This document shows positions 1 through 64,000 of a stretch of DNA of 64,000 nucleotides, one piece after another (within the stretch, counting starts at the first letter, position 1; each line of letters starts with the position of its first letter). Position numbers and translations under genes: made by a program. The notes beneath the pieces are model-generated. The model saw nothing but the letters and a program-made list of their open reading frames with translations. It searched no databases and was not told the origin of the DNA. This DNA is from an uncultured Eudoraea sp. (GTDB taxonomy: Bacteria; Bacteroidota; Bacteroidia; Flavobacteriales; Flavobacteriaceae). The stretch is taken from contig NZ_CANLGX010000004.1 in the NCBI RefSeq assembly GCF_947490415.1, positions 310,001-374,000 on the forward strand, given 5' to 3'.

Positions 1-687
1 GGAATTCCCGCTGCCATCTCATTGGTAATCCGATATTTTATACTGGCATTTGGTTTTATATTGGCTTTTTCCTCCCTTGGTATAGATTTGAGTAAATTTA
101 ATTTAATGGCAGGCGCCCTTGGTTTGGGTATCGGTTTTGGGTTGCAAAACATTATATCGAATTTTATTTCCGGTATAATATTAGTTTTTGAAAGGCCAAT
201 TTTACCTGGTGATACCGTAGAGGTCAACAATTTGCTTGGTACGGTAAATAAAATAGGGGTACGCTCATCGCGGATAAGTACCTATGATGGTGCAGAAGTA
301 GTTGTTCCAAATAATAATTTAATTTCAAATGATCTTATAAACTGGACACTTTCTGATACTATTAAACGAATTGAAATAGTCGTGGGAACTACTTACAAGT
401 CAGACCCTAACGAGATTATTGAAGTTTTAACGCAAGTAGCTAATGAGCATAAGGATGTCCTGAAAACCCCACCTGCCAGAGCTCTTTTTACTGACTTTGG
501 CGAAAGTGCATTAAACTTTAAGGTGCTTTTCTGGGTTTATTTTGAAAATGGCTTACAAACAAAAAGTGATATATCTGTTGCCATTTACAACAGATTTAAA
601 GAACTCGATATAGAAATCCCTTACCCTCAACGGGTAGTTCATTTACCGCAGGGACTTAAAGACATCCAAAAGAGAGAAACGAGATAA
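1..687 (+). CDS. MscS-family mechanosensitive channel, C-terminal part (5' end outside window)
   Basis: The reading frame is already open at base 1 and has no stop upstream of a TTG at 22, so this is the 3' part of a longer gene. About 228 codons are visible. It starts inside a membrane helix and continues into a Gly/Ala-rich pore-lining helix (LMAGALGLGIGFGLQN), followed by the conserved FISGIILVFERPI(L)PGDTVEV stretch that enters the MscS beta-domain. An alpha/beta C-terminal domain ends at IPYPQRVVHL, typical of MscS. The family forms inner-membrane channels that open on hypo-osmotic shock. Whether the missing N-terminus carries extra membrane segments or a periplasmic domain cannot be seen. 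Confidence 0.88.
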   Translation, partial: GIPAAISLVIRYFILAFGFILAFSSLGIDLSKFNLMAGALGLGIGFGLQNIISNFISGIILVFERPILPGDTVEVNNLLGTVNKIGVRSSRISTYDGAEVVVPNNNLISNDLINWTLSDTIKRIEIVVGTTYKSDPNEIIEVLTQVANEHKDVLKTPPARALFTDFGESALNFKVLFWVYFENGLQTKSDISVAIYNRFKELDIEIPYPQRVVHLPQGLKDIQKRETR

Positions 688-768
688 TATCCCCCAAAGA
701 GCAGAAACCAGAACGAGGTTCGTAAAAACATATAGGATTATCTAAATGTTAATCTAATCTGATTTACT

Positions 769-1950
769 ATGAAAAATAAGCGATTAAAGAAAATAAATTT
801 CCTACTGATTATACTGCTTTTTTGTTCATTTATTTATGCGCAAAAACCCAGAGCACGGGATCTGGGAGTCCCTTTTGTAGGTACACCTGGAACATTTAAT
901 GCGATAACAGATGTGAAAGGTGTTGAAGTAGGACACAGTACTATAATCTCAGGAAACGGCAACAATGTAGCTGGGGAAGGGCCTGTACGTACTGGAGTTA
1001 CAGCAATTTTTCCCAGGGGAAAAAGATTTAATCCGGTTTACGCAAACTGGTATAGCCTTAATGGTAATGGAGAAATGACCGGTACAACCTGGGTTACAGA
1101 ATCCGGCTTTTTGGAAACTCCCATAATGATAACAAATACCAATAGTGTTGGCGTGGTAAGAGACGCCGTTTTAAAATGGTATGTGGATACAGATTGGTAT
1201 CGTGGTGAAGACTGGTGGTATACCTATCCTGTGGTAGCCGAAACCTATGACGGCTTTCTTAATGATATTTATGGATTTCATGTAAAAGAGAAACATGTTA
1301 GAGAAGCAATTAACAATTCCTCATCTGGAGAAGTCGTGGAAGGCAATGTAGGTGGCGGTACAGGAATGATGTGTTTAGGTTTTAAAGGAGGAATTGGTAC
1401 GTCTTCCCGACTTGTTACCATTAAAGATTCAACATACACTGTTGGAGTATTGGTACAATCTAATTTTGGAGCAAAAAAGAACCTGACTATATCAGGGGTC
1501 CCTGTAGGAGTGGAACTGAAAGACACCCTGAATTATGTTTACAAGGCAGCACCTCAATCCCGACGGCAAGAAGGAGACGGTTCCATAATAGTTATTGTTG
1601 CAACAGATGCTCCTTTATTACCCCATCAACTAAAGAGAATTGCCCAAAGAGTTCCATTAGGTATAGGAATAGTCGGTGGCCGTGGCAGTAATGGTTCCGG
1701 AGATATTTTTCTTGCATTCTCCACGGCAAACGAAAATGCCTTTGACCGTGACAACACAACAGAAGTAAAAACTTTTTCCAATGACCTCATCACCCCTATG
1801 TTTGAAGCCACAGTTCAATCTGTGGAAGAGGCCATAATAAACGCCATGGTTGCGGCAGAGACCATGGAAGGAATTAATGGCAATAAAGCATATGCATTGC
1901 CCCATGACCTGCTTATTGAAATCCTGAAAAAGTATAAAAGAATAGATTGA
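769..1950 (+). CDS. P1 family peptidase (DmpA/BapA-type aminopeptidase), secreted
   Basis: 393 residues. A signal peptide of about 24 residues (hydrophobic FLLIILLFCSFIYA, then Q) suggests periplasmic or outer location. DmpA-family enzymes are Ntn-type hydrolases that cut themselves to expose a Ser nucleophile and release N-terminal D-amino or beta-amino acids from peptides. Visible family marks are RARDLG near 28-33, the GGTGM..LGFKGGIGTSSR region (about 196-214) and GDGSIIV(I)VATDAPLLPHQL. The predicted autocleavage site is Gly271-Ser272. The length is normal for the family. It is not obviously in an operon: the next gene starts 128 bp downstream on the same strand. The specific substrate cannot be read from sequence. 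Confidence 0.9.
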   Translation: MKNKRLKKINFLLIILLFCSFIYAQKPRARDLGVPFVGTPGTFNAITDVKGVEVGHSTIISGNGNNVAGEGPVRTGVTAIFPRGKRFNPVYANWYSLNGNGEMTGTTWVTESGFLETPIMITNTNSVGVVRDAVLKWYVDTDWYRGEDWWYTYPVVAETYDGFLNDIYGFHVKEKHVREAINNSSSGEVVEGNVGGGTGMMCLGFKGGIGTSSRLVTIKDSTYTVGVLVQSNFGAKKNLTISGVPVGVELKDTLNYVYKAAPQSRRQEGDGSIIVIVATDAPLLPHQLKRIAQRVPLGIGIVGGRGSNGSGDIFLAFSTANENAFDRDNTTEVKTFSNDLITPMFEATVQSVEEAIINAMVAAETMEGINGNKAYALPHDLLIEILKKYKRID

Positions 1951-2078
1951 TACTTCTCTGGCCAGGTTTTGCTTCTGATTTTTAATGGCAAAAGAATAAA
2001 AATAAAGGCCGGGATTCCATACCCTGAGAAGGATCCTGAAATTATAAATAGCAGATCCGACAGAATGTAATATAAGCT

Positions 2079-4403
2079 ATGATCAGAAAATACTTTAAAA
2101 TTATCTTCCTTGTGCTTTTAATGGGAATCCCTCCATTTCTTTCAGCACAGGAAAAAAAACCAAAAGTTGTTGTGGTATTGAGTGGTGGCGGAGCAAAAGG
2201 AATTGCGCATATTCCATTTATACAATTATTGGATTCTTTAGGAATTGTCCCGGACCTTGTGGTGGGAACCAGCATGGGAAGTATTGTTGGGGGCCTATAC
2301 GCCATGGGGTATTCGGGCGACAGTATTGCCAATATAGCACTGAATGTCAATTGGAATCAGCTCCTTAGGGAAAAGGTTGCTTTGTCTGATGTAAGCATGG
2401 AAGAAAAAAGTGAATTTAAAAGATATTTAGCTCAATTCGATTTGACAAATGGCAAACCAAAGATCAGCTCTTCTTTATTGGGGGATCAGAATTTAAGAGA
2501 ATTTTTATCCGTCCTGACCTATCCTGCATACAAAATTAATGATTTCGATAAACTTCCCATCCCTTATAGAGCTGTTGCCACAGATATTGTTAATGGCAAA
2601 GAAGTAGTGATAAAAGAAGGCTCTTTAGCTATGGCTATGCGATCAAGCATGTCCATTCCCGGTGTTTTTAAACCTGTCCCTTATAACAACACCTTGCTTG
2701 TGGATGGTGGTATCCTGGATAATTTCCCAACAGATATTGCTAAAAAAATGGGTGCAGATATTATAATTGGAAGTGATGTTGGCGGTGGAATGGCACCTAT
2801 CGAAAAGTTAGACAATATTGGCACTATTTTATTTCAAACCGGAATGTTAGCGAGTAATCTTAAGAATCCCGAGAATCGGGAGCTATGTGATATACTCATA
2901 GATCATATCCCCAATTTGAGTTATTCTACAGGTGATTTTGGAAAAAGCCAGGAAATCTATGAAGAGGGAAAAATAGCTGTAAAGGAAAATATGAAGGAAT
3001 TGGTAAACCTGGCAGAACAATTAAAAGACTATCCGCTAAAAAAACATGAATTACCGCAAATAAAAGATATGGCCATTTTTGATACCATAATATATAAGGG
3101 TATCAGCAGGGCTAATCTGGACCTGGTAAAAGCGAGAACCAATATTAAACCACATGTAGAATATTCAATCGAAGATGTCAAAAATGGCATAGATAGAGCC
3201 ATGGGTACTGAAATTTTTAGTGAGATCAATTATAAGGCTATTATGTATGGTGATAGCACCGGGTTTGAAATCAAAGGCCTGGAAAAATCTCAGCATCAGG
3301 CTAAAACTTCGTTGCATTATGACGACTACAGGGGTGTAGGGCTGATTCTGAATTACACTGGTAGAAATATTATTGGAAAAGCTTCCAGGTTTTTGGTATC
3401 GCTGGATATTGCGGAACAACCAATGTTGAGACTTCAATATCAAAAAAATTTTGGAAGCTTAAAAGACTGGTGGTGGAGATCTGAAGCTTTTGGTGAACAA
3501 TTAAGACAAAGAATTTATATTAGTGGAGAAGCTGCTGATAATTTTAGATATCGGAACTTCCTCTATGACAATGAGATAAATAAAAATATAAATTCACTTA
3601 AGAGTTATATAGGAATAGGGGTCAACTACAAATACAGCGATATACAACCAAAAGTTGATCCTGATGTCAACGAAAATGTGCTTTTGTTGAATGATTATAT
3701 TTCCAATAGTTTAGAAGTATACGCTAAATATTTATTTAATTCCTTAAATGATGTGTTCTTTCCAACTGAGGGAGCATTTTTAAATGTCAACATCGGGAGG
3801 TCGCTATTAAATAATGTTGATTTGTCCTATAGCGATGATAATCTAGAGGATGTAAACGGAAAAACCAATGGGTTTACCAAATTTAACCTGACCTACGAAA
3901 AGAGAGTGCCGTTTCAACCAAAGATTACAGGGATCATCAGGGCATCTGCCGGCTTTATTTTTGAAGATCAACTTGAAACCGATGATATTTCGTTTACAGA
4001 TTATGGCTACTCTTCGAAATACTTCCTGGGCGGAAATTTCGTCTCTCCAAATAAAGAAAGTTATACTTTTTCGGGACTACATGAAGCTGAATTAAATATT
4101 AATCAATTTATGAAACTGAACATTGGTCTTCAGCTAAATCCTTTTGAAAAATTATATTTCACTCCACATTTTAACATTGCTTCTGTTGGTTTTGAAAACT
4201 TTGATGAGTATATCAAAGATGCCTTTTTACCTAATGGTAAATGGTCAGATGCCATTGAAACAAGCACCTTAATATCTGCCGGAGCAAGATTTTCATATAA
4301 TTCCATTTTAGGTCCTGTTAATTTTGATGTCTCCTGGGTAAATGATATTAACAAAGTTAGATTGACCTTTAGCGTTGGCATTCCATTTAATCGCTCCAAT
4401 TAG
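2079..4403 (+). CDS. Patatin-like phospholipase fused to a C-terminal outer-membrane beta-barrel
   Basis: 774 residues with a signal peptide ending ...PPFLSA-Q. The patatin domain spans about 28-310, with the oxyanion motif GGGAKG (36-41), nucleophile elbow GTSMGS with Ser65, and catalytic Asp209 in VDGG. A linker around 315-400 resembles a POTRA-type domain. The rest is rich in alternating aromatic strands and ends in FSVGIPF plus a short tail, as in Omp85/bacterial surface antigen barrels. This is the layout of PlpD-like (type Vd) proteins, in which the lipase is tied to its own barrel. The architecture is common in Bacteroidota. Whether the lipase is displayed outside or kept periplasmic is not evident. 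Confidence 0.9.
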   Translation: MIRKYFKIIFLVLLMGIPPFLSAQEKKPKVVVVLSGGGAKGIAHIPFIQLLDSLGIVPDLVVGTSMGSIVGGLYAMGYSGDSIANIALNVNWNQLLREKVALSDVSMEEKSEFKRYLAQFDLTNGKPKISSSLLGDQNLREFLSVLTYPAYKINDFDKLPIPYRAVATDIVNGKEVVIKEGSLAMAMRSSMSIPGVFKPVPYNNTLLVDGGILDNFPTDIAKKMGADIIIGSDVGGGMAPIEKLDNIGTILFQTGMLASNLKNPENRELCDILIDHIPNLSYSTGDFGKSQEIYEEGKIAVKENMKELVNLAEQLKDYPLKKHELPQIKDMAIFDTIIYKGISRANLDLVKARTNIKPHVEYSIEDVKNGIDRAMGTEIFSEINYKAIMYGDSTGFEIKGLEKSQHQAKTSLHYDDYRGVGLILNYTGRNIIGKASRFLVSLDIAEQPMLRLQYQKNFGSLKDWWWRSEAFGEQLRQRIYISGEAADNFRYRNFLYDNEINKNINSLKSYIGIGVNYKYSDIQPKVDPDVNENVLLLNDYISNSLEVYAKYLFNSLNDVFFPTEGAFLNVNIGRSLLNNVDLSYSDDNLEDVNGKTNGFTKFNLTYEKRVPFQPKITGIIRASAGFIFEDQLETDDISFTDYGYSSKYFLGGNFVSPNKESYTFSGLHEAELNINQFMKLNIGLQLNPFEKLYFTPHFNIASVGFENFDEYIKDAFLPNGKWSDAIETSTLISAGARFSYNSILGPVNFDVSWVNDINKVRLTFSVGIPFNRSN

Positions 4404-4598
4404 ATAATATAAATGCTTTTAAGCAATAGTTTAGTAAATAATAAGAGTTCCAGTCAGCTAATAGGCTTTTATACCATTATGATTTTCTCATATTGAAGGC
4501 CTGAATTCAAATTATATATCCTTCCAAGTTTGTTTCAAAGCCATTCTTTATTTCATCAAAAAACAGTAAATTACCTGTTAAGTATTAAAAGTTTACAG

Positions 4599-5996
4599 AT
4601 GAAAAACCTAGACCGAAGAAACTTCATAAAAAAGACAACACTATCTGCTGCAGGTCTTGCGGCAGCATCAATCATACCTATTTCCGGTCATTCCCAAAAT
4701 AGTCGTGAGACAAATGCAATGTACATGGGTGGATTTGCCGCTCCAAAATTAGAAACCATTCGAGTTGCGGTAATAGGAGTAGGCGCCAGAGGCCCGGCTC
4801 ATTTACAATTTGCGGCTGCCCTGCCAGGGACAGAAATAGTTGCGATATGTGATCTCTATGAAGATCTTGCCACTAAATGGGCTGCCGTGGTTACCGAAAT
4901 GGGCAATGGTCAAAGACATCAAAACATTGCTACTTATTTTGGGGATGAGAATGCATGGAAATTGATGCTGAAAGAAGTAAAACCAGATATGGTTTTTATT
5001 GTCACAAACTGGTCCAATCATGCTCCAATGGCCATTGAAGTAATGAACAGTGGAGCTCATGCCTTTGTTGAAGTACCCCTGGCTATTAGCATTGAAGAGC
5101 TCTGGAAGATTGTAGACACATCAGAAAAGACGAGAAAGCACTGTATGATGATGGAAAATGTCAATTATGGTCGTGATGAGTTGCTATTCTTAAATATGTG
5201 CAGACAAGGAGTCATTGGCGAACTATTGCATAGCGAGGCAGCTTATATTCACGATTTAAGGACACAGATGAATGAGGTTGAACGCGGAACAGGTTCCTGG
5301 CGTACTTACCATTATGCCAAAAGAAACGGGAACCTCTACCCTACCCACGGTCTGGGTCCGGTAGCACAATATATGAATCTGGGTCGTACAGAAGATACCT
5401 TTAAAAGTTTAGTGTCATATTCCACTCCGGCAAGGGGTCGTGCTCTTTATGCAAAAGAAAATTTTCCTCAGGACCATAAATGGAATCAGCTGGATTTTAA
5501 AGGAGGTGATATGAATACCTCGATAATAAAGACAAGTCTTGGAAGAACAATTATGGTGCAATGGGATGAAACCAGTCCCCGACCTTATTCCAGACTTAAT
5601 CTAATACAGGGGACAAAAGGGATTTTGGCTGGTTTCCCAACCCGAGTTGCCTTAGAGGGAGGTATTGAAGGTATTACAGATAGTCATCATCAATGGGTTC
5701 AAGGAGAACAATTGGCATCTGTTTATGAAAAATATGATCACCCTTTATACAAGCGCTTGTCCTCTACTACCAGTGAAAGTGGCCATGGAGGCATGGATGG
5801 AATGATGGTCTATCGGATTATTGAATGTCTTAGAAATGGCTTACCCCTTGATCAAAATGTTTATGAAGGATGTTTTTGGAGCGCAGTTTCACCCCTAAGC
5901 GAACGCTCCGTGGGCAGCGATGGGGCTCCCCAGGCTTTTCCCGATTTCACCAGGGGTAATTGGAAAGAAACCGATCCTCTCGGAATTATAACATAA
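4599..5996 (+). CDS. Gfo/Idh/MocA oxidoreductase-fold protein, GH109-like, Tat-exported
   Basis: The open frame begins at 4530, but the ATG at 4599 gives a clean twin-arginine signal (DRRNFIKKTTLSAAGLAAAS), so I choose it; the product is 465 residues. An NAD-binding Rossmann domain follows (VAVIGVGARGPAHL, then AICDLYEDLA). Later motifs NLYPTHGLGPVAQY and GHGGMDGMM match family GH109, in which tightly bound NAD drives a redox-assisted cleavage of glycosides, classically alpha-N-acetylgalactosaminides. FVEVPLA occupies the usual E-K-P position of the fold. No other carbohydrate genes adjoin it, so the substrate is open. The fold is certain; the GH109 assignment is likely. Confidence 0.85.
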   Translation: MKNLDRRNFIKKTTLSAAGLAAASIIPISGHSQNSRETNAMYMGGFAAPKLETIRVAVIGVGARGPAHLQFAAALPGTEIVAICDLYEDLATKWAAVVTEMGNGQRHQNIATYFGDENAWKLMLKEVKPDMVFIVTNWSNHAPMAIEVMNSGAHAFVEVPLAISIEELWKIVDTSEKTRKHCMMMENVNYGRDELLFLNMCRQGVIGELLHSEAAYIHDLRTQMNEVERGTGSWRTYHYAKRNGNLYPTHGLGPVAQYMNLGRTEDTFKSLVSYSTPARGRALYAKENFPQDHKWNQLDFKGGDMNTSIIKTSLGRTIMVQWDETSPRPYSRLNLIQGTKGILAGFPTRVALEGGIEGITDSHHQWVQGEQLASVYEKYDHPLYKRLSSTTSESGHGGMDGMMVYRIIECLRNGLPLDQNVYEGCFWSAVSPLSERSVGSDGAPQAFPDFTRGNWKETDPLGIIT

Positions 5997-6066
5997 GAAG
6001 AAGGGGCAAATTTAATGACTAGTTCAAAGGACTAGTGATAGCAGATAAAAGATTGGCCATTTTATA

Positions 6067-6564
6067 ATGAATTCTAACATTAAAGCAATCATAAGGCAAT
6101 TAAATGAGCTTCAAAAGGGAAAGCCATGGGTAGGAGAAACATTTGAAAAAAAATTTGCAGCAATTACAGCAAAAGAGGCCTTTAAACGTCCATTACCCCA
6201 TCTTCATAGTGTTGCCGAATTAATAGCTCACCTAACCAGTTGGAGAAAAGACATGATTTTGAAAATCCAAACCGGTAAGGGTAGCCTGACGACAGATAGT
6301 CATGAAAATTGGCCTACTAATTCGGAATTGGAATCTATTGGCTGGGAAAAACTTAAGGAAGCATATAAAAAAAGCCTTTCAGACGTAATAATGCTTCTGC
6401 AAAGCAAGGATGATCAATTCTTAGACGAGCACTATTACGATATAGATTTTAAAGGCACTTACCCCTATTCCTTTGCTATTGAAGGTATGCTGCATCACGA
6501 TATTTATCATCTGGGGCAAATGGGGCTGGTCATAAAACTAATTAAAGAGAATGCAGAAGGGTAA
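6067..6564 (+). CDS. DinB/YfiT-like metal-binding four-helix protein
   Basis: 165 residues without signal peptide, so cytosolic. The three-histidine metal site of the DinB superfamily is visible: His47 in LHSVAELIAHLTSWR, and His144 and His148 in LHHDIYHLGQ near the C-terminus. Members include bacillithiol/mycothiol-type S-transferases and proteins of unknown role, and sequence alone does not separate them. It precedes a GNAT gene by 44 bp on the same strand, so they may be co-transcribed. Confidence 0.85.
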   Translation: MNSNIKAIIRQLNELQKGKPWVGETFEKKFAAITAKEAFKRPLPHLHSVAELIAHLTSWRKDMILKIQTGKGSLTTDSHENWPTNSELESIGWEKLKEAYKKSLSDVIMLLQSKDDQFLDEHYYDIDFKGTYPYSFAIEGMLHHDIYHLGQMGLVIKLIKENAEG

Positions 6565-6608
6565 AATTGCAATAATCTAAAATGAAATAACAGGCAAATT
6601 GCGGTCCA

Positions 6609-7148
6609 ATGGATAACCTAAAAAGCATTAGGAAAGTAATAGAAACTCCCAGACTATACCTCCGGGAATTCGTACTTGATGATGCTGAAAATATTTGGGA
6701 ACTAAATTCTGACATTGAGGTTATAAAATACACAGGTGACCCCCCGTTTGAAACTATTGAAAACGCAAGGGAATTTATCATCAACTACAGGGAATATAAA
6801 AAAAACGGCTTTGGCAGATGGGCTGTCATTACAAAAAACTCCAACACCTTCATTGGATGGTGTGGACTAAAATTGAATGAGCAAAATATGGTTGATATCG
6901 GGTTTCGTTTTTTTAAGAAAGAATGGAATAAAGGCTATGCCACCGAAGCTGCCAATGCCTGCCTTGAACACGGCTTTTTGAATCTTAATTTAAATGAGAT
7001 AATTGGCCGGGTTGCATGGGAGAACAAAGCCTCTATAAAAGTTCTGGAAAAACTTTCCATGCAATATTGGAAAAGAGATAGTTGCAAAGGCATTGAGAAC
7101 TCCTTGTATTACAAAATATCTAAAGAACAGTATCTTCAGAATATATAA
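6609..7148 (+). CDS. GNAT-family N-acetyltransferase (RimJ/RimL-like)
   Basis: 179 residues. It starts with the ETPRLYLREF strand typical of the Acetyltransf_3 (RimJ/RimL) branch. An acetyl-CoA binding segment follows, FFKKEWNKGYATEAANACLEHGF (about 98-120), where the Q/RxxGxG/A loop reads NKGYAT. The ending around VAWENKASIKVLEKL is also typical of this branch. Such enzymes move acetyl from acetyl-CoA to an amine on a protein or small molecule. The acceptor is unknown. It lies between a DinB-like gene and a methyltransferase gene, 15 bp before the latter. Confidence 0.88.
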   Translation: MDNLKSIRKVIETPRLYLREFVLDDAENIWELNSDIEVIKYTGDPPFETIENAREFIINYREYKKNGFGRWAVITKNSNTFIGWCGLKLNEQNMVDIGFRFFKKEWNKGYATEAANACLEHGFLNLNLNEIIGRVAWENKASIKVLEKLSMQYWKRDSCKGIENSLYYKISKEQYLQNI

Positions 7149-7163
7149 ACGAGCTTTTAATAT

Positions 7164-7982
7164 ATGGATTCGGACTCTGATTACCTCAAAATAAATAAGG
7201 CATCCTGGAATAGTAAGACTGATACTCATATGGAATCTGAATTCTATAATATGAAAGGATTCCTCGATGGTGAGACATCCCTTAAAAATATAGAATTGAA
7301 TCTCCTTGGGGATATAAATGGCCTGAGGATTTTGCATTTGCAATGTCATTTCGGACAGGATACACTCTCATTGGGGAGGCTCGGTGCCCACGTTACTGGG
7401 GTTGATCTTTCTGACAAAGCAATCGACAGAGCCAGAGAATTAGCTTTGAAAACAAAAATAGATGCAAACTTTATTTGTTGTGATATTTATGATCTCCCTA
7501 AACATTTAAATAAGGAATTTGATATTATCTATACAACTTATGGCACTATTGGTTGGCTTCCCGACTTAAATAAATGGGGTAAAATTATTTCCAGGTTTTT
7601 AAAACCAGGAGGCAGACTTATTTTTGCAGAATTTCACCCGGTGGTCTGGATGTTTGATGATGAATTTAGTAAGATAGCTTACAATTATTTTAATTCCGGT
7701 CCAATAATGGAAACTGAAACAGGAACGTATGCTAAAAGGGATGCTAATCTAACTCTGAAATATATAATGTGGAATCATAGTATAGGAGAAGTAATTACAA
7801 GCCTGACACAAAATGGGATTGAAGTGACCTCGCTTAAAGAATATGACTATTCCCCGTACAATTGTTTTAAATTCACCATTGAATCTGAAACAGGAAAGTT
7901 CAGGATTAAGCATCTTGGGAATAAACTTCCTATGGTGTACAGCATAGAAGGCAGAAAAAAGAAATCAGTTTCTATCAGTTAA
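7164..7982 (+). CDS. Class I SAM-dependent methyltransferase
   Basis: 272 residues, cytosolic. Motif I is LRILHLQCHFGQDTLSL (about 53-69), in which the usual Gly-rich loop is written HLQCHFGQDT. The acidic end of strand 2 is GVDLSDKAI, and a post-motif FDIIYTTYGTIGWLPDL stretch is followed by FLKPGGRLIFAEFHP. This is a Methyltransf_11/25-like small-molecule methyltransferase. The HLQCHFGQDT version is known from many annotated but uncharacterised methyltransferases. It follows the GNAT gene by 15 bp and precedes the lipoprotein hydrolase by 13 bp, so the three probably form one transcript. Confidence 0.87.
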   Translation: MDSDSDYLKINKASWNSKTDTHMESEFYNMKGFLDGETSLKNIELNLLGDINGLRILHLQCHFGQDTLSLGRLGAHVTGVDLSDKAIDRARELALKTKIDANFICCDIYDLPKHLNKEFDIIYTTYGTIGWLPDLNKWGKIISRFLKPGGRLIFAEFHPVVWMFDDEFSKIAYNYFNSGPIMETETGTYAKRDANLTLKYIMWNHSIGEVITSLTQNGIEVTSLKEYDYSPYNCFKFTIESETGKFRIKHLGNKLPMVYSIEGRKKKSVSIS

Positions 7983-7995
7983 ACTATTATCATTC

Positions 7996-9294
7996 ATGAG
8001 AAAATTCCTTTATTTAATTATGACCGTGGTCATAATTTCCTGTAACAATAATTCGAAGCCAGATTTATCTGACCGAAGTGGCAGATATATAGGCCTATTC
8101 AAAAAAGGTAGTTTTGAAGATTCAATAGTATTTGAGATGGAACGAGATTCTACAAGCTGGAAAGTCTTTTTTTCAAGCCTGGAACAAAACGCGAATCGTA
8201 TCCCTTTTAGGGAGCTAGAAGCAAAAGACGATTCGATTAACTTTAAACTTCAAAGTGATTTTCATACCTATTCGTTTAAAAATTTATGGGCGAATAATAA
8301 TTCTGAGCTCCGGGGCTCACTTACCGTGGATACTATGAAAGTCCCGTATACCCTCTATAAAACTTTATCCGTAATAAAAGGTGCTCCGGTAAGTGAGGAC
8401 ATAAGCTTTGAAACTAATGATCTGATATTGAACGGTACTATATATTATCCCTCTAAAGACAATAAAAAAGGCTTAGTTATTGTCACTTCCTCTGGCAATT
8501 CAGACAGGAGTGCTTCCAGAGCGGAAGCTCAGCTTTTTGCGAAACGAGGTTATACCACCTTTATTTATGATAAACGGGGAACAGGAATTTCTGAAGGCAA
8601 TTGGTCACAGGCCAGCATAGAAGAACTTGCTTCAGATGATATTAATGCTATCAAGTGGTTTACTGAAAAGACAACCATCCCTATTAAAAACATTGGTATT
8701 AAAGGCAGCAGTCAGGGTGCTAGCAAGATCCCATATATTTTGAATGAATTAAAAGATTTGAAATATGGGATTGCCGTGAGTTGTCCTGGTTCTACCTTAT
8801 TGGAAAGTGATCTTAATTACTGGAAGAACAGGAATATTGAGAAGCTCGATGAAAATATTGAAGAGGCAACCAGTTTTGAGCGAAAGGTTTTTGAAACTAT
8901 TGCAGGTGAAAATTCCATAGAAGCACTTGAAAAAGAGATCAATGCGTCTAAATCTAAAACGTGGTTTAATATGGTATGGATTCCAAACCTTAATGAGATA
9001 GAGATAGATAGGAAACTTAAGTATAGCCCTCTACCTTATTTTGAAAAAATTAAGCAACCAGTACTTATTGTACAGGGTAGTATGGATGAAATAATACCTG
9101 AAAACAGTTACGAAATGATAACTAAATCACTTGAAAAAGCTCAAAACAAAGCATATGAAATAATACTGTTAGAAGGTGCTTCACACTCCATGTATGATGT
9201 TGGCCAGAATGATTTTCCTTATTGGTCCAAGTTACATCCCAAATACATAAGCGTTTTGGAGAATTGGATCAATCATCTTCCGGTTACAAATTAA
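7996..9294 (+). CDS. Alpha/beta hydrolase lipoprotein
   Basis: 432 residues. The N-terminus MRKFLYLIMTVVIISC has a lipobox with the acylated Cys at 16. Residues of about 30-125 form an all-beta region that may be a family-specific N-domain. The alpha/beta hydrolase domain follows, with LVIVTSSGNSDR, YDKRGTGIS, the nucleophile elbow GIKGSSQGAS, acid residue region VQGSMDEIIP and His in EGASHSMYDVG. The layout resembles secreted esterases or peptidase-like hydrolases of the S9/DLH group. It is probably anchored in the inner or outer membrane facing the periplasm. The substrate is unknown. Confidence 0.85.
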   Translation: MRKFLYLIMTVVIISCNNNSKPDLSDRSGRYIGLFKKGSFEDSIVFEMERDSTSWKVFFSSLEQNANRIPFRELEAKDDSINFKLQSDFHTYSFKNLWANNNSELRGSLTVDTMKVPYTLYKTLSVIKGAPVSEDISFETNDLILNGTIYYPSKDNKKGLVIVTSSGNSDRSASRAEAQLFAKRGYTTFIYDKRGTGISEGNWSQASIEELASDDINAIKWFTEKTTIPIKNIGIKGSSQGASKIPYILNELKDLKYGIAVSCPGSTLLESDLNYWKNRNIEKLDENIEEATSFERKVFETIAGENSIEALEKEINASKSKTWFNMVWIPNLNEIEIDRKLKYSPLPYFEKIKQPVLIVQGSMDEIIPENSYEMITKSLEKAQNKAYEIILLEGASHSMYDVGQNDFPYWSKLHPKYISVLENWINHLPVTN

Positions 9295-9457
9295 GCCTGT
9301 ATTAAAGTCCATTTTTTATCTCATAAAAAGTTCTATAAATATTTAAACTCTGAATTTCCTAAAACCAAAATCCACCTTATATTTAACGCCTGAAGATTAT
9401 ACTAAAGTGCCTTCCGGCAAACATTGAAAATCTATAATAATCCATAATACCATTCAT

Positions 9458-12400
9458 ATGAGAATACGCTATAAATATTACCTGTTACTAACCCTATTAC
9501 TAACAATAGGATTTTCCCAAATTAATGCTCAAAACACTGTTGATACCAGGTTGATGAAAAGCCCTGCAATTAGTAAAAATAAAATCGCTTTTATTTATGC
9601 AGAAGATCTCTGGATTGCCGACAAAAATGGGGCTAACTCCAGACGCCTTACCATTGATGAAGGAGTAGAATCTAATCCAGTCTTTTCTCCGGACGGTTCA
9701 TCAATTGCTTTCAGTGCAGAGTACGATGGAAATACAGACGTATTTATTGTTCCTGCAAATGGCGGAGTTCCAAAAAGATTAACATGGCATCCCGGTTGGG
9801 ATCAGGTAAGGGATTTTACCCCTGATGGCAAAAGTGTGCTGTTTATTTCCGGTAGATCTACCTACACCAACAGACATGCCAAGCTCTATACCATAGCAAC
9901 AAAGGGCGGACAGGCTATAGAATTACCCATTCCTACTGCTTTTAGCGCATCCTATTCAGCAGACGGAAAATACATTGCTTACACCCCTTTATATGAAGTT
10001 TTTAACCAATGGAAAAATTACAGGGGAGGCACGCAGTCGAGAATTTGGATTTACAATACTGAGACCTATGAAGTTACGGAGGTCCCAAAACCTGCATCAG
10101 GAAGTAATGATACCAATCCTCAATGGATAGGAAATAAAGTATTTTTCAGAAGTGACCGAAATGGAGAATTTAATTTATATGCCTATGAATTGGATTCTAA
10201 AGTTGTCACCCAACATACAAATTATGACGATTTCCCTGTTCTAAGCCTGAATACAAATAACAATGAATTAATTTACGAGCAAGCCGGATATGTACATTTA
10301 TTTGATTCAAATTCTCTAACCAGCACAAAAATCACCATTCCAATTGCCACGGATTTGCTGGAATTAAGGCCTCGTTATGTTTCAGGAGACAGTTATATCC
10401 GCAGTGCTGGTATTTCACCTTCCGGTGCCAGGGCAATATTTGATTTCAGAGGGGAAGTTGTTACCGTACCTGCTGAAAAAGGTGATGTAGACAACATTAG
10501 TCAAACTCCTGGGATTCATGAAAAATACCCACAATGGTCCCCCGACGGTAAACAAATAGCTTATTTTTCTGACGCCTCGGGTGAATATAGCCTGCATCTT
10601 AAAACATTGGAAAATGGGACTATAAAAAAGCTTCCTATTTCCGGTTCTGGTTTTTACGCCTATTTACATTGGTCTCCGGATAGCAAGAAACTATGCTTCG
10701 TGGACAATGGCCGTAATTTATTCATGGCCGATACATCCAATGGGAAAATCACAAAAATTGGAACAGACAAGTTATACATTCCTGGGGTTTTCAGGGAACT
10801 TTTTGGATCATGGTCCCATGATTCAAAATGGGTGTCATACACCATTATTACTGAAACAAATTTTGAAAGGGCCTACGTATATTCTGTAGATCAGAATAAA
10901 TCCTTTGAACTTTCCGATGGCCTGTCAAACGTTAGTGAGCCAGTCTTTGATCCAAGTGGAAAATATATCTATATGCTTGCCTCTACAGATGCCGGTCCGG
11001 TTGTGAATTGGTTTGATCAGTCTAACCAGGATATGGAAATGACGAATTCCATCTATTTGGTAACGTTACAGAAAGAACTTATTTCTCCTTTGGCTAAAGA
11101 AAATGATGAAGAAGATGACGAGGACGATGAAAAATCTAAAGAAGATTCCACGGATAAAGATGACAAGAAGGAAAATAAAACGGTTGCTCCATTGAAAATT
11201 GATTGGGGTCAAATTTCTAATCGAATTATTGACCTGCCTGTTTCACCAGGAATGTATTCAGGCTTAAGTTGTTCCGAAGAGGGAAAATTGTTTTATCTAT
11301 CACGCAAGCCACATAGCAGTTACAGTGATCCTCAGTCCCTTAGAATGTATGATTTAAAAAAACGGGAAGACGAGGAAATTATGGAGGCAAATTGGTATTC
11401 TATTGCAGCTTCCGGTAAAAAAATGTTATACCTGAAAGAGAAAATCTGGGGAATCACAGAGGTAGGTAAAAAACCAGAAAACGGAGTAATAAATATAGGT
11501 GCCATCCAGGTTAAAATAGATCCCCGTCAAGAATGGTCCAATATATTTGATGAAGCCTGGCGTGTGAACAGGGATTATTTTTATGACCCTGGAATGCACG
11601 GGGCAGATTGGAATGCCATGAAAGAAAAATATAAAAGTTTTCTACCGGATGTAACTTGCAGAAGTGATCTCTACAGAGTTATGGAATGGATGTGCAGTGA
11701 ATTGGCAGTAGGACATCATAGGTTTGGCAGTCGGGGTGATCAAATGAATAACCCTGATAAAGTAGGTGGAGGACTGCTTGGAGCAGATTATGAAGTGGTT
11801 AACAACAGGTATCGCTTTTCGAAGATTTATGGAGGTCTTAACTGGACACCGGAGCTTCGTTCACCATTGACGGAACCTGGTGTGAACATTGTGGTCGGGG
11901 AATATTTAATAGCTGTAAATGGTAATGAGGTTACTGCAGATCAAAATCTCTATAGTTTCTTTGAAAACACTGAAAATAAAATAGTAGAGCTTACCGTTTC
12001 AGCCTCAGCAGATGGGTCTGGTTCTCGAAAAGTGAAGGTAGTCCCTGTAGAAAGTGAACGTTCCCTTAGAAACAGGGATTGGGTTGAAGAAAATATCAAA
12101 AAAGTAGACAAGGCTACAAACGGGCAGGTAGCATATGTGTATGTCCCGAATACAGCAGGGGCCGGACATGAATATTTTAAACGCTACTTCTTCCCACAGG
12201 CTAATAAAAAGGCAATAATTGTTGATGAACGCCATAATGGCGGCGGACAGTTGGCAGATTACTATATAGATATTCTGAAGAAACCATATCAGGCTTCCTG
12301 GAATTTCAGATATGGTAACAACCTCAAAGCTCCAAGTGCCTCAATACAAGGCCCTAAGGTTATGATTACGGATGAAACAGCTGGCTCCGGTGGAGATTAT

Positions 12401-12733
12401 CTTCCCTGGATGTTTAGAAAATTTAAACTGGGTACTATAATTGGAAAAACTACATGGGGCGGGCTTGTAGGTGTCTTAGGCTATCCTGAATTTATAGATG
12501 GTGGATCAGTTACTGCTCCAAATGTCGCCTTTTGGAATGAAGATGGTTACCGGGTGGAGAATGAAGGCGTTGCCCCGGATATTATGGTTGAACAATGGCC
12601 GAAAGAAGTTATTTCAGGGGGCGACCCTCAATTGGAAAAAGCCATTGAAGTTATCTTGGAGCAGCTCAAGAATAACCCCCCTGTAATTCCAAAGCAGCCG
12701 GAGTATCCTGTTCGGGTTAGAAAATCTAATTGA
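9458..12733 (+). CDS. Tricorn protease homologue (S41 family peptidase), secreted
   Basis: 1091 residues with signal peptide (LLLTLLLTIGFSQINA-Q). The N-terminal half carries repeated WD40-like beta-propeller units (SPDGSSIAF, TPDGKSVLF, SPDGKQIAY, SPDSKKLCF). The C-terminal half has the tricorn C1, PDZ and C2 order. A PDZ-like segment lies near 800-860 (GVNIVVGEYLIAVNG). His753/His754 in ELAVGHHRF and the nucleophile Ser977 in ETAGSGGDYLPW form the presumed active site. A strongly acidic low-complexity linker occupies about 545-574. Tricorn homologues degrade oligopeptides; a periplasmic role in peptide use fits the export signal. The gene is followed by a good terminator. Confidence 0.92.
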   Translation: MRIRYKYYLLLTLLLTIGFSQINAQNTVDTRLMKSPAISKNKIAFIYAEDLWIADKNGANSRRLTIDEGVESNPVFSPDGSSIAFSAEYDGNTDVFIVPANGGVPKRLTWHPGWDQVRDFTPDGKSVLFISGRSTYTNRHAKLYTIATKGGQAIELPIPTAFSASYSADGKYIAYTPLYEVFNQWKNYRGGTQSRIWIYNTETYEVTEVPKPASGSNDTNPQWIGNKVFFRSDRNGEFNLYAYELDSKVVTQHTNYDDFPVLSLNTNNNELIYEQAGYVHLFDSNSLTSTKITIPIATDLLELRPRYVSGDSYIRSAGISPSGARAIFDFRGEVVTVPAEKGDVDNISQTPGIHEKYPQWSPDGKQIAYFSDASGEYSLHLKTLENGTIKKLPISGSGFYAYLHWSPDSKKLCFVDNGRNLFMADTSNGKITKIGTDKLYIPGVFRELFGSWSHDSKWVSYTIITETNFERAYVYSVDQNKSFELSDGLSNVSEPVFDPSGKYIYMLASTDAGPVVNWFDQSNQDMEMTNSIYLVTLQKELISPLAKENDEEDDEDDEKSKEDSTDKDDKKENKTVAPLKIDWGQISNRIIDLPVSPGMYSGLSCSEEGKLFYLSRKPHSSYSDPQSLRMYDLKKREDEEIMEANWYSIAASGKKMLYLKEKIWGITEVGKKPENGVINIGAIQVKIDPRQEWSNIFDEAWRVNRDYFYDPGMHGADWNAMKEKYKSFLPDVTCRSDLYRVMEWMCSELAVGHHRFGSRGDQMNNPDKVGGGLLGADYEVVNNRYRFSKIYGGLNWTPELRSPLTEPGVNIVVGEYLIAVNGNEVTADQNLYSFFENTENKIVELTVSASADGSGSRKVKVVPVESERSLRNRDWVEENIKKVDKATNGQVAYVYVPNTAGAGHEYFKRYFFPQANKKAIIVDERHNGGGQLADYYIDILKKPYQASWNFRYGNNLKAPSASIQGPKVMITDETAGSGGDYLPWMFRKFKLGTIIGKTTWGGLVGVLGYPEFIDGGSVTAPNVAFWNEDGYRVENEGVAPDIMVEQWPKEVISGGDPQLEKAIEVILEQLKNNPPVIPKQPEYPVRVRKSN

Positions 12734-12745
12734 TAAATCTATAAA

Positions 12746-12783
12746 TGTGCGATGTACTTAAGTGACCATCGCACATTTTTTTT
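12746..12783 (+). terminator. Rho-independent terminator after the tricorn gene
   Basis: A perfect 9-bp stem TGTGCGATG (12746-12754) pairs with CATCGCACA (12767-12775) around a 12-nt loop and is followed by eight T (12776-12783). It lies 12 bp after the tricorn stop codon. Confidence 0.85.
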
Positions 12784-12872
12784 GACTCAGATTTATTGTT
12801 AAGCATTTAACTGCTATATTTAAAAGATCTATCAGCTAAGTGTTAACCAAAGACTACTGATTGGCAAAGAAT

Positions 12873-14270
12873 ATGATTTCAGCACTTGGAAAAATTTTCA
12901 CAGATCTTTTTATTAAGTACATGCCAAGTGCTTATGTTTTTGCTTTAGTCCTAACATTATTTACGGGTTGCCTGGCACTCATTTGGACTGATGCTTCATT
13001 AATCAACGTTCTTAGTGGATGGTATGATGGCTTTTGGTCCTTATTAGCCTTTGGAATGCAAATTATTTTGGTTATTGTAACTGCCCATAGCATAGCCCAA
13101 TCAGCTCCCGTTGAAAAAGGTATAAATTGGATAGCCCGTTTTATAAAAACCCCGGGGCAGGTCTATTTATTTGTTCTTATTTCTGGTGCGTTGATAGCCT
13201 TGATCAGTTTTGGAATGATTGTGATTGTGGCCATCTTAGCCAGGGAATTGGCGGTAAGAGTAAAGGGTTTAAACTATCCTTTTCTAATCGCCTGTGTTTA
13301 TTTTAGTTTGGGAAGCTGGGTTTCCGGTGCTTCCAGTTCAATTGCCCTATTACTAAATACCGAAAATAATTTTTTAATGGAAGCCGGAATTCTTTCAGAA
13401 CTGATACCTACTTCTTATACTTTGGGATCATCACTGAACATTATAATGATACTGCTCTTTGTTGTGGGAGGTCCACTATTATTTTATGTTTTAATTCCTA
13501 AAAATAATAACCAAAAGCAATTATCCGATCTCCTGGTTCTAGATGATCTGCCAAAAGAACCTTCTGTAAAAATGGAAGCCCAATCTTTCAAACTCCCTTT
13601 TCGCGCCGTCTCAGATATACTTAATAACAGTGCCCTTTTACAAATGACAATTGCAGCTTTTGGTTTCATTTATATAGGCCATCACTTTTATCTGAATGGG
13701 TTTGATCTGAATTTTAATATTATCATTTTTACGTTTCTGATCCTGGGCCTGTTTCTGCATAGAACCCCACTGCGTTATAGTATCTCTATGAAACGCTCCA
13801 GTAGAAACATTTCAGGTATACTCTTTCAGTATCCATTTTATGCCGGTATTATGGGAATAATGCTTTCAACCGGTCTGGGTGAAAAAATTGGTGAACTTCA
13901 GGTATCAATTGCCACCCTAACTAATTATCCTTTTTTGGCTTATGTTTCCGGGGGTCTGGTGAATTTCGCCATCCCATCGGCAGGTGGTGAATTTGCTGTA
14001 ATAGGACCTGGTATTATTAATGTAGTTAAAGAACTTGGGGCAGGGTTGAGTGAATCAGAAGTTACCGCCATGATTGCAAGAGCGTCAATGGGCATCGCCT
14101 ATGGAGAAAGCCTGAGTAATGCACTGCAGCCTTTCTATTTACTAATAATTTTTCCTGTAATGGCAAGCGGGACCAAATTGCAGGCAAGAGATATTATGGG
14201 GTATTTTGTAATTCCATTTATTTTGTTCTTTATCATTCAGTCGGCACTACTTATATGGATGCCACTATAA
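12873..14270 (+). CDS. Short-chain fatty acid transporter, AtoE family
   Basis: The frame opens at a TTG (12861), but the ATG at 12873 gives MISALGKIFTDLFIKYMPS, the usual N-terminus of this family, so I choose it; 465 residues. There are about 10-12 hydrophobic segments. Family signatures include PSAYVFALVLTLFTG, YFSLGSWVSGASSSIALLL and VNFAIPSAGGEFAVIGPGII. AtoE-type permeases take up short-chain fatty acids such as acetoacetate or butyrate across the inner membrane. No acetoacetate catabolic gene is adjacent, so the physiological substrate is not shown by context. Confidence 0.9.
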   Translation: MISALGKIFTDLFIKYMPSAYVFALVLTLFTGCLALIWTDASLINVLSGWYDGFWSLLAFGMQIILVIVTAHSIAQSAPVEKGINWIARFIKTPGQVYLFVLISGALIALISFGMIVIVAILARELAVRVKGLNYPFLIACVYFSLGSWVSGASSSIALLLNTENNFLMEAGILSELIPTSYTLGSSLNIIMILLFVVGGPLLFYVLIPKNNNQKQLSDLLVLDDLPKEPSVKMEAQSFKLPFRAVSDILNNSALLQMTIAAFGFIYIGHHFYLNGFDLNFNIIIFTFLILGLFLHRTPLRYSISMKRSSRNISGILFQYPFYAGIMGIMLSTGLGEKIGELQVSIATLTNYPFLAYVSGGLVNFAIPSAGGEFAVIGPGIINVVKELGAGLSESEVTAMIARASMGIAYGESLSNALQPFYLLIIFPVMASGTKLQARDIMGYFVIPFILFFIIQSALLIWMPL

Positions 14271-14403
14271 AAATAAGGTCCAAAAGACCATGTTGTCTTC
14301 AATAATTGTGGCGATTTCAAAAATTATCCTAAATACAACATCATTAAATTATTGAACAAAATTTCTTAAATTTAATTCTTCTCCATGATTTAAAAATTAA
14401 GCT

Positions 14404-15168
14404 ATGTGTTACGATATCAAGGCAAGTCTGGAAGCTCAGTTAAAACGGGCCAGGCATTATGGGAACGAGCAAGCCATTGAGGAGATCATTGAAAAACTGG
14501 TGCCCTTATCAGACCTGCCGCTTTATCATGTGTCAGGCTTTAATCACCCAAAATTATTTATGTATCCAGATCGTTCTCCATATGAACCAACTCTTGCAAC
14601 CTGGGGCCTGGTACCGTTTTGGGTAAAAGATAAGGCACAATTAAAAAAATTGTGGAACAATACACTCAACGCAAGAGGAGAAACCATTTTTGAGAAGCCC
14701 TCTTTTCGAAATTCAGCCAAAAATAAACGATGTATTATTTATGTAGACGGCTTTTATGAACATCACCATTATGCCGGCAAAACCTATCCATTTTATGTGA
14801 GCAGGAAGGATAATGTACCTATGCCACTGGCAGGGCTCTGGAGCGAATGGATGGATACAGAAACTGGGGAATTGATCAATACATTCTCTATTGTTACTAC
14901 GGTGGGCAATTCTATGATGTCCAAGATTCATAATAATCCAAAAGCAGCAGGACCCCGTATGCCTTTAATTTTACCAGATGAACTGGCAGACAAATGGCTT
15001 GAGCATATAGAAGACAATTTAGATAAAAAAACTATTCAGGAACTGATTCAATCATATCCTGAAGATGAACTTAAAGCTCATACTGTAAGCCGGTTAAGGG
15101 GAAAAGAATATCCGGGTAATGTTGAGGATATCACTAAAGAAGTAGCCTATGCCGAATTGGACTTTTAA
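14404..15168 (+). CDS. SOS response-associated peptidase (SRAP/HMCES-YedK family)
   Basis: 254 residues starting Met-Cys. Cys2, exposed after Met removal, forms the thiazolidine cross-link with abasic sites in single-stranded DNA. Other family residues are present: TLNARGET (Asn/Arg DNA contacts), the acidic residue in VDGFYEHHHYAG (usually GFYEW), and the His region HNNPKAAGPRMPLIL. The protein therefore probably protects abasic sites at replication forks. Its last 20 bases overlap the start of the modA-like gene, so it may be the first gene of the molybdate operon transcript. No LexA-like site was recognised upstream. Confidence 0.92.
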   Translation: MCYDIKASLEAQLKRARHYGNEQAIEEIIEKLVPLSDLPLYHVSGFNHPKLFMYPDRSPYEPTLATWGLVPFWVKDKAQLKKLWNNTLNARGETIFEKPSFRNSAKNKRCIIYVDGFYEHHHYAGKTYPFYVSRKDNVPMPLAGLWSEWMDTETGELINTFSIVTTVGNSMMSKIHNNPKAAGPRMPLILPDELADKWLEHIEDNLDKKTIQELIQSYPEDELKAHTVSRLRGKEYPGNVEDITKEVAYAELDF

Positions 15169-15919
15169 AGTAATAGGAATCATTTTAATAGCGCTTGTTT
15201 ATGGTTGCAATGGCACAAATAAAGAATCCTCGAAAGTTACCATCGCGGCCGCTGCAAATATGCAATATGCTTTAGGGCCCATTATTGAAAAATTCACAGA
15301 AAAGACCGGTATTAGTTGTGAATTGATCATGGGTTCTTCGGGTAAGCATACCGCTCAAATTATGGAAGGTGCCCCCTTTGATGTTTTTGTCTCGGCTGAC
15401 ATGAAATATCCTTCGGACCTCTATAACAAAGGGTTTACCACCGCGCCACCTGAGATCTATGCCTATGGAAAACTAGTACTCTGGACCATGGTCGACGGCT
15501 TGCCGGTATCGATAAAATCCTTGAATGATTCTGCTATTAACCATATTGCACTAGCAAATCCGAAAACAGCACCCTATGGACTAGCAGCTCTGGAAGTACT
15601 AAAAAAGCACGGGCTTTTGGATAGTCTTAAAGATAAATTGGTATATGGGGAAAGTGTTGGCCAAACCAATCAATTTATTTATTCTAAATCAGCCGAAATC
15701 GGATTTACAGCCCAAGCTGTGGTTCTTTCACCAGAAATGAAAGGGAAGGGTAATTGGGCTTTAATAAATGATTCTGACTATACCCCAATTTCGCAGGGTG
15801 CAGTGGTCATAAAACAATCTAAAAGAAATAATTTGCAGGCTGATAAATTTTATAAATTTCTTTTCTCCAATGAGGCCAAGATTATATTAAAAGATTTCGG
15901 ATATTCGGTAGATGAATAG
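15149..15919 (+). CDS. modA: Molybdate ABC transporter, substrate-binding lipoprotein ModA
   Basis: 256 residues. A lipobox LVYGC places the mature protein as a lipoprotein. The binding-protein fold starts with VTIAAAANMQYALGPIIEKF and FDVFVSADMKYP, and continues with the ModA motifs ALANPKTAPYGLAALEVL and GESVGQTNQFIYSKSAEIGF. It captures molybdate (possibly tungstate) in the periplasm and hands it to ModB. It overlaps the SRAP gene upstream by 20 bp and the Mop-like gene downstream by 8 bp, so translation is probably coupled through the operon. Confidence 0.93.
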   Translation: MPNWTFKVIGIILIALVYGCNGTNKESSKVTIAAAANMQYALGPIIEKFTEKTGISCELIMGSSGKHTAQIMEGAPFDVFVSADMKYPSDLYNKGFTTAPPEIYAYGKLVLWTMVDGLPVSIKSLNDSAINHIALANPKTAPYGLAALEVLKKHGLLDSLKDKLVYGESVGQTNQFIYSKSAEIGFTAQAVVLSPEMKGKGNWALINDSDYTPISQGAVVIKQSKRNNLQADKFYKFLFSNEAKIILKDFGYSVDE

Positions 15920-16313
15920 TTTAGAAGGCCATATTAAAGAAGTGCATGTAAACGGCAGTTTGTCGCTGGTTACTGTTGAGCTTTCTGATCAAATACTGTT
16001 TAAGGCCATCATCATAGAAACTCCGGAAACGGCTTCGTATTTAACAGCCGGTCATTTGGTTAAGGTTTTATTTAAGGAAACAGAAGTTATTATTGGTAAG
16101 GACGTAAAGCATTTAATAAGCATTCAAAACCAGCTTAGAGGTGTAATTAAGCATATTGAACGGGGTTTACTATTAAGTAATATCCTGATCAGTACACCAG
16201 CGGGCTACATAAGTTCCATTATTACTACTAATGCCGTAGATCAGCTTGGTTTAGAAGAAAAATTAACTGTAAGTGCTATGGTTAAAACGAATGAAATTAT
16301 GCTATCTGAATGA
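15912..16313 (+). CDS. Tandem Mop/TOBE-domain molybdate-binding protein (molbindin-like)
   Basis: 133 residues made of two Mop-like units: one begins LEGHIKEVHVNGSLSLVTVELSD and the other LRGVIKHIERGLLLSNILISTPAG. Both match the pattern of about 65-residue TOBE/Mop domains that bind molybdate oxyanion in oligomers. A stand-alone two-Mop protein can act as a cytosolic molybdate buffer. It lies between modA and modB and overlaps modB by 4 bp (ATGA), which fits a storage or handover role for the transporter cargo. Confidence 0.85.
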   Translation: MNSLEGHIKEVHVNGSLSLVTVELSDQILFKAIIIETPETASYLTAGHLVKVLFKETEVIIGKDVKHLISIQNQLRGVIKHIERGLLLSNILISTPAGYISSIITTNAVDQLGLEEKLTVSAMVKTNEIMLSE

Positions 16314-16984
16314 TGAATTGGGATCCTCTCTTTATTACCTTAAAACTAGCTGTTGTTACAACAGCAATATTATTGGTTATTTCAATACCAATGGCATATT
16401 GGTTGGTAAATACAAAATCCCGGTCTAAACCTTTTATAGAAACTCTTATTAGTATGCCTTTGGTATTACCCCCAACGGTACTGGGATTTTATTTCCTTGT
16501 TGCTTTCAGTCCGGGAAACGCATTTGGAAATTGGATAAATGAATGGCTTGGCCTTAAACTGGTATTCTCATTTGGTGGTCTTGTTCTAGCCTCTATAATC
16601 TATAGCCTGCCTTTTATGGTTCACCCCATTCAATCGGGCCTTAGCATCCTGCCACATTCCCTTACAGAAGCTTCTCAGGTAATGGGAAAATCAAAATGGA
16701 CCACATTATTCAAAGTCCTCTTGCCGAATTGTAAAACTTCCTTATTAACTGGTATTGTGCTGGCATTTGCGCATACCGTAGGTGAATTTGGGGTTGTTTT
16801 GATGATAGGAGGCAGTATTCCTGGCAAGACAAAAGTCGCTTCCATTGCCATTTATGATGAAGTAGAAGCGATGAACTATGGTGCGGCTAATTTCTATGCT
16901 ACAGTATTATTTATAATTACCTTTTGCGTCCTGCTAATGGTCTATTTGATAAATGGAGGGTATCTAAAGCGCTTTTGGAAATGA
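16310..16984 (+). CDS. modB: Molybdate ABC transporter permease ModB
   Basis: 224 residues with about five to six membrane helices. Family marks are the SMPLVLPPTVLGFYFLV loop and the EAA-type coupling motif EASQVMGKSKWTTLFKVLLPNCKTSLLTG. The segment AFAHTVGEFGVVLMIGGSIPGKT is the ModB/CysT signature. It forms the inner-membrane channel fed by ModA and energised by ModC. The start overlaps the Mop gene (ATGA) and its stop overlaps the modC ATG. A second ATG lies one codon downstream and cannot be excluded. Confidence 0.94.
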   Translation: MMNWDPLFITLKLAVVTTAILLVISIPMAYWLVNTKSRSKPFIETLISMPLVLPPTVLGFYFLVAFSPGNAFGNWINEWLGLKLVFSFGGLVLASIIYSLPFMVHPIQSGLSILPHSLTEASQVMGKSKWTTLFKVLLPNCKTSLLTGIVLAFAHTVGEFGVVLMIGGSIPGKTKVASIAIYDEVEAMNYGAANFYATVLFIITFCVLLMVYLINGGYLKRFWK

Positions 16985-17856
16985 TTAAAATTGATATTCA
17001 TAAAAAATTAAGCGCCTCTGATGGTACAATGAATCTTTGTATTCAATGCCAAATTGAGAAAGGTGAATTCGTAACACTATATGGTGAATCAGGTGCAGGC
17101 AAAACCTCTACCTTAAGAATCCTTGCCGGATTATTGAAGCCAGATAAGGGTGAAATAACATTGGATAACACAAGTTGGGTTGATACTAAAAATAAAATCT
17201 TTTTAGCTCCCCAAAATAGGAATATCGGATATGTATTTCAGGATTATGCATTATTTCCAAATATGACTGTCCTACAAAATCTGGAGTTCGCATCTAAAAA
17301 AGGACAGGATAAAAAAGTAATTACAGATCTTATAGAAATGATGGAACTTGGTGATCTGCATAATAGAAAACCACAAACACTTTCAGGAGGACAACAGCAA
17401 AGGGTGGCCCTGGCAAGAGCTCTTGTTTGTAAACCCGATATTCTCCTGTTAGATGAGCCACTTGCCGCTCTCGATTATAAAATTCGCCTGAAACTCCAGG
17501 ATTACATTACAAGAATTCATAATGAATATGGCCTGACCACTTTATTGGTGAGTCATGATATAGGTGAAATTATGAAACTGTCTGATAGGGTTTTTGTGCT
17601 TGAACACGGTAAAATTTCCAGAAAAGGGATTCCAAATGAGATCTTTTCTAACAAAAAAATCAGCGGTAAATTTAAATTTATAGGGGAAGTATTGAAGATA
17701 GAGCCCCAGGATGTTGTCATTGTTGTCTCTGTTCTTATTCAAAATAATGTAGTTAAAGTAATTGCTGATAAATCTGAAGTACAATCCCTGAATATTGGGG
17801 ATAAAGTAATGGTTGCTTCTAAAGCGTTCAATCCAATTCTCTATAAAATTGAATAA
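16981..17856 (+). CDS. modC: Molybdate ABC transporter ATP-binding protein ModC
   Basis: An open frame extends up to 16924, but the ATG at 16981 overlaps the modB stop in the same ATGA arrangement as the preceding pair, so I choose it (291 residues). Visible motifs are Walker A GESGAGKT, Q-loop VFQDYALFPNMTV, signature LSGGQQQRVALARAL, Walker B ILLLDEPLAALD and the switch His in LLVSHD. The C-terminus (about 220-290) contains a single TOBE-like extension. It powers molybdate import. The next gene starts 1 bp after its stop. Confidence 0.93.
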   Translation: MIKIDIHKKLSASDGTMNLCIQCQIEKGEFVTLYGESGAGKTSTLRILAGLLKPDKGEITLDNTSWVDTKNKIFLAPQNRNIGYVFQDYALFPNMTVLQNLEFASKKGQDKKVITDLIEMMELGDLHNRKPQTLSGGQQQRVALARALVCKPDILLLDEPLAALDYKIRLKLQDYITRIHNEYGLTTLLVSHDIGEIMKLSDRVFVLEHGKISRKGIPNEIFSNKKISGKFKFIGEVLKIEPQDVVIVVSVLIQNNVVKVIADKSEVQSLNIGDKVMVASKAFNPILYKIE

Positions 17857-17857
17857 T

Positions 17858-18439
17858 ATGAACTCTGATGGTAAACCGGCATTACTTCTTATCGATATTC
17901 AGAAAGGGTTGGATGATATTGACTACTATGGCGGCCATAGAAATAATCTTCAAGCTGAATCAAAAGCAAGAAAAATCCTCGACTTCTGGAGAAATCATAA
18001 GTTTCCCATTTTTCATATTAAACACAACTCAACCAATCCAAATTCCCCGCTTGCCAAGGGCCAGCCTGGGAACCAATTCAAGGATATTGTAGAGCCATTG
18101 GCGAACGAAAAAGTTATAGAGAAAGAGGTGAACAGCGCTTTTATTGGTACAGATTTAAAACAACAATTAGATAAACTGGAAATCAAAAAAGTAGTGATAG
18201 TTGGACTTACTACAGATCATTGCGTATCCAGTAGTACAAGAATGGCAGGGAATTTGGGATATGATACATTTTTAGTTGCAGACGCAACAGCTACTTTTGA
18301 TAAAGTAGGTGCCGACGGAACAAAATACAAAGCTGAAATGATTCATGAAGTTGAATTAGCCAGTTTACACAATGAATTTGCAATGGTAATTAATACGGAT
18401 GATTTATTCAATATTATTAAAGAAGCACACCAGACTTAG
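17858..18439 (+). CDS. Isochorismatase-like cysteine hydrolase
   Basis: The true start is the ATG at 17858 directly after the modC stop; 193 residues. The cysteine hydrolase fold has the catalytic Asp in LLIDIQKG and the nucleophile Cys in VGLTTDHCVSSSTRMAGNLGYDTFLVADATATFD; a cis-peptide region lies near VEKEVNSAF. Members hydrolyse isochorismate, nicotinamide, carbamoylsarcosine or related amides. Nothing in the sequence fixes the substrate. Its position as the last gene of the molybdate operon is notable but may only reflect transcription read-through. Confidence 0.88.
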   Translation: MNSDGKPALLLIDIQKGLDDIDYYGGHRNNLQAESKARKILDFWRNHKFPIFHIKHNSTNPNSPLAKGQPGNQFKDIVEPLANEKVIEKEVNSAFIGTDLKQQLDKLEIKKVVIVGLTTDHCVSSSTRMAGNLGYDTFLVADATATFDKVGADGTKYKAEMIHEVELASLHNEFAMVINTDDLFNIIKEAHQT

Positions 18440-18561
18440 TGTTTTTTTTTTAAATTCCGCAAGAATAATAGTTTATACCACTATTTAATACCTTTAATAA
18501 AAGAAACTTAAATTCCTTGATAACCAATACGAAATATTTAAATATTGCGTTAACGTTGCAT

Positions 18562-18999
18562 ATGAAAATAAAAACCGTGTTATTAGCTATCTTCCTTGCT
18601 TCCGGAACACTTTTTGCCCAGGATTGGCAGACCGATTTTGAGAGAGCCAAAGAAATGGCTAAATCTGGAAATAATCCGATAATTTTAGTTTTTCAAGGCT
18701 CAGATTGGTGTGCACCTTGCATAAAACTTGATCAGCAGATATGGAGCTCTGAAGAATTCAAAAATTATTCTTCAGACCATTTTGTTATGTTGCTGGCAGA
18801 TTTCCCGCGTAAAAAACAAAATATGCTCCCGGCCGAGCAGCAGAAAAAGAATGAGCAACTGGCGGAAACATATAATAGCAAGGGTTACTTTCCATTGGTT
18901 GTTGTCCTGGATAAAGATGGCAAGGTTTTGGGACAAACCGGTTATAAGAAAATATCAGTTAAAGAATATATCAGTCTTTTAGAATCTTTTTCCGGGTAA
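18562..18999 (+). CDS. Thioredoxin-fold periplasmic protein with WCAPC active site
   Basis: 145 residues from the ATG at 18562, which begins a clear signal peptide (IKTVLLAIFLASGTLFA-Q). The active site WCAPC has Cys50 and Cys53 (Thioredoxin_7/DUF953-like). The C-terminal half is GYFPLVVVLDKDGKVLGQTGYK, with the cis-Pro in YFPLV. It is a periplasmic thiol-disulfide protein. The stop codon is directly followed by the ApbE start, and DUF4266 and DUF3570 genes follow, so it belongs to that four-gene unit and probably keeps thiols in it reduced or oxidised. Confidence 0.9.
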   Translation: MKIKTVLLAIFLASGTLFAQDWQTDFERAKEMAKSGNNPIILVFQGSDWCAPCIKLDQQIWSSEEFKNYSSDHFVMLLADFPRKKQNMLPAEQQKKNEQLAETYNSKGYFPLVVVLDKDGKVLGQTGYKKISVKEYISLLESFSG

Positions 19000-19986
19000 A
19001 TGGCGAAACAAATTGGCACCCTTTTTATTATTCTTTTAATTGCTGTTCCCATATCGGCACAGCAGTCTTTTCATCGAAGCCTAAAATTAATGGGCAGTGG
19101 TTTTCAAATTACTGTGGTCGTAAAAGATTCAACGGAGGCCAATAGAGTAATAGACCTTGCAATTGGCGAGATTTCAAGAATTGAAAAACTTATTTCTTCC
19201 TGGGACCCTAATTCCGAAACATCTGAAATCAATATGAATGCCGGAATTAAGGCGGTTAAAGTAAGTGCAGAATTATATGACTTAATTGAAAGGGCTATTG
19301 GTCTTTCAGGTCTAACCGATGGCGCTTTTGATATAAGTTATGCGTCTATGGACAAAATCTGGAAATTTGACGGTAGTATGAAAAAAATGCCTTCAAAAGA
19401 GGAAATAAAGTCATCCGTTTCTAAGGTTGGATTCCAGAAAATAATTCTGGATTCCAGGAATAAATCGGTTTTCCTTAAAGATAAAGGAATGAAAATTGGA
19501 TTCGGAGCCATAGGAAAGGGATATGCAGCAGACCAGGCAAAAGCCTTATTACTCAAAAACAACGTACAGGCAGGTATTATTAATGCTTCAGGAGACATGA
19601 ATACATGGGGCAGACAACCCAATGGTAATGAATGGACCGTAGCTATTACAAATCCACTAAATAAAACCAAGGCAGCCGCCGTTTTGCCAATTTCCAATGG
19701 TGCGGTAGTAACCTCGGGTAATTATGAAAAATTTGTGCAATTTAACGGGATTCGATACGCGCATATTATCGACCCGCGAACAGGTTATCCCGCAACCGGT
19801 ATTTTGAGTGTAACTGTATTTGCTCCAAAAGCAGAATTGGCCGATGCCCTTGCAACATCTGTATTTGTAATGGGCATTGAAACAGGAATAAACAGAATAA
19901 ATCAATTACCCAAAGTTGAGTGCGTAATTATCGACAAAGAAGGGAAAGTATTTACTTCCGATAATATAGAAATAGACAGGATATGA
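19000..19986 (+). CDS. apbE: FAD:protein FMN transferase (ApbE family)
   Basis: 328 residues with signal peptide (LFIILLIAVPISA-Q). ApbE attaches FMN through a phosphoester to Thr/Ser of extracytoplasmic proteins using FAD and Mg2+. Motifs present are LMGSGFQITV near the mature N-terminus, DGAFDISYA, IGFGAIGKGYAADQA, GIINASGDMNTWG and the metal/FAD site YAHIIDPRTGYP. The length is normal. It overlaps the DUF4266 gene by 4 bp (ATGA). I see no typical flavinylation acceptor motif in the neighbouring proteins, so its target is probably elsewhere or non-canonical. Confidence 0.93.
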   Translation: MAKQIGTLFIILLIAVPISAQQSFHRSLKLMGSGFQITVVVKDSTEANRVIDLAIGEISRIEKLISSWDPNSETSEINMNAGIKAVKVSAELYDLIERAIGLSGLTDGAFDISYASMDKIWKFDGSMKKMPSKEEIKSSVSKVGFQKIILDSRNKSVFLKDKGMKIGFGAIGKGYAADQAKALLLKNNVQAGIINASGDMNTWGRQPNGNEWTVAITNPLNKTKAAAVLPISNGAVVTSGNYEKFVQFNGIRYAHIIDPRTGYPATGILSVTVFAPKAELADALATSVFVMGIETGINRINQLPKVECVIIDKEGKVFTSDNIEIDRI

Positions 19987-20195
19987 TTAAAAAAATTGTT
20001 TTAGTAGCATGCATCCCAATAGTTTTAAGCAGCTGTGTTGCTGTAAAGGGATATGAAAAAGTAAATATTAATGATCCTGATATGGAGCTATCAGAAAAGT
20101 TGTGCGACAGAAATATTACAATTTTTCATTCCTATCGCGAAGCAGCGGTTGGTGCAAACGGCGGTAAAACAGGCGGAGGTTGTGGATGCAATTAA
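19983..20195 (+). CDS. DUF4266 small lipoprotein with Gly/Cys tail
   Basis: 70 residues. A lipobox near residue 18 (IVLSSC) marks it as a lipoprotein. The conserved DUF4266 core (YEKVNINDPDMEL, then HSYREAAVGANGG) is followed by a Gly-rich tail ending GGGCGCN, which offers two Cys at the extreme C-terminus. The function of the family is unknown. It is translationally coupled to apbE and sits upstream of the DUF3570 barrel gene. The Cys pair could bind metal or be a substrate for the WCAPC protein; this is inference. Confidence 0.9.
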   Translation: MIKKIVLVACIPIVLSSCVAVKGYEKVNINDPDMELSEKLCDRNITIFHSYREAAVGANGGKTGGGCGCN

Positions 20196-20240
20196 TATGA
20201 GGATGAGAGTAATTCAACGCTATCCTGTTATAGAAAAACT

Positions 20241-21563
20241 ATGACAATATATAAACTCATTTTTTTTATTTTTCTCTTCATGGTCTTTGGTATTTGTCAT
20301 GCTCAGAATCAGGGAGAAAATGACGGGGATTATAAAAAAAGAGTTTTGGAAACCGCTGAAATAGACATTTTAACTAGTTACTATTCCCAGGATGGCGATA
20401 ATGCAGCGGTAACAGGTGGACTTGGCACGGAAGAATTAACAGATGTTACCGGAACTTTTGTAATATCAATTCCTATAAATGATGATGACGTGCTAACAGT
20501 GGATGCTGGTATATCGGCATATACCTCTGCCTCTTCCAGTAATATTAATCCATTTGACAAAGGTTTTGCAGATCCCTTTGTCGCTGCCTCTGGCGCTTCG
20601 CAGAGTGATACCTGGGTTAATCTTACAGGGAATTACAGCCATAGTTCGGATGACAGAAATTCTATCTGGAGCGGAAAACTTTCATTTTCAACGGAGTATG
20701 ACTACACCTCACTGGGTTTTGGAGGTAGTTATACCAGGTTGTTTAATGAGAAAAATACAGAACTTGGATTTAGTGCAAATGTATTTCTTGATAAATGGAA
20801 AGCTATATATCCCTATGAACTTCGTCCTTTTGCCCCGGGTGGCAGGGGATTGAATGATTTTTTATTTTTAGAAAACACCATTACAGGAAACCCTGATTAC
20901 AACCCGTCTTTTACTGTTTTAACGGATGAGAATCGAAATTCCTATTCTTTTGGCGTTGGTTTGTCGCAAATTCTTTCCAAAAACATACAAGGAGCTTTTT
21001 TAGCCGATTTTGTCCTGCAGCAAGGTTTGCTTTCCACACCTTTTCAACGGGTCTATTTTAGTGATGTAGCAGATTCTTTTATAGATAATTTCCATCTGGC
21101 TGATGATATTGAACGCTTGCCGGATTCCAGGTTTAAAGTTGCACTGGGAGGCCGACTCAACTTTTTCATCAATGAATATCTGGTAGTACGCTCATTTTAT
21201 AGATATTATTTTGATGATTGGGGGATTTATTCCAATACGCTAAGTATTGAAGTCCCTGTAAAAATAGCAGAAAAGTTCACTTTATATCCATCTTATCGTT
21301 TTTACAACCAAAAGGCCGCGGATTATTTTGCCCCTTATAACGAACATCTTTCCACCTCGCAATTCTATACTTCAGATTATGACCTGTCTGAATACAATGC
21401 GAATCAATTTGGTTTTGGTATTAATTATACCAATATTATCATGAAACAACACAAATTGAAAGTAGGTTTGAAGAGTATTGATTTAAGGTATAATTATTAT
21501 AAAAGAAATACCGGTTTAAGTGCTGGTATTATTACCGCCGGTTTTAAATTTGTCGTTGATTAA
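20241..21563 (+). CDS. DUF3570 outer-membrane beta-barrel protein
   Basis: 440 residues with a signal peptide (FFIFLFMVFGICHA-Q). The mature region shows alternating hydrophobic strands with aromatic girdles, for example NTELGFSANVFLDKW and LVVRSFYRYYFDDWGIYSN, and ends in a barrel-type strand (GIITAGFKFVVD). DUF3570 is regularly found beside DUF4266 and ApbE genes. The likely location is the outer membrane; the role is unknown. It is 45 bp downstream of DUF4266 and is the last gene of this unit, ending before a bidirectional terminator. Confidence 0.88.
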   Translation: MTIYKLIFFIFLFMVFGICHAQNQGENDGDYKKRVLETAEIDILTSYYSQDGDNAAVTGGLGTEELTDVTGTFVISIPINDDDVLTVDAGISAYTSASSSNINPFDKGFADPFVAASGASQSDTWVNLTGNYSHSSDDRNSIWSGKLSFSTEYDYTSLGFGGSYTRLFNEKNTELGFSANVFLDKWKAIYPYELRPFAPGGRGLNDFLFLENTITGNPDYNPSFTVLTDENRNSYSFGVGLSQILSKNIQGAFLADFVLQQGLLSTPFQRVYFSDVADSFIDNFHLADDIERLPDSRFKVALGGRLNFFINEYLVVRSFYRYYFDDWGIYSNTLSIEVPVKIAEKFTLYPSYRFYNQKAADYFAPYNEHLSTSQFYTSDYDLSEYNANQFGFGINYTNIIMKQHKLKVGLKSIDLRYNYYKRNTGLSAGIITAGFKFVVD

Positions 21564-21620
21564 AATATCCGCCATTATATACGAATGTCCTTTACCAGGA
21601 CAACCAAATATATATGAAAC

Positions 21621-21647
21621 AAAAAAACGAGCTTAAAGCTCGTTTTT
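21621..21647. terminator. Bidirectional terminator between DUF3570 and rny
   Basis: Stem CGAGCT (21628-21633) pairs with AGCTCG (21637-21642) around a TAA loop, flanked by seven A on the left and five T on the right. It can therefore terminate both converging genes. Confidence 0.8.
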
Positions 21648-21668
21648 AAATTCGTATAAGAAAACGCC

Positions 21669-23237
21669 TTATTTCGCTACATTAACCGAACGGGTTTCAC
21701 GTATAACGGTAACTTTTACCTGACCCGGGTAAGTCATATCTGTTTGAATTTTCTGCGAGATTTCAAAAGAAAGTTGTGCAGCTTTCTCATCACTCACTTT
21801 CTCACTTTCAACAATAACCCTCAATTCCCTTCCTGCCTGAATGGCATAGGCTTTTTGCACACCTCCAAAAGCAAAGGCAATATCTTCGAGATCTTTTAGT
21901 CGTTGAATATAGGAATCCAATACCTGTCTTCTTGCTCCCGGACGAGCACCGCTAATAGCATCACATACCTGTACGATAGGTGATATTAAAGTCTTCATTT
22001 CTATTTCATCATGGTGGGCACCTATTGCATTACAGACATCCGGTTTTTCCCCAAATTTCTCGGCCCATTGCATCCCTAAAATGGCATGCGGCGTTTCTAC
22101 TTCTGCTTCAGTATTTGGTACTTTACCTATGTCGTGCAACAAACCTGCTCGCTTGGCTATTTTAGGGTTCAAACCTAATTCTGCAGACATTACCCCGCAA
22201 AGTTTTGCTACCTCCCTTGAATGCTGCAATAAGTTCTGTCCGTAAGAAGATCTGTACTTCATCCTGCCCACAGCTTTAATCAATTCAGGATGCAATCCAT
22301 GTATACCCAAATCAATAACCGTTCGTTTTCCAACCTCCACGATTTCTTGTTCTATTTGCTTTTCAGTTTTTCGTACAATCTCCTCAATCCTGGCCGGATG
22401 AATTCTTCCATCGGTAACCAACTTATGCAAAGAGAGTCGGGCCACTTCTCTTCGAACAGAATCAAAACAGGATAGTATAATTGCCTCAGGGGTGTCATCA
22501 ACAATTATTTCTACACCTGTTGCAGCTTCCAGTGCTCTGATGTTCCGTCCTTCCCTTCCAATAATACGACCTTTGACATCATCAGATTCCAGGTTAAATA
22601 CAGATACACAGTTTTCAACAGCTTCTTCAGTTCCAATGCGCTGAATGGTATTTATGACGATTTTCCTCGCTTCCTGCTGAGCAGTAAGTTTAGCATCCTC
22701 CATCGTGGTCTGTAAATAAGCCATTGCATCTGTTTTGGCAGTTTCCTTCAGAGATTCGAGGAGCTGATCTTTTGCATCTTCCGCAGATAAGCCCGAAATA
22801 ACTTCTAACTGCTGAATCTGACTTTTATGAAGTTTTTCAAGTTCAGACTGCTTTTTATCATAAAATTCAGATTTGTGTTCGAGATCTTTAAGTTTTATTT
22901 CAAGCTGCTCATTTAGCTTTTTATTCTTGGCCAGTTCTCCACTAATCTGCGATTCTTTATCACGGGTTCGCTTTTCAGATTCCGCAATCTTTTTGTCTTT
23001 GTTTATGATTACCTTTTCGTGTTCTGCTTTTAATTCCAAAAATTTTTCCTTCGCCTGAAAAATCTTGTCCTTTTTAATATTCTCGCCTTCAATATTGGCG
23101 GTTTTTAAGATCGAATTTGCTTCTTTTCTTGCATTCGTCACAGTCTTTGATGCCTTACCTTTCTCTAAGACCTTTGCAACAATAAATCCTATTACCAAAC
23201 CAACTAAAGCTGCTATTGCAATTGTTGTAATATCCAT
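21669..23237 (-). CDS. rny: Ribonuclease Y
   Basis: 522 residues. A single N-terminal membrane anchor ([21 protein letters not shown]) is followed by a long charged coiled coil (about 30-190). A KH domain around [31 protein letters not shown] comes next, then an HD domain with HSREVAK...[10 protein letters not shown] and AIGAHHDE. RNase Y starts mRNA decay by endonucleolytic cuts at the inner membrane. The length and order match the family exactly. It lies downstream of zapA and the 6S-like RNA on the same strand with a roughly 175-nt leader in which I see no strong element. Confidence 0.96.
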
Positions 23238-23411
23238 AACCTATTTTAATAATTAATACTTTCCTGCCCCTGGTTAAAGCATGAATGCAGCGCTTAAAAA
23301 GATCCGCGCAATCACTAAGTAATTTGACTTTAAAACTATTATTGCTAATCCCCAACGGGGAAAAACAAATCGAGATCAGGCCTCAAAATGATTCATAAAA
23401 TCAATTTTAAA

Positions 23412-23580
23412 TAAAAAAACCCACATTGGTGAAGTTCTGTACAAACTCCAATAAACAGGTTTAGGGCTAACAAGTTGATCAAGGATCCTTTACAAGAAGG
23501 CCTGCTTTTACAACCTAAACTCACCCTTTTCAAACAAATTAGTGTTGAGTTCGTCAAAAATTAAATACCAATGTGGGCAG
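23412..23580 (-). ncRNA. ssrS: Probable 6S RNA
   Basis: The 367-bp gap between zapA and rny holds a long hairpin. A perfect 10-bp closing stem is made by CCCACATTGG (23420-23429) and CCAATGTGGG (23568-23577), enclosing about 140 nt. Inside it further pairings are visible, such as CCTAAAC (23514-23520) with GTTTAGG (23459-23465). On the minus strand the 3' side of the closing stem runs directly into seven U (23419-23413), like an intrinsic terminator. The size (about 165-170 nt), the long interrupted rod shape and the place just downstream of zapA agree with 6S RNA, which binds sigma70-type RNA polymerase. The exact 5' end is not determined. Confidence 0.72.
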
Positions 23581-23604
23581 TAACTTTGTATTATGTTAAA
23601 GAAC

Positions 23605-23901
23605 TTATTTTATACTAAGCTTAGAGTTTACCAGCTGATCCAACGCCCTTAAACGTTCTGTAACTTCTTTGGTATCCTCTGTATTATCTATGCCTCTTTG
23701 TTCAATCTTAGAGGCAAACTGCAAGGCACACATAGCCAAAACATCTTGTTTGTCTCTAACGGCATAATTTTGCTCAAATTTCTTGGCAAGCTGTTCTATA
23801 TTCTTTGCAGCCTTTCTTAGTCCTTCTTCCTGACTCGGGTCAATGGTTAAAGGATATACCCTATCTGCGATAGAGAGCTTTATTTTCAGCTTCTCTCCCA
23901 T
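23605..23901 (-). CDS. zapA: Cell division protein ZapA
   Basis: 98 residues. The N-terminal part KLKIKLSIADRVYPLTIDPSQEEGLRKAAKNIEQLAKKFEQNY is the ZapA globular domain, and the rest is an alpha-helical coiled coil (LAMCALQFASKIEQ). ZapA bundles FtsZ filaments at the division ring. It is preceded by a small coiled-coil gene 14 bp upstream, which may be its partner, and followed by the probable 6S RNA, the same neighbour zapA has in Enterobacteria. Confidence 0.92.
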   Translation of the reverse strand: MGEKLKIKLSIADRVYPLTIDPSQEEGLRKAAKNIEQLAKKFEQNYAVRDKQDVLAMCALQFASKIEQRGIDNTEDTKEVTERLRALDQLVNSKLSIK

Positions 23902-23915
23902 ATTTCTTATTACAA

Positions 23916-24206
23916 CTATTCAGCAAGTTGAGCTATACAATAATCCAACTCTCTAATTAATGTATTTATTTTGAGCTTTGCTTCAGTCTTATTATTATCA
24001 CTGCCCAGTATTGAGCTTGCAAGCTTGAGAGAATTATATCTTTCTTCCCATTCCAAAATGGTATTCCTAATGGTCTCATCCTCATTTCTAAGTGTCACAA
24101 TTTCCTGCTCCAATCTTATTTTAGATTGATTTAGCAATTCTATTTTATGCAGAAGCTTGCTAATTTTATTTTCTAAGGAATCAACGATTTCAACCAATTC
24201 GCTCAT
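23916..24206 (-). CDS. Small coiled-coil protein upstream of zapA (ZapB-like)
   Basis: The frame is open up to 24320, but the ATG at 24206 gives MSELVEIVDSLENKISKLLHK, a natural start (96 residues). Heptad-like Leu/Ile spacing runs from about residue 5 to 60, so the protein is mainly coiled coil. It has no signal peptide. The location 14 bp before zapA suggests a division role comparable to ZapB, but sequence similarity to ZapB is not evident by eye. The C-terminus LIRELDYCIAQLAE is conserved-looking. Confidence 0.75.
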   Translation of the reverse strand: MSELVEIVDSLENKISKLLHKIELLNQSKIRLEQEIVTLRNEDETIRNTILEWEERYNSLKLASSILGSDNNKTEAKLKINTLIRELDYCIAQLAE

Positions 24207-24415
24207 ATGCAAATTACAATACGTTTTACACAAAGTTAACACACCTCCAACGACTTCGCAATAGTTTTTGCAATTATTCTTTAAGTGATTCTTTAAATCC
24301 AATAATTTGGGCCATTCCAAAAATTAAAATAAATATTAAAGAAAATTATGGTAGATAAAAGACCTTTTTTTCAAGTTTAACTCGTATTAATTAAATTCGC
24401 ATCAACTTAGCAGCT

Positions 24416-26107
24416 ATGAGAATACTTATTTTAAGTCTCCTTCTTCTTTCCTTTCTTACAGGATTGAGCCAGGACAAGTACCCCCTAAACACTTTCAGGC
24501 CTCCTTTGGACATACCCTTAGTCCTGGCTGGTACATTTGGTGAATTACGATCCAATCATTTTCATTCTGGTATTGACATAAAAACCCAACAGAGACAAGG
24601 ATTACCGGTTTATGCTATAGGGAATGGTACGGTAACAAGAATAAAAATAGGCCTTTGGGGGTATGGGAAAGTTATATACATCGCCCATCCCAATGGTTAT
24701 ACTTCAGTATACGGACATCTTCAAAAGTTTTCTCCGGAAATTGAATCCTTTATTAAGAAGCTTCAATATGAGAAAAAATCATATGAAGTTGAAGTATTTC
24801 CGGATTACGGTGACCTTAAGGTCTTAAAAGATCAGGTAATAGCTTATAGCGGGAACACCGGAGGATCTGCGGGGCCACATTTGCATTTTGAAATAAGAAG
24901 TAGTATATCAGAAAAACCAACAAACCCGCTTCTTTATGGTTTAGAGGTGCGGGATGCTACCAATCCAACCCTTGTAAGCTTATTTGCTTATCCATTGTCT
25001 GAAGACGCACAGGTAAATAGAAGTAGTAAGAAGATTCAAATTAAATTCAACAAACAAAAGGATGGATCTTATCTGGCAGATAATGTATACGCCTCCGGAA
25101 CAATTGGTTTTGGAATAAATACCTATGACAGGCAAGATCTCGCGGCCAACAAGAATGGAATCTATTCTGTACAACAATTAGTGAATGGAAAAATTTACAC
25201 CGATTTCAATTTCGAATCATTTTCATTTAACGAAACCCGATATATCAACACTCTGATAGATTATGACCATTTTGGAAAATATAACGAGCGCATACAACGC
25301 TGCTTTATTGCTCCTGGAAATCGACTTGAAATATATAAACAAATCTATAATGAAGGAAAAATTAATGTAGACGAAGGACTTTTTTATAAGGTGGAAATCC
25401 TTATAAAGGATCTGCAGGATAATCTTGTAAAATTAGTTATTCCCGTTGAAGGAAAAAGACAGCCGCCGCTGGTAATTGAGGAGGAATTGAAGACAGATTA
25501 TTTTATTATCGCCAAGCAGCCTAATAATTATGACCTGGGTGCTGCAAAAGTCTATTTTCCGGCAAATACGTTTTATGATAATTTTTATATGGACCTGCAA
25601 AAAGGTACGGATACGGTTGTAATTCACAATAACAGGATCCCGGCACACAAAAACTTTACAATAACTTTTGATGTAACCAAATACTCTCCGCAGGAACGAA
25701 AAAATTTGTTTATCGCCCGTCTCGACAAAAAAAAGAAAGCTAATTATATGACCACTTTTAAAAGAGGGACAACCTTCACAACCAGAACCAGAAGCCTGGG
25801 GACCTATACCCTAGCACAGGATACAATTCCACCGAAAATACGTTCCAAAAACTTTAAGGAAAAGCAGTGGTTAAATAACTACCGTTATCTCAGTTTAATA
25901 GTCTCTGATGACTTAAGTGGCATTGACACTTATTCTGCTACATTAAATGGTGAATGGATATTAATGGAATACGAACCCAAAACAAAAACACTTACCTATA
26001 ATTTTGACGATAAAATTCTAAATCAAACGCAATGTGAACTTAAAGTAATCGTTACAGATAACGTAGGGAATTCAAATACCTTTACCAGTAGTTTTTACAG
26101 AAAATAA
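24416..26107 (+). CDS. M23 family metallopeptidase, secreted
   Basis: 563 residues with signal peptide (ILSLLLLSFLTGLS-Q). The LytM domain comes first: zinc ligands His50 and Asp54 in NHFHSGIDIKT, and His155/His157 in GPHLHFEIR. The remaining 380 residues are beta-rich, with a late segment SDDLSGIDTYSATLNGEW that looks like an Ig-like fold. LytM enzymes cut peptidoglycan cross-links or act as division activators. The gene is 4 bp upstream of the TonB receptor, so they are probably co-transcribed. Confidence 0.9.
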   Translation: MRILILSLLLLSFLTGLSQDKYPLNTFRPPLDIPLVLAGTFGELRSNHFHSGIDIKTQQRQGLPVYAIGNGTVTRIKIGLWGYGKVIYIAHPNGYTSVYGHLQKFSPEIESFIKKLQYEKKSYEVEVFPDYGDLKVLKDQVIAYSGNTGGSAGPHLHFEIRSSISEKPTNPLLYGLEVRDATNPTLVSLFAYPLSEDAQVNRSSKKIQIKFNKQKDGSYLADNVYASGTIGFGINTYDRQDLAANKNGIYSVQQLVNGKIYTDFNFESFSFNETRYINTLIDYDHFGKYNERIQRCFIAPGNRLEIYKQIYNEGKINVDEGLFYKVEILIKDLQDNLVKLVIPVEGKRQPPLVIEEELKTDYFIIAKQPNNYDLGAAKVYFPANTFYDNFYMDLQKGTDTVVIHNNRIPAHKNFTITFDVTKYSPQERKNLFIARLDKKKKANYMTTFKRGTTFTTRTRSLGTYTLAQDTIPPKIRSKNFKEKQWLNNYRYLSLIVSDDLSGIDTYSATLNGEWILMEYEPKTKTLTYNFDDKILNQTQCELKVIVTDNVGNSNTFTSSFYRK

Positions 26108-26111
26108 ACTT

Positions 26112-28580
26112 TTGAAGTGTTCTAAACTCTTATTCCTTCTTTCTTTTTTGGGTTCGCTTACTTTGGTGAGCGGGCAAAAGGCGTCAATTACCGGGGTGGT
26201 CCTGGGAATTAATGAAGAGCCATTATCCAATGTAAATATCACCACCGAGGGTCATGGCACCTATACGGATTCAACCGGATTTTATTTATTGGAAGTAATT
26301 GCCGATAAGGAAATAACGATAATTTTCACACATTTAGGCCATAAAAATGTAATCCTTGAAAACTTAATACTTAGCACAAATGAAACTTTTGAATTCAACC
26401 CGGTAATGAAAACTGATGTAATTCAGGTAGATGGCGTTGAAGTTACGGCAACCGGAGAAAAAAGCGCAGAAGGTATTACTACCATTTCTGCTCAACTTGT
26501 ACGAAAAATTCCGGGAGCCAATGCAGGTGTTGAAAATGTGCTGAAGCTACTCCCAGGAGTTTCTTCTAATAATGAATTGAGCACTCAGTATTTTGTAAGA
26601 GGCGGGAATTATGACGAAAACCTGGTTTATATCAATGGTATTGAGGTCTATCGGCCTTTTCTTGTGCGTTCTGGTCAGCAAGAAGGATTAAGTTTTGTAA
26701 ATAGCGATATGGTCCAAAATCTGGAATTCTCGGCTGGTGGTTTTCAGGCTCATTATGGGGATAAGCTCTCTTCCGTTTTAGATATTACATATAAAAATCC
26801 AACAGAATTCGGATTGAATGTAGAGGCTAGTTTTCTTGGGGGAGGAATTACACTTGAAACTTTATCTAAAAATAGCAATTTTTCCAGTGTAACCGGCCTC
26901 CGCTACAGAGACAATAGTCTTTTGGTAAATAGTCAGCAAACCAATACCAATTTCACACCCGCTTTTGCAGATTTACAAACTTATCTTACTTACCATTTCT
27001 CCAGAAAATTCAGCCTTAACTTTTTAGGAAATCTTTCTGTTAATGATTATAAAAATGTCCCCCTTTCCAGACAAACCAACTTTGGTACGATTACAGATCC
27101 TAAGGCCCTTGTGGTCTATTATCAGGGCGAAGAAAATAATAATTATAAAACCAGTCTTGGGGCACTAAAAGCGGATTATTATATAAATGATAATGTTTCA
27201 CTAAGTTTTATAACCTCCCTATACCATACAACGGAAGAAGAGTATTCCGATGTCATTTCACAATATGAATTAGGTGAGATTGATACAGATCTTGGCAGCA
27301 ATAATCTCGGGGAGGTAACTTCCACAAGGGGATTGGGCACCCAGTTTAACAGGGCAAGAAATGACCTTGACGCACTCATAGTGAATCTGGCACACAATGG
27401 CAAACTGAGTAAAAATGAGGAATCCTGGGAATGGGGAATTAAATATACCCATGAGGACTTTAGAGATCAGATTCGTGAATCTGAGTTTTTAGACTCTTTA
27501 GGCTATTCTGTAAGGCCACCCACTGATGAGTTTATAAACAACCAACCGCAAGAACCTTTTAACGCAGCAATAGTTCCTTACACATCCGTTTCTGCTTTGA
27601 ATTTTGTAAAAACTAATCGTTTATCCGGATATCTTCAATATAGCCGAAGAACACTGTGGAATACCAATAACATTTATTATAACTTAGGTTTAAGAACCCA
27701 ATATTGGACAGTCAGCGGGGATGGATTTTCCAGTAATTCTCAGATTATTTTCAGCCCAAGAGGCCAGTTTGCAATAAAACCCTCTTGGAAGGTCGATATG
27801 TTATTTAGAATTGCCGCAGGGGTATATCAGCAACCCCCATTTTATCGGGAATTAAGAGATCCCACCGGTACAATTCAACCGGACGTAAAAGCACAAAAAT
27901 CTGTGCATTTTGTACTTGGCAACGAATATAGCTTTGAACTCTGGAACCGGCCTTTTAAACTGATAAGTGAATTGTATTATAAGAATTTGACCAATGTAAA
28001 TCCATATACGCTTGATGATGTTAGAATTCGTTACGCCGCGACAAATAACGCAAAAGCGTATGCTTATGGATTTGATATGAGAATGAATGGTGCATTTGTT
28101 CCGGGAACAGAATCCTGGGTAAGCCTGGGTTTCCTTAAAACTGAAGAAAATATAGATGACAGAGGATATATTTCCAGGCCAACAGATCAAAGATTTCAGA
28201 TAGGCATATTGTGGCAGGATTACATCCCTACTATACCCAGTTTAAGGATGTACTTGAATCTTGTCTACAATACCGGAGTACCCGGAGGTTCACCAAGTTA
28301 TGCAGATCCTTATAATTTTCAGAATAGATTAAGAGATTATAAACGTGCAGATTTGGGTATTTCCTATATTTTTGCAGGATTAAACAAACAATACCCAAAA
28401 GGCCACTGGTTATATCGCTTTGAAGAATTAAATATTGGTTTTGAGATTTATAACTTATTTAATAATCAAAACTCCATAACCAACACATGGGTAAGAGACG
28501 TGGACAGTAAACTGGAGTTTGCAGTTCCCAATTATATGACATCCCGTGTGTTCAACCTGAAATTAAGCATGCGTTTTTAG
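26112..28580 (+). CDS. TonB-dependent receptor with CarboxypepD_reg-like N-domain
   Basis: 822 residues. The start is a TTG at 26112, 4 bp after the M23 stop; no ATG lies near, and this start yields a proper signal peptide (KLLFLLSFLGSLTLVSG-Q). A carboxypeptidase-regulatory-like domain follows (about 24-105, ASITGVVLGINEEPLSNVNI). Then comes the plug (VLKLLPGVSSNNELSTQYFVRGGNYDENL...) and a 22-strand-type barrel ending VFNLKLSMRF with terminal Phe. No SusD partner is adjacent, so it is not a SusC-type glycan receptor. The ligand is unknown. Confidence 0.92.
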   Translation: MKCSKLLFLLSFLGSLTLVSGQKASITGVVLGINEEPLSNVNITTEGHGTYTDSTGFYLLEVIADKEITIIFTHLGHKNVILENLILSTNETFEFNPVMKTDVIQVDGVEVTATGEKSAEGITTISAQLVRKIPGANAGVENVLKLLPGVSSNNELSTQYFVRGGNYDENLVYINGIEVYRPFLVRSGQQEGLSFVNSDMVQNLEFSAGGFQAHYGDKLSSVLDITYKNPTEFGLNVEASFLGGGITLETLSKNSNFSSVTGLRYRDNSLLVNSQQTNTNFTPAFADLQTYLTYHFSRKFSLNFLGNLSVNDYKNVPLSRQTNFGTITDPKALVVYYQGEENNNYKTSLGALKADYYINDNVSLSFITSLYHTTEEEYSDVISQYELGEIDTDLGSNNLGEVTSTRGLGTQFNRARNDLDALIVNLAHNGKLSKNEESWEWGIKYTHEDFRDQIRESEFLDSLGYSVRPPTDEFINNQPQEPFNAAIVPYTSVSALNFVKTNRLSGYLQYSRRTLWNTNNIYYNLGLRTQYWTVSGDGFSSNSQIIFSPRGQFAIKPSWKVDMLFRIAAGVYQQPPFYRELRDPTGTIQPDVKAQKSVHFVLGNEYSFELWNRPFKLISELYYKNLTNVNPYTLDDVRIRYAATNNAKAYAYGFDMRMNGAFVPGTESWVSLGFLKTEENIDDRGYISRPTDQRFQIGILWQDYIPTIPSLRMYLNLVYNTGVPGGSPSYADPYNFQNRLRDYKRADLGISYIFAGLNKQYPKGHWLYRFEELNIGFEIYNLFNNQNSITNTWVRDVDSKLEFAVPNYMTSRVFNLKLSMRF

Positions 28581-28590
28581 CTAATTTAGA

Positions 28591-29253
28591 ATGAAAAAAT
28601 TACTTTTTATTTCCCTTTTTGCCTGCGGCACTTTAATCAATGCCCAAAAAAATGTTTACGAAAGCAGTAAATTTGATGACCTAAGTAAGGATCATAATGT
28701 GCTGGCTATTATTCCATTTTTTACTCATCTTGCATTAGAGGAAAATATTACCAAAGAAGAATCAAAGAAGTTAGAAGAAAAAGAAGGCTATGCCGTACAG
28801 GATGCCCTGGAGACTTATTTTGGACTGGGAAAGAAAAAGAAAAAATTTACTGTAGATTTTCAAAATATTAAAAACACCAATGCCATTCTCGCCAAAAAAA
28901 ACATTACTTACAATAATATAGACACCTATACCATTAAAGAACTTTGTGAAATACTTGAGGTGGATGCTATTATAAGTGGGAATTTGGACATAAATATCCT
29001 GATTTCTAAAGGAATTCCGGTTGAGTTTAGCTTTATGGACTATATCCTTGGTGATGCTAATTACGGTCGAATCGGTATTAAAATAAGTGATGGAAAAACC
29101 GGTAAATTACTTTGGAAATACGAGAATGAAATCAATAAAAAATCAGGAAGAAATACAGCCGACCTGATTGATAAAATGATGAAAAGACTGGTGCGTAAAT
29201 TTCCATATGACAAGGAAAGGTTGAGAATGAATAAAAATCCTAAGTCTGATTAA
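28591..29253 (+). CDS. Secreted protein of unknown function
   Basis: 220 residues with signal peptide (KKLLFISLFACGTLINA-Q). The region LAIIPFFTHLALEENIT... and the later AIISGNLDINILIS and IGIKISDGKTGKLLWKYENEI resemble the layout of small CsgG/TolB-N-like domains, in which the final strand follows an SDGKTGKLLW turn. I cannot assign a family. It lies 10 bp after the TonB receptor gene and may be the last member of that operon. Its 3' end overlaps the convergent cysteine desulfurase gene by 14 bp. Confidence 0.75.
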   Translation: MKKLLFISLFACGTLINAQKNVYESSKFDDLSKDHNVLAIIPFFTHLALEENITKEESKKLEEKEGYAVQDALETYFGLGKKKKKFTVDFQNIKNTNAILAKKNITYNNIDTYTIKELCEILEVDAIISGNLDINILISKGIPVEFSFMDYILGDANYGRIGIKISDGKTGKLLWKYENEINKKSGRNTADLIDKMMKRLVRKFPYDKERLRMNKNPKSD

Positions 29254-30388
29254 ACTCTTTCAAAACCTCAACCACATAATCTACTTCTTCGCTGGTGTTA
29301 TATTTTGAAAACGAAAACCTGACAGAGGGCTTTTCCAGTTCTTCCTCAGACAAAATTTCTGCAAGTACATGTGAACCACCATTGGCACCGGATTGACAGG
29401 CACTCCCCTCTGAGCAAGCAATCCCTTTAAGATCCAAATGAAATAAAAGCATTTGAGATTTCTCTTTACTAAAAGGCAGGCAAACATTCACCAAAGTATA
29501 AGTACTCATTTCCAAGTTTTCCGAATATCCGTTAAATTTAACCTCAGGTATAGCTTCTTTGATTTTTTTGATAAAATATTCTTTCAATCCGCAAATATAT
29601 TTTTTTTCCTCTTCCAGATTATCATAGGCAGAAACGAACGCTTCTTTTAACCCGACAATATTATGAAATGGTTCTGTTCCTGCCCGATATCCGCGTTCTT
29701 GAGAACCGCCCAGTATTAGAGGTTCTATATTAGTGTTTTTCCTTATAAAAGCAAACCCAACCCCTTTAGGTCCATGAAATTTATGAGCTGCGGCCACCAT
29801 AAAATCAATAGGTGTGGTTTGTACGTCCCATTTGAAATGACCGATAGATTGAACTGTATCTGAATGGAGAAGAGCCCCCTTTGATTTACATATCAATGCT
29901 ATCTTATGAATATCCAAAATATTCCCAATTTCATTGTTTACATGCATTAGACTGACCAATTTTTTTGAATCATCTGCTACTAACAACTGCTCCAAATGTT
30001 TAAGGTCAGCATTACCAAAACTATCAAGGTCAACGAATTCAATATTGGTTCCAAATTCCTTCTGCAGGGCCTCTGCCGTATGCAATACGGCATGATGCTC
30101 TATTTTTGAAGTAATAATAGTTTTTACTCCCATATCCCTGACTGCACTTCTTAAGATCATATTATCTGCTTCGGTACCGCCTGATGTGAAAATAATCTCA
30201 GAAGGTTGGGCATTCAAATATTTGGCAATTGTCTTACGTGCTTGCTCAATTTCTGTTTTGGCGCTTCTTCCAAATCCGTGAGTAGAAGAAGGGTTGCCAT
30301 AAGAGTTGACCAGGGCATCCTGCATTTTTGCAATTACTTCTGCCCGAACGGGGGTTGTAGCGGCATTATCAAAATAGATCTTTTGCAT
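29240..30388 (-). CDS. Cysteine desulfurase (NifS/IscS family)
   Basis: 382 residues, cytosolic, PLP-dependent class V aminotransferase fold. It starts IYFDNAATTPVRAEV and shows FTSGGTEADNMIL, the PLP lysine in AAHKFHGPKGVGF and the catalytic Cys in CSEGSACQSGANGGSHVL. It removes sulfur from cysteine as a persulfide for Fe-S cluster or tRNA thiolation. No isc/suf genes are adjacent, so whether it is the IscS or NifS housekeeping form cannot be told. It overlaps the opposite gene at its 3' end by 14 bp. Confidence 0.94.
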   Translation of the reverse strand: MQKIYFDNAATTPVRAEVIAKMQDALVNSYGNPSSTHGFGRSAKTEIEQARKTIAKYLNAQPSEIIFTSGGTEADNMILRSAVRDMGVKTIITSKIEHHAVLHTAEALQKEFGTNIEFVDLDSFGNADLKHLEQLLVADDSKKLVSLMHVNNEIGNILDIHKIALICKSKGALLHSDTVQSIGHFKWDVQTTPIDFMVAAAHKFHGPKGVGFAFIRKNTNIEPLILGGSQERGYRAGTEPFHNIVGLKEAFVSAYDNLEEEKKYICGLKEYFIKKIKEAIPEVKFNGYSENLEMSTYTLVNVCLPFSKEKSQMLLFHLDLKGIACSEGSACQSGANGGSHVLAEILSEEELEKPSVRFSFSKYNTSEEVDYVVEVLKEFNQT

Positions 30389-30503
30389 GTATAAGTCGTG
30401 TATTGAGAAACAAGGCCAAAAATAATCGAAATAAACTTAAACTCTTCATAAAATCAACTCAATGCACTAGGATAATAGCCTTAAATTCATTTAAATTTGA
30501 GGC

Positions 30504-31010
30504 ATGAACAGAATATTATTAATTTTTATTTTGTGCTTCTTCAGCTCATGTGATGATGGTGATCTAATAATTGAAACGATAGATTTTAACGATACCAGTA
30601 TCACATTCTGTGAATCTACCACAACTGTTAACAGCACGCTATTTTTTAAACTCAATACAGCCGAAGCTTTAATTCTTGAGTTGCAAAGTGGCCTCTTAAA
30701 GAATGAAGTTTCTGCAGATACAATAAAGAGTGCAATTCCGGGGCAATCCCTGTTAACATACCGGACTTTTTCCGACAATGTCTCTAAAAATTATTTCTGT
30801 GATGCGGTACCGCCAATCACACCAACTGTAGTTGAGGAGTTTGAAGGACAAGGTGGAGAAGTATTTATTACAACAGTGCAAAGTGAAAATGATACAACGA
30901 TCTATGAACACAAAATTGAATTAAGTGGTATTTCTCTTGTAAATTCAGAAGGTCTGAGGATAACAGACCTGATAATTAATGATTTTGGCACCATAACTAC
31001 CAAAGAGTAA
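30504..31010 (+). CDS. Hypothetical lipoprotein
   Basis: 168 residues with a lipobox near residue 16 (LCFFSSC) followed by Asp-Asp, a combination frequent in surface-exposed Bacteroidota lipoproteins. The mature part has two Cys (ITFCES and KNYFCDAV) that could form a disulfide. I recognise no domain. A TAAATTTG (30492-30499) lies just upstream but only 4 bp from the ATG, so it is an uncertain promoter. The gene is convergent with the Smr gene, 5 bp away. Confidence 0.75.
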   Translation: MNRILLIFILCFFSSCDDGDLIIETIDFNDTSITFCESTTTVNSTLFFKLNTAEALILELQSGLLKNEVSADTIKSAIPGQSLLTYRTFSDNVSKNYFCDAVPPITPTVVEEFEGQGGEVFITTVQSENDTTIYEHKIELSGISLVNSEGLRITDLIINDFGTITTKE

Positions 31011-31015
31011 CGCGT

Positions 31016-31564
31016 TCAAGAATTCTGATAAATATAGACTTCAGTAGCCCCTAAGCCATATTTTTGATAATCTGCATCATAGTATTTTACATTTTCGTAC
31101 CGTTTAAATAAATAATTCAATTCTTCTTTAAGAACACCGGCTCCAACACCATGAATAAACACAACTTTTTGTATTCTTTTGCGAATGGCAAATTCAAGTT
31201 GTCGTTTAGCAGTTTCCAGTTGTATATTCAGCATATCATAATTGGTCATTCCCTTTGAAGAAGAAATGAGTTGGTGAATATGCAGATCAACTTCCATTTT
31301 GGGCGCACTGCGCTCTTTTGAGCTAACTTTTCTGATTTTTGGTTTCCCTGCCTGTTCCTTGACTGACTTCACCTGGGCAGCTTCTAAGTTGCTTACTTTT
31401 ATGGAATTCATTCCTACTATATGCATCAATTCAGATGTTGTAAAATCCATATCAAACCCTTCTTCAGTTCGTATAGTTATAAAATCGTCCATAATATTTA
31501 TAACTATCCCTGTAATGTTGTCGTCTATGACTTCTACCCGGTCTCCTTCTTTAAAATTTCTCAT
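31016..31564 (-). CDS. Smr-domain protein (DUF2027/MutS2 C-terminal-like)
   Basis: 182 residues. The N-terminal part FKEGDRVEVIDDNITGIVINIMDDFITI is an SH3-like small beta-barrel (DUF2027 type). The C-terminal Smr domain contains VDLHIHQL and the HGVGAGVLK loop. Smr domains are nucleases acting on branched DNA or on mRNA of stalled ribosomes. The protein lacks the MutS ATPase part, so it is a stand-alone Smr protein rather than MutS2. It follows a 55-residue membrane protein gene by 16 bp. Confidence 0.88.
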   Translation of the reverse strand: MRNFKEGDRVEVIDDNITGIVINIMDDFITIRTEEGFDMDFTTSELMHIVGMNSIKVSNLEAAQVKSVKEQAGKPKIRKVSSKERSAPKMEVDLHIHQLISSSKGMTNYDMLNIQLETAKRQLEFAIRKRIQKVVFIHGVGAGVLKEELNYLFKRYENVKYYDADYQKYGLGATEVYIYQNS

Positions 31565-31580
31565 TGTCCATTCTCATTAT

Positions 31581-31748
31581 TTACTCATCTGTTTTTGACC
31601 AAACTTTCGAAGATTTATAAATTCCGAACATCAGTAAAATTATTCCAATACACATGGCATACTCTTTCTTCACCAATTGGTCTCCTGTTGCCATAATAGT
31701 TGTACCTGCGATGATAAGCAAAAAATAAATGATTCGATTTGTTTTCAT
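31581..31748 (-). CDS. Small membrane protein, 55 residues
   Basis: A short gene on the minus strand, from ATG at 31746-31748 to TAA at 31581-31583. The product begins MKTNRIIYFLLIIAGTTIM and has two hydrophobic stretches, the second CIGIILLMFGIYKSS, with a charged linker and a charged C-terminus. It is 16 bp upstream of the Smr gene on the same strand and divergent to the DUF2752 gene. The family is unknown; the two-helix hairpin pattern and codon use support a real gene. Confidence 0.72.
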   Translation of the reverse strand: MKTNRIIYFLLIIAGTTIMATGDQLVKKEYAMCIGIILLMFGIYKSSKVWSKTDE

Positions 31749-31791
31749 TCCTCAAAAATAATAGTATTTTTCAGTTGATTAATCTGCCAAA

Positions 31792-32097
31792 ATGAAAATC
31801 GCTTCATCTATCCTGCTTTTTATAAATGAAGATTATATGCTACCCTGTATGAATAAACAGCTCTTAGGCATAGAATGCACTGGCTGTGGTATTCAAAGGG
31901 CTGCTGTTTTGCTCTTTCATGGTGAATTTGTTGAGGCTTTTAAAATGTATCCCGCAATTTATCCTTTAATACTACTTATGGGTTTTCTGTTGTTGGATAA
32001 TTTAATGACCATAAAATACGCAAATAAGATTAGTATATTCTTAATGATAGCCACGGTAACAACAATTCTGATCAACTATATTTTAAAATTTTTATAA
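31792..32097 (+). CDS. DUF2752 family membrane protein
   Basis: 101 residues with two to three membrane helices. The diagnostic motif is LLGIECTGCGIQRAAVLLFHGEF, a version of the CPTCGMTRA motif of DUF2752. The function is unknown. It is 15 bp upstream of a CCC-motif membrane protein gene and 43 bp from the divergent small membrane protein. Position and spacing suggest a three-gene transcript of small membrane proteins. Confidence 0.88.
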   Translation: MKIASSILLFINEDYMLPCMNKQLLGIECTGCGIQRAAVLLFHGEFVEAFKMYPAIYPLILLMGFLLLDNLMTIKYANKISIFLMIATVTTILINYILKFL

Positions 32098-32112
32098 TTA
32101 AACCAATACTTC

Positions 32113-32439
32113 ATGGAACAACAAAAACTACCAAATGTAACCATAGCCATTGTACTGGCAATTCTTTCATATCTATGCTGCTGTTTTGGTGGCCTTCCGG
32201 CGGCCATTCTTGCAGGTATTGCTTATTTTCTGGTGTATAAGGATGAAAATAAGTATAAAGAAAATCCGGAAATATATTCCAACTACAGCCAGCTTAAAAC
32301 AGCTAAAATTTTAGCGATCATTGGAATAGTTCTGGGAATTGTTTGGTTTGCCTGGGCCCTATATTCAATTTCTGCTATTGGCGGCTGGGACGCCTACATG
32401 GAACAAGTTAATGAAATGAGAGAACAATGGGAGCAATAA
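32113..32439 (+). CDS. CCC-motif membrane protein (first of two paralogues)
   Basis: 108 residues with two membrane helices. The Cys run LCCCFGGLPAAILAGIAYFL in the first helix and the cytosolic loop ENPEIYSNYSQLKTAKILAIIG define the family (DUF4190-like in layout). It resembles the next gene: a Cys-rich helix, then NPxxYSxY, then a GRI/KIL-type second helix. The function is unknown. Confidence 0.85.
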   Translation: MEQQKLPNVTIAIVLAILSYLCCCFGGLPAAILAGIAYFLVYKDENKYKENPEIYSNYSQLKTAKILAIIGIVLGIVWFAWALYSISAIGGWDAYMEQVNEMREQWEQ

Positions 32440-32461
32440 CTCTCCTCGAAAAATATATTTT

Positions 32462-32761
32462 ATGAATCAACAGCCTTTACCCGGTGCGAGTAATGCCTTA
32501 ACAATGGGCATTATTTCAATCATAGGAGCCATCACTTGCTGTGGTCCTTTTGCAATAATATTTAGCATTATTGGTTTAAGCAGTGCTAATAAAGCAGAGG
32601 GTCTCTATCAGAGTCATCCCCAAAATTATTCGGGATATGAAAGTGTCAGAAGCGGCCGTATTTTGTCTTATGTCGGAATGGCCCTGGCCCTAATATACCT
32701 CGTATTCGGGATCCTTTATTTCGGAGTTATAGCTGCTTTCATTACCAGTGAATATTTTTAA
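32462..32761 (+). CDS. CCC-motif-like membrane protein (second paralogue)
   Basis: 99 residues. The first helix contains ITCCGPFAIIFSIIGLSSA; the loop SHPQNYSGYESVRSGRILSYVG corresponds to NPEIYSNYSQLKTAKILAIIG of the preceding protein, so the two are diverged tandem duplicates. It starts 22 bp after the first copy and is followed by a strong terminator. The function is unknown. Confidence 0.82.
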   Translation: MNQQPLPGASNALTMGIISIIGAITCCGPFAIIFSIIGLSSANKAEGLYQSHPQNYSGYESVRSGRILSYVGMALALIYLVFGILYFGVIAAFITSEYF

Positions 32762-32788
32762 AAAGACAATTTAACGGATTAGACTTAC

Positions 32789-32821
32789 AAAAAGGGCCCT
32801 CATGCTGAGGGCCCTTTTTTT
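32789..32821. terminator. Bidirectional terminator between the CCC-motif pair and recQ
   Basis: A 9-bp perfect stem GGGCCCTCA (32794-32802) with TGAGGGCCC (32806-32814) and a TGC loop is preceded by five A and followed by seven T. It can end transcription from both convergent genes. Confidence 0.9.
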
Positions 32822-32845
32822 GTTACTAATGATATGCTATTTGTC

Positions 32846-35047
32846 CTAATTGGCAACCTCGCTCATAAATTTTAAACGGTAAAGTCGCAATTCTTCATCT
32901 TCATATTCACCATCAAATTCTTTTTGTGCTTCTTCTATATTGTCTGATTCAGCTTCCAAAAAATATTCATGAATTTCACCCTGTTGATCCTCATCCAGTA
33001 TCTCGTCTATCCAATAACCAATATTCAATTTAGTACCGCTAAAAACTATTTGTTCCATTTCCTTTACTAAATCCTGCAATTCAAGACCCTTTGCAGAGGC
33101 AATATCATCCAAAGGCAACTTCCTATCCACATTCTGAATAATATATAACTTAAGAGCAGAATTAGCTCCGGTACTCTTCACAACAAGGTCATCGGGGCGA
33201 ATTATTTCATTCTCCTCAACATAGGTTTTAATAAGAGACAAGAAGGGCTTTCCATATTTTTTTGCCTTACCCTCACCCACTCCATAAATATTTAACATTT
33301 CCTCCATGGAAATAGGGTATTTCAGGGCCATATCATCAAGGGAAGGATCCTGGAATATGACAAAAGGAGGGATATCCAATTTCTTTGCTTCACTTTTCCT
33401 GAGGTCTTTAAGTAATCGCAATAATTTTTCATCTGCAGCACCTCCTGCACTTTTAGCAGCAGTAACTATGGCTTGATCATTTTCTTCGTTATAAACATGA
33501 TCCTTTGTCATCATAAAAGAAGTAGGGTTCTCAAGAAAAGAAGATCCCGCATTGGTAATGTGCAATATACCGTATTGTTCAATTTCTTTTTTGAGTAATC
33601 CCGCAACCAGAACCTGCCTGATTAATGCCATCCAGTAACCTTTGTCTTTGTCAGATCCAATGCCAAAAAAAGGTTTTTCATCAGTTTTGTGAGAAGCAAT
33701 AAGAGCATTAGTAGAACCTATAAGTGCCAAAACAATTTCTTTGGCCTTAAACTTTTCTTTAGTGCCCCGCACTACTTTGATTAGCTTGACAACATTTTCC
33801 TTCGCTTCTTCCTTTTTCTTCGGGTTTCTGGCATTATCATCCATATCTGCACCATCGCCATTCACCTCATCAAATTCTTCTCCAAAATAATGAAGAATGA
33901 ACTTTCTTCTGGACATAGATGTTTCGGCATACGCAACAATTTCCTGAAGAAGGGCGTTCCCAATTTCCTGTTCAGCCACCGGTTTTCCGGACATAAATTT
34001 CTCCAACTTTTCCACATCCTTATAAGAATAAAATGCGAGGCAGTGACCTTCACCTCCATCTCTGCCCGCACGGCCGGTTTCCTGGTAATAACTTTCAATG
34101 CTTTTGGGAATGTCATGATGAATTACATAGCGTACATCTGGCTTGTCTATTCCCATTCCAAAAGCAATAGTTGCAATGACCACGTCCACATCTTCCATAA
34201 GAAACATATCCTGATACCTGGAACGTGTCTTGGCATCAAATCCTGCATGATAAGGTACAGCACTCACCCCATTAACCTGCAATACTTGGGCTAAGGCTTC
34301 AACTTTTTTCCTGCTTAGACAATAAATTATTCCCGATTTACCGCTATTCTTCTTTACAAAACGAATAATATCTGCATCAACATTTTTTGTCTTAGGCCTT
34401 ACTTCGTAGAATAAATTGGGCCTGTTAAATGAAGCTTTAAAAACTTTCGCGTCTGTAATAGCAAGGTTCTTAATAATATCTTCCTGAACCTTTGGGGTAG
34501 CTGTTGCTGTTAAACCAACGATGGGGATGTCATCGCCCAGCCGGTTTATTATAGCTCTTAGATTTCTGTATTCCGGTCTGAAATCGTGTCCCCACTCAGA
34601 AATACAATGCGCCTCGTCTACCGCCACAAACGAAAGAGGTACAGATTGTAAAAAATCTACATACTCTTCCTTCGTGAGGGATTCGGGTGCTACATAAAGC
34701 AATTTTGTTATCCCGTCTAAAATATCTTGTTTTACTTCCTTTACCTGAGTTTTGGTTAATGAAGAATTCAGTACATGAGCAACACCGTGATGTGATGAAA
34801 CACCCCGGATTGCATCAACCTGATTTTTCATTAGTGCTATTAAAGGAGATACCACAATAGCAGTTCCCTCTTTTATAAGAGCAGGAAGCTGATAACAAAG
34901 TGATTTTCCACCTCCGGTAGGCATAATTACAAAGGTGTTTTTGTTTTGAATGACGTTTTTTATAACATCTTCCTGAAGTCCTTTAAATTTGGAAAAACCA
35001 AAATACTTTTTTAGCGCCGCATGTAGTTCAATTTCATTCAAAATCAT
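32846..35047 (-). CDS. recQ: ATP-dependent DNA helicase RecQ
   Basis: 733 residues. Helicase motifs are Walker A MPTGGGKSLCYQLPAL, DEAH (AVDEAHCISEWGHDFRPEY), TATATPKVQEDI and QETGRAGRDGG. A winged-helix RQC region and a later HRDC-like part (ISMEEMLNIYGVGEGKAKKYG) follow. The RQC zinc-binding region is altered: the place of the usual CRRKxLLxYFGE...CxxCDxC reads SRRKFILHYFGEEFDEV with no following Cys. RecQ unwinds DNA 3'-5' in recombination repair. The length is longer than E. coli RecQ, with an acidic C-terminal extension. Confidence 0.95.
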   Translation of the reverse strand: MILNEIELHAALKKYFGFSKFKGLQEDVIKNVIQNKNTFVIMPTGGGKSLCYQLPALIKEGTAIVVSPLIALMKNQVDAIRGVSSHHGVAHVLNSSLTKTQVKEVKQDILDGITKLLYVAPESLTKEEYVDFLQSVPLSFVAVDEAHCISEWGHDFRPEYRNLRAIINRLGDDIPIVGLTATATPKVQEDIIKNLAITDAKVFKASFNRPNLFYEVRPKTKNVDADIIRFVKKNSGKSGIIYCLSRKKVEALAQVLQVNGVSAVPYHAGFDAKTRSRYQDMFLMEDVDVVIATIAFGMGIDKPDVRYVIHHDIPKSIESYYQETGRAGRDGGEGHCLAFYSYKDVEKLEKFMSGKPVAEQEIGNALLQEIVAYAETSMSRRKFILHYFGEEFDEVNGDGADMDDNARNPKKKEEAKENVVKLIKVVRGTKEKFKAKEIVLALIGSTNALIASHKTDEKPFFGIGSDKDKGYWMALIRQVLVAGLLKKEIEQYGILHITNAGSSFLENPTSFMMTKDHVYNEENDQAIVTAAKSAGGAADEKLLRLLKDLRKSEAKKLDIPPFVIFQDPSLDDMALKYPISMEEMLNIYGVGEGKAKKYGKPFLSLIKTYVEENEIIRPDDLVVKSTGANSALKLYIIQNVDRKLPLDDIASAKGLELQDLVKEMEQIVFSGTKLNIGYWIDEILDEDQQGEIHEYFLEAESDNIEEAQKEFDGEYEDEELRLYRLKFMSEVAN

Positions 35048-35279
35048 TGCAAATTTAGTATATCGAGTCTGCTATTATAGTGATATTCGTTATTAAATTT
35101 AAGATATATCTTCTTGTTTTCAGGAAGGTGAAATGATAAATTATATTGTTTGTAGTTTAGAATCTCCTATAAAATAAGTTTATGTAATTTTGTTTTCTTA
35201 AATATAATACATTCTTTTAAAATCTGTTTACTTATTAAGTTAATTTCTAAAACCGTAAACACATAATTTTAGAACCATA

Positions 35280-36245
35280 TTGAGCAATCACAAAGCTATA
35301 TTGGCTACGGCTAAAAATACCATCATAACTGAAAGTGACGCCATTGCGCACTTGTCCACACTTTTAGATGATCAATTTGCAAGTACTGTAAATTGCATTT
35401 ATGAATCAGTTGGGCGTGTAGTAATCACAGGTATTGGCAAAAGTGCTATCATAGCCTCTAAAATAGTAGCTACTTTAAATTCTACAGGGACACCGGCAAT
35501 TTTCATGCATGCAGCTGATGCTATACATGGTGATCTCGGCACAATCCAGAAAAATGACGTAGTGATCTGCATCTCGAAAAGTGGGAATACCCCTGAAATA
35601 AAAATGTTGGTACCGCTTATTAAACTGGGAAATAATAAGTTAATTGGAATGTGTGGCAATTTAGATTCTTTTCTTGCTGAAAATGCAGATTTTGTTTTAA
35701 ACACTTTTGTGAAAAAAGAAGCCTGCCCAAATAACCTGGCTCCAACAACCAGTACTACTGCACAACTCGTAATGGGAGATGCGCTCGCTATCTGTCTTTT
35801 GGAATTGCGGGGATTCAGCAGTCAGGATTTTGCTAAATATCACCCGGGAGGAACTCTTGGTAAAAAACTCTATCTGAGAGTATCCGATATTGTAGGAAAC
35901 AATTTAAAGCCTCAGGTAGGCGTTGATGCCGATGTAAAGCAGGTTATTATTGAAATTTCTGAAAAAATGTTAGGCGTGACTGCTGTTATTAGCAATGACA
36001 AGATCGTTGGAATTATTACAGATGGCGATATCAGGCGGATGCTTAACAAATACGAAAATATAAATGGCCTGAAGGCGAAAGATATAATGACAACTAATCC
36101 TAAGACGATTGGCGCAGACGTCCTTGCCATTAAAGCTTTGAAAGAAATGCGCTCTAAAGGCCTATCTCAATTATTAGCTGTAGATGGAGAAGACTATGTA
36201 GGCGTTGTTCATTTACATAACTTAATTAATGAAGGAATACTTTAA
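35280..36245 (+). CDS. kdsD: Arabinose-5-phosphate isomerase (KpsF/GutQ/KdsD)
   Basis: 321 residues from a TTG start at 35280; no in-frame ATG lies close, and the N-terminus LSNHKAILATAKNTIITESDAIAHL aligns with the normal start of the family. The SIS sugar-isomerase domain (ITGIGKSAIIASKIVATLNSTGTPAIFMHAADAIHGDLG) is followed by two CBS domains (about 205-321). It converts ribulose-5-phosphate to arabinose-5-phosphate, the first step to the KDO of lipopolysaccharide. The stop overlaps the tatC ATG by one base. Confidence 0.92.
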   Translation: MSNHKAILATAKNTIITESDAIAHLSTLLDDQFASTVNCIYESVGRVVITGIGKSAIIASKIVATLNSTGTPAIFMHAADAIHGDLGTIQKNDVVICISKSGNTPEIKMLVPLIKLGNNKLIGMCGNLDSFLAENADFVLNTFVKKEACPNNLAPTTSTTAQLVMGDALAICLLELRGFSSQDFAKYHPGGTLGKKLYLRVSDIVGNNLKPQVGVDADVKQVIIEISEKMLGVTAVISNDKIVGIITDGDIRRMLNKYENINGLKAKDIMTTNPKTIGADVLAIKALKEMRSKGLSQLLAVDGEDYVGVVHLHNLINEGIL

Positions 36246-37084
36246 TGGCAAAAGCATCTAGCGATCCTAATGAAATGTCCTTTTTGGACCATCTGGAAGA
36301 ACTGCGGTGGCATCTTATTCGGTCAACAATTGCGATCGTTTTGATTGGTCTGGTTGCTTTTGTAATGAAGGACTTTATTTTCGATACTGTAATTTTCGGA
36401 CCGAAAAAACCAGATTTTCCTACCTATGGTGTTTTCTGCAAACTTTCAAAGTTGCTCGGTTTCAGTGAAGCGTTTTGTTCCAATGAACCTATTTTTACCG
36501 TTCAGAGCAGACAAATGGCAGAGCAGTTTTCTGCCCACATATGGACTTCAATCTGGGCTGGGTTCATAATTGGTTTCCCCTATATTCTCTATGAAATGTG
36601 GAAATTCATCAGCCCGGGATTATACGATAAGGAGCGTAACAACTCAAGGGGTTTTATATTTATTGCTTCTTTCCTCTTTTTTATGGGTGTCCTTTTTGGG
36701 TATTACGTAGTTGCCCCGCTTTCAATAAATTTTTTAGGTGGCTATTCTGTAAGTGATGAAATTGTGAGGGAGATTGATTTGAGTTCATATATCTCTACTG
36801 TTAGGGCAGCTGTTATCGCCTGTGGTTTAATATTTGAACTGCCAATTATTATCTTCTTTCTAACCAAGGTAGGCTTAGTAACCCCGGAGATACTTAGGAA
36901 GTATCGAAAAATAGCCCTGGTTATTGTGCTCATAATATCAGCGGTAATTACACCTCCGGACGTGGCAAGTCAGATTATTGTGGCTGTTCCTGTTCTTATA
37001 CTTTACCAGATCAGCATCTACATTTCAAAAGTTGTAATACGGAGAGAAGCAAAAAAACAAAATAAAAATGTCAAATCCAGTTGA
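36245..37084 (+). CDS. tatC: Sec-independent protein translocase TatC
   Basis: 279 residues with six membrane helices. The conserved N-terminus MSFLDHLEELRWHLIRS and the loop FISPGLYDKERNNSRGFIF are TatC hallmarks. TatC recognises twin-arginine signal peptides; at least two Tat-type signals occur in this window (the Gfo/Idh/MocA proteins at 4599 and 48282). It overlaps kdsD by 1 bp and the AhpD-like gene by 17 bp, so it lies in an operon. Confidence 0.95.
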   Translation: MAKASSDPNEMSFLDHLEELRWHLIRSTIAIVLIGLVAFVMKDFIFDTVIFGPKKPDFPTYGVFCKLSKLLGFSEAFCSNEPIFTVQSRQMAEQFSAHIWTSIWAGFIIGFPYILYEMWKFISPGLYDKERNNSRGFIFIASFLFFMGVLFGYYVVAPLSINFLGGYSVSDEIVREIDLSSYISTVRAAVIACGLIFELPIIIFFLTKVGLVTPEILRKYRKIALVIVLIISAVITPPDVASQIIVAVPVLILYQISIYISKVVIRREAKKQNKNVKSS

Positions 37085-37418
37085 AGAGTTTAATGCCTAC
37101 CGTTCTAAAATGAACGGGAAATTATTAGCCGATAATAACAAAATAATAAAGAGAATCTTCAACCTGGACACGAACGCGTATAGCGAAGGTGTTTTGGACG
37201 TTAAAACCAAAGAATTTTTAGGTCTTGTAGCGTCTGCTGTATTAAGATGTGATGACTGTGTTAAATACCACTTAGAAAGCTGCTATAAGCATGGTGCCTC
37301 CAAAGAAGAAGTCATGGAAACCTTGAGTATTGCAACCTTAGTTGGTGGTACAATTGTTATTCCGCATTTACGGAGAGCTTATGAGTATTGGGAACAACTG
37401 GAGTTGCAGGAAGGTTAA
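37068..37418 (+). CDS. Carboxymuconolactone decarboxylase/AhpD-like protein
   Basis: 116 residues. The AhpD-like motif is LRCDDCVKYHLESCYKHGASKEEVMETL, with a CxxC pair and following His. Such proteins have either peroxidase-linked redox or decarboxylase activity; the CxxCxxxH form suggests redox. The gene starts inside the tatC end (17-bp overlap). No peroxidase gene is adjacent. Confidence 0.85.
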   Translation: MSNPVEEFNAYRSKMNGKLLADNNKIIKRIFNLDTNAYSEGVLDVKTKEFLGLVASAVLRCDDCVKYHLESCYKHGASKEEVMETLSIATLVGGTIVIPHLRRAYEYWEQLELQEG

Positions 37419-37481
37419 AAAAACTATAATTCTGAACAGTAGAAACTAGAATGGCTTAGATTTGAAAGATAATTCTTCTGA

Positions 37482-38222
37482 ATGAAATTAAGAGCAGATA
37501 GCATAATGAAATCCTACAGAGGGCGCCAGGTGGTTAAGGGCATTTCCCTGGAGGTCAACCAAGGCGAAATAGTTGGGCTACTTGGTCCGAATGGAGCCGG
37601 AAAGACTACCTGCTTCTATATGATTGTAGGACTTATTAAACCCAATGGAGGACAGATTTTTTTAGATGATACGGAAATCACAAAATATCCAATGTATAAA
37701 AGGGCCCAAAACGGTATTGGTTATCTGGCCCAGGAGGCATCGGTATTTAGAAAATTAAGTATTGAGGATAATATCTTAAGTGTTTTGCAACTTACAAAAC
37801 TGAGCAAAAAGGAGCAACAAATGAAAATGGAGTCGCTTATTGAAGAGTTTGGACTTGGTCATATCAGAAAGAATAGAGGAGATTTGTTATCCGGAGGTGA
37901 ACGCAGACGTACGGAAATAGCAAGAGCCCTGGCTACTGATCCTAAATTCATACTTCTGGATGAACCGTTTGCTGGTGTTGACCCTGTTGCGGTGGAGGAT
38001 ATTCAACGAATTGTGGCTCAACTTAAAAATAAGAATATTGGAATCCTGATCACTGATCATAATGTTCAGGAAACCCTTGCAATAACAGAACGATCTTACC
38101 TGATGTTTGAGGGCGGCATTTTAAAATCGGGTATCCCCGAAGTTCTTGCAGAAGACGAAATGGTCCGTAAAGTCTATTTGGGACAGAATTTTGAACTTCG
38201 TAAAAAGAAATTGGACTTCTAA
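37482..38222 (+). CDS. lptB: LPS export system ATP-binding protein LptB
   Basis: 246 residues. It has Walker [22 protein letters not shown]-loop [13 protein letters not shown], signature [15 protein letters not shown], Walker [14 protein letters not shown] and switch His in LITDHNV. The EASVFRKL and FAGVDPVAV versions are specific for LptB, which drives LPS extraction from the inner membrane with LptFG. LptF/G/C are not in the window. A TAGATTTG (37457-37464) lies upstream but its -33 partner is not well spaced. Confidence 0.93.
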
Positions 38223-38421
38223 AATACTAAGCCTGTGCTAAAATTATACTGAGATTCTTTAATTCTTAAAAAATTCGATTCAGAATATACATAACTGACT
38301 GATTGTGTTAGTATTATTAGTAAATTACCCTCGTATATTTTCAGGATAATTACTAACCCATAGAGCTAAAAAAATATTAGTTTCCATGGTTTAGTTAGCC
38401 TTCAAATAATTTCTATGTGAT

Positions 38422-38841
38422 ATGAAAAATTTAATCCTTAATTCTCTTTTGGCCTTAATCATTTTAGTGCTATTTTTTACCATTAGTTGTTCATCGGATG
38501 ATAATTCTATACCAGTAACAGAAGTTTCTTCTACAAGGACTGTTGATATTAAACTTGTAGGCACATGGGATGGAACTGTTGAAGGAACGATGGGGACTGA
38601 GACAGCCATATTTACGCTACAAAGCAATGGGGATATTATAGCTGAGACTGATTCACAAATTATTTGTCCCTTTCAAGGAACCTGGTGGGTCACAAATGGA
38701 AATTTTACGGCTGCCGGTGAAGAAGAATGCGATGGAACAGGTATAGACCTTCGTGGTAGCAGTACATCAAACACTCAGATTTCGGGAACCTGGACGGCGG
38801 CCGGTGGTAATAGCGGCAAATTTAACATGACTAAGCAATAA
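38422..38841 (+). CDS. Hypothetical lipoprotein, lipocalin-like layout
   Basis: 139 residues with lipobox FTISC near residue 21 followed by SSDDN. The mature part is all-beta with the repeated pattern KLVGTWDGTVEGTMG..., FTLQSNGDIIAE and SGTWTAAGGNSGKFNMTK, similar in layout to small lipocalin-like or DUF-type secreted barrels. Two Cys (IICPF and EECDG) may form a disulfide. The function is unknown. A 199-bp gap upstream holds nothing I recognise. Confidence 0.72.
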   Translation: MKNLILNSLLALIILVLFFTISCSSDDNSIPVTEVSSTRTVDIKLVGTWDGTVEGTMGTETAIFTLQSNGDIIAETDSQIICPFQGTWWVTNGNFTAAGEEECDGTGIDLRGSSTSNTQISGTWTAAGGNSGKFNMTKQ

Positions 38842-38896
38842 ACATAATACATCGATAGGTGTCCTCATTCTGAGTAGAAAGCGAATGAATTGTATC

Positions 38897-39655
38897 CTAT
38901 TTTGTCTCTTTCGCACCAAGTTTATAAACCATGGAACTAACGATATAAAAAAATACGATGGCAGGAACTGCTAAAAATTTCATCGTAAGCAATAAGACTA
39001 AACTCACAATTACAAATATATAGCGCAGGGCATTATCTTTAAAACTCCAGTTCTTAAATTTCAAAGCAAATAATTCTATCCTCGAATTTAAAAGATAGGA
39101 ACTCAGAATGGTAATTATGATAAGAAACCATGGATTGAGAATTATCTCATTTAAAAAATCATTGCCCTGATTCAGGAGTATCAAAGGAAGGGATAGTATA
39201 AAGAGTGCATTTGCAGGTGTGGGAAGACCTATAAAAGAGGTGGCCTGATTCTCATCAATATTGAATTTTGCCAATCTGTAAGCCGAAGCCAAAGTAATTA
39301 AAAAGCCAAAAAAAGGTAGGAATGAAATTTTAAATCCGGTCCATGTTAACGTTTCTGAACCACCTGAGAAATCGAGATTCCACCCACCGGTTTGAGACAT
39401 AGCCAGCAGCTGAAACATAACAATGCCGGGAACAAGGCCACTGGTTATAAGATCGGCTAATGAATCGAGCTGGATTCCTAATTCGCTCTGTGCATCCAGC
39501 AATCTTGCGGCAAGTCCGTCAAAGAAATCGAAAATAATTCCCAGAAAAACAAAAATTGCGGTCAGTTCCAACATATTCAAAACAGCAAATACTGTAGCAA
39601 TACATCCACATAAAATGTTAAGCATGGTAATATACTGTGGAATATGTTTCTTCAT
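38897..39655 (-). CDS. pssA: CDP-alcohol phosphatidyltransferase, probable phosphatidylserine synthase
   Basis: 252 residues with about eight membrane helices. The catalytic motif D-x2-DG-x2-AR-x8-G-x3-D-x3-D is complete (DFFDGLAARLL, then GIQLDSLAD). The N-terminus KKHIPQYITMLNILCGCIATVFA matches the PssA branch. It makes phosphatidylserine from CDP-diacylglycerol and serine, the route to phosphatidylethanolamine. It converges on the lipoprotein gene and diverges from the Lnb-like gene. Confidence 0.88.
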   Translation of the reverse strand: MKKHIPQYITMLNILCGCIATVFAVLNMLELTAIFVFLGIIFDFFDGLAARLLDAQSELGIQLDSLADLITSGLVPGIVMFQLLAMSQTGGWNLDFSGGSETLTWTGFKISFLPFFGFLITLASAYRLAKFNIDENQATSFIGLPTPANALFILSLPLILLNQGNDFLNEIILNPWFLIIITILSSYLLNSRIELFALKFKNWSFKDNALRYIFVIVSLVLLLTMKFLAVPAIVFFYIVSSMVYKLGAKETK

Positions 39656-39749
39656 GGTTGGCAGTTTCAGTAAAAATAATATAATTTTTATTCTAACTCT
39701 TTCTTAACATATTTTATTCGGATATTTGCCGTTAACAGTTATTCCTCAA

Positions 39750-40955
39750 GTGATCAGAGCACTACGAATTCAATTTAAAAAACTTTGCTTCCTTAACTTG
39801 TTATGGATGGCTTTTTTGGGTTTTTCACTGCAGGCTCAATTATCAGATAAAGCCCAAATTAGTATAATTACGTGTGACTCCGGTCAGGATTTGTATTCTA
39901 GTTTCGGGCACAGTGCTTTTAGGGTTCAGGACTCTGCCAAAGGAATAAACTGGGTATATAACTACGGAACTTTTGATTTTAATACGCCTAACTTCTATTA
40001 TAAATTTGCCAGGGGAAAATTGCTTTATTCCTTAAGCGTTACAACTTTTTCAGATTTCCTCTATACATATGAATTGGAAAAACGTTGGGTAAAAGAACAA
40101 CTATTAAAACTTAACCGGGAAGAACAAAATGCCTTATTCCGTTTTTTAGAAAACAATCGAAAGCCAGAAAACAGGGATTATAAATATGACTTCTTATTTG
40201 ATAATTGTGCCACAAAATTACCAGAGGTATTAAAAAAAGTTCTCGGAAACAGCATTGAATTTAATGGAGCCCATCTTAAAAACCATTTCACTTTCAGAGA
40301 TCTTATCCAACAAAATTTGCTTACTAATTCCTGGTCCAGTTTTGGCATAGACCTCGCTCTGGGTTCCGTGATAGATAGGGAAGCTGCCCCTGAAGAGTAT
40401 ATGTTCTTGCCCAAATATGTGATGCTTCAAATGAGTAATACAACTCTGGCAGAGAACGCCTTAGTCCTTAGAGAACGAACCGTTCTTGAATATAATAACA
40501 AAAGATTTAATAATAATTTTGGCACATCACCGCTTTTTTGGCTACTCCTTTTATTACTCTTTACCCTTACAATATCATTTATAGATTTAAGGAATGGTAC
40601 CCGGAGCAGGTGGCTCGACTTTTTTTTATTTCTGATTACCGGATCTGCCGGATTACTCATTTTCTTCCTTTGGTTCATGACCGATCATTCTGCTACAGCA
40701 AATAATTTTAATATCCTTTGGGCATTTCCATTAAATATTGCAGCCTGCTATTTTCTCCTTAGAAAAGACCAGATCCCAAAATGGATGGGTAAATATATTA
40801 TGATACTGCTGGTTTTATTGATTATTACATTGATCCTTTGGATTTTTCAAATTCAACAATTTTCACCACTAATTGCCGTAGTATTTGCCGTACTGGGTCA
40901 TAGATACGCCTTACTTTACCGTTATTTCACAAATTCCAATCCACCTCTGAAATGA
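39750..40955 (+). CDS. DUF4105 protein, probable Lnb-type lipoprotein N-acyltransferase
   Basis: The frame opens at TTG 39726; the GTG at 39750 gives a compact signal peptide (VIRALRIQFKKLCFLNLLWMA...LQA-Q), which I prefer. The periplasmic N-domain (about 30-240) has the thiol-protease-like pair His in LYSSFGHSAFR and Cys in LFDNCATKLPEVL. The C-terminal third has four to five membrane helices. This is the layout of Lnb, the N-acylation system described in Bacteroides fragilis, which adds the third acyl chain to lipoproteins. It overlaps the ABC-F gene by 4 bp. The role by homology is likely but not certain. Confidence 0.78.
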   Translation: MIRALRIQFKKLCFLNLLWMAFLGFSLQAQLSDKAQISIITCDSGQDLYSSFGHSAFRVQDSAKGINWVYNYGTFDFNTPNFYYKFARGKLLYSLSVTTFSDFLYTYELEKRWVKEQLLKLNREEQNALFRFLENNRKPENRDYKYDFLFDNCATKLPEVLKKVLGNSIEFNGAHLKNHFTFRDLIQQNLLTNSWSSFGIDLALGSVIDREAAPEEYMFLPKYVMLQMSNTTLAENALVLRERTVLEYNNKRFNNNFGTSPLFWLLLLLLFTLTISFIDLRNGTRSRWLDFFLFLITGSAGLLIFFLWFMTDHSATANNFNILWAFPLNIAACYFLLRKDQIPKWMGKYIMILLVLLIITLILWIFQIQQFSPLIAVVFAVLGHRYALLYRYFTNSNPPLK

Positions 40956-42832
40956 ATTTGGTTTCCGTAGAAAATATAGCTAAATCATATGGAGAATTAG
41001 TCCTGTTTGAAGACCTCTCGTTTGGCATAAATAAAAATCAGAAAATTGCATTGGTTGCCCGAAACGGGGAAGGTAAAACTTCCATTTTGAATATTCTGGC
41101 AAGGAAAGATGTCCCAAATGGCGGCGCCGTAAACTACCGTAAAGGAATTCGCATATCTTTCCTGGAACAAGAACCAGATCTTAATCCTCATCTAACCGTA
41201 GAGCAAACCATTTTGGAGTCTGACAATGAGATTCTAAAGATTATTGCTGCCTATGAAGCAGCTTTGGAACATCCCGAAAATGAAGAAGCTTACCAAAAAG
41301 CTTTCGAGTCTATGGAAAGGAATAAAGCCTGGGATTTTGAAACCCAATACCAACAAATTCTTTCCAAATTAAAACTGGACAATCTTAAAGCCAAAGTAAG
41401 CAGTCTATCCGGTGGGCAAAAAAAGAGACTGGCAATGGCCAATGCCCTGTTGAATGAGCCAGATCTATTAATCATGGATGAACCTACAAATCATTTAGAC
41501 CTGGAAATGATAGAATGGCTCGAAGATTATTTCAGCCGTAAAAAGATTACTCTTTTTATGGTTACTCATGACAGGTATTTTCTGGAAAGGGTTTGCACTG
41601 AGATCCTGGAACTAGATAATGGTCAGCTTTATTCATACAAAGGAAATTATGCTTACTACCTTGAGAAAAAAGAAGCCAGATTGGAACTTGAAGCAGTAGA
41701 GCAGCATAAATCCAAGTTGCTTTATAAGAAAGAACTGGACTGGATGCGAAGACAGCCTAAGGCAAGAACAACAAAGTCCAAATCGCGTATTGATGATTTC
41801 CATAGTATCAAAGAAAAGGCACAACAACGCAGAGAGAGCCATGAAATTCAATTAGAGATAAATATGGAGCGTATGGGCAGCAAAATTCTTGAGCTTCACA
41901 AAGTCTCTAAATCCTTCCCGGGAATTCTCTTACTTGATAAATTTGATTATAATTTTTTAAGGGGAGAACGAATCGGAATTATTGGAAAAAACGGTACCGG
42001 CAAAACTACTTTCCTGAATATTATAACAGGCTTTGAACAGCCAGATAGTGGAAAAATTGTAGTAGGAGAGACTATTAAATTCGGATACTACACCCAAAAT
42101 GGGATTACAATAAAAGAAGGTCAAAAAGTGATTGACGTCATACGAGAATTTGGGGACTATATTCCTTTAAAAAAAGGAAGACAGCTCTCTGCGCAACAGC
42201 TGTTGGAACGATTTTTATTTGATAGAAAGAAACAATATGATTTTGTAGAGAAGCTGAGTGGTGGAGAAAGAAAGAGGTTGTATCTATGTACCGTCCTTAT
42301 CCAGAATCCCAATTTCCTGATCCTGGATGAACCAACAAATGATCTGGATATTATAACCATAAATATCCTTGAGAGCTTTTTACTGGACTTTCCCGGATGC
42401 CTGCTTGTAGTATCACATGACCGCTATTTCATGGATAAAATAGTAGATCATTTATTTATTTTTAAGGGGAATGGAATTGTTGAAGATTTCCCCGGGAATT
42501 ATTCAGATCACAGGGCATACGAAGACAGTAATGTTTTAGAACAAAGGGCTGACAAAGGGAATAACGCCCAAAATAAATCAAACAAAAATTCCTGGCGGTC
42601 TGATGACAAAAACAAAAAACTGTCTTTTGAGGAGCAAAAAGAGTATAACAAGCTGGAAAAATCCATTCAGAACTTAGAAAAACAAAAGGTAGAGCTTCAA
42701 AATCAATTTGCCAATACTGGGCTATCTGGGGAGGAAATAGATGTTTTATCAATAAGATTAAAAGATATTGTAGAAAATCTGGAGGATAAAACAGAGCGAT
42801 GGTTTGAGCTTTCGATGTTAATGGAAGACTAA
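40952..42832 (+). CDS. ABC-F family ATP-binding protein
   Basis: 626 residues without membrane helices. It has two ATPase domains: Walker A ARNGEGKTSILNIL with LSGGQKKRLAMANAL and MDEPTNHLD, then GKNGTGKTTFLNII with LSGGERKRLYLCTVL and LDEPTNDLD. They are joined by a charged helical linker (about 240-300). A coiled-coil tail follows the second domain (about 540-626), as in Uup-like members. ABC-F proteins act on ribosomes or in DNA maintenance. The ATG overlaps the upstream stop by 4 bp. Confidence 0.93.
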   Translation: MNLVSVENIAKSYGELVLFEDLSFGINKNQKIALVARNGEGKTSILNILARKDVPNGGAVNYRKGIRISFLEQEPDLNPHLTVEQTILESDNEILKIIAAYEAALEHPENEEAYQKAFESMERNKAWDFETQYQQILSKLKLDNLKAKVSSLSGGQKKRLAMANALLNEPDLLIMDEPTNHLDLEMIEWLEDYFSRKKITLFMVTHDRYFLERVCTEILELDNGQLYSYKGNYAYYLEKKEARLELEAVEQHKSKLLYKKELDWMRRQPKARTTKSKSRIDDFHSIKEKAQQRRESHEIQLEINMERMGSKILELHKVSKSFPGILLLDKFDYNFLRGERIGIIGKNGTGKTTFLNIITGFEQPDSGKIVVGETIKFGYYTQNGITIKEGQKVIDVIREFGDYIPLKKGRQLSAQQLLERFLFDRKKQYDFVEKLSGGERKRLYLCTVLIQNPNFLILDEPTNDLDIITINILESFLLDFPGCLLVVSHDRYFMDKIVDHLFIFKGNGIVEDFPGNYSDHRAYEDSNVLEQRADKGNNAQNKSNKNSWRSDDKNKKLSFEEQKEYNKLEKSIQNLEKQKVELQNQFANTGLSGEEIDVLSIRLKDIVENLEDKTERWFELSMLMED

Positions 42833-42887
42833 TAAACAAGGTGGTAATTGCAATATTCAAATTTACTGATAATTAGAATTTACTTTA

Positions 42888-43388
42888 ATGTCTGACACCT
42901 TTAGCTATCTGAAATTTTGTTTTAAGGCAACTAACCAGCATGGAATTCATTCTCCTTTTATTTACCGTTTTGTTACAGAGGGTCTTTATATAAAACATAA
43001 ATACTGCAGGTCAAAATCACTGAATATATTTTTCAAATGCATTAATTACTTTAAGCCAAACAATATAGCACTGGAAGAAGGAAATGAACTTTTAAAAAAT
43101 AAAGTAAAAAAAGAATTTCCATCACTTTCTTTTGAAGAGCCATTTGACATAAAATACTATGGGACACTAATTGCAGAATCTCAAATTTTGGCTATGGAAA
43201 ACTACGCCAAACAACAACCGAATGGAATAATTTATATTGGCGATATCAGGAAAAATAAGACTTCGAAAGAATTTTGGGACAAATTACTGCTAACCGATTT
43301 TGTAACAGTTAGCGTGGATATGTATTTTGGCGGACTTCTTTTTTTCCATAAAACACAAGCCCATGAACATTTTAAGATTAGAATTTAA
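42888..43388 (+). CDS. Shortened methyltransferase-like protein lacking the SAM-binding core
   Basis: 166 residues. The start FKATNQHGIHSPFIYRFVTEGLY and the end VSVDMYFGGLLFFHKTQAHEHFKIRI match the two ends of a roughly 240-residue class I methyltransferase family that I know from Flavobacteriia. The central segment, which should hold the Gly-rich SAM motif after YFKP, reads NNIALEEGNELLKNKVKK, and about 70 residues appear to be missing. It is probably not an active methyltransferase. The frame is intact, so it is a reduced protein rather than an obvious pseudogene. It follows the ABC-F gene by 55 bp. Confidence 0.75.
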   Translation: MSDTFSYLKFCFKATNQHGIHSPFIYRFVTEGLYIKHKYCRSKSLNIFFKCINYFKPNNIALEEGNELLKNKVKKEFPSLSFEEPFDIKYYGTLIAESQILAMENYAKQQPNGIIYIGDIRKNKTSKEFWDKLLLTDFVTVSVDMYFGGLLFFHKTQAHEHFKIRI

Positions 43389-43420
43389 AATCTTAACTTT
43401 AAGATAGATTTTTTTATACT

Positions 43421-43561
43421 ATGAACAACAGTATTTATTACATTTTAGCCGGAGTTGCCCTTGTTTATATTGTCATTTCTATTGTTAGCAAAAAGAGCTC
43501 AAAGAGGAGAAAATCAAGGAAATTTATGGATGGTTATGAGCGAAAGGATAAAAGGAAGTAA
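43421..43561 (+). CDS. Small basic membrane protein, 46 residues
   Basis: An ATG at 43421 opens a 46-codon gene. One membrane helix (YYILAGVALVYIVISIV) is followed by a strongly basic tail (SKKSSKRRKSRKF) and ends KDKRK. The start MNNSIYYILAG and the KFMDGY segment look like a conserved family, although the function is unknown. It is 32 bp after the shortened methyltransferase gene. I think it is real because of the helix-plus-basic-anchor layout. Confidence 0.7.
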   Translation: MNNSIYYILAGVALVYIVISIVSKKSSKRRKSRKFMDGYERKDKRK

Positions 43562-43657
43562 TTGTTAATATTATAGGTATTCCTAAATTACCCCAGAGTG
43601 AAAAATTAATATAAACCCAATTTCCTAACTTGCAACTCAAAAGTTCTAAAATAGCCT

Positions 43658-44233
43658 ATGAAAATATATACCAAAACCGGAGACAAGGGCTCAACTTCAC
43701 TTTTTGGAGGTACAAGGGTTCCTAAACATCACATCCGTATTAACGGTTATGGTACTGTAGATGAACTAAATTCATGGCTTGGACTCCTTAGGGATCAGGA
43801 AATGGACACACATTACAGAGAGATTCTTATTACCATCCAGGACCAATTATTTACCATAGGTGCAATTTTAGCCACGGACCCTGAAAAAGCACAATTAAAA
43901 AGTGGGAAAGAGCGTTTGAACATCCCTTTGATAAGCATGGCAGATGTAACGCAATTAGAAAATGAAATGGACATTATGAATGAAACCATGCCAGAAATGA
44001 CTCATTTTATCCTCCCCGGCGGACACCCAACAGTGTCATACTGTCATATTGCTCGTACTATTTGCAGAAGAGCGGAGCGAATGGTAACAATTCTAAATGA
44101 AAATGAACCTGTTGACAGCTTGGTTTTAACTTACCTCAACCGTCTTTCAGACTATTTATTTGTATTGGCACGGAAGTTGTCATACGACCTGAAGGCGGAT
44201 GAAATAAAGTGGATTCCTAAGAAAAAAGGCTAA
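43658..44233 (+). CDS. Cob(I)yrinic acid a,c-diamide adenosyltransferase (PduO type)
   Basis: 191 residues. The N-terminal ATP-binding motif TKTGDKGSTSLFGGTRVPKHHIRINGYGTVDELNSWLGL is diagnostic for PduO/MMAB. The later HFILPGGHPTVSYCHIARTICRRAER carries the cobalamin-binding and catalytic Arg. It adenosylates cob(I)alamin to the B12 coenzyme used for example by methylmalonyl-CoA mutase. No mutase or B12 uptake gene is in the window. Confidence 0.94.
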   Translation: MKIYTKTGDKGSTSLFGGTRVPKHHIRINGYGTVDELNSWLGLLRDQEMDTHYREILITIQDQLFTIGAILATDPEKAQLKSGKERLNIPLISMADVTQLENEMDIMNETMPEMTHFILPGGHPTVSYCHIARTICRRAERMVTILNENEPVDSLVLTYLNRLSDYLFVLARKLSYDLKADEIKWIPKKKG

Positions 44234-44312
44234 TAATTACACTTTTTCTTCGTTATCAAATTATCAAAACCATAAATTGTTCATAAAAAGTGTGATTTAA
44301 CTCAAATTTTTC

Positions 44313-44342
44313 TTGGCAATATGCGTTTAAAAATTACTTTTG
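44313..44342 (+). promoter_or_regulatory. Bacteroidota-type promoter of the DUF2795 gene
   Basis: TTG (44313-44315) and TACTTTTG (44335-44342) are separated by 19 nt, matching the Bacteroidota consensus TTTG-N19-21-TAnnTTTG. The start codon is 27 bp further on. Confidence 0.6.
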
Positions 44343-44369
44343 CAAAAATTATAAAATTAGAATTAAGCC

Positions 44370-44594
44370 ATGTATTGGACATTAGAACTAGCATCTTATC
44401 TAAGCGATGCACCGTGGCCAGCCACCAAAGATGAATTAATAGATTATGCCATTAGAACAGGCGCCCCTTTAGAAGTAGTAGAGAATTTACAATCTATGGA
44501 GGAAGAAGGCGGTGAGATTTACGAATCAATAGAAGAAATATGGCCGGATTACCCCACAGAAGAAGATTACCTCTGGAATGAGGATGAATATTAA
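44370..44594 (+). CDS. DUF2795 domain protein
   Basis: 74 residues, acidic. The MYWTLELASYLSDAPWPATKDELIDYAIRTGAPLEVVENL segment fits DUF2795, a small helical domain seen in many bacteria. The C-terminus is very acidic (EEDYLWNEDEY). The function is unknown. It has its own good promoter and a terminator, so it is probably a monocistronic and well-expressed gene. Confidence 0.87.
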   Translation: MYWTLELASYLSDAPWPATKDELIDYAIRTGAPLEVVENLQSMEEEGGEIYESIEEIWPDYPTEEDYLWNEDEY

Positions 44595-44618
44595 AGAAGT
44601 TTCCTAAAACCTATTAAA

Positions 44619-44642
44619 AGTCTCATTTGAGGCTTTTTTTTT
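44619..44642 (+). terminator. Terminator after the DUF2795 gene
   Basis: The stem AGTCTCA (44619-44625) and TGAGGCT (44628-44634) contains one G-T pair and has a TT loop; it is followed by a run of about eight T. Confidence 0.8.
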
Positions 44643-44807
44643 ATGTAATTTTGACAGGCTTTACGAAGTTTTAGGAGAAATATAAAATCTGGAATGCCTT
44701 TTGCTTCAAAAAGGATATTGCAATTCTGTAGCATCTTGCTCAATTTTAAGACTTATTCAATTGTGCTTTAAGTTCTTAAGAGCTTGCTATCAAAACATAA
44801 ATAATAT

Positions 44808-47800
44808 ATGAGTATTTTAAATTCAGTTATCAAGGCATTTGTAGGTGACAAGGCTAAGAAAGATGTTAAGGAACTACAACCCCTTTTAAAGGAGATCAAA
44901 TCCTTTGAAGCAGCGATAGAAACCTTGGACCATAATGCACTTAGGCAAAAAACACAGGACTTCAAACTAACAATAACAAAGGCATCCGAAGAACTTCAGA
45001 AGCAGATTGACATATTGAAAGAAGAAGTAAAAGCCTCTCTCGATATTGACAGAAATGAGGAAATATATGCAGAAATTGATAAACTTGAAGACGAGGTCTA
45101 TAAGATTACTGAGATCACCTTAAACGAGATTCTTCCTGAAGCCTTTGCCGTAGTTAAAGAAACCGCAAAACGATTTGTGAATAATGAAACCATCACTGTT
45201 GAAGCTACAGAATTTGACAGATTGTTATCTGGATCCAAAGATTATGTAAACCTGGAGGGTGATAATGCCGTATGGCAAAACTCCTGGGATGCCGCAGGAA
45301 AGGAAGTGACATGGGATATGGTACACTATGACGTACAGTTAATCGGCGGGATTGCTTTGCATCAGGGTAAAATTGCAGAAATGCAGACTGGTGAGGGTAA
45401 AACACTTGTTGCTACCTTGCCAATGTACCTGAACGCCCTCGCAGGAAAAGGAGCCCATTTGGTTACGGTAAATGATTATCTGGCTAAAAGGGATAGTGCG
45501 TGGATGGCACCAATATTTGAATTTCATGGGCTTTCCGTGGACTGTATAGACAAGCATCAGCCTAATTCTGAAGGAAGAAGGGCAGCTTACAACGCAGATA
45601 TTACCTATGGAACCAACAACGAATTTGGATTCGATTATCTTAGGGATAACATGGCCCATACACCCGGCGACCTGGTACAACGACCGCACCACTATGCCAT
45701 TGTGGATGAAGTTGATTCTGTACTTGTTGATGATGCCCGTACGCCTTTAATCATCTCCGGGCCTGTGCCGGAAGGAGATCGTCATGAATTCAATGAATTG
45801 AAGCCTAAAGTGTCAGACATTGTTCAGAAACAACGTCAGTACCTTACGGGAGTTCTGGCAGAGGCCAAAAAAGAAATCTCCGCTGGAAATACCAAAGAAG
45901 GGGGTTTTCTATTGCTGAGGGTCCACAGAGGCTTGCCTAAGAATAAAGCACTTATTAAATTTCTGAGTGAAGAAGGCATAAAACAACTGCTTCAAAAAAC
46001 AGAGAATTTTTATATGCAGGATAACAATCGGGAAATGCCTCAGGTAGATTCGGAATTATTATTTGTTATCGATGAAAAGAACAATCAGATTGAACTAACT
46101 GACAAGGGTATTGAATATATTTCGGGAGATCATCAAAAAGACTTTTTTGTGATGCCTGATATTGGAAGTGAAATTGCAAAAATTGAAAATCAAAACCTGG
46201 AAATCGAACAGGAAGCATCAGAAAAAGAGGCATTATTCAAAGATTTTGCAATAAAAAGCGAACGTATCCATACCATGAGCCAGCTATTAAAGGCATATAC
46301 ACTCTTCGAAAAAGACGTGGAGTATGTGGTTATCGATAATAAGGTGATGATTGTAGACGAGCAGACAGGCCGTATAATGGATGGGCGAAGATATTCAGAC
46401 GGATTACATCAGGCCATTGAAGCGAAAGAGAATGTAAAAATCGAGGCAATGACTCAGACTTTTGCTACGGTTACTTTGCAGAATTATTTCAGAATGTATA
46501 AAAAGCTTTCAGGTATGACAGGTACCGCAGTAACGGAAGCAGGGGAATTCTGGGAGATCTATAAATTGGATGTTATGGAGATCCCTACAAACAGGCCTAT
46601 AGTCAGAGATGACAGAAACGATCTTATCTATAAGACCAAAAGAGAAAAATACAACGCCATTATTGACGAAGTTACCAAACTTTCGGAACAAAAAAGACCG
46701 GTACTAATTGGTACCACCTCTGTGGAAATATCCGAATTATTATCCCGAATGCTGGGTATACGAAAAATTCCACACAATGTTTTAAATGCGAAACTGCATA
46801 AAAAAGAAGCCGATATTGTGGCAGAAGCAGGCTATGCGGGTGTAGTAACCATTGCAACAAACATGGCAGGACGTGGAACGGATATAAAATTATCTGAAGA
46901 AGTTAAAAAAGCAGGGGGCTTGGCGATTGTAGGTACGGAAAGACACGACTCAAGAAGGGTAGACAGGCAGTTGAGAGGTCGTGCAGGCCGTCAGGGAGAT
47001 CCTGGAAGTTCACAATTTTACGTCTCTTTGGAAGATAATCTAATGCGGCTATTTGGTTCAGACAGGGTTGCAAAAATGATGGATAGAATGGGTCTTGAAG
47101 AAGGAGAAGTAATCCAGCATTCTATGATGACCAAATCCATTGAACGTGCACAGAAAAAAGTTGAAGAGAATAATTTTGGTATTCGTAAACGACTCTTGGA
47201 GTATGATGACGTAATGAATGCACAACGCGAAGTAGTTTATAAAAGAAGAAGGCATGCACTGCAGGGTGAGCGACTTAAGGTAGATATTGCAAACATGGTT
47301 TATGATACATGTGAAGTAATTGCCGAAACCAACAAGGCCGCCAGCGATTTTAAGAATTTCGAATTTGAACTCATCAAGTATTTTTCCATTACCTCTCCAG
47401 TTACAGAAGAGGAATTCGCCAAACAGAGTTTTCAGGAGATCGCAAATACAACCTATGCTGCGGCTTATGATTATTACCAGAGCAAAATGGAGCGAAGTGC
47501 CGCTACGGCTTTCCCTGTTATCAAAAAGGTATACGAGGATAGCAGTAATAAATTTGAACGTATTGTAGTTCCTTTTACTGATGGTATTAAATCGCTTAAT
47601 GTGGTCACCAATCTTAAAAATGCCTATGAGTCGAATGGTAAAGAATTGGTAACAGACTTTGAAAAGAATATAACTCTTGCCATAATTGATGACGCATGGA
47701 AAACTCACCTTAGGAAAATGGACGAGTTGAAGCAGTCTGTCCAATTGGCTGTTCACGAGCAGAAAGATCCTTTGTTAATTTATAAATTTGAAGCTTTTGA

Positions 47801-48170
47801 ACTTTTTAAAAGCATGATAGACAAGGTGAACAAAGAAGTAGTTTCCTTCTTGTTCAAAGGGGAATTACCCTCTGCTGACACTAATGAGATTCAGGAAGCC
47901 AGGAATGTACGAAGACCTAAAGAGAAGCTACAGACTACTAAGGAGGAAATTCCTAATAATGATGAACTGGCAGCCCGGAACAGAGCAGTAGGTCAGAACC
48001 AAGGTGGCAGGGCTCCAATAACGGAAACCATTGTGAGGGAAAAACCTAAAATTGGCAGGAATGAAAAAGTCACAATTAAAAATGTAATGTCCGGCGAAAG
48101 CAAGACTGTCAAATTCAAACAGGCAGAGCCTCTTATAGACCGCGGAGAATGGGTATTGATCCAAGATTGA
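44808..48170 (+). CDS. secA: Preprotein translocase ATPase SecA
   Basis: 1120 residues. It starts [23 protein letters not shown] and carries Walker A MQTGEGKT, the [20 protein letters not shown] block, [27 protein letters not shown], and [10 protein letters not shown] with [14 protein letters not shown]. Compared with E. coli SecA it has extra segments at about 55-110 and 335-470, usual in Bacteroidota. The C-terminal tail lacks the CxCxnCH zinc motif and ends [17 protein letters not shown]. SecA drives protein export through SecYEG. A strong terminator follows. Confidence 0.97.
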   Translation: [1120 protein letters not shown]

Positions 48171-48196
48171 CAAATTAACCGATATTATTAAAAATG

Positions 48197-48223
48197 GCGT
48201 CCGTATATGGACGCTTTTTTTTT
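48197..48223 (+). terminator. Terminator after secA
   Basis: Stem GCGTCC (48197-48202) pairs with GGACGC (48209-48214) and is followed by nine T (48215-48223), 26 bp after the secA stop. Confidence 0.88.
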
Positions 48224-48281
48224 GTTCAAAATGCTATATCTTTAGGTATTGACACCTAATTATTATTATTATTATTTTGAT

Positions 48282-49676
48282 ATGAAATCTTCCAGACGTA
48301 AATTCCTGACCTCCATTAGCATGTTAGCTGCCTCTTCCGCAATGCCAATTACACAGTTTGATTTTGGAATAAATGTAAAATTAAAAATTGCCCTTGTTGG
48401 AACAGGTATTCGTGGAATCACTTTTTGGGGAAAACGTCTTGTCGATGAATATTCGGATATACTGGAATTTGTGGGCTTGTGCGATATAAATCCGGGGAGA
48501 CTCTCCTTTGGAAAAGAATATACCGGAGCAAATTGCCCAACTTTTACAAATTTTGAGAAAATGATCCAAGATTCTAAACCAGATCTTGTTATCGTGACCA
48601 CAAAAGATGCAACTCACCATGAATTTATTATCAAAGCAATGGAAATGGGATGCGATGTACTTACTGAAAAACCATTAACTACAGATGAAAATAAATGTCA
48701 GGCCATCCTGGATGCAGAAAAAAAATCAGGCAAAAATCTGATAGTAGGTTTTAACTACCGATGGAGCCCATATAACACCAAAATAAAACAGTTATTGGCA
48801 GATAACACCATTGGCAAACTAACTTCAGTTGACTTTCATTGGTATCTGAACACTTACCACGGTGCCAGTTATTTTAGACGATGGCACGGACAAATGGAAA
48901 GCAGCGGGTCCTTATGGGTTCACAAGGCCACGCATCATTTCGACCTTCTTAACTGGTGGATCAATTCTGAGCCATCCGAAGTATTTGCATTCGGTGATTT
49001 GGAATTTTATGGGAAAAATGGCCCTTTCAGAGGGGAGAACTGTAGAAATTGCAATCATCAATCTAATTGTGACTTCTATTGGGACATTTCTAAAAATCAA
49101 TTTTTGACTAATTTGTATACAAAACATGAGAAATACGATGGGTATATCCGAGACAATTGCCTTTTTAGAAATGAAATAAACATTTATGATAAGATGTCTG
49201 CGCAGGTAAAATATCAAAATAACGTGCAATTAAATTATTCGCTAACCACTTATTCTCCATTGGAAGGTTGGCGGGTCGCCTTTAACGGTACAGGAGGAAG
49301 GCTCGAAGCATGGATGGACATCCCTTATTATAAAGAGATGAACATAGACCAGGCCGAAATGCACGACAAGGAAATGGAGCAGAGCAATGAGGAAACTGAG
49401 AATAATGAACCCATAATAGTGCACAAATTGTGGAAGGATTTTGAAACTGTTATGGTAGAAATGGAAAAAAGCGGTCATGGTGGAGGTGACAAACGCTTAC
49501 AAGATAAATTGTTTAGAAGTGCTGATTCTATTGATCCTTTTGGCAGGACCGCAGGAAGCAGAGATGGCGCAATGTCTGTACTTATTGGGATTGCGGCAAG
49601 AAAAAGTATTGAAACCGGTACAGCTGTTAACATTGGAGATCTGACCAATTTACAGCCTAAGGAGGTACGAGATTAA
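48282..49676 (+). CDS. Gfo/Idh/MocA family oxidoreductase with Tat signal
   Basis: The ATG at 48282 gives MKSSRRKFLTSISMLAASSA, a twin-arginine signal, so it is chosen over an upstream ATG (48249) that would add a Tyr-rich run; 464 residues. The Rossmann segment is KIALVGTGIRGITFWGKRL, then GLCDINPGRLSF; CDVLTEKPLTT provides the conserved Lys. A Cys-rich segment NCRNCNHQSNCDFYW occurs around 262-276 and may bind metal. These are exported NAD(P)-dependent sugar oxidoreductases or glycosidases; the substrate is open. It has no sugar-related neighbours. Confidence 0.87.
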   Translation: MKSSRRKFLTSISMLAASSAMPITQFDFGINVKLKIALVGTGIRGITFWGKRLVDEYSDILEFVGLCDINPGRLSFGKEYTGANCPTFTNFEKMIQDSKPDLVIVTTKDATHHEFIIKAMEMGCDVLTEKPLTTDENKCQAILDAEKKSGKNLIVGFNYRWSPYNTKIKQLLADNTIGKLTSVDFHWYLNTYHGASYFRRWHGQMESSGSLWVHKATHHFDLLNWWINSEPSEVFAFGDLEFYGKNGPFRGENCRNCNHQSNCDFYWDISKNQFLTNLYTKHEKYDGYIRDNCLFRNEINIYDKMSAQVKYQNNVQLNYSLTTYSPLEGWRVAFNGTGGRLEAWMDIPYYKEMNIDQAEMHDKEMEQSNEETENNEPIIVHKLWKDFETVMVEMEKSGHGGGDKRLQDKLFRSADSIDPFGRTAGSRDGAMSVLIGIAARKSIETGTAVNIGDLTNLQPKEVRD

Positions 49677-49839
49677 CATATTTAGTATTGTAGATAACAA
49701 AGTTACTTTTTGTCAGATTAGCTGTTGAATATATGATAAAACATATATAGCTTTACAGCATTGAGGGAATTCGCCTCCCAGCTACGGTTGCGATTTTCCG
49801 TATGAAGCATAGCTGCATCAATGAATATAACTTAAGACT

Positions 49840-51060
49840 ATGGAAAAAGAAACCAAACATCAGCACAGAATACAGGATAAAATACGTCTGACCCTTAGGG
49901 TAAGCTATTTTGCTTCTATTTCCTCTATAATATTTGGTCTGGTTTGTCTTTTTTTCCTGGATATTTATGAAATTGTTCCCCATATATTTCTGGCCTTTGG
50001 TGCGTTGAGTGTAATTAATAACCTGGCCTATGCATCTCACAAAAACCTAACGCTTACCTATAACATCCTTTCTATACTTGGCTTAGCTTCAGCTACGGCC
50101 ATCACTATGTTAACAGGTGGCATAAACAGTCCGTTTATTTTTGTGCTGGCAATTGTTGTGTTTGCGGGATATGCGACAACGCGCAATTATGGGAAAATCT
50201 ATTTGTACCTCACTGTTCTGATTATTGCTTTAATTTTTGTTCAGGGAATTTCCGATTTTTCTTTAACCCAAAATGTTGTTCCCGTTGAGAGTCAAAACCT
50301 TTTTAGCTTTTTAAGCATATTGTTCTCCGTTTACCTCCTGGGTGGAGTGCTGGGTAAAAACCTCTTAAAAGCACACCACAACCTCTATAAAACCAAGATG
50401 GAAGTTGAAGAACGGATACATGAAAAGGACACCCTGCTCAAAGAAGTGCACCACAGGGTTAAAAATAATCTGCAAACGGTTTCCAGCCTGCTAAGCCTTC
50501 AGTCCAGGGGGATAAAGGATGAAAAAGTAAAAAATCTTATTAAAAGTAGTCAGAACAGAGTCATCTCTATGGCTATGGTACATGAAATGCTTTACATGCG
50601 CGACGATCTGTCTAAAATAAATTATAAATCCTATGTTGAAGAATTAAGTGAATATCTTGTGAAATCTGTAAAGGGTGCCGATAGTAACGTTAAGGTAAAC
50701 ATTAATATTCCTCAAATAGAATTGGGTATAGATACGGCTATACCTCTTGGCCTCCTCATCAACGAAGCACTAACAAATGCCCTTAAATATGGAATAAAAG
50801 GGGATGACCAGGGAGAAATACATATTGAGCTAAAGAAAATGGCTGATAAGGACTACATTCTAAATATTGGAGATAATGGTGTTGGTTTTTCAGAGGAAGT
50901 GAATTTTAAAAATACCCGTTCTCTGGGCTTAAAGCTAATTCATAACCTTGCCCGTCAGCTAAAAGGATCGATAATCAGAGACTTTTCCAAAAAAGGCACC
51001 AACTATATTGTTAATTTTAAAGAAATAGGTCAGAGCGACTTTCATCAATCGGTGGCTTAA
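49840..51060 (+). CDS. Membrane sensor histidine kinase, HisKA_2 type
   Basis: 406 residues. Five or six N-terminal helices (about 25-180) are followed by a short coiled coil and the HisKA_2 dimerisation domain, LLKEVHHRVKNNLQTVSSLLSLQ, with the phospho-accepting His at 204 or 205. The HATPase domain shows NEALTNALKYG (N-box) and IGDNGVGFS (G1). There is no attached receiver domain and no response regulator next to it, so its partner must be encoded elsewhere. HisKA_2 kinases often signal light or stress states. The first Met is in a good position. Confidence 0.92.
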   Translation: MEKETKHQHRIQDKIRLTLRVSYFASISSIIFGLVCLFFLDIYEIVPHIFLAFGALSVINNLAYASHKNLTLTYNILSILGLASATAITMLTGGINSPFIFVLAIVVFAGYATTRNYGKIYLYLTVLIIALIFVQGISDFSLTQNVVPVESQNLFSFLSILFSVYLLGGVLGKNLLKAHHNLYKTKMEVEERIHEKDTLLKEVHHRVKNNLQTVSSLLSLQSRGIKDEKVKNLIKSSQNRVISMAMVHEMLYMRDDLSKINYKSYVEELSEYLVKSVKGADSNVKVNINIPQIELGIDTAIPLGLLINEALTNALKYGIKGDDQGEIHIELKKMADKDYILNIGDNGVGFSEEVNFKNTRSLGLKLIHNLARQLKGSIIRDFSKKGTNYIVNFKEIGQSDFHQSVA

Positions 51061-51183
51061 GGGAAACCCTTATTAAAGGCGGCTATTTTATATTCCTGAC
51101 ACATAAATTCCCCATGTAAAAAGACTTTTCTTCTTAAGGCAATTTATACCTATATTTAGCCGACTAATTCAAAAATTGCCCTT

Positions 51184-53709
51184 ATGAAGAATATTTTACT
51201 AGTATGTTTTTTACTTTGTAGTTGCCTCACATTCAGTCAGGATTACTTTCTTAAAAAATACCAGCCTTTTAATAGTAATATTCCTTCTCCTGAAGAGTTT
51301 TTAGGTTATGGAATTGGAGAACGTCATACCAGGCATGATCTTATTGTAGCTTATTTACAAAAGCTCGCAGAGCTTTCAGACAGAGCATCTATCCATGAAT
51401 ACGGCAAAACACATGAAGGTCGTAAACTCGTAATCTTAACGATTACTACCCCCGATAATTTGTCTAATTTGGAATCTATAAAGGAAAGGCACCTTGCCTT
51501 TACAGATCCCAGCAAATCCTCTTCCCCGGACGCATCTCTTCCAATTTTTATTAATTTGGGTTATAACGTACATGGGAATGAGCCATCCAGTTCCGAAGCA
51601 GCGCTTTTAAGCGCTTATACATTTGTAGCTTCTGAGAATCCCGTGATACTTAATTACATAACAAACGCAGTAATCTTTATAGATCCTACCATCAACCCTG
51701 ATGGTCGGGACAGGCATACACAATGGGTAAACAGCTATCAGGGCAATCCACTTGTGGCAGACCCCCAGGATGCAGAGCACAATGAATACTGGCCTGGTGG
51801 GCGTACCAATCACTATTGGTTCGACCTCAACAGGGACTGGCTTCTGGCAATAAACCCTGAAAGTCGTGGTAAGCTTAAGTGGTATCATGAATGGTACCCC
51901 AATGTAGTTACCGACTTTCATGAAATGGGTTCTCAAAGCACTTATTTCTTTGAACCAATGAAAGCAAACGGTTCTCTTAACCCTATTATGCCTAAAAAGA
52001 ACTATGAGGATCTTAATAATTTGTTTGGAAACTATTTTGCCAAGGCCTTAGACAGCATTGGCTCATTTTATTTTACCAAAGAGGCTTTTGACGGTACCTA
52101 TCCGGGTTACGGTTCTTCCTATCCTGATATTCAGGGTGGCCTTGGGCTGTTATTTGAACAGGCCAGTTCCAGGGGGCATAAGCAGAAAACGGCCTTTGGT
52201 GAAATCACATTTCCCTTCACCATTCGCAATCAGTACACATCGAGTATCACTACTGTGAAGGCTGCAGTTGAGAACAAAGATTATCTGCGTTCATATCAAA
52301 AAGAATTCTTTAAAACGGCGATGATGAATTCGGCAATAAAAGGGGTTCAAGGATACAGCTTTGGAGATCGCTATGACAAAAACCGGATAAAGGCATTTAT
52401 TGACAAGCTATTAATCCATAAAATAGATGTATACAAATACGGTAATGATTCCTATGTAGTGCCCACATCCCAGCCCCAGTACAGGATGGTGCAAACGATG
52501 TTTGAAACTTATAAAAAATACCGTGACAGCGTTTTTTATGATGCGTCTGCCTGGTCTGTGGCAAATTTCTATAATATAAACTACAGGGGAGTAAAGAAGC
52601 TAAGTCGGGGAGATAAAATAACTTCTACAGATGATCTTGTAAACGTCCAACCAGTTCAAAAATCCTCTTATGCATATATTATAGATTGGGATGATTACAA
52701 CGCACCTGCAGTTTTAAATTTTCTTCAAACTAAGAAGTTGGTACTCTCTTCTGCCTTTAAACCATTTACCACAACGATCGATAATACCAGCAAGTCTTTT
52801 AATTATGGAGCCTTAATTCTACCCATAAGCCTTCAAAAGAAAGATGCTGATGAAGTATATAAATGGGTGCTTGAGGCACAGGAAAAATACCAGGTCCCTA
52901 TCTATGGGATAGCCACGGGTTACAACAGCCAGGGAATTGATCTGGGAAGCAGGCATATTCGCCCATTAACAAAACCCAAAGCCGCAATGCTTATAGGAGA
53001 TGGAACCCGCTCTTATGAAGCCGGAGAGGTTTGGCATTTATTAGATACCAGGGTACACATGCCAATTACAAAAATCCCTATCAGGAACTACGATGAGGCA
53101 AAGCTAGACGAATACAATACATTGGTTATGGTTTCGGGCAAGTATAGTCTTACAGAGAAGCAACAGACCAAACTTTCAGACTGGGTTAAGAAGGGGAATA
53201 CACTTATTACAATTGGAACAGCCTCTAAATGGGCTATTGATAAAAAACTTGTTAAAGAGAAACTTACTAAATCCGAGGTAGATTCTACCAAGGCAGTATT
53301 GCGAGAGCCATACGTTGATGCCGATGAAAACCTGGGTAGAGAAGGCCTTGGAGGAATTATACTTAAAGCCGATCTGGATGTTACCCATCCGCTGGCATTT
53401 GGCTACAGAGATACAGACATTCCGGTATATAAAAACAATACTGTATGGCTTTCACCGAGTAAAAATGAGTATTCTACCGTAGCTAAATACTCCAGGAATG
53501 CGCTGATAGACGGTTACATAAGTAGAAAGAACAGCGAAGAATTCTTAAAAACTTCGGCTTCACTTATTGTAAGTCCCTTAGGCAGCGGAAGAGTAGTAAT
53601 GTTCGCGGATAATCCAAATTTCCGGGGCTCATGGTATGGCACCAACAGATTATTCCTTAACGCCTTATTTTTGGGAGATAAGATTGAGGTACCTAAACAA
53701 AACGACTAG
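51184..53709 (+). CDS. M14 family zinc carboxypeptidase with C-terminal glutamine amidotransferase-like domain
   Basis: 841 residues with signal peptide (LLVCFLLCSCLTFS-Q). The carboxypeptidase domain (about 45-350) has zinc ligands His130 and Glu133 in NVHGNEPSSSE and His246 in TDFHEMGSQ, and the substrate-binding region NPDGRDR and DLNRDW. A later part, ALILPISLQKKDADEVYKWVLEAQ and TLVMVSGKYSLTEKQQTKLSDWVKKGNT, looks like a class I amidotransferase/ThuA-type fold. It probably removes C-terminal residues from peptides in the periplasm. The amidohydrolase gene starts 1 bp after its stop. Confidence 0.91.
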   Translation: MKNILLVCFLLCSCLTFSQDYFLKKYQPFNSNIPSPEEFLGYGIGERHTRHDLIVAYLQKLAELSDRASIHEYGKTHEGRKLVILTITTPDNLSNLESIKERHLAFTDPSKSSSPDASLPIFINLGYNVHGNEPSSSEAALLSAYTFVASENPVILNYITNAVIFIDPTINPDGRDRHTQWVNSYQGNPLVADPQDAEHNEYWPGGRTNHYWFDLNRDWLLAINPESRGKLKWYHEWYPNVVTDFHEMGSQSTYFFEPMKANGSLNPIMPKKNYEDLNNLFGNYFAKALDSIGSFYFTKEAFDGTYPGYGSSYPDIQGGLGLLFEQASSRGHKQKTAFGEITFPFTIRNQYTSSITTVKAAVENKDYLRSYQKEFFKTAMMNSAIKGVQGYSFGDRYDKNRIKAFIDKLLIHKIDVYKYGNDSYVVPTSQPQYRMVQTMFETYKKYRDSVFYDASAWSVANFYNINYRGVKKLSRGDKITSTDDLVNVQPVQKSSYAYIIDWDDYNAPAVLNFLQTKKLVLSSAFKPFTTTIDNTSKSFNYGALILPISLQKKDADEVYKWVLEAQEKYQVPIYGIATGYNSQGIDLGSRHIRPLTKPKAAMLIGDGTRSYEAGEVWHLLDTRVHMPITKIPIRNYDEAKLDEYNTLVMVSGKYSLTEKQQTKLSDWVKKGNTLITIGTASKWAIDKKLVKEKLTKSEVDSTKAVLREPYVDADENLGREGLGGIILKADLDVTHPLAFGYRDTDIPVYKNNTVWLSPSKNEYSTVAKYSRNALIDGYISRKNSEEFLKTSASLIVSPLGSGRVVMFADNPNFRGSWYGTNRLFLNALFLGDKIEVPKQND

Positions 53710-53710
53710 T

Positions 53711-55279
53711 ATGAACAAAAAAATAAATTCCTTCTTAATTCTCATCTTATGTTGCAATCTTTCAATACTTGCACAGAGTAACGAGGGCGATGGGCCATTT
53801 TCTCAACTTATCATCAGGGGAGTTACCCTTATTAATGGTAATGGGGCACCGCCAATGGGGCCCGTAGATATAGAAGTGGTTAACAATCGTATTAAAAGTA
53901 TAAAGGTTGTAGGCTATCCGGGAGTAGCAATAAAAGATTCAGACCGACCACAGCTTAAAGGAGGAGGCAAAGAATTAAACTGCGAAGGCATGTATTTACT
54001 TCCGGGCTTTGTAGATATGCATGGCCATATTGGAGGAAAAGCCCAGGGCGCAGAACCGGACTATGTTTTTAAACTCTGGATGGCTCATGGAATTACTACG
54101 GTGCGTGAACCGAGCGGTCGGGGGGTGGATTTTACTTTGGATTTAAAAAGAAAAAGTGCTAAAAATGAAATTGTAGCACCCCGTATTTTAGCCTATACAG
54201 GATTTGGACAAGGTAGTGATGCCACTATAAGCACTCCGGAAATGGCACGGGAATGGGTTCGGAATAACGCCAAAAAAGGAGCTGATGGCATTAAGTTATT
54301 TGGGGCACCTCCGGAAATTATGACAGCAGCTTTAGATGAAAACAAAAAATTAGGCTTGCGCTCAGCTTGTCATCATGCTCAGCTTAATGTTGCCAGATGG
54401 AATGTACTCCATTCCGCCAGGGCTGGTCTGACTAGTATGGAGCACTGGTATGGACTACCGGAAGCACTTTTTGAAGACCGTACGGTGCAGGATTATCCAC
54501 TGGATTACAATTACAATAATGAACAGGACCGCTTTGAGGAGGCCGGTAAACTATGGCAACAGGCAGCAAAACCATATTCTGAACATTGGAATAAAGTTAT
54601 GGACGAACTTATCTCATTAGATTTTACCCTGGATCCAACCTTTAATATTTATGAAGCCAGCAGAGACCTTCAAAGGGCACGAAGGGCTGAATGGCACGAA
54701 GACTATACCTTGCCTTCATTATGGGATTTCTACCAGCCCAGCAAAATAAGTCATGGTTCTTATTGGCATTACTGGGGTACCGAACAGGAGGTAGCCTGGA
54801 AGGAGAATTACAAACTCTGGATGACCTTTATAAATGAGTATAAGAACAGAGGTGGCCGGGTAACCACAGGCTCAGATTCGGGCTTCATCTTTCAGCTCTA
54901 TGGTTTTGCCTATATACGTGAAATGGAATTGCTGCGGGAAGCCGGGTTTCATCCTTTAGAGATTATTCGCTCAGCAACCTTAAACGGAGCAGAAGCCTTA
55001 GGAATGGATGATCAAATAGGTACAGTAACTGTTGGTAAACTTGCCGACTTTGTTATTGTATCTGAAAATCCATTAGAAAACCTGAAAGTACTATATGGCA
55101 CTGGCGCCATAAAACTTACTGAAGATAATGAAGTTGTGCGTGTTGGTGGGGTAAAATACACCATAAAGGATGGTATAATCTACGATGCCAAAGCACTACT
55201 CCGGGAAGTAAAGCAAATGGTGGATGCAGAAAAAAAGCGTTTGAATTATCAAATTAAACAACCTGGAATTCAGGAATAA
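53711..55279 (+). CDS. Amidohydrolase family protein, secreted
   Basis: 522 residues from the ATG at 53711, one base after the M14 stop; the open frame upstream lies inside that gene. A signal peptide (SFLILILCCNLSILA-Q) is present. The metal site has His104 and His106 in VDMHGHIGG, a probable carboxylated Lys region GADGIKLFG, His residues in RSACHHAQLN and MEHWYG, and Asp in TTGSDSGFIF. The second Ala-Ser-Ala rich barrel part ends IGTVTVGKLADFVIV. It belongs to the imidazolonepropionase/prolidase-like branch and may act on dipeptides produced by the M14 enzyme (inference). Confidence 0.89.
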   Translation: MNKKINSFLILILCCNLSILAQSNEGDGPFSQLIIRGVTLINGNGAPPMGPVDIEVVNNRIKSIKVVGYPGVAIKDSDRPQLKGGGKELNCEGMYLLPGFVDMHGHIGGKAQGAEPDYVFKLWMAHGITTVREPSGRGVDFTLDLKRKSAKNEIVAPRILAYTGFGQGSDATISTPEMAREWVRNNAKKGADGIKLFGAPPEIMTAALDENKKLGLRSACHHAQLNVARWNVLHSARAGLTSMEHWYGLPEALFEDRTVQDYPLDYNYNNEQDRFEEAGKLWQQAAKPYSEHWNKVMDELISLDFTLDPTFNIYEASRDLQRARRAEWHEDYTLPSLWDFYQPSKISHGSYWHYWGTEQEVAWKENYKLWMTFINEYKNRGGRVTTGSDSGFIFQLYGFAYIREMELLREAGFHPLEIIRSATLNGAEALGMDDQIGTVTVGKLADFVIVSENPLENLKVLYGTGAIKLTEDNEVVRVGGVKYTIKDGIIYDAKALLREVKQMVDAEKKRLNYQIKQPGIQE

Positions 55280-55327
55280 TAATCAGTTTAATCGACTCTT
55301 GCTTTATTTTAAGTACAAAGGGAGGAC

Positions 55328-55441
55328 TTATCTTCGGCCTGTTGGGACTTTAATAGGTCTTAAAACTCCTTTTGTTTTAGGAAAAACAATCAAATAACTC
55401 ATTAGAAGTGCAACAGGTAATAATAGAATAAATAGTACCAT
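55328..55441 (-). CDS. Possible 37-residue membrane peptide
   Basis: A minus-strand ATG (55439-55441) opens 37 codons to TAA at 55328-55330. The product has one hydrophobic segment (VLFILLLPVALLMSYLIVF) and a basic tail with PKTKGVLRPIKVPTGRR. It begins 19 bp downstream of the small secreted protein gene at 55461-55718. The layout is plausible for a small membrane protein, but the length is too short to be sure. Confidence 0.38.
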   Translation of the reverse strand: MVLFILLLPVALLMSYLIVFPKTKGVLRPIKVPTGRR

Positions 55442-55460
55442 TAGGTTTGGGGTTTGGGGA

Positions 55461-55718
55461 TTAGGCTAATTTGGGTTTATTTTTTTTAGTAGTAAAAGCC
55501 AGAGCTTTCTTTACTCGTGTATTCTTGAATTTGTATAAGCGCGCAACAGCGTCTTCTTTTGTTGCCTCAATTTGCCCACTATTGTAAGAAACAGGAAGGC
55601 TAGCATCCAGAACAATATCCATTTGAAATGTTTCAACTTTACCATAGTCTGTAGTTTTTTGGGCCAGAGCAACAGCTCCGAATAAAAGTATAAGTACTAA
55701 GGTTAAAAATGCTTTCAT
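55461..55718 (-). CDS. Small secreted protein, paralogue A
   Basis: 85 residues with signal peptide (FLTLVLILLFGAVALA-Q). The mature part contains VETFQMDIV and ends in a basic block AVARLYKFKNTRVKKALAF followed by TTKKNKPKLA. The protein at 60835-61053 has the same ending with 23 of 29 identical residues and the equivalent VETIEMSIV, so they are paralogues. A shared 20-bp box lies 69 nt upstream and a hairpin directly before the ATG. The function is unknown; the net basic, Lys/Arg-rich mature form suggests binding to an anionic surface such as LPS or nucleic acid. Confidence 0.8.
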   Translation of the reverse strand: MKAFLTLVLILLFGAVALAQKTTDYGKVETFQMDIVLDASLPVSYNSGQIEATKEDAVARLYKFKNTRVKKALAFTTKKNKPKLA

Positions 55719-55720
55719 GC

Positions 55721-55739
55721 TATTAGATTGGGTCTAATA
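55721..55739 (-). promoter_or_regulatory. Start-codon-proximal hairpin of paralogue A
   Basis: TATTAGA (55721-55727) and TCTAATA (55733-55739) form a perfect 7-bp stem around TTGGG, 2 nt before the ATG on the minus strand. It could mask the ribosome binding site. A second palindrome, TACCCTTAGGGTA, lies at 55759-55771. Confidence 0.45.
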
Positions 55740-55787
55740 AAATAACTACAGAAAGTGGTACCCTTAGGGTATAAATCGCTGAAAGCA

Positions 55788-55807
55788 CCTTATTTTTCGG
55801 TAGCTGG
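55788..55807 (-). promoter_or_regulatory. Shared 20-bp upstream box, copy A
   Basis: On the minus strand it reads CCAGCTACCGAAAAATAAGG. It differs by one base from the box at 61124-61143 and has nearly the same distance to the start codon (69 nt). It is probably a regulator binding site. Confidence 0.55.
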
Positions 55808-56046
55808 AAAATTTTGCGATAAAGCGATAAAAATTTCGGATGAAAAGAATTGAAGCAAAAAACCCTTTATCGGAATTTTAGGTTTTTTAGCCGGTATTGT
55901 AAAGGGATTATATGGGTATTATTGAGAGAAATATGAAAAAAAACGCGGAAAAGGAAATATAATAATGTAAGAAATTGTTACTTCTTGAAGATTTATTTGG
56001 TAACGGACTTCAATATATCCAATTGAAGTTAATATTTGAAAAAACG

Positions 56047-56161
56047 AGATTTCTCACACTCACTAAGTTCGATTTTAAATGACAGATCTGGCTTACATCC
56101 GCTTTTTATAACCCAACCGGGTAATTTCGACATGAGTTGCAAAGGAACGATTGAGAAATCT
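56047..56161. repeat. REP-like palindromic repeat, copy 1
   Basis: The 115-bp unit is bordered by perfect inverted ends AGATTTCTCA and TGAGAAATCT. The centre contains GACAGATCTGGCTTACATCCG and AACCCAACCGGGTAATTTCGAC. It is one of two near-identical units 152 bp apart in the gene-free interval 55719-56394. Such dyads with the theme GTCATTTCGA occur widely in Flavobacteriia (from memory). Confidence 0.72.
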
Positions 56162-56198
56162 ATACTGCATGTAAGTGTGATTGAAAAAAGGTAAATTG

Positions 56199-56313
56199 AG
56201 ATTTCTCACGCTCACTTTGTTCGGTTCGAAATGACAGATCTGGCTTACATCCGTTTTTTATAACCCAACCGGGTCATTTCGACATGAGTTGCAAAGGAAC
56301 GATTGAGAAATCT
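56199..56313. repeat. REP-like palindromic repeat, copy 2
   Basis: It has the same length (115 bp) and the same inverted ends as copy 1, with about 10 substitutions. This copy keeps the internal dyad TCGAAATGAC (left) and GTCATTTCGA (right) perfectly. The right flank (ACTGTATTAAAATGTAAGTG) resembles that of copy 1 (ACTGCATGTAAGTG), so the flanks were duplicated too. A third partial left end, GAGATTTTCCACATTCAC, lies at 56351-56368. Confidence 0.72.
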
Positions 56314-56394
56314 AGACTGTATTAAAATGTAAGTGGAAATATGATCAAAAGAGATTTTCCACATTCACAGCATTGGGGTAAAGTACTCGTAAAT

Positions 56395-58950
56395 CTACCG
56401 ACCTTCCTTGCGTAGCACTACTAAAGGCGGACTGTTTAATACACTCCTGCTGTTACTAAGACCAATTAAGAGAACGAGTAATGTAACTCCGGGCAACAGT
56501 ACTAAAAAGGGTACTAAAGAAGGTACAAACGGCGCTTTAAAAACAAATGTAGCCAGTAACTGGCTGCTTATCAGTGAAAGTAATATGCCTATACCACTAC
56601 CCAAAACACCCAAATAAAAATATTCAAGGGCTGTGATTTTTAGAATTTGTTTGCTTTTTGCACCCAGGGTCCGTAAAAGAACGCTTTCCTTTATACGCTG
56701 ATATTTACTGGTACGTACAGCTCCTATTAATACAATAATACCAGTAAGGATACTAAAAAAGGCCATAAAATTAATTACCCAAGCAATCTTATCCAGAACA
56801 TTCTCTATGAGTGTTACAATTTGCCGCAAATCAAGCACCGAGATATTAGGAAATTTTTGAACTAATTCTCGTTGGAGGTTGGCTGAAGCCTCCGCATTGG
56901 GTGCATTAGTTGTTATAACGTGAAACTGCGGGGCATTTTCCAAAACTCCTTTAGGAAAGACCAGGTTAAAATTAGGTTGCATTCGTGCCCAGTCCACGGC
57001 GCGAATATTTCCCACAACGGTTTCCATCAAAACACCCTGGACATTGAAAACAATCGTATCTCCAACCACCACTTCAGCATCTCTGGCAATATTATCAGCA
57101 ATGGAAATAGGGATAAGACCTTCTTTAGGGGTTTCCGGTACCCATTCACCTTCAGTAAGGGTCTCCGAAGAAATCATGGAATCACGGTAGGTAACCCGAA
57201 ATTCGTGGTTCAAAACCCATTTATTCATTGTCAGGGTTGTGTCTTGTCGAAGATCATTAGCAGCCCGTCCTTTTATAGTATGCATACGCATCGTAACTAT
57301 TGGAATATTATCTAATAACGGAAGGCCTTTAGGGGTTATGCTATTTGCTACGTCTTCTTTTTGCTCGCTTTGTACGTCCAACAGAATTATGTTAGGACTA
57401 TCACTGTTGTTATCAAGCTGTGCCATTGCCAACAGCATATCTTTGGTAAAATAGAGCGTACTAATTAGAAAAGCCCCTACCCCTATAGCTACTAGTAATA
57501 CCATAGTTTGATTATTTGGCCGAAAAAGGTTTAACAGGCTTTGTCTTGAGGTAAAACTCCATTTGGCAGGAAAGAACTTTTTTATTCCCCTCATAAACAG
57601 AGTGGCAACACCAGCCAATATGGAGAAGGTTACCGCAATACTGATCACAAAACCAATGGCATAACGCAAGTTTTCTAAAAGCCAAAGGGAAAACAGGAAA
57701 ATAAAGATTAATATTCCTATAAATACGAGGGCCCTGGCTTTTCGGGGACGCTCCTCTTGTGTTTCTTGAATACGCAGTACCTGTAAAGGAGAGACGTACC
57801 AGGTACTCATAAGTGGCAATAGTGCAAACAGCACTGACATAAAGACTCCCAGTAATAAACCCATTATAATGGGCTGAGGCGCCAATGACAATTGCACTTC
57901 AAAAGGTAAAAAGTCCTGCAGCAGACTTGGAAATGTTTGTTGCAGCAATATACCTCCAATCGTTCCAATAACACCCCCCAGAAGGCCCATACCTGCTATT
58001 TGAATCAAATAAATAAGGAATGTCTGCTTTCGACTGGCACCCATACATTTAAGTACAGCCACCGACCTCAATTTTTCCTTTATATAGATTTGTACAGAAC
58101 TTGCGATACCTACACAGCCCAATAAAAGAGCAATAAATGCAACCAGGTTAAGGAATTTTCCAACATTTCCATAGGAACTACCCAGTTGTCTGCTCCCTGA
58201 TGTATGCGTATCCAGATCTGCATTCTCAGCATCCAAAATGGGGTCGAGTTCTTTGTCAAGAGCATCGAGGTCCATCTCCGGTGGGGCCTTAAAATAATAG
58301 TTATAGTCCAGACGACTACCCACCTGCAGTAGCCCCGTTCGTTCAATAATGCCAAATGGAATAATAACCGGGGGTGCCACAGAACTGGCAAATGCGCTAT
58401 TACCGGGTGCAGATATAAGTGTACCTGTAATTGGTAAACTAGCATTGCCTATTTTGATTATATCTCCGACTTCTAATTCAAACTGCAGCATCACTGTGGC
58501 ATCTAACAGGGCACCTTCATTAGAAATATACGAAGTTGCCGCATCTGCGGGTTCTGTCTCTATTTCCCCGTAAAGTGGAAAATCACCTTCAAGCCCCCTT
58601 ACACGAACCAGTTTACTGCTTTCATTCTTTGGAAATGCTGCCATGGATGCAAAATTCACTTCCATACCCTTTGCTCCTCCTAATGAATCTATAATTTCCT
58701 GCACTCTTTCATTCGGTAGTTGTCTTGAATCAATTATAAAATCCGCTCCCATAAGTGATTTGGACTGCAGGCGAATATTTTCTTTAAGATTATCACTGAA
58801 TGATTGGATTGAAACAAGTGCCGTAATACCAAGGATGATAGAGGCCATAAACAAAGTAAGTCGGCCTCCACTAGCCTTTCCATCGCGCCATGCCATTTTA
58901 AAAAGCCAGCCTGTGCCTGCCAAAGATGAAGCTTTCTGTTGGTTTTTCAC
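56395..58950 (-). CDS. ABC transporter permease, YbbP-like (FtsX domains)
   Basis: 851 residues. It begins with a signal-anchor helix and contains about ten membrane helices with two FtsX-like permease domains, for example EKLRSVAVLKCMGASRKQTFLIYLIQIAGMGLLGG and YQRIKESVLLRTLGAKSKQILKITALEYFYLGVLG. A large periplasmic domain lies after the first helix. The ATPase gene precedes it with a 4-bp overlap, and the divergent SGNH hydrolase gene is next, which is the arrangement of ybbP-ybbA/tesA. The transported or extruded substrate (possibly a lipid or lipoprotein-like molecule) is unknown. Confidence 0.9.
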   Translation of the reverse strand: MKNQQKASSLAGTGWLFKMAWRDGKASGGRLTLFMASIILGITALVSIQSFSDNLKENIRLQSKSLMGADFIIDSRQLPNERVQEIIDSLGGAKGMEVNFASMAAFPKNESSKLVRVRGLEGDFPLYGEIETEPADAATSYISNEGALLDATVMLQFELEVGDIIKIGNASLPITGTLISAPGNSAFASSVAPPVIIPFGIIERTGLLQVGSRLDYNYYFKAPPEMDLDALDKELDPILDAENADLDTHTSGSRQLGSSYGNVGKFLNLVAFIALLLGCVGIASSVQIYIKEKLRSVAVLKCMGASRKQTFLIYLIQIAGMGLLGGVIGTIGGILLQQTFPSLLQDFLPFEVQLSLAPQPIIMGLLLGVFMSVLFALLPLMSTWYVSPLQVLRIQETQEERPRKARALVFIGILIFIFLFSLWLLENLRYAIGFVISIAVTFSILAGVATLFMRGIKKFFPAKWSFTSRQSLLNLFRPNNQTMVLLVAIGVGAFLISTLYFTKDMLLAMAQLDNNSDSPNIILLDVQSEQKEDVANSITPKGLPLLDNIPIVTMRMHTIKGRAANDLRQDTTLTMNKWVLNHEFRVTYRDSMISSETLTEGEWVPETPKEGLIPISIADNIARDAEVVVGDTIVFNVQGVLMETVVGNIRAVDWARMQPNFNLVFPKGVLENAPQFHVITTNAPNAEASANLQRELVQKFPNISVLDLRQIVTLIENVLDKIAWVINFMAFFSILTGIIVLIGAVRTSKYQRIKESVLLRTLGAKSKQILKITALEYFYLGVLGSGIGILLSLISSQLLATFVFKAPFVPSLVPFLVLLPGVTLLVLLIGLSNSRSVLNSPPLVVLRKEGR

Positions 58951-59636
58951 GAGATTACTGTACTTTCATTAGCAACTATCTTTCCTCCTTTGAGCCTTAG
59001 AATATGCTGCGTACGTTTTGCAAGGTCCAGGTCGTGTGTTACAATAACCAAAGTAGTACCTGCTTCTTTATTAAGTTCAAAAAGCAGTTTAACTACTTTT
59101 TCTCCTGTTTCTTCATCAAGGTTACCGGTAGGCTCATCGGCAAAAAGGATAGAAGGCCTATTACTAAAAGCTCTTGCCAGAGCAACTCTCTGTTGCTCAC
59201 CACCTGATAACTGAGAGGGATAATGATGAGACCTATCTGCCAATCCTACTTTATGTAAAAGTTCCATCGCCTGCTTCCTGGCTTCCTTTGCCCCTTGTAA
59301 TTCTAAAGGTACACTTACGTTCTCCAGAGCTGTTAGCGTGGGAAGTAACTGAAAATCCTGAAAAATGAATCCCACTTCTCTATTGCGCAATAGGGCACGT
59401 TGATCTTCACTTAAATCGTTAATTCGAGTGCCACAAAGTTCAATGTAACCAGAGTCGGGATCATCTAAACCTGCGCATAGCCCCAATAAAGTAGTCTTAC
59501 CACTACCCGAGGGACCAACAATGGCAAAGGTATCCCCTTCCTCTATTTCAAAGGAAATAGCATCCAGAACAGTTAGTTTTTTAGAACCACTGGAATAGGT
59601 CTTCCCCAGTTGGTTAACGTTTAATATCTTTGACAT
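58947..59636 (-). CDS. ABC transporter ATP-binding protein, YbbA/LolD-like
   Basis: 229 residues. It has Walker A GPSGSGKTTLLGLCAGLD, Q-loop FIFQDFQLLPTLTALENV, signature LSGGEQQRVALARAF, Walker B ILFADEPTGNLDEETGEKV and switch His LVIVTHD. The MacB/LolD branch is indicated by FADEPTGNLD. It pairs with the YbbP-like permease (4-bp overlap). It is transcribed divergently from the SGNH hydrolase gene, with 74 bp between their starts. Confidence 0.92.
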   Translation of the reverse strand: MSKILNVNQLGKTYSSGSKKLTVLDAISFEIEEGDTFAIVGPSGSGKTTLLGLCAGLDDPDSGYIELCGTRINDLSEDQRALLRNREVGFIFQDFQLLPTLTALENVSVPLELQGAKEARKQAMELLHKVGLADRSHHYPSQLSGGEQQRVALARAFSNRPSILFADEPTGNLDEETGEKVVKLLFELNKEAGTTLVIVTHDLDLAKRTQHILRLKGGKIVANESTVIS

Positions 59637-59710
59637 TGGTAGAAATTAGATTTTGTTTGCAACGACGCAGCAAAATAAGGAAATGATTTCGACATTAAGA
59701 CCATTAAAAC

Positions 59711-60403
59711 ATGCAGACCTTCTTAAAATTTCGTTATTTTTTAGTGTTTTTACTATTGCTGGCTTGTGGAGAAAAGTCCGGAAAATCCTCAGAAAATTCT
59801 CCCGTTAACTCCGGGCAAACGGAAAATAGTGTCGTTCAAACCGGAAATAACAAAGTTATTATGTTCTTTGGTGATAGCCTCACAGCAGGCTACGGTCTTG
59901 ACACAGAGGAGGCTTTTCCGGCAGTAATTCAACAAATTGTTGATTCCCTTAATTTAAATTACACGGTTGTAAACGCGGGACTAAGCGGCGAAACAACAGC
60001 TAGTGGAAGAAACAGGCTTGACTGGGTGCTAAATCAAAAAGCCGACGTGTTTATTCTGGAATTGGGCGCCAATGATGGTTTGAGAGGTATTCCTTTAAAT
60101 GAGACCCGGTTAAACTTGCAGGCCATTGTGGATTCTGTTAAGGAGAAAAACCCGGATACAGTTATCATCCTTGCCGGGATGCAAATACCGCCAAACATGG
60201 GCCAGGAGTATACTAAGGAATTTAGAAGGATATTCCCTGAGTTGGCTGAACAGAACGAAACTTATCTTATACCTTTTTTACTGGATAATGTTGCAGGTAT
60301 TCCTGAATTAAACCAGGAAGACGGCATTCACCCTACCGTTGAAGGACAAAAAATTGTGGCTAATAACGTATGGGAAGTATTGGAACCGGTACTGACCAAA
60401 TAA
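59711..60403 (+). CDS. SGNH-hydrolase/arylesterase lipoprotein, TesA-like
   Basis: 230 residues with lipobox LLLACG near residue 18 and a linker of Ser/Asn/Gly. The GDSL block MFFGDSLTAGYGLDTEEAFP contains the nucleophile Ser. Block III is ELGANDGLRGIP and the Asp-His dyad is in EDGIHPTVEGQ. Family members hydrolyse thioesters, esters or lysophospholipids in the periplasm. E. coli tesA likewise lies next to ybbA. It is followed by an unknown membrane protein gene 27 bp downstream. Confidence 0.9.
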   Translation: MQTFLKFRYFLVFLLLLACGEKSGKSSENSPVNSGQTENSVVQTGNNKVIMFFGDSLTAGYGLDTEEAFPAVIQQIVDSLNLNYTVVNAGLSGETTASGRNRLDWVLNQKADVFILELGANDGLRGIPLNETRLNLQAIVDSVKEKNPDTVIILAGMQIPPNMGQEYTKEFRRIFPELAEQNETYLIPFLLDNVAGIPELNQEDGIHPTVEGQKIVANNVWEVLEPVLTK

Positions 60404-60430
60404 CCATAAAAACGTTTAATCCTAGATACT

Positions 60431-60805
60431 ATGGATAATATCATCAATGCACTTTCCTGGATAGATTCTGCTGCTGCCACGGTTTGGATTCTGCTTACAA
60501 TTATTATGTTCTGGTTTCTTTATAAAGTATATGAAGCAGAAGGGAGGAAACATCCAATCTTCCACTTTGGTATCTTCCTGCTGGTCCTGGTATGGTTATA
60601 TCCACTCTACACCTTTCTCTTTAACCAGTTAGAAGTTGCCTTTTTGGGCAATCTGATTACCTTATGGGCAACAGTAGTCTATATGCGAAAACTCAAACAA
60701 CTGCCAATTAAGGAATATAAATGGATGACTCCACAAATCGTCTGGATCATTATCGCTTCCTTCTATGTAGGATGTATGCTTTTGGAAAAATATCTGATGG
60801 CTTAA
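60431..60805 (+). CDS. Hypothetical four-helix membrane protein
   Basis: 124 residues with four predicted membrane helices (about 17-35, 45-65, 68-86, 101-121) and many Trp/Tyr. The family is not recognised; in size and Trp content it recalls TspO-like proteins but lacks their motifs. It is 27 bp downstream of the TesA-like gene and may be co-transcribed with it. It converges with small secreted paralogue B. Confidence 0.72.
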   Translation: MDNIINALSWIDSAAATVWILLTIIMFWFLYKVYEAEGRKHPIFHFGIFLLVLVWLYPLYTFLFNQLEVAFLGNLITLWATVVYMRKLKQLPIKEYKWMTPQIVWIIIASFYVGCMLLEKYLMA

Positions 60806-60834
60806 ATGAAAGGCATTAAAATGAAAGCTAAGAA

Positions 60835-61053
60835 TTAAGCCAATTTAGCTTTGTTTCTTTTTGTAGTAAAAGACAAAGCTTTCTTTACTCGGCTATTCTT
60901 GTTTTTGTACAAACGAGCAACAGTGTTTTCTTTAGTAGTTGAAGTAACTATACTCATTTCTATTGTTTCTACTTTGGTATCAACTTTAGAATCCTGAGCT
61001 TGAGCAGCTACTCCGATAAAAAGAACAAAAATTAAAGTTACAATCGTTTTCAT
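60835..61053 (-). CDS. Small secreted protein, paralogue B
   Basis: 72 residues. The frame opens one codon earlier with GTG, but the ATG at 61051-61053 is preferred. It has a signal peptide (TIVTLIFVLFIGVAAQA-Q). The mature protein has VETIEMSIV and the basic end TVARLYKNKNSRVKKALSF then TTKRNKAKLA, matching paralogue A. The 12-residue shorter middle is the main difference. It shares the upstream box and has a 26-bp palindrome before the ATG. The function is unknown. Confidence 0.8.
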   Translation of the reverse strand: MKTIVTLIFVLFIGVAAQAQDSKVDTKVETIEMSIVTSTTKENTVARLYKNKNSRVKKALSFTTKRNKAKLA

Positions 61054-61059
61054 CACTTG

Positions 61060-61085
61060 GGGCGTTTTATATATATAAAACGCCC
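61060..61085 (-). promoter_or_regulatory. 26-bp perfect palindrome before paralogue B
   Basis: GGGCGTTTT and AAAACGCCC arms around TATATATA make a perfect palindrome that ends 6 nt before the ATG. As RNA it forms a stable hairpin with the start codon right behind it, so it may limit ribosome access. As DNA it could bind a dimeric regulator. Confidence 0.5.
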
Positions 61086-61123
61086 AATGTGTATCTCATC
61101 CCGGTTGTAATTCGTCGAAAAAC

Positions 61124-61143
61124 CCTTATTTTTCGGTATCTGG
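61124..61143 (-). promoter_or_regulatory. Shared 20-bp upstream box, copy B
   Basis: On the minus strand it reads CCAGATACCGAAAAATAAGG, 19 of 20 identical to the box at 55788-55807, and lies 70 nt upstream of the start codon. Confidence 0.55.
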
Positions 61144-61221
61144 CAAAAACATGGATTAAGTGCAAAAAAGTGTCGATAAACGGATCAGCACCCTTAAACA
61201 CCTCAGCGATATTTTGTGTAT

Positions 61222-61920
61222 TTAACCGATATAAGGTGGTGTGATTTTTAGCAATAAATTGGGGTCCGGGCAATTTTTTTGATACCCCTGTAGGTCCTTT
61301 TGAGCACAAACCCCGGGGTAATCTCCTGCAAAAGAGCCTAAATCCTGTATAATCTGAAAATGAAGGTGGGGGGCATAATTCACATTAACTGGGGTATCGC
61401 CCAGAGTCGCCAATGCTTCTCCGGCCCTGAATTCCTTGTTTTTATATAACCCTTGAAGTGATTCTATGGATAAATGCCCGTAAAGCGTATAAAATTGAAT
61501 TCCATCCAAATCATGCCTCAAAATAATAGTTGGGCCATAATCCCCGGAAACGGCATTGTTTTTGAAACTGTGTACAACGCCTCCTAAAGGGGCTATTACT
61601 CTAGTGCCAGCTTTAGCCCAAAAATCTATTCCCAAATGAATATTGCGTTCTTCTTCTCCCTTAACAGCAAAGCCAGGGCTTTTGCTGTATAGGTTCCGCC
61701 TTTCCAAATACCCGCCAAATGCTATGGAAAAGGAGTCATTTTTCAGGACTTTGTCTATATACGCCTGGCAAACAGACGGATTGCTAATATCCAGGGGGTT
61801 CAGGTCTCTATTGAATACAGATAAATCTAGCGGAATATAGTTACCATTTGGAATCTCACTGTCCAAAATAGCTATTGTCCCTTCAGAATGGTTTAGAAGT
61901 ACTTCTTCAAGCAAAGTCAT
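61222..61920 (-). CDS. M23 (LytM-type) peptidase without signal peptide
   Basis: 232 residues from the ATG at 61920; an upstream in-frame ATG (61974) is possible but adds a segment that does not look like the family. The LytM domain has zinc ligands in NIHLGIDFWAKAG (His and Asp) and APHLHFQI. Also visible are FGGYLERRNLY before it and YPGVCAQKDLQGYQKNCPDPNLLLK at the end. No signal peptide or membrane helix is present, which is unusual for an enzyme of peptidoglycan. It might act on cytosolic muropeptides or be exported by another route. Divergent to msrA. Confidence 0.82.
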   Translation of the reverse strand: MTLLEEVLLNHSEGTIAILDSEIPNGNYIPLDLSVFNRDLNPLDISNPSVCQAYIDKVLKNDSFSIAFGGYLERRNLYSKSPGFAVKGEEERNIHLGIDFWAKAGTRVIAPLGGVVHSFKNNAVSGDYGPTIILRHDLDGIQFYTLYGHLSIESLQGLYKNKEFRAGEALATLGDTPVNVNYAPHLHFQIIQDLGSFAGDYPGVCAQKDLQGYQKNCPDPNLLLKITPPYIG

Positions 61921-62038
61921 AGAAATTCGTATTAAAGTTTGTGAAACTGGAGCTTTTGAAATACCCAAAGGCATTAATTAACAGGTCTTTAACCTCATTT
62001 CCAGAAAGATTTATTGATTTTTGAAATAAATTCGAAAA

Positions 62039-62716
62039 ATGAAATTTCTGAAAGCAGGTATTTTACTAGCCATAACCTTGTTCACTACAAGTTGCGAATC
62101 CAAAATTAAGAATAAAATAGAGCCAGCCAAAGAAGTAGTTTTAGCGGAAAAATATTCCAAACAAGATCTGCAAAAATATGAAACTGCCTATTTTGCAAGC
62201 GGGTGTTTTTGGTGTGTGGAAGCCATATTCGAGAGTGTAAAAGGTGTTAAGGAAGTAATCTCAGGCTACGCTGGTGGAACTGAAGAAAATCCGACCTATG
62301 AACAGGTAAGCTATGGCAAGACTTCCCATGCCGAAGCAGTAGAAGTATATTATGATCCAACGGAAATATCCTATATAGAGCTGGTCCAGGTATTCTTTGG
62401 ATCCCATGATCCAACCAGCCTTAATCGGCAAGGCCCGGACAGGGGAGCGCAATATCGATCTATTGCTTTCTACAAGAATCCGGAAGAAAAAAAGATCATA
62501 GAGACCTATATGGTTGCACTGGAAGAAAGTGGCAATTATGAAGACCCTATTGTGACAGAAGTCACTGCCTTTACCAAATTTTATAATGCTGAAGATTACC
62601 ATCAGGATTACGAAAGAAAAAACCCCAATAATTCCTATGTCAGGCAAGTATCTATTCCGAGGTTGAATCGATTTAAAAAGAACTTCCCGGATTACCTTAA
62701 AAAGGAAGTGCATTAG
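62039..62716 (+). CDS. msrA: Peptide methionine sulfoxide reductase MsrA, exported
   Basis: 225 residues. The N-terminus AGILLAITLFTTSC (Cys19) is a lipoprotein signal, so it works in the periplasm. The catalytic motif GCFWCVEA has the nucleophile Cys56 with Cys59 as a possible resolving residue; no C-terminal Cys is present. Further motifs are SGYAGGTEENPTYEQVSYGKTSHAEAVEV and DPTSLNRQGPDRGAQYRS. It reduces methionine-S-sulfoxide in proteins using an external thiol donor. A terminator follows the stop. Confidence 0.94.
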   Translation: MKFLKAGILLAITLFTTSCESKIKNKIEPAKEVVLAEKYSKQDLQKYETAYFASGCFWCVEAIFESVKGVKEVISGYAGGTEENPTYEQVSYGKTSHAEAVEVYYDPTEISYIELVQVFFGSHDPTSLNRQGPDRGAQYRSIAFYKNPEEKKIIETYMVALEESGNYEDPIVTEVTAFTKFYNAEDYHQDYERKNPNNSYVRQVSIPRLNRFKKNFPDYLKKEVH

Positions 62717-62750
62717 GGCAATGTTATAAAACTTAGGCAATCAAACAAAA

Positions 62751-62777
62751 AGCGACTTTTTTAAGTCGCTTTTTTTA
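62751..62777 (+). terminator. Terminator after msrA
   Basis: AGCGACTT (62751-62758) and AAGTCGCT (62763-62770) form an 8-bp stem with a 4-nt T loop, followed by seven T. Confidence 0.87.
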
Positions 62778-62829
62778 TTTGTGCATTCTACAGCCTATAT
62801 TTAAGGGATAAATACAAATCTATCTCCAA

Positions 62830-64000
62830 ATGGAACACATAAAAAGTACCCATTTTTACAAAACAGTATTAATTATAATAGTACTCACTTCAATGGGATG
62901 TTCAGATTCCGTGAAGGACAATACACCCTGGACTCCTTTGTTTGATGGAGAAACCCTTAATGGCTGGACTATTAAAGGAGGTGAAGCGCATTATACGGTA
63001 AGAGATGAAATTATTGTGGGCAGTACGGTACATGATACCCCTAATACCTTTTTAACGACAGACAGGATGTATGGCGATTTTATCCTGGAATTAGACTATA
63101 AGGTAGATTCTACCATGAATTCCGGGATTCAAATCAGAAGCAATAGCTTCCCTCATTACAGGAATGGGCGTGTTCATGGTTACCAGATAGAGATAGATCC
63201 TTCAGACAGGGCATGGAGTGCGGGAATCTACGACGAGGCCAGAAGGGGCTGGCTTAATACCATGGATAATAATCCAAAGGCTCAACAGGCATTCAAGCAA
63301 AATGACTGGAATCATTATAGAATTGAAGCCATTGGAGATACTCTTAAAACCTGGATAAACGATGTGCCCGCAGCCTATCTGATAGACGATAAAACCAGTA
63401 GCGGCTTTATTGGTCTCCAGGTGCACAGCATTGGAAAGGACCAAAAGGAAGGTACAGAAATTCAATGGAAAAACATTAGAATCCTTACAGACAGCCTTGC
63501 TAAATATGCAAGGAAAAGTACACTTACACCAATCATTACTAAAAACCAACTCACCATTGACGAAGAAAAAAATGGTTGGAAACTCCTATGGGATGGCAGC
63601 ACGACCAACGGATGGCGGGGAGCACGCCTTGATGACTTTCCTGCTGAAGGCTGGGTTATAGAAAATGGTGAGCTTATAGTCTTATCATCAGGTGGGGAAG
63701 AATCTTCAGCTGGGGGCGATATTGTCACCGATGACCTTTATGGTAATTTTGAATTTCAATTGGATTTTAAACTTACAAAAGGTGCCAACAGTGGTATAAA
63801 ATATTTTGTGGATACCGACCTTAACAAAGGTCCCGGATCATCAATTGGTTTGGAATATCAAATTCTGGATGATGACAATCATCCTGATGCTAAGTTGGGC
63901 AATCACGAAGGTAGCAGAACCATGGCATCTTTGTATGATCTCATAAAGGTAGATCCTGATAAACCAGTGAATCCTATTGGTGAATGGAACCATGCCCGTA
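62830..64000 (+). CDS. Double-DUF1080 (3-keto-disaccharide hydrolase-like) lipoprotein, runs off the window
   Basis: The ATG at 62830 opens a frame that stays open to the last base (390 codons seen). The N-terminus has a lipobox LTSMGC (Cys24). The first DUF1080 domain begins WTPLFDGETLNGWTIKGG and contains NSGIQIRSNSFPH and NDWNHYRIEA. The second begins WKLLWDGSTTNGWRG and contains GANSGIKYFVDTD. DUF1080 is a concanavalin-like fold that hydrolyses 3-keto-glycosides or binds glycans. It may use oxidised sugars made by Gfo/Idh/MocA proteins such as the one at 48282 (inference). The 3' end lies outside. Confidence 0.9.
   Translation, partial: MEHIKSTHFYKTVLIIIVLTSMGCSDSVKDNTPWTPLFDGETLNGWTIKGGEAHYTVRDEIIVGSTVHDTPNTFLTTDRMYGDFILELDYKVDSTMNSGIQIRSNSFPHYRNGRVHGYQIEIDPSDRAWSAGIYDEARRGWLNTMDNNPKAQQAFKQNDWNHYRIEAIGDTLKTWINDVPAAYLIDDKTSSGFIGLQVHSIGKDQKEGTEIQWKNIRILTDSLAKYARKSTLTPIITKNQLTIDEEKNGWKLLWDGSTTNGWRGARLDDFPAEGWVIENGELIVLSSGGEESSAGGDIVTDDLYGNFEFQLDFKLTKGANSGIKYFVDTDLNKGPGSSIGLEYQILDDDNHPDAKLGNHEGSRTMASLYDLIKVDPDKPVNPIGEWNHAR

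What the first reader, a model, noticed from the sequence alone, without database searches (positions are those of the whole stretch)
55461..61053. Two paralogous tiny secreted proteins with a conserved basic C-terminal block
The 85-residue protein at 55461-55718 and the 72-residue protein at 60835-61053 share a signal peptide, a VET-x2-M-x-IV element, and a C-terminal 29-residue block that agrees in 23 positions (VARLYKxKNxRVKKAL). I know of no named domain for this. They flank an ABC transporter/esterase cluster but have their own regulatory regions, so they look like members of a multi-copy secreted protein family.
Basis: partly seen in the sequence, partly recalled or inferred. Interest (0 to 1): 0.72.

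Follow-up and report, generated by a model that had tools for sequence, protein, structure and literature searches.

The report
Small exported proteins shared with phages
The two tiny proteins belong to a previously unnamed, often multi-copy family of exported bacterial proteins whose basic tail is also carried by viruses that infect the same marine bacteria, so the tail probably does something both the cell and its viruses need.

Summary
Both ORFs (minus strand) are paralogues: 42/85 identical, 23/29 at the C-terminus; the genome holds two copies. No Pfam or NCBIfam family fits. The family occurs in 72 of 397 sampled Flavobacteriaceae genomes (63 of the 72 with two or more matches, up to nine) and in no other bacterial family of the wider samples. 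New here: (1) direct repeats upstream, up to four, spaced 21/19/21 bp; the 21-bp spacing occurs 89 times in 78 loci against 0 in reversed sequence, as in LytTR operators. (2) Tandem units of 689-832 bp, 97-99% identical, in three genomes. (3) Phages of Maribacter and Cellulophaga encode the basic block: Mollyvirus and Cbastvirus with a signal-peptide-like start (the Cbastvirus ORF is unannotated), Callevirus and three uncultivated lineages without. The Molly/Colly gene has a 21-bp-spaced repeat pair at the operator's usual distance. Best reading: a dose-controlled exported effector whose basic block docks on a conserved partner that phages also target; partner and regulator are unknown. A nearby membrane histidine kinase co-occurs but is dispensable.

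The parts
55461..55718 (-). P0001, 85-aa exported protein: signal peptide, KVETFQMDIV, linker, basic C-terminal block
60835..61053 (-). P0002, 72-aa exported protein, same architecture
55832..55847 (-). operator half-site 1 of P0001 (starts at -129), PWM score 10.0
55811..55826 (-). operator half-site 2 of P0001 (starts at -108), 21 bp from site 1, PWM score 8.4
55788..55802 (-). half-site 3 of P0001, TACCGAAAAATAAGG; below the PWM threshold, assigned from the alignment of relatives
55772..55785 (-). half-site 4 of P0001, CTTTCAGCGATTTA; below the PWM threshold, assigned by eye
61168..61183 (-). operator half-site 1 of P0002 (starts at -130), PWM score 11.6
61147..61162 (-). operator half-site 2 of P0002 (starts at -109), PWM score 8.9
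61124..61138 (-). half-site 3 of P0002, TACCGAAAAATAAGG; below the PWM threshold, assigned from the alignment of relatives
61108..61122 (-). half-site 4 of P0002, TTTTTCGACGAATTA; below the PWM threshold, assigned by eye
61060..61085 (-). 11-bp-arm inverted repeat 6 bp before the P0002 start codon; recurring but not universal in the family
55721..55739 (-). 7-bp-arm inverted repeat before the P0001 start codon
49840..51060 (+). HisKA_2 histidine kinase with a conserved N-terminal region that looks membrane-spanning by eye; co-occurring neighbour, not shown to be a partner

Best explanation
A family of small Sec-exported effector proteins of the envelope or cell surface. Shown: signal peptide motif; variable, mostly acidic middle; constant basic C-terminal block of about 28 residues ending at a free ...K(L/M)A; direct repeats of LytTR spacing upstream; tandem amplification of gene plus upstream region; phages of the same hosts carrying the block, some with a signal-peptide-like start and some without. 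Inferred: a LytTR-class regulator switches the genes on as a set; the basic block, probably a short helix when bound, docks on one conserved partner (an anionic envelope component or an envelope protein); dose matters; and phages carry the block to occupy or alter the same partner, from the periplasm when exported, or from the cytoplasm or at lysis when not.
For: Block conservation: mean pairwise identity 0.63 in the last 29 residues against 0.14 in the linker (ungapped, so the linker figure is low by method); charge +0.30 per residue in the block against -0.07 in the middle; last residue A in 147 of 165. Half-sites 21 bp apart: 89 pairs in 78 loci against 0 in reversed sequence. 118 half-sites in 68 less-redundant upstreams against 6.1 in mononucleotide shuffles; 64 of 68 have at least one and 42 of 68 two or more. 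LytTR sites are described as two 9-11-nt repeats with 11-13-nt spacers (PMC4847170, passages). Tandem units 97-99% identical over 500 bp in three genomes; in the one array read out, 3 of 4 copies have a half-site pair upstream and the fourth a single site. Phage copies, by an HMM of host members only: E 2.7e-15 (Molly/Colly), 4.5e-12 (L198), 1.3e-11 (L194; L196/L197), 1.1e-9 (phi38:1, phi40:1), 2.5e-9 (Calle), 3.7e-5 (phiST), 4.5e-5 (phi13:1); reversed-control best 2. The 20 isolate-phage records matched at E<=10, of 50,697, all infect Cellulophaga or Maribacter. Phage copies without signal peptide keep the block behind a short lysine-rich start. Molly/Colly repeats start at -108 and -87 and are the only pairs with both scores at 4.4 or more among 80,636 positions of six phage loci (threshold set after seeing their scores of 4.6 and 5.2).
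Against: No partner or phenotype is known. AlphaFold gives no fold: mean pLDDT 67.9, pTM 0.27, only a low-confidence helix 46-60. Phage copies without signal peptide fit poorly with a purely extracytoplasmic partner. No LytTR gene lies near the window genes (nearest on the contig about 79 kb away), and none of nine genes examined (eight LytTR genes and the kinase) carries the paired repeat upstream. Half-sites 3 and 4 are weak under the PWM. Of 79 strong pairs in the 78 loci, 13 had no gene of my list downstream (some at contig ends, some are palindromic sites read on the other strand). The Molly repeats are part of a promoter used at three places in that phage, so they may be the phage's own element. 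No such operator upstream of the phiST copy (a different 10-nt repeat, 21 bp apart, lies nearer the ATG) or of the phi38:1 copy.
Confidence: 0.42

Rival explanations
1. A secreted peptide signal: the protein or a processed C-terminal peptide is sensed by the nearby multi-TM HisKA_2 kinase, which drives a LytTR regulator acting on the repeats (an Agr/Com-like circuit in Bacteroidota), and phages carry copies to tamper with it.
For: Kinase N-terminal domain in 66 of 397 genomes, 59 of them among the 72 with the family. Of 52 of those 59 genomes whose printed positions I tabulated, 49 had both on one contig and 44 within 10 kb; of the other three, fetched stretches show a family gene near the kinase in two (G168, G233) and a contig end in the third (G059). 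Kinase copies are multiplied beside family copies in L069, L074 and L094. LytTR-type operator.
Against: 13 of 72 family-bearing genomes have no kinase hit at E<=1e-15 (two of them, G018 and G066, have only weak family hits). In Cellulophaga loci L080, L082, L106 and L115 the family genes abut SecA with no kinase between, while copies in L080, L082 and L115 keep the TACCGAAAAATAAGG site with 0-1 mismatches. Kinase present without family genes in 7 genomes, next to SecA in two of them (L167, L168). The Fisher test ignores phylogeny. No operator on the kinase gene. Phage copies without signal peptide could not be exported signals.
Confidence: 0.14
2. A membrane-active cationic peptide: an antibacterial secreted by the cell, reused by phages to break the outer membrane at lysis (disruptin-like; that class is recalled, not read here).
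For: Net charge +5 or more in the last 29 residues of 163 of 165 proteins. Predicted helix. Phage copies without signal peptide would be released by endolysin action.
Against: Sequence of the block is conserved beyond what amphipathicity needs (Y49 and F62 invariant, N53, L60, T64, K65, K70 in 90% or more of 57). No recurrent immunity-like neighbour seen by eye among ORFs of 90 aa or more in 78 loci (smaller genes would be missed). Phage copies are not beside a known lysis gene where this could be seen: in phi38:1 the annotated endolysin is about 4.6 kb away; in L194 the block lies about 1 kb before what looks by eye like the large terminase gene.
Confidence: 0.18
3. A structural or adhesive surface or matrix protein, the block being an anchor to polyanions (DNA, polysaccharide, LPS).
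For: The same operator pair lies 108 and 99 bp before the ATG of two other proteins with signal-peptide-like starts in this genome, one with a PD40 and one with Big_9/cadherin-like domains. Dose amplification.
Against: Only these two were seen by a pattern scan with 17 matches against 5 in its control; of the eight loci I looked at, most were not upstream of such a gene. Phages, especially copies without signal peptide, have no evident use for a matrix protein.
Confidence: 0.16

Closest known systems
LytTR-type operators (YpdB, HdrR/BrsR targets; AgrA recalled)
   Same: Direct repeats with a 21-bp period upstream of the promoter; half-sites such as CATTTCATCG resemble YpdB's GGCATTTCAT (PMC4847170, passages); LytTR regulators drive bacteriocin genes in streptococci and lactic acid bacteria (PMC6193735, passages)
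   Different: Up to four repeats instead of two; Bacteroidota; regulator unidentified; gene product unrelated to bacteriocins
phrog_26162 (59-position phage family, unknown function)
   Same: 23 of 57 host members match it at E<=0.01, best E 1.1e-5; phi38:1 gp072 E 9e-4 and L196 E 1e-3
   Different: No function known; L194, L198 and the Molly protein do not match it at E<=0.01; most copies described here are chromosomal and exported
Agr/Com-type peptide quorum sensing (recalled)
   Same: Small exported protein, histidine kinase with membrane-spanning N-terminus near by, LytTR-type repeats
   Different: Kinase dispensable, no processing or export enzymes recognised, no LytTR gene in the window's locus, conserved block is 28 residues

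Membership tests
LytTR-type operator | two 9-11-nt repeats separated by 11-13 nt | tested here: met
   21-bp spacing 89 against 0 in control; definition from PMC4847170 passages
LytTR-type operator | bound by a LytTR protein | not testable with these tools
   12 LytTR matches in the genome, none linked to the sites
Agr/Com-like peptide signalling | dedicated sensor kinase always present | tested here: not met
   13 of 72 family-bearing genomes lack a hit; Cellulophaga loci without it
Agr/Com-like peptide signalling | LytTR response regulator encoded in the locus and autoregulated | tested here: not met
   own genome: nearest LytTR gene on the contig about 79 kb away; no repeat pair on the eight LytTR genes examined. 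In other genomes only recurrent neighbours were read, by eye: an ECF-like sigma (c9) and, in three loci, a receiver-cyclase-like protein (c30), no LytTR
Class II bacteriocin | double-glycine leader with dedicated exporter and immunity gene | tested here: not met
   Sec-type signal peptide motif in 163 of 165; no such recurrent neighbours among ORFs of 90 aa or more
SecM/VemP-type arrest peptide (recalled) | regulated gene directly downstream in the same transcript | tested here: not met
   genes downstream of both window copies are convergent; secA, sought because of its nearness, is convergent to the family genes
Any Pfam or NCBIfam family | score above curated cut-off | tested here: not met
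   P0001 and P0002; the 57 members gave only hits of one member each, best E 0.0018 in Pfam and 8.7e-4 in NCBIfam
phage disruptin (recalled) | outer-membrane disruption at lysis | not testable with these tools
   needs a lysis assay

The most novel reading that the evidence does not exclude
The basic C-terminal block is a key to a conserved Flavobacteriaceae control point of the envelope: cells set its dose through a LytTR-type multi-repeat operator and gene amplification, and several unrelated phages have independently captured the block, once with operator-like repeats, to seize that control point during infection. It would be a shared host-phage module unlike known peptide signalling, bacteriocin or lysis systems.
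Probability: 0.2. Interest if true: 0.85.

Novelty: new variant of a known kind. Interest (0 to 1): 0.62.

Why it matters
Marine Flavobacteriaceae are important degraders of algal matter (general knowledge), and Cellulophaga and Maribacter phages are cultivated systems. An unnamed, often amplified exported protein family with a defined repeat operator, whose block phages of three isolated genera carry, gives a concrete handle on a host-phage contact point and on LytTR-type control in Bacteroidota. It also supplies a gene missing from the annotation of phiST-type phages.

Tried and rejected
Kinase as obligate partner: first supported by co-occurrence (59 of 72), then weakened, because the kinase also sits next to SecA where the family is absent (L167, L168) and has no hit in 13 family-bearing genomes. 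The Fisher test there takes no account of phylogeny.

Arrest peptide for secA: rejected, since the genes are convergent and not in cis. Autoregulated LytTR gene: the upstreams of eight LytTR genes and of the kinase gene were examined; one lone half-site (8.7) lies at -39 of the L159 LytTR gene, one weak one (4.2) at -90 of the L163 gene, and none has a pair, so no regulator could be named. The other four LytTR genes were covered only by a coarse scan of their regions.

Universal 5' hairpin: only partly supported. A perfect stem of 6 bp or more was found in 29% of 68 upstreams against 9% in mononucleotide shuffles. Both window genes have one; it is not used in the argument.

Structure: one AlphaFold job, low confidence, so no fold search was run. 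Solved-structure searches: one match at E 0.55 with the family profile, and matches at E 2.6-9.5 with a phage protein, none meaningful. Plasmids: none. Viral-contig scan with P0002 alone: no relative. Profile of the phage-type block in 99 Bacteroidota genomes: 7 with a match at E<=0.05; only the window's own genome matched strongly (2e-11), the other six at 0.016-0.046, chance level. The first, two-sequence profile gave 101 of 397 at E<=0.01; many of those are weak (E 1e-4 to 0.01) and the 57-member profile at 1e-5 is used instead. Tandem Repeats Finder found nothing because its longest period is 500; self-comparison in Python did. Literature: searches for the motif VARLYK, LytTR in Bacteroidetes or Flavobacterium, small secreted proteins in Maribacter, YpdB/LytTR, Cellulophaga and Maribacter phages, disruptins, and superinfection exclusion gave no description of this family in the listings or in the passages read (PMC6193735, PMC4847170, PMC13288928, PMC8776804, PMC9636201: passages only). 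In PMC13288928 gp072 is not mentioned; its numbering is shifted from the record's (its RyR protein is gp081, the record's gp079), and no gp074 stands in the parts of its methylation tables that I saw. The passages of PMC9636201 say nothing on disruptins as a class.
Full report
OBSERVATION. Both proteins exist at the stated coordinates, on the minus strand. They are homologous over their full length: 42/85 identities, E 6e-24. The motif VETxxMxIV is shared and 23 of the last 29 residues are identical (counted on the alignment). The genome (3.89 Mb, 18 contigs) holds these two copies; three further hits are at chance level.

FAMILY. A two-sequence profile found the family in 10 of 10 genomes of the genus, the window's own included. 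A 57-member profile found it in 72 of 397 Flavobacteriaceae genomes at E<=1e-5, and 63 of those 72 had two or more matches (maximum nine; at most 13 candidates per genome were scored; fragments count). Samples of the order (246 genomes) and the phylum (395 genomes) gave hits in the same six genomes, all of the window's own family. A scan of named genome contigs gave 133 relatives, of which the best 80 were kept as 78 loci; hosts include Eudoraea, Maribacter, Cellulophaga, Flagellimonas/Muricauda, Kriegella, Saonia and Euzebyella, one record titled Cytophaga sp. FL35, and unclassified MAGs. P0001 and P0002 gave no Pfam or NCBIfam assignment: one Pfam hit at E 0.014, below its cut-off. The 57 members gave only weak hits of one member each.

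ANATOMY OF THE PROTEIN. In 165 distinct full-length relatives, which include near-identical ones, the signal peptide region (mean pairwise identity 0.50) and the last 29 residues (0.63) are conserved and the linker is not (0.14, compared without gaps, so low by method). The middle is mostly acidic (-0.07 charge per residue, negative in 80%) and the block strongly basic (+0.30). The chain ends in A in 147 of 165, usually KLA (76) or KMA (51). Three of 165 have a Cys in the mature part. AlphaFold gives only the signal helix and a low-confidence helix at 46-60.

ANATOMY OF THE PROMOTER. Upstream of the start codon lie direct repeats with half-site roughly CAxTT(T/C)ATC(G/C)A. In the window genes they start at about -130, -109, -85 and -68; in one register the steps are 21, 19 and 21 bp. 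Sites 1 and 2 score well; sites 3 and 4 are weak under the matrix and were assigned from the alignment of relatives or by eye. In 68 less-redundant upstreams, 118 half-sites were found against 6.1 in mononucleotide shuffles; 64 of 68 have at least one and 42 of 68 two or more. The matrix was built on these same upstreams, so these figures lean in its favour. The matrix holds no spacing, and pairs 21 bp apart number 89 in 78 loci (related ones included) against 0 in reversed sequence; 19, 20 and 40 bp give 9, 12 and 9 against 1, 0 and 0. Of 79 strong pairs, 66 lie before family genes and 13 before no gene of my list (some are at contig ends, some are palindromic sites read on the other strand). 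This is the geometry reported for LytTR regulators (PMC4847170, passages; PMC6193735, passages). The genome has 12 LytTR matches, none in the locus; of nine genes whose upstream was examined (eight LytTR genes and the kinase) none carries the pair, so the regulator is not named. Two other proteins with signal-peptide-like starts in this genome have a pair 108 and 99 bp before their ATG.

GENOME CONTEXT AND DOSE. Many of the 78 loci share an order between msrA and secA: M23 peptidase, family gene, (TspO-like), GDSL esterase, ATPase, permease, family gene, amidohydrolase, M14 peptidase, HisKA_2 kinase, secA (Pfam names for the window's genes; others by eye). Other loci, mostly Maribacter, have copies elsewhere. 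Arrays of near-identical units (725 bp; 689 and 733 bp; 831-832 bp; 97-99% over 500 bp) occur in three genomes chosen because they looked tandem. In the one array read out, three of the four copies have a half-site pair above threshold before the gene and the fourth a single site.

KINASE. The kinase's N-terminal domain was found in 66 of 397 genomes at E<=1e-15, 59 of which carry the family; 13 carry the family alone and 7 the kinase alone. Of 52 genomes tabulated, 49 had both on one contig and 44 within 10 kb. In two of the remaining three, fetched stretches show a family gene near the kinase after all. Vertical inheritance of one neighbourhood could explain this. Cellulophaga loci keep the family genes and the operator site without the kinase between them and secA, and L167 and L168 keep the kinase without the family. 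The kinase is therefore not an obligate partner.

PHAGES. tblastn of P0002 against 50,697 phage records matched 11 at E<=0.01, all phages of Maribacter or Cellulophaga. A phage-type query matched 20 at E<=10, again all of these hosts (GenBank and RefSeq duplicates counted; five of them at E 7). Molly and Colly encode a 65-aa protein with signal-peptide-like start. phiST and phi13:1 contain an unannotated 71-aa ORF with such a start, whose block is diverged (HMM E 4e-5). phi38:1, phi40:1 and Calle encode a 50-aa protein without signal peptide. Three uncultivated lineages (L194/L195, L196/L197, L198) encode 37-45 aa without signal peptide. A reversed control gave a best E of 2. Mollyvirus, Callevirus and Cbastvirus are separate genera in the records' taxonomy lines. 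That the phages' own hosts carry the family was not tested for those strains; other Maribacter and Cellulophaga genomes do.

PHAGE OPERATOR. Upstream of the Molly and Colly gene lie two perfect CCGTTTAACG repeats starting at -108 and -87, the only pairs scoring 4.4 or more on both sites among 80,636 positions of the six phage loci examined (threshold set after seeing the scores, which lie below the 5.5 used for host sites). With up to 3 mismatches the pattern occurs three times in the 124.7-kb genome, 0 in the control: before the family gene, before a gene annotated as matrixin family metalloprotease (also at -108), and before a short gene cluster that contains a lipoprotein-like gene. Because the three promoters are alike over a longer stretch, the element may be the phage's own; its likeness in spacing, place and sequence to the host operator is still notable. 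The phiST and phi38:1 copies show no such operator; those of L196-L198 were not scored.

MECHANISM. Shown: export signal motif, block conservation, repeat operator, tandem amplification, phage carriage, retention of little more than the block in some phages. Inferred: LytTR control, a specific docking partner, and phage interference with that partner. Copies without signal peptide mean either a partner reachable from the cytoplasm, or action at lysis. Rival readings (peptide signal, membrane-active peptide, surface or matrix protein) are given with their weights.

VERDICT. What makes the finding more than an orphan family is the operator geometry and the phage copies. The function remains unproven.

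Noticed in passing
window 56041-56339: Two tandem 147-nt intergenic repeats, 88% identical, in the long spacer between P0001's upstream region and the permease gene.
   Followed up: partly
L210 2372-2584 (phiST, record position about 71692-71904): Unannotated 71-aa ORF with signal-peptide-like start in Cbastvirus phages, ending TKLC like the Molly protein.
   Followed up: yes
L074, L094, L069: The HisKA_2 kinase is present in two or three adjacent, diverged copies beside the family genes.
   Followed up: partly
L138 about 1501-1528 and L143 about 1501-1528 (own genome C4:18903 and C7:25837): The same 21-bp-spaced repeat pair before a PD40-domain protein and a cadherin-like protein, both with signal-peptide-like starts.
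   Followed up: partly
L135/L136 (own genome C3:466889-466937): Three 21-bp-spaced half-sites in a row with no obvious gene directly downstream; a possible short lipoprotein ORF lies on the other strand.
   Followed up: partly
L028, L031, L085, L089, L091, L109, L118, L121: A second, diverged subfamily (MRTLF-type start, block ending like RALAFxTKxxRPKLA) sits next to ordinary copies; some upstreams of diverged copies hold half-sites of the palindromic form TTCATCGATGAA (by eye).
   Followed up: partly
L198 3478-5064: In an uncultivated viral contig the block gene lies about 0.5 kb before an ORF that looks by eye like a phage GroEL; phi38:1 also has an annotated GroEL (PMC13288928 passages).
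   Followed up: no
window 60431-60805: 124-aa membrane protein just above the TspO_MBR cut-off (24.3 against 24 bits).
   Followed up: no
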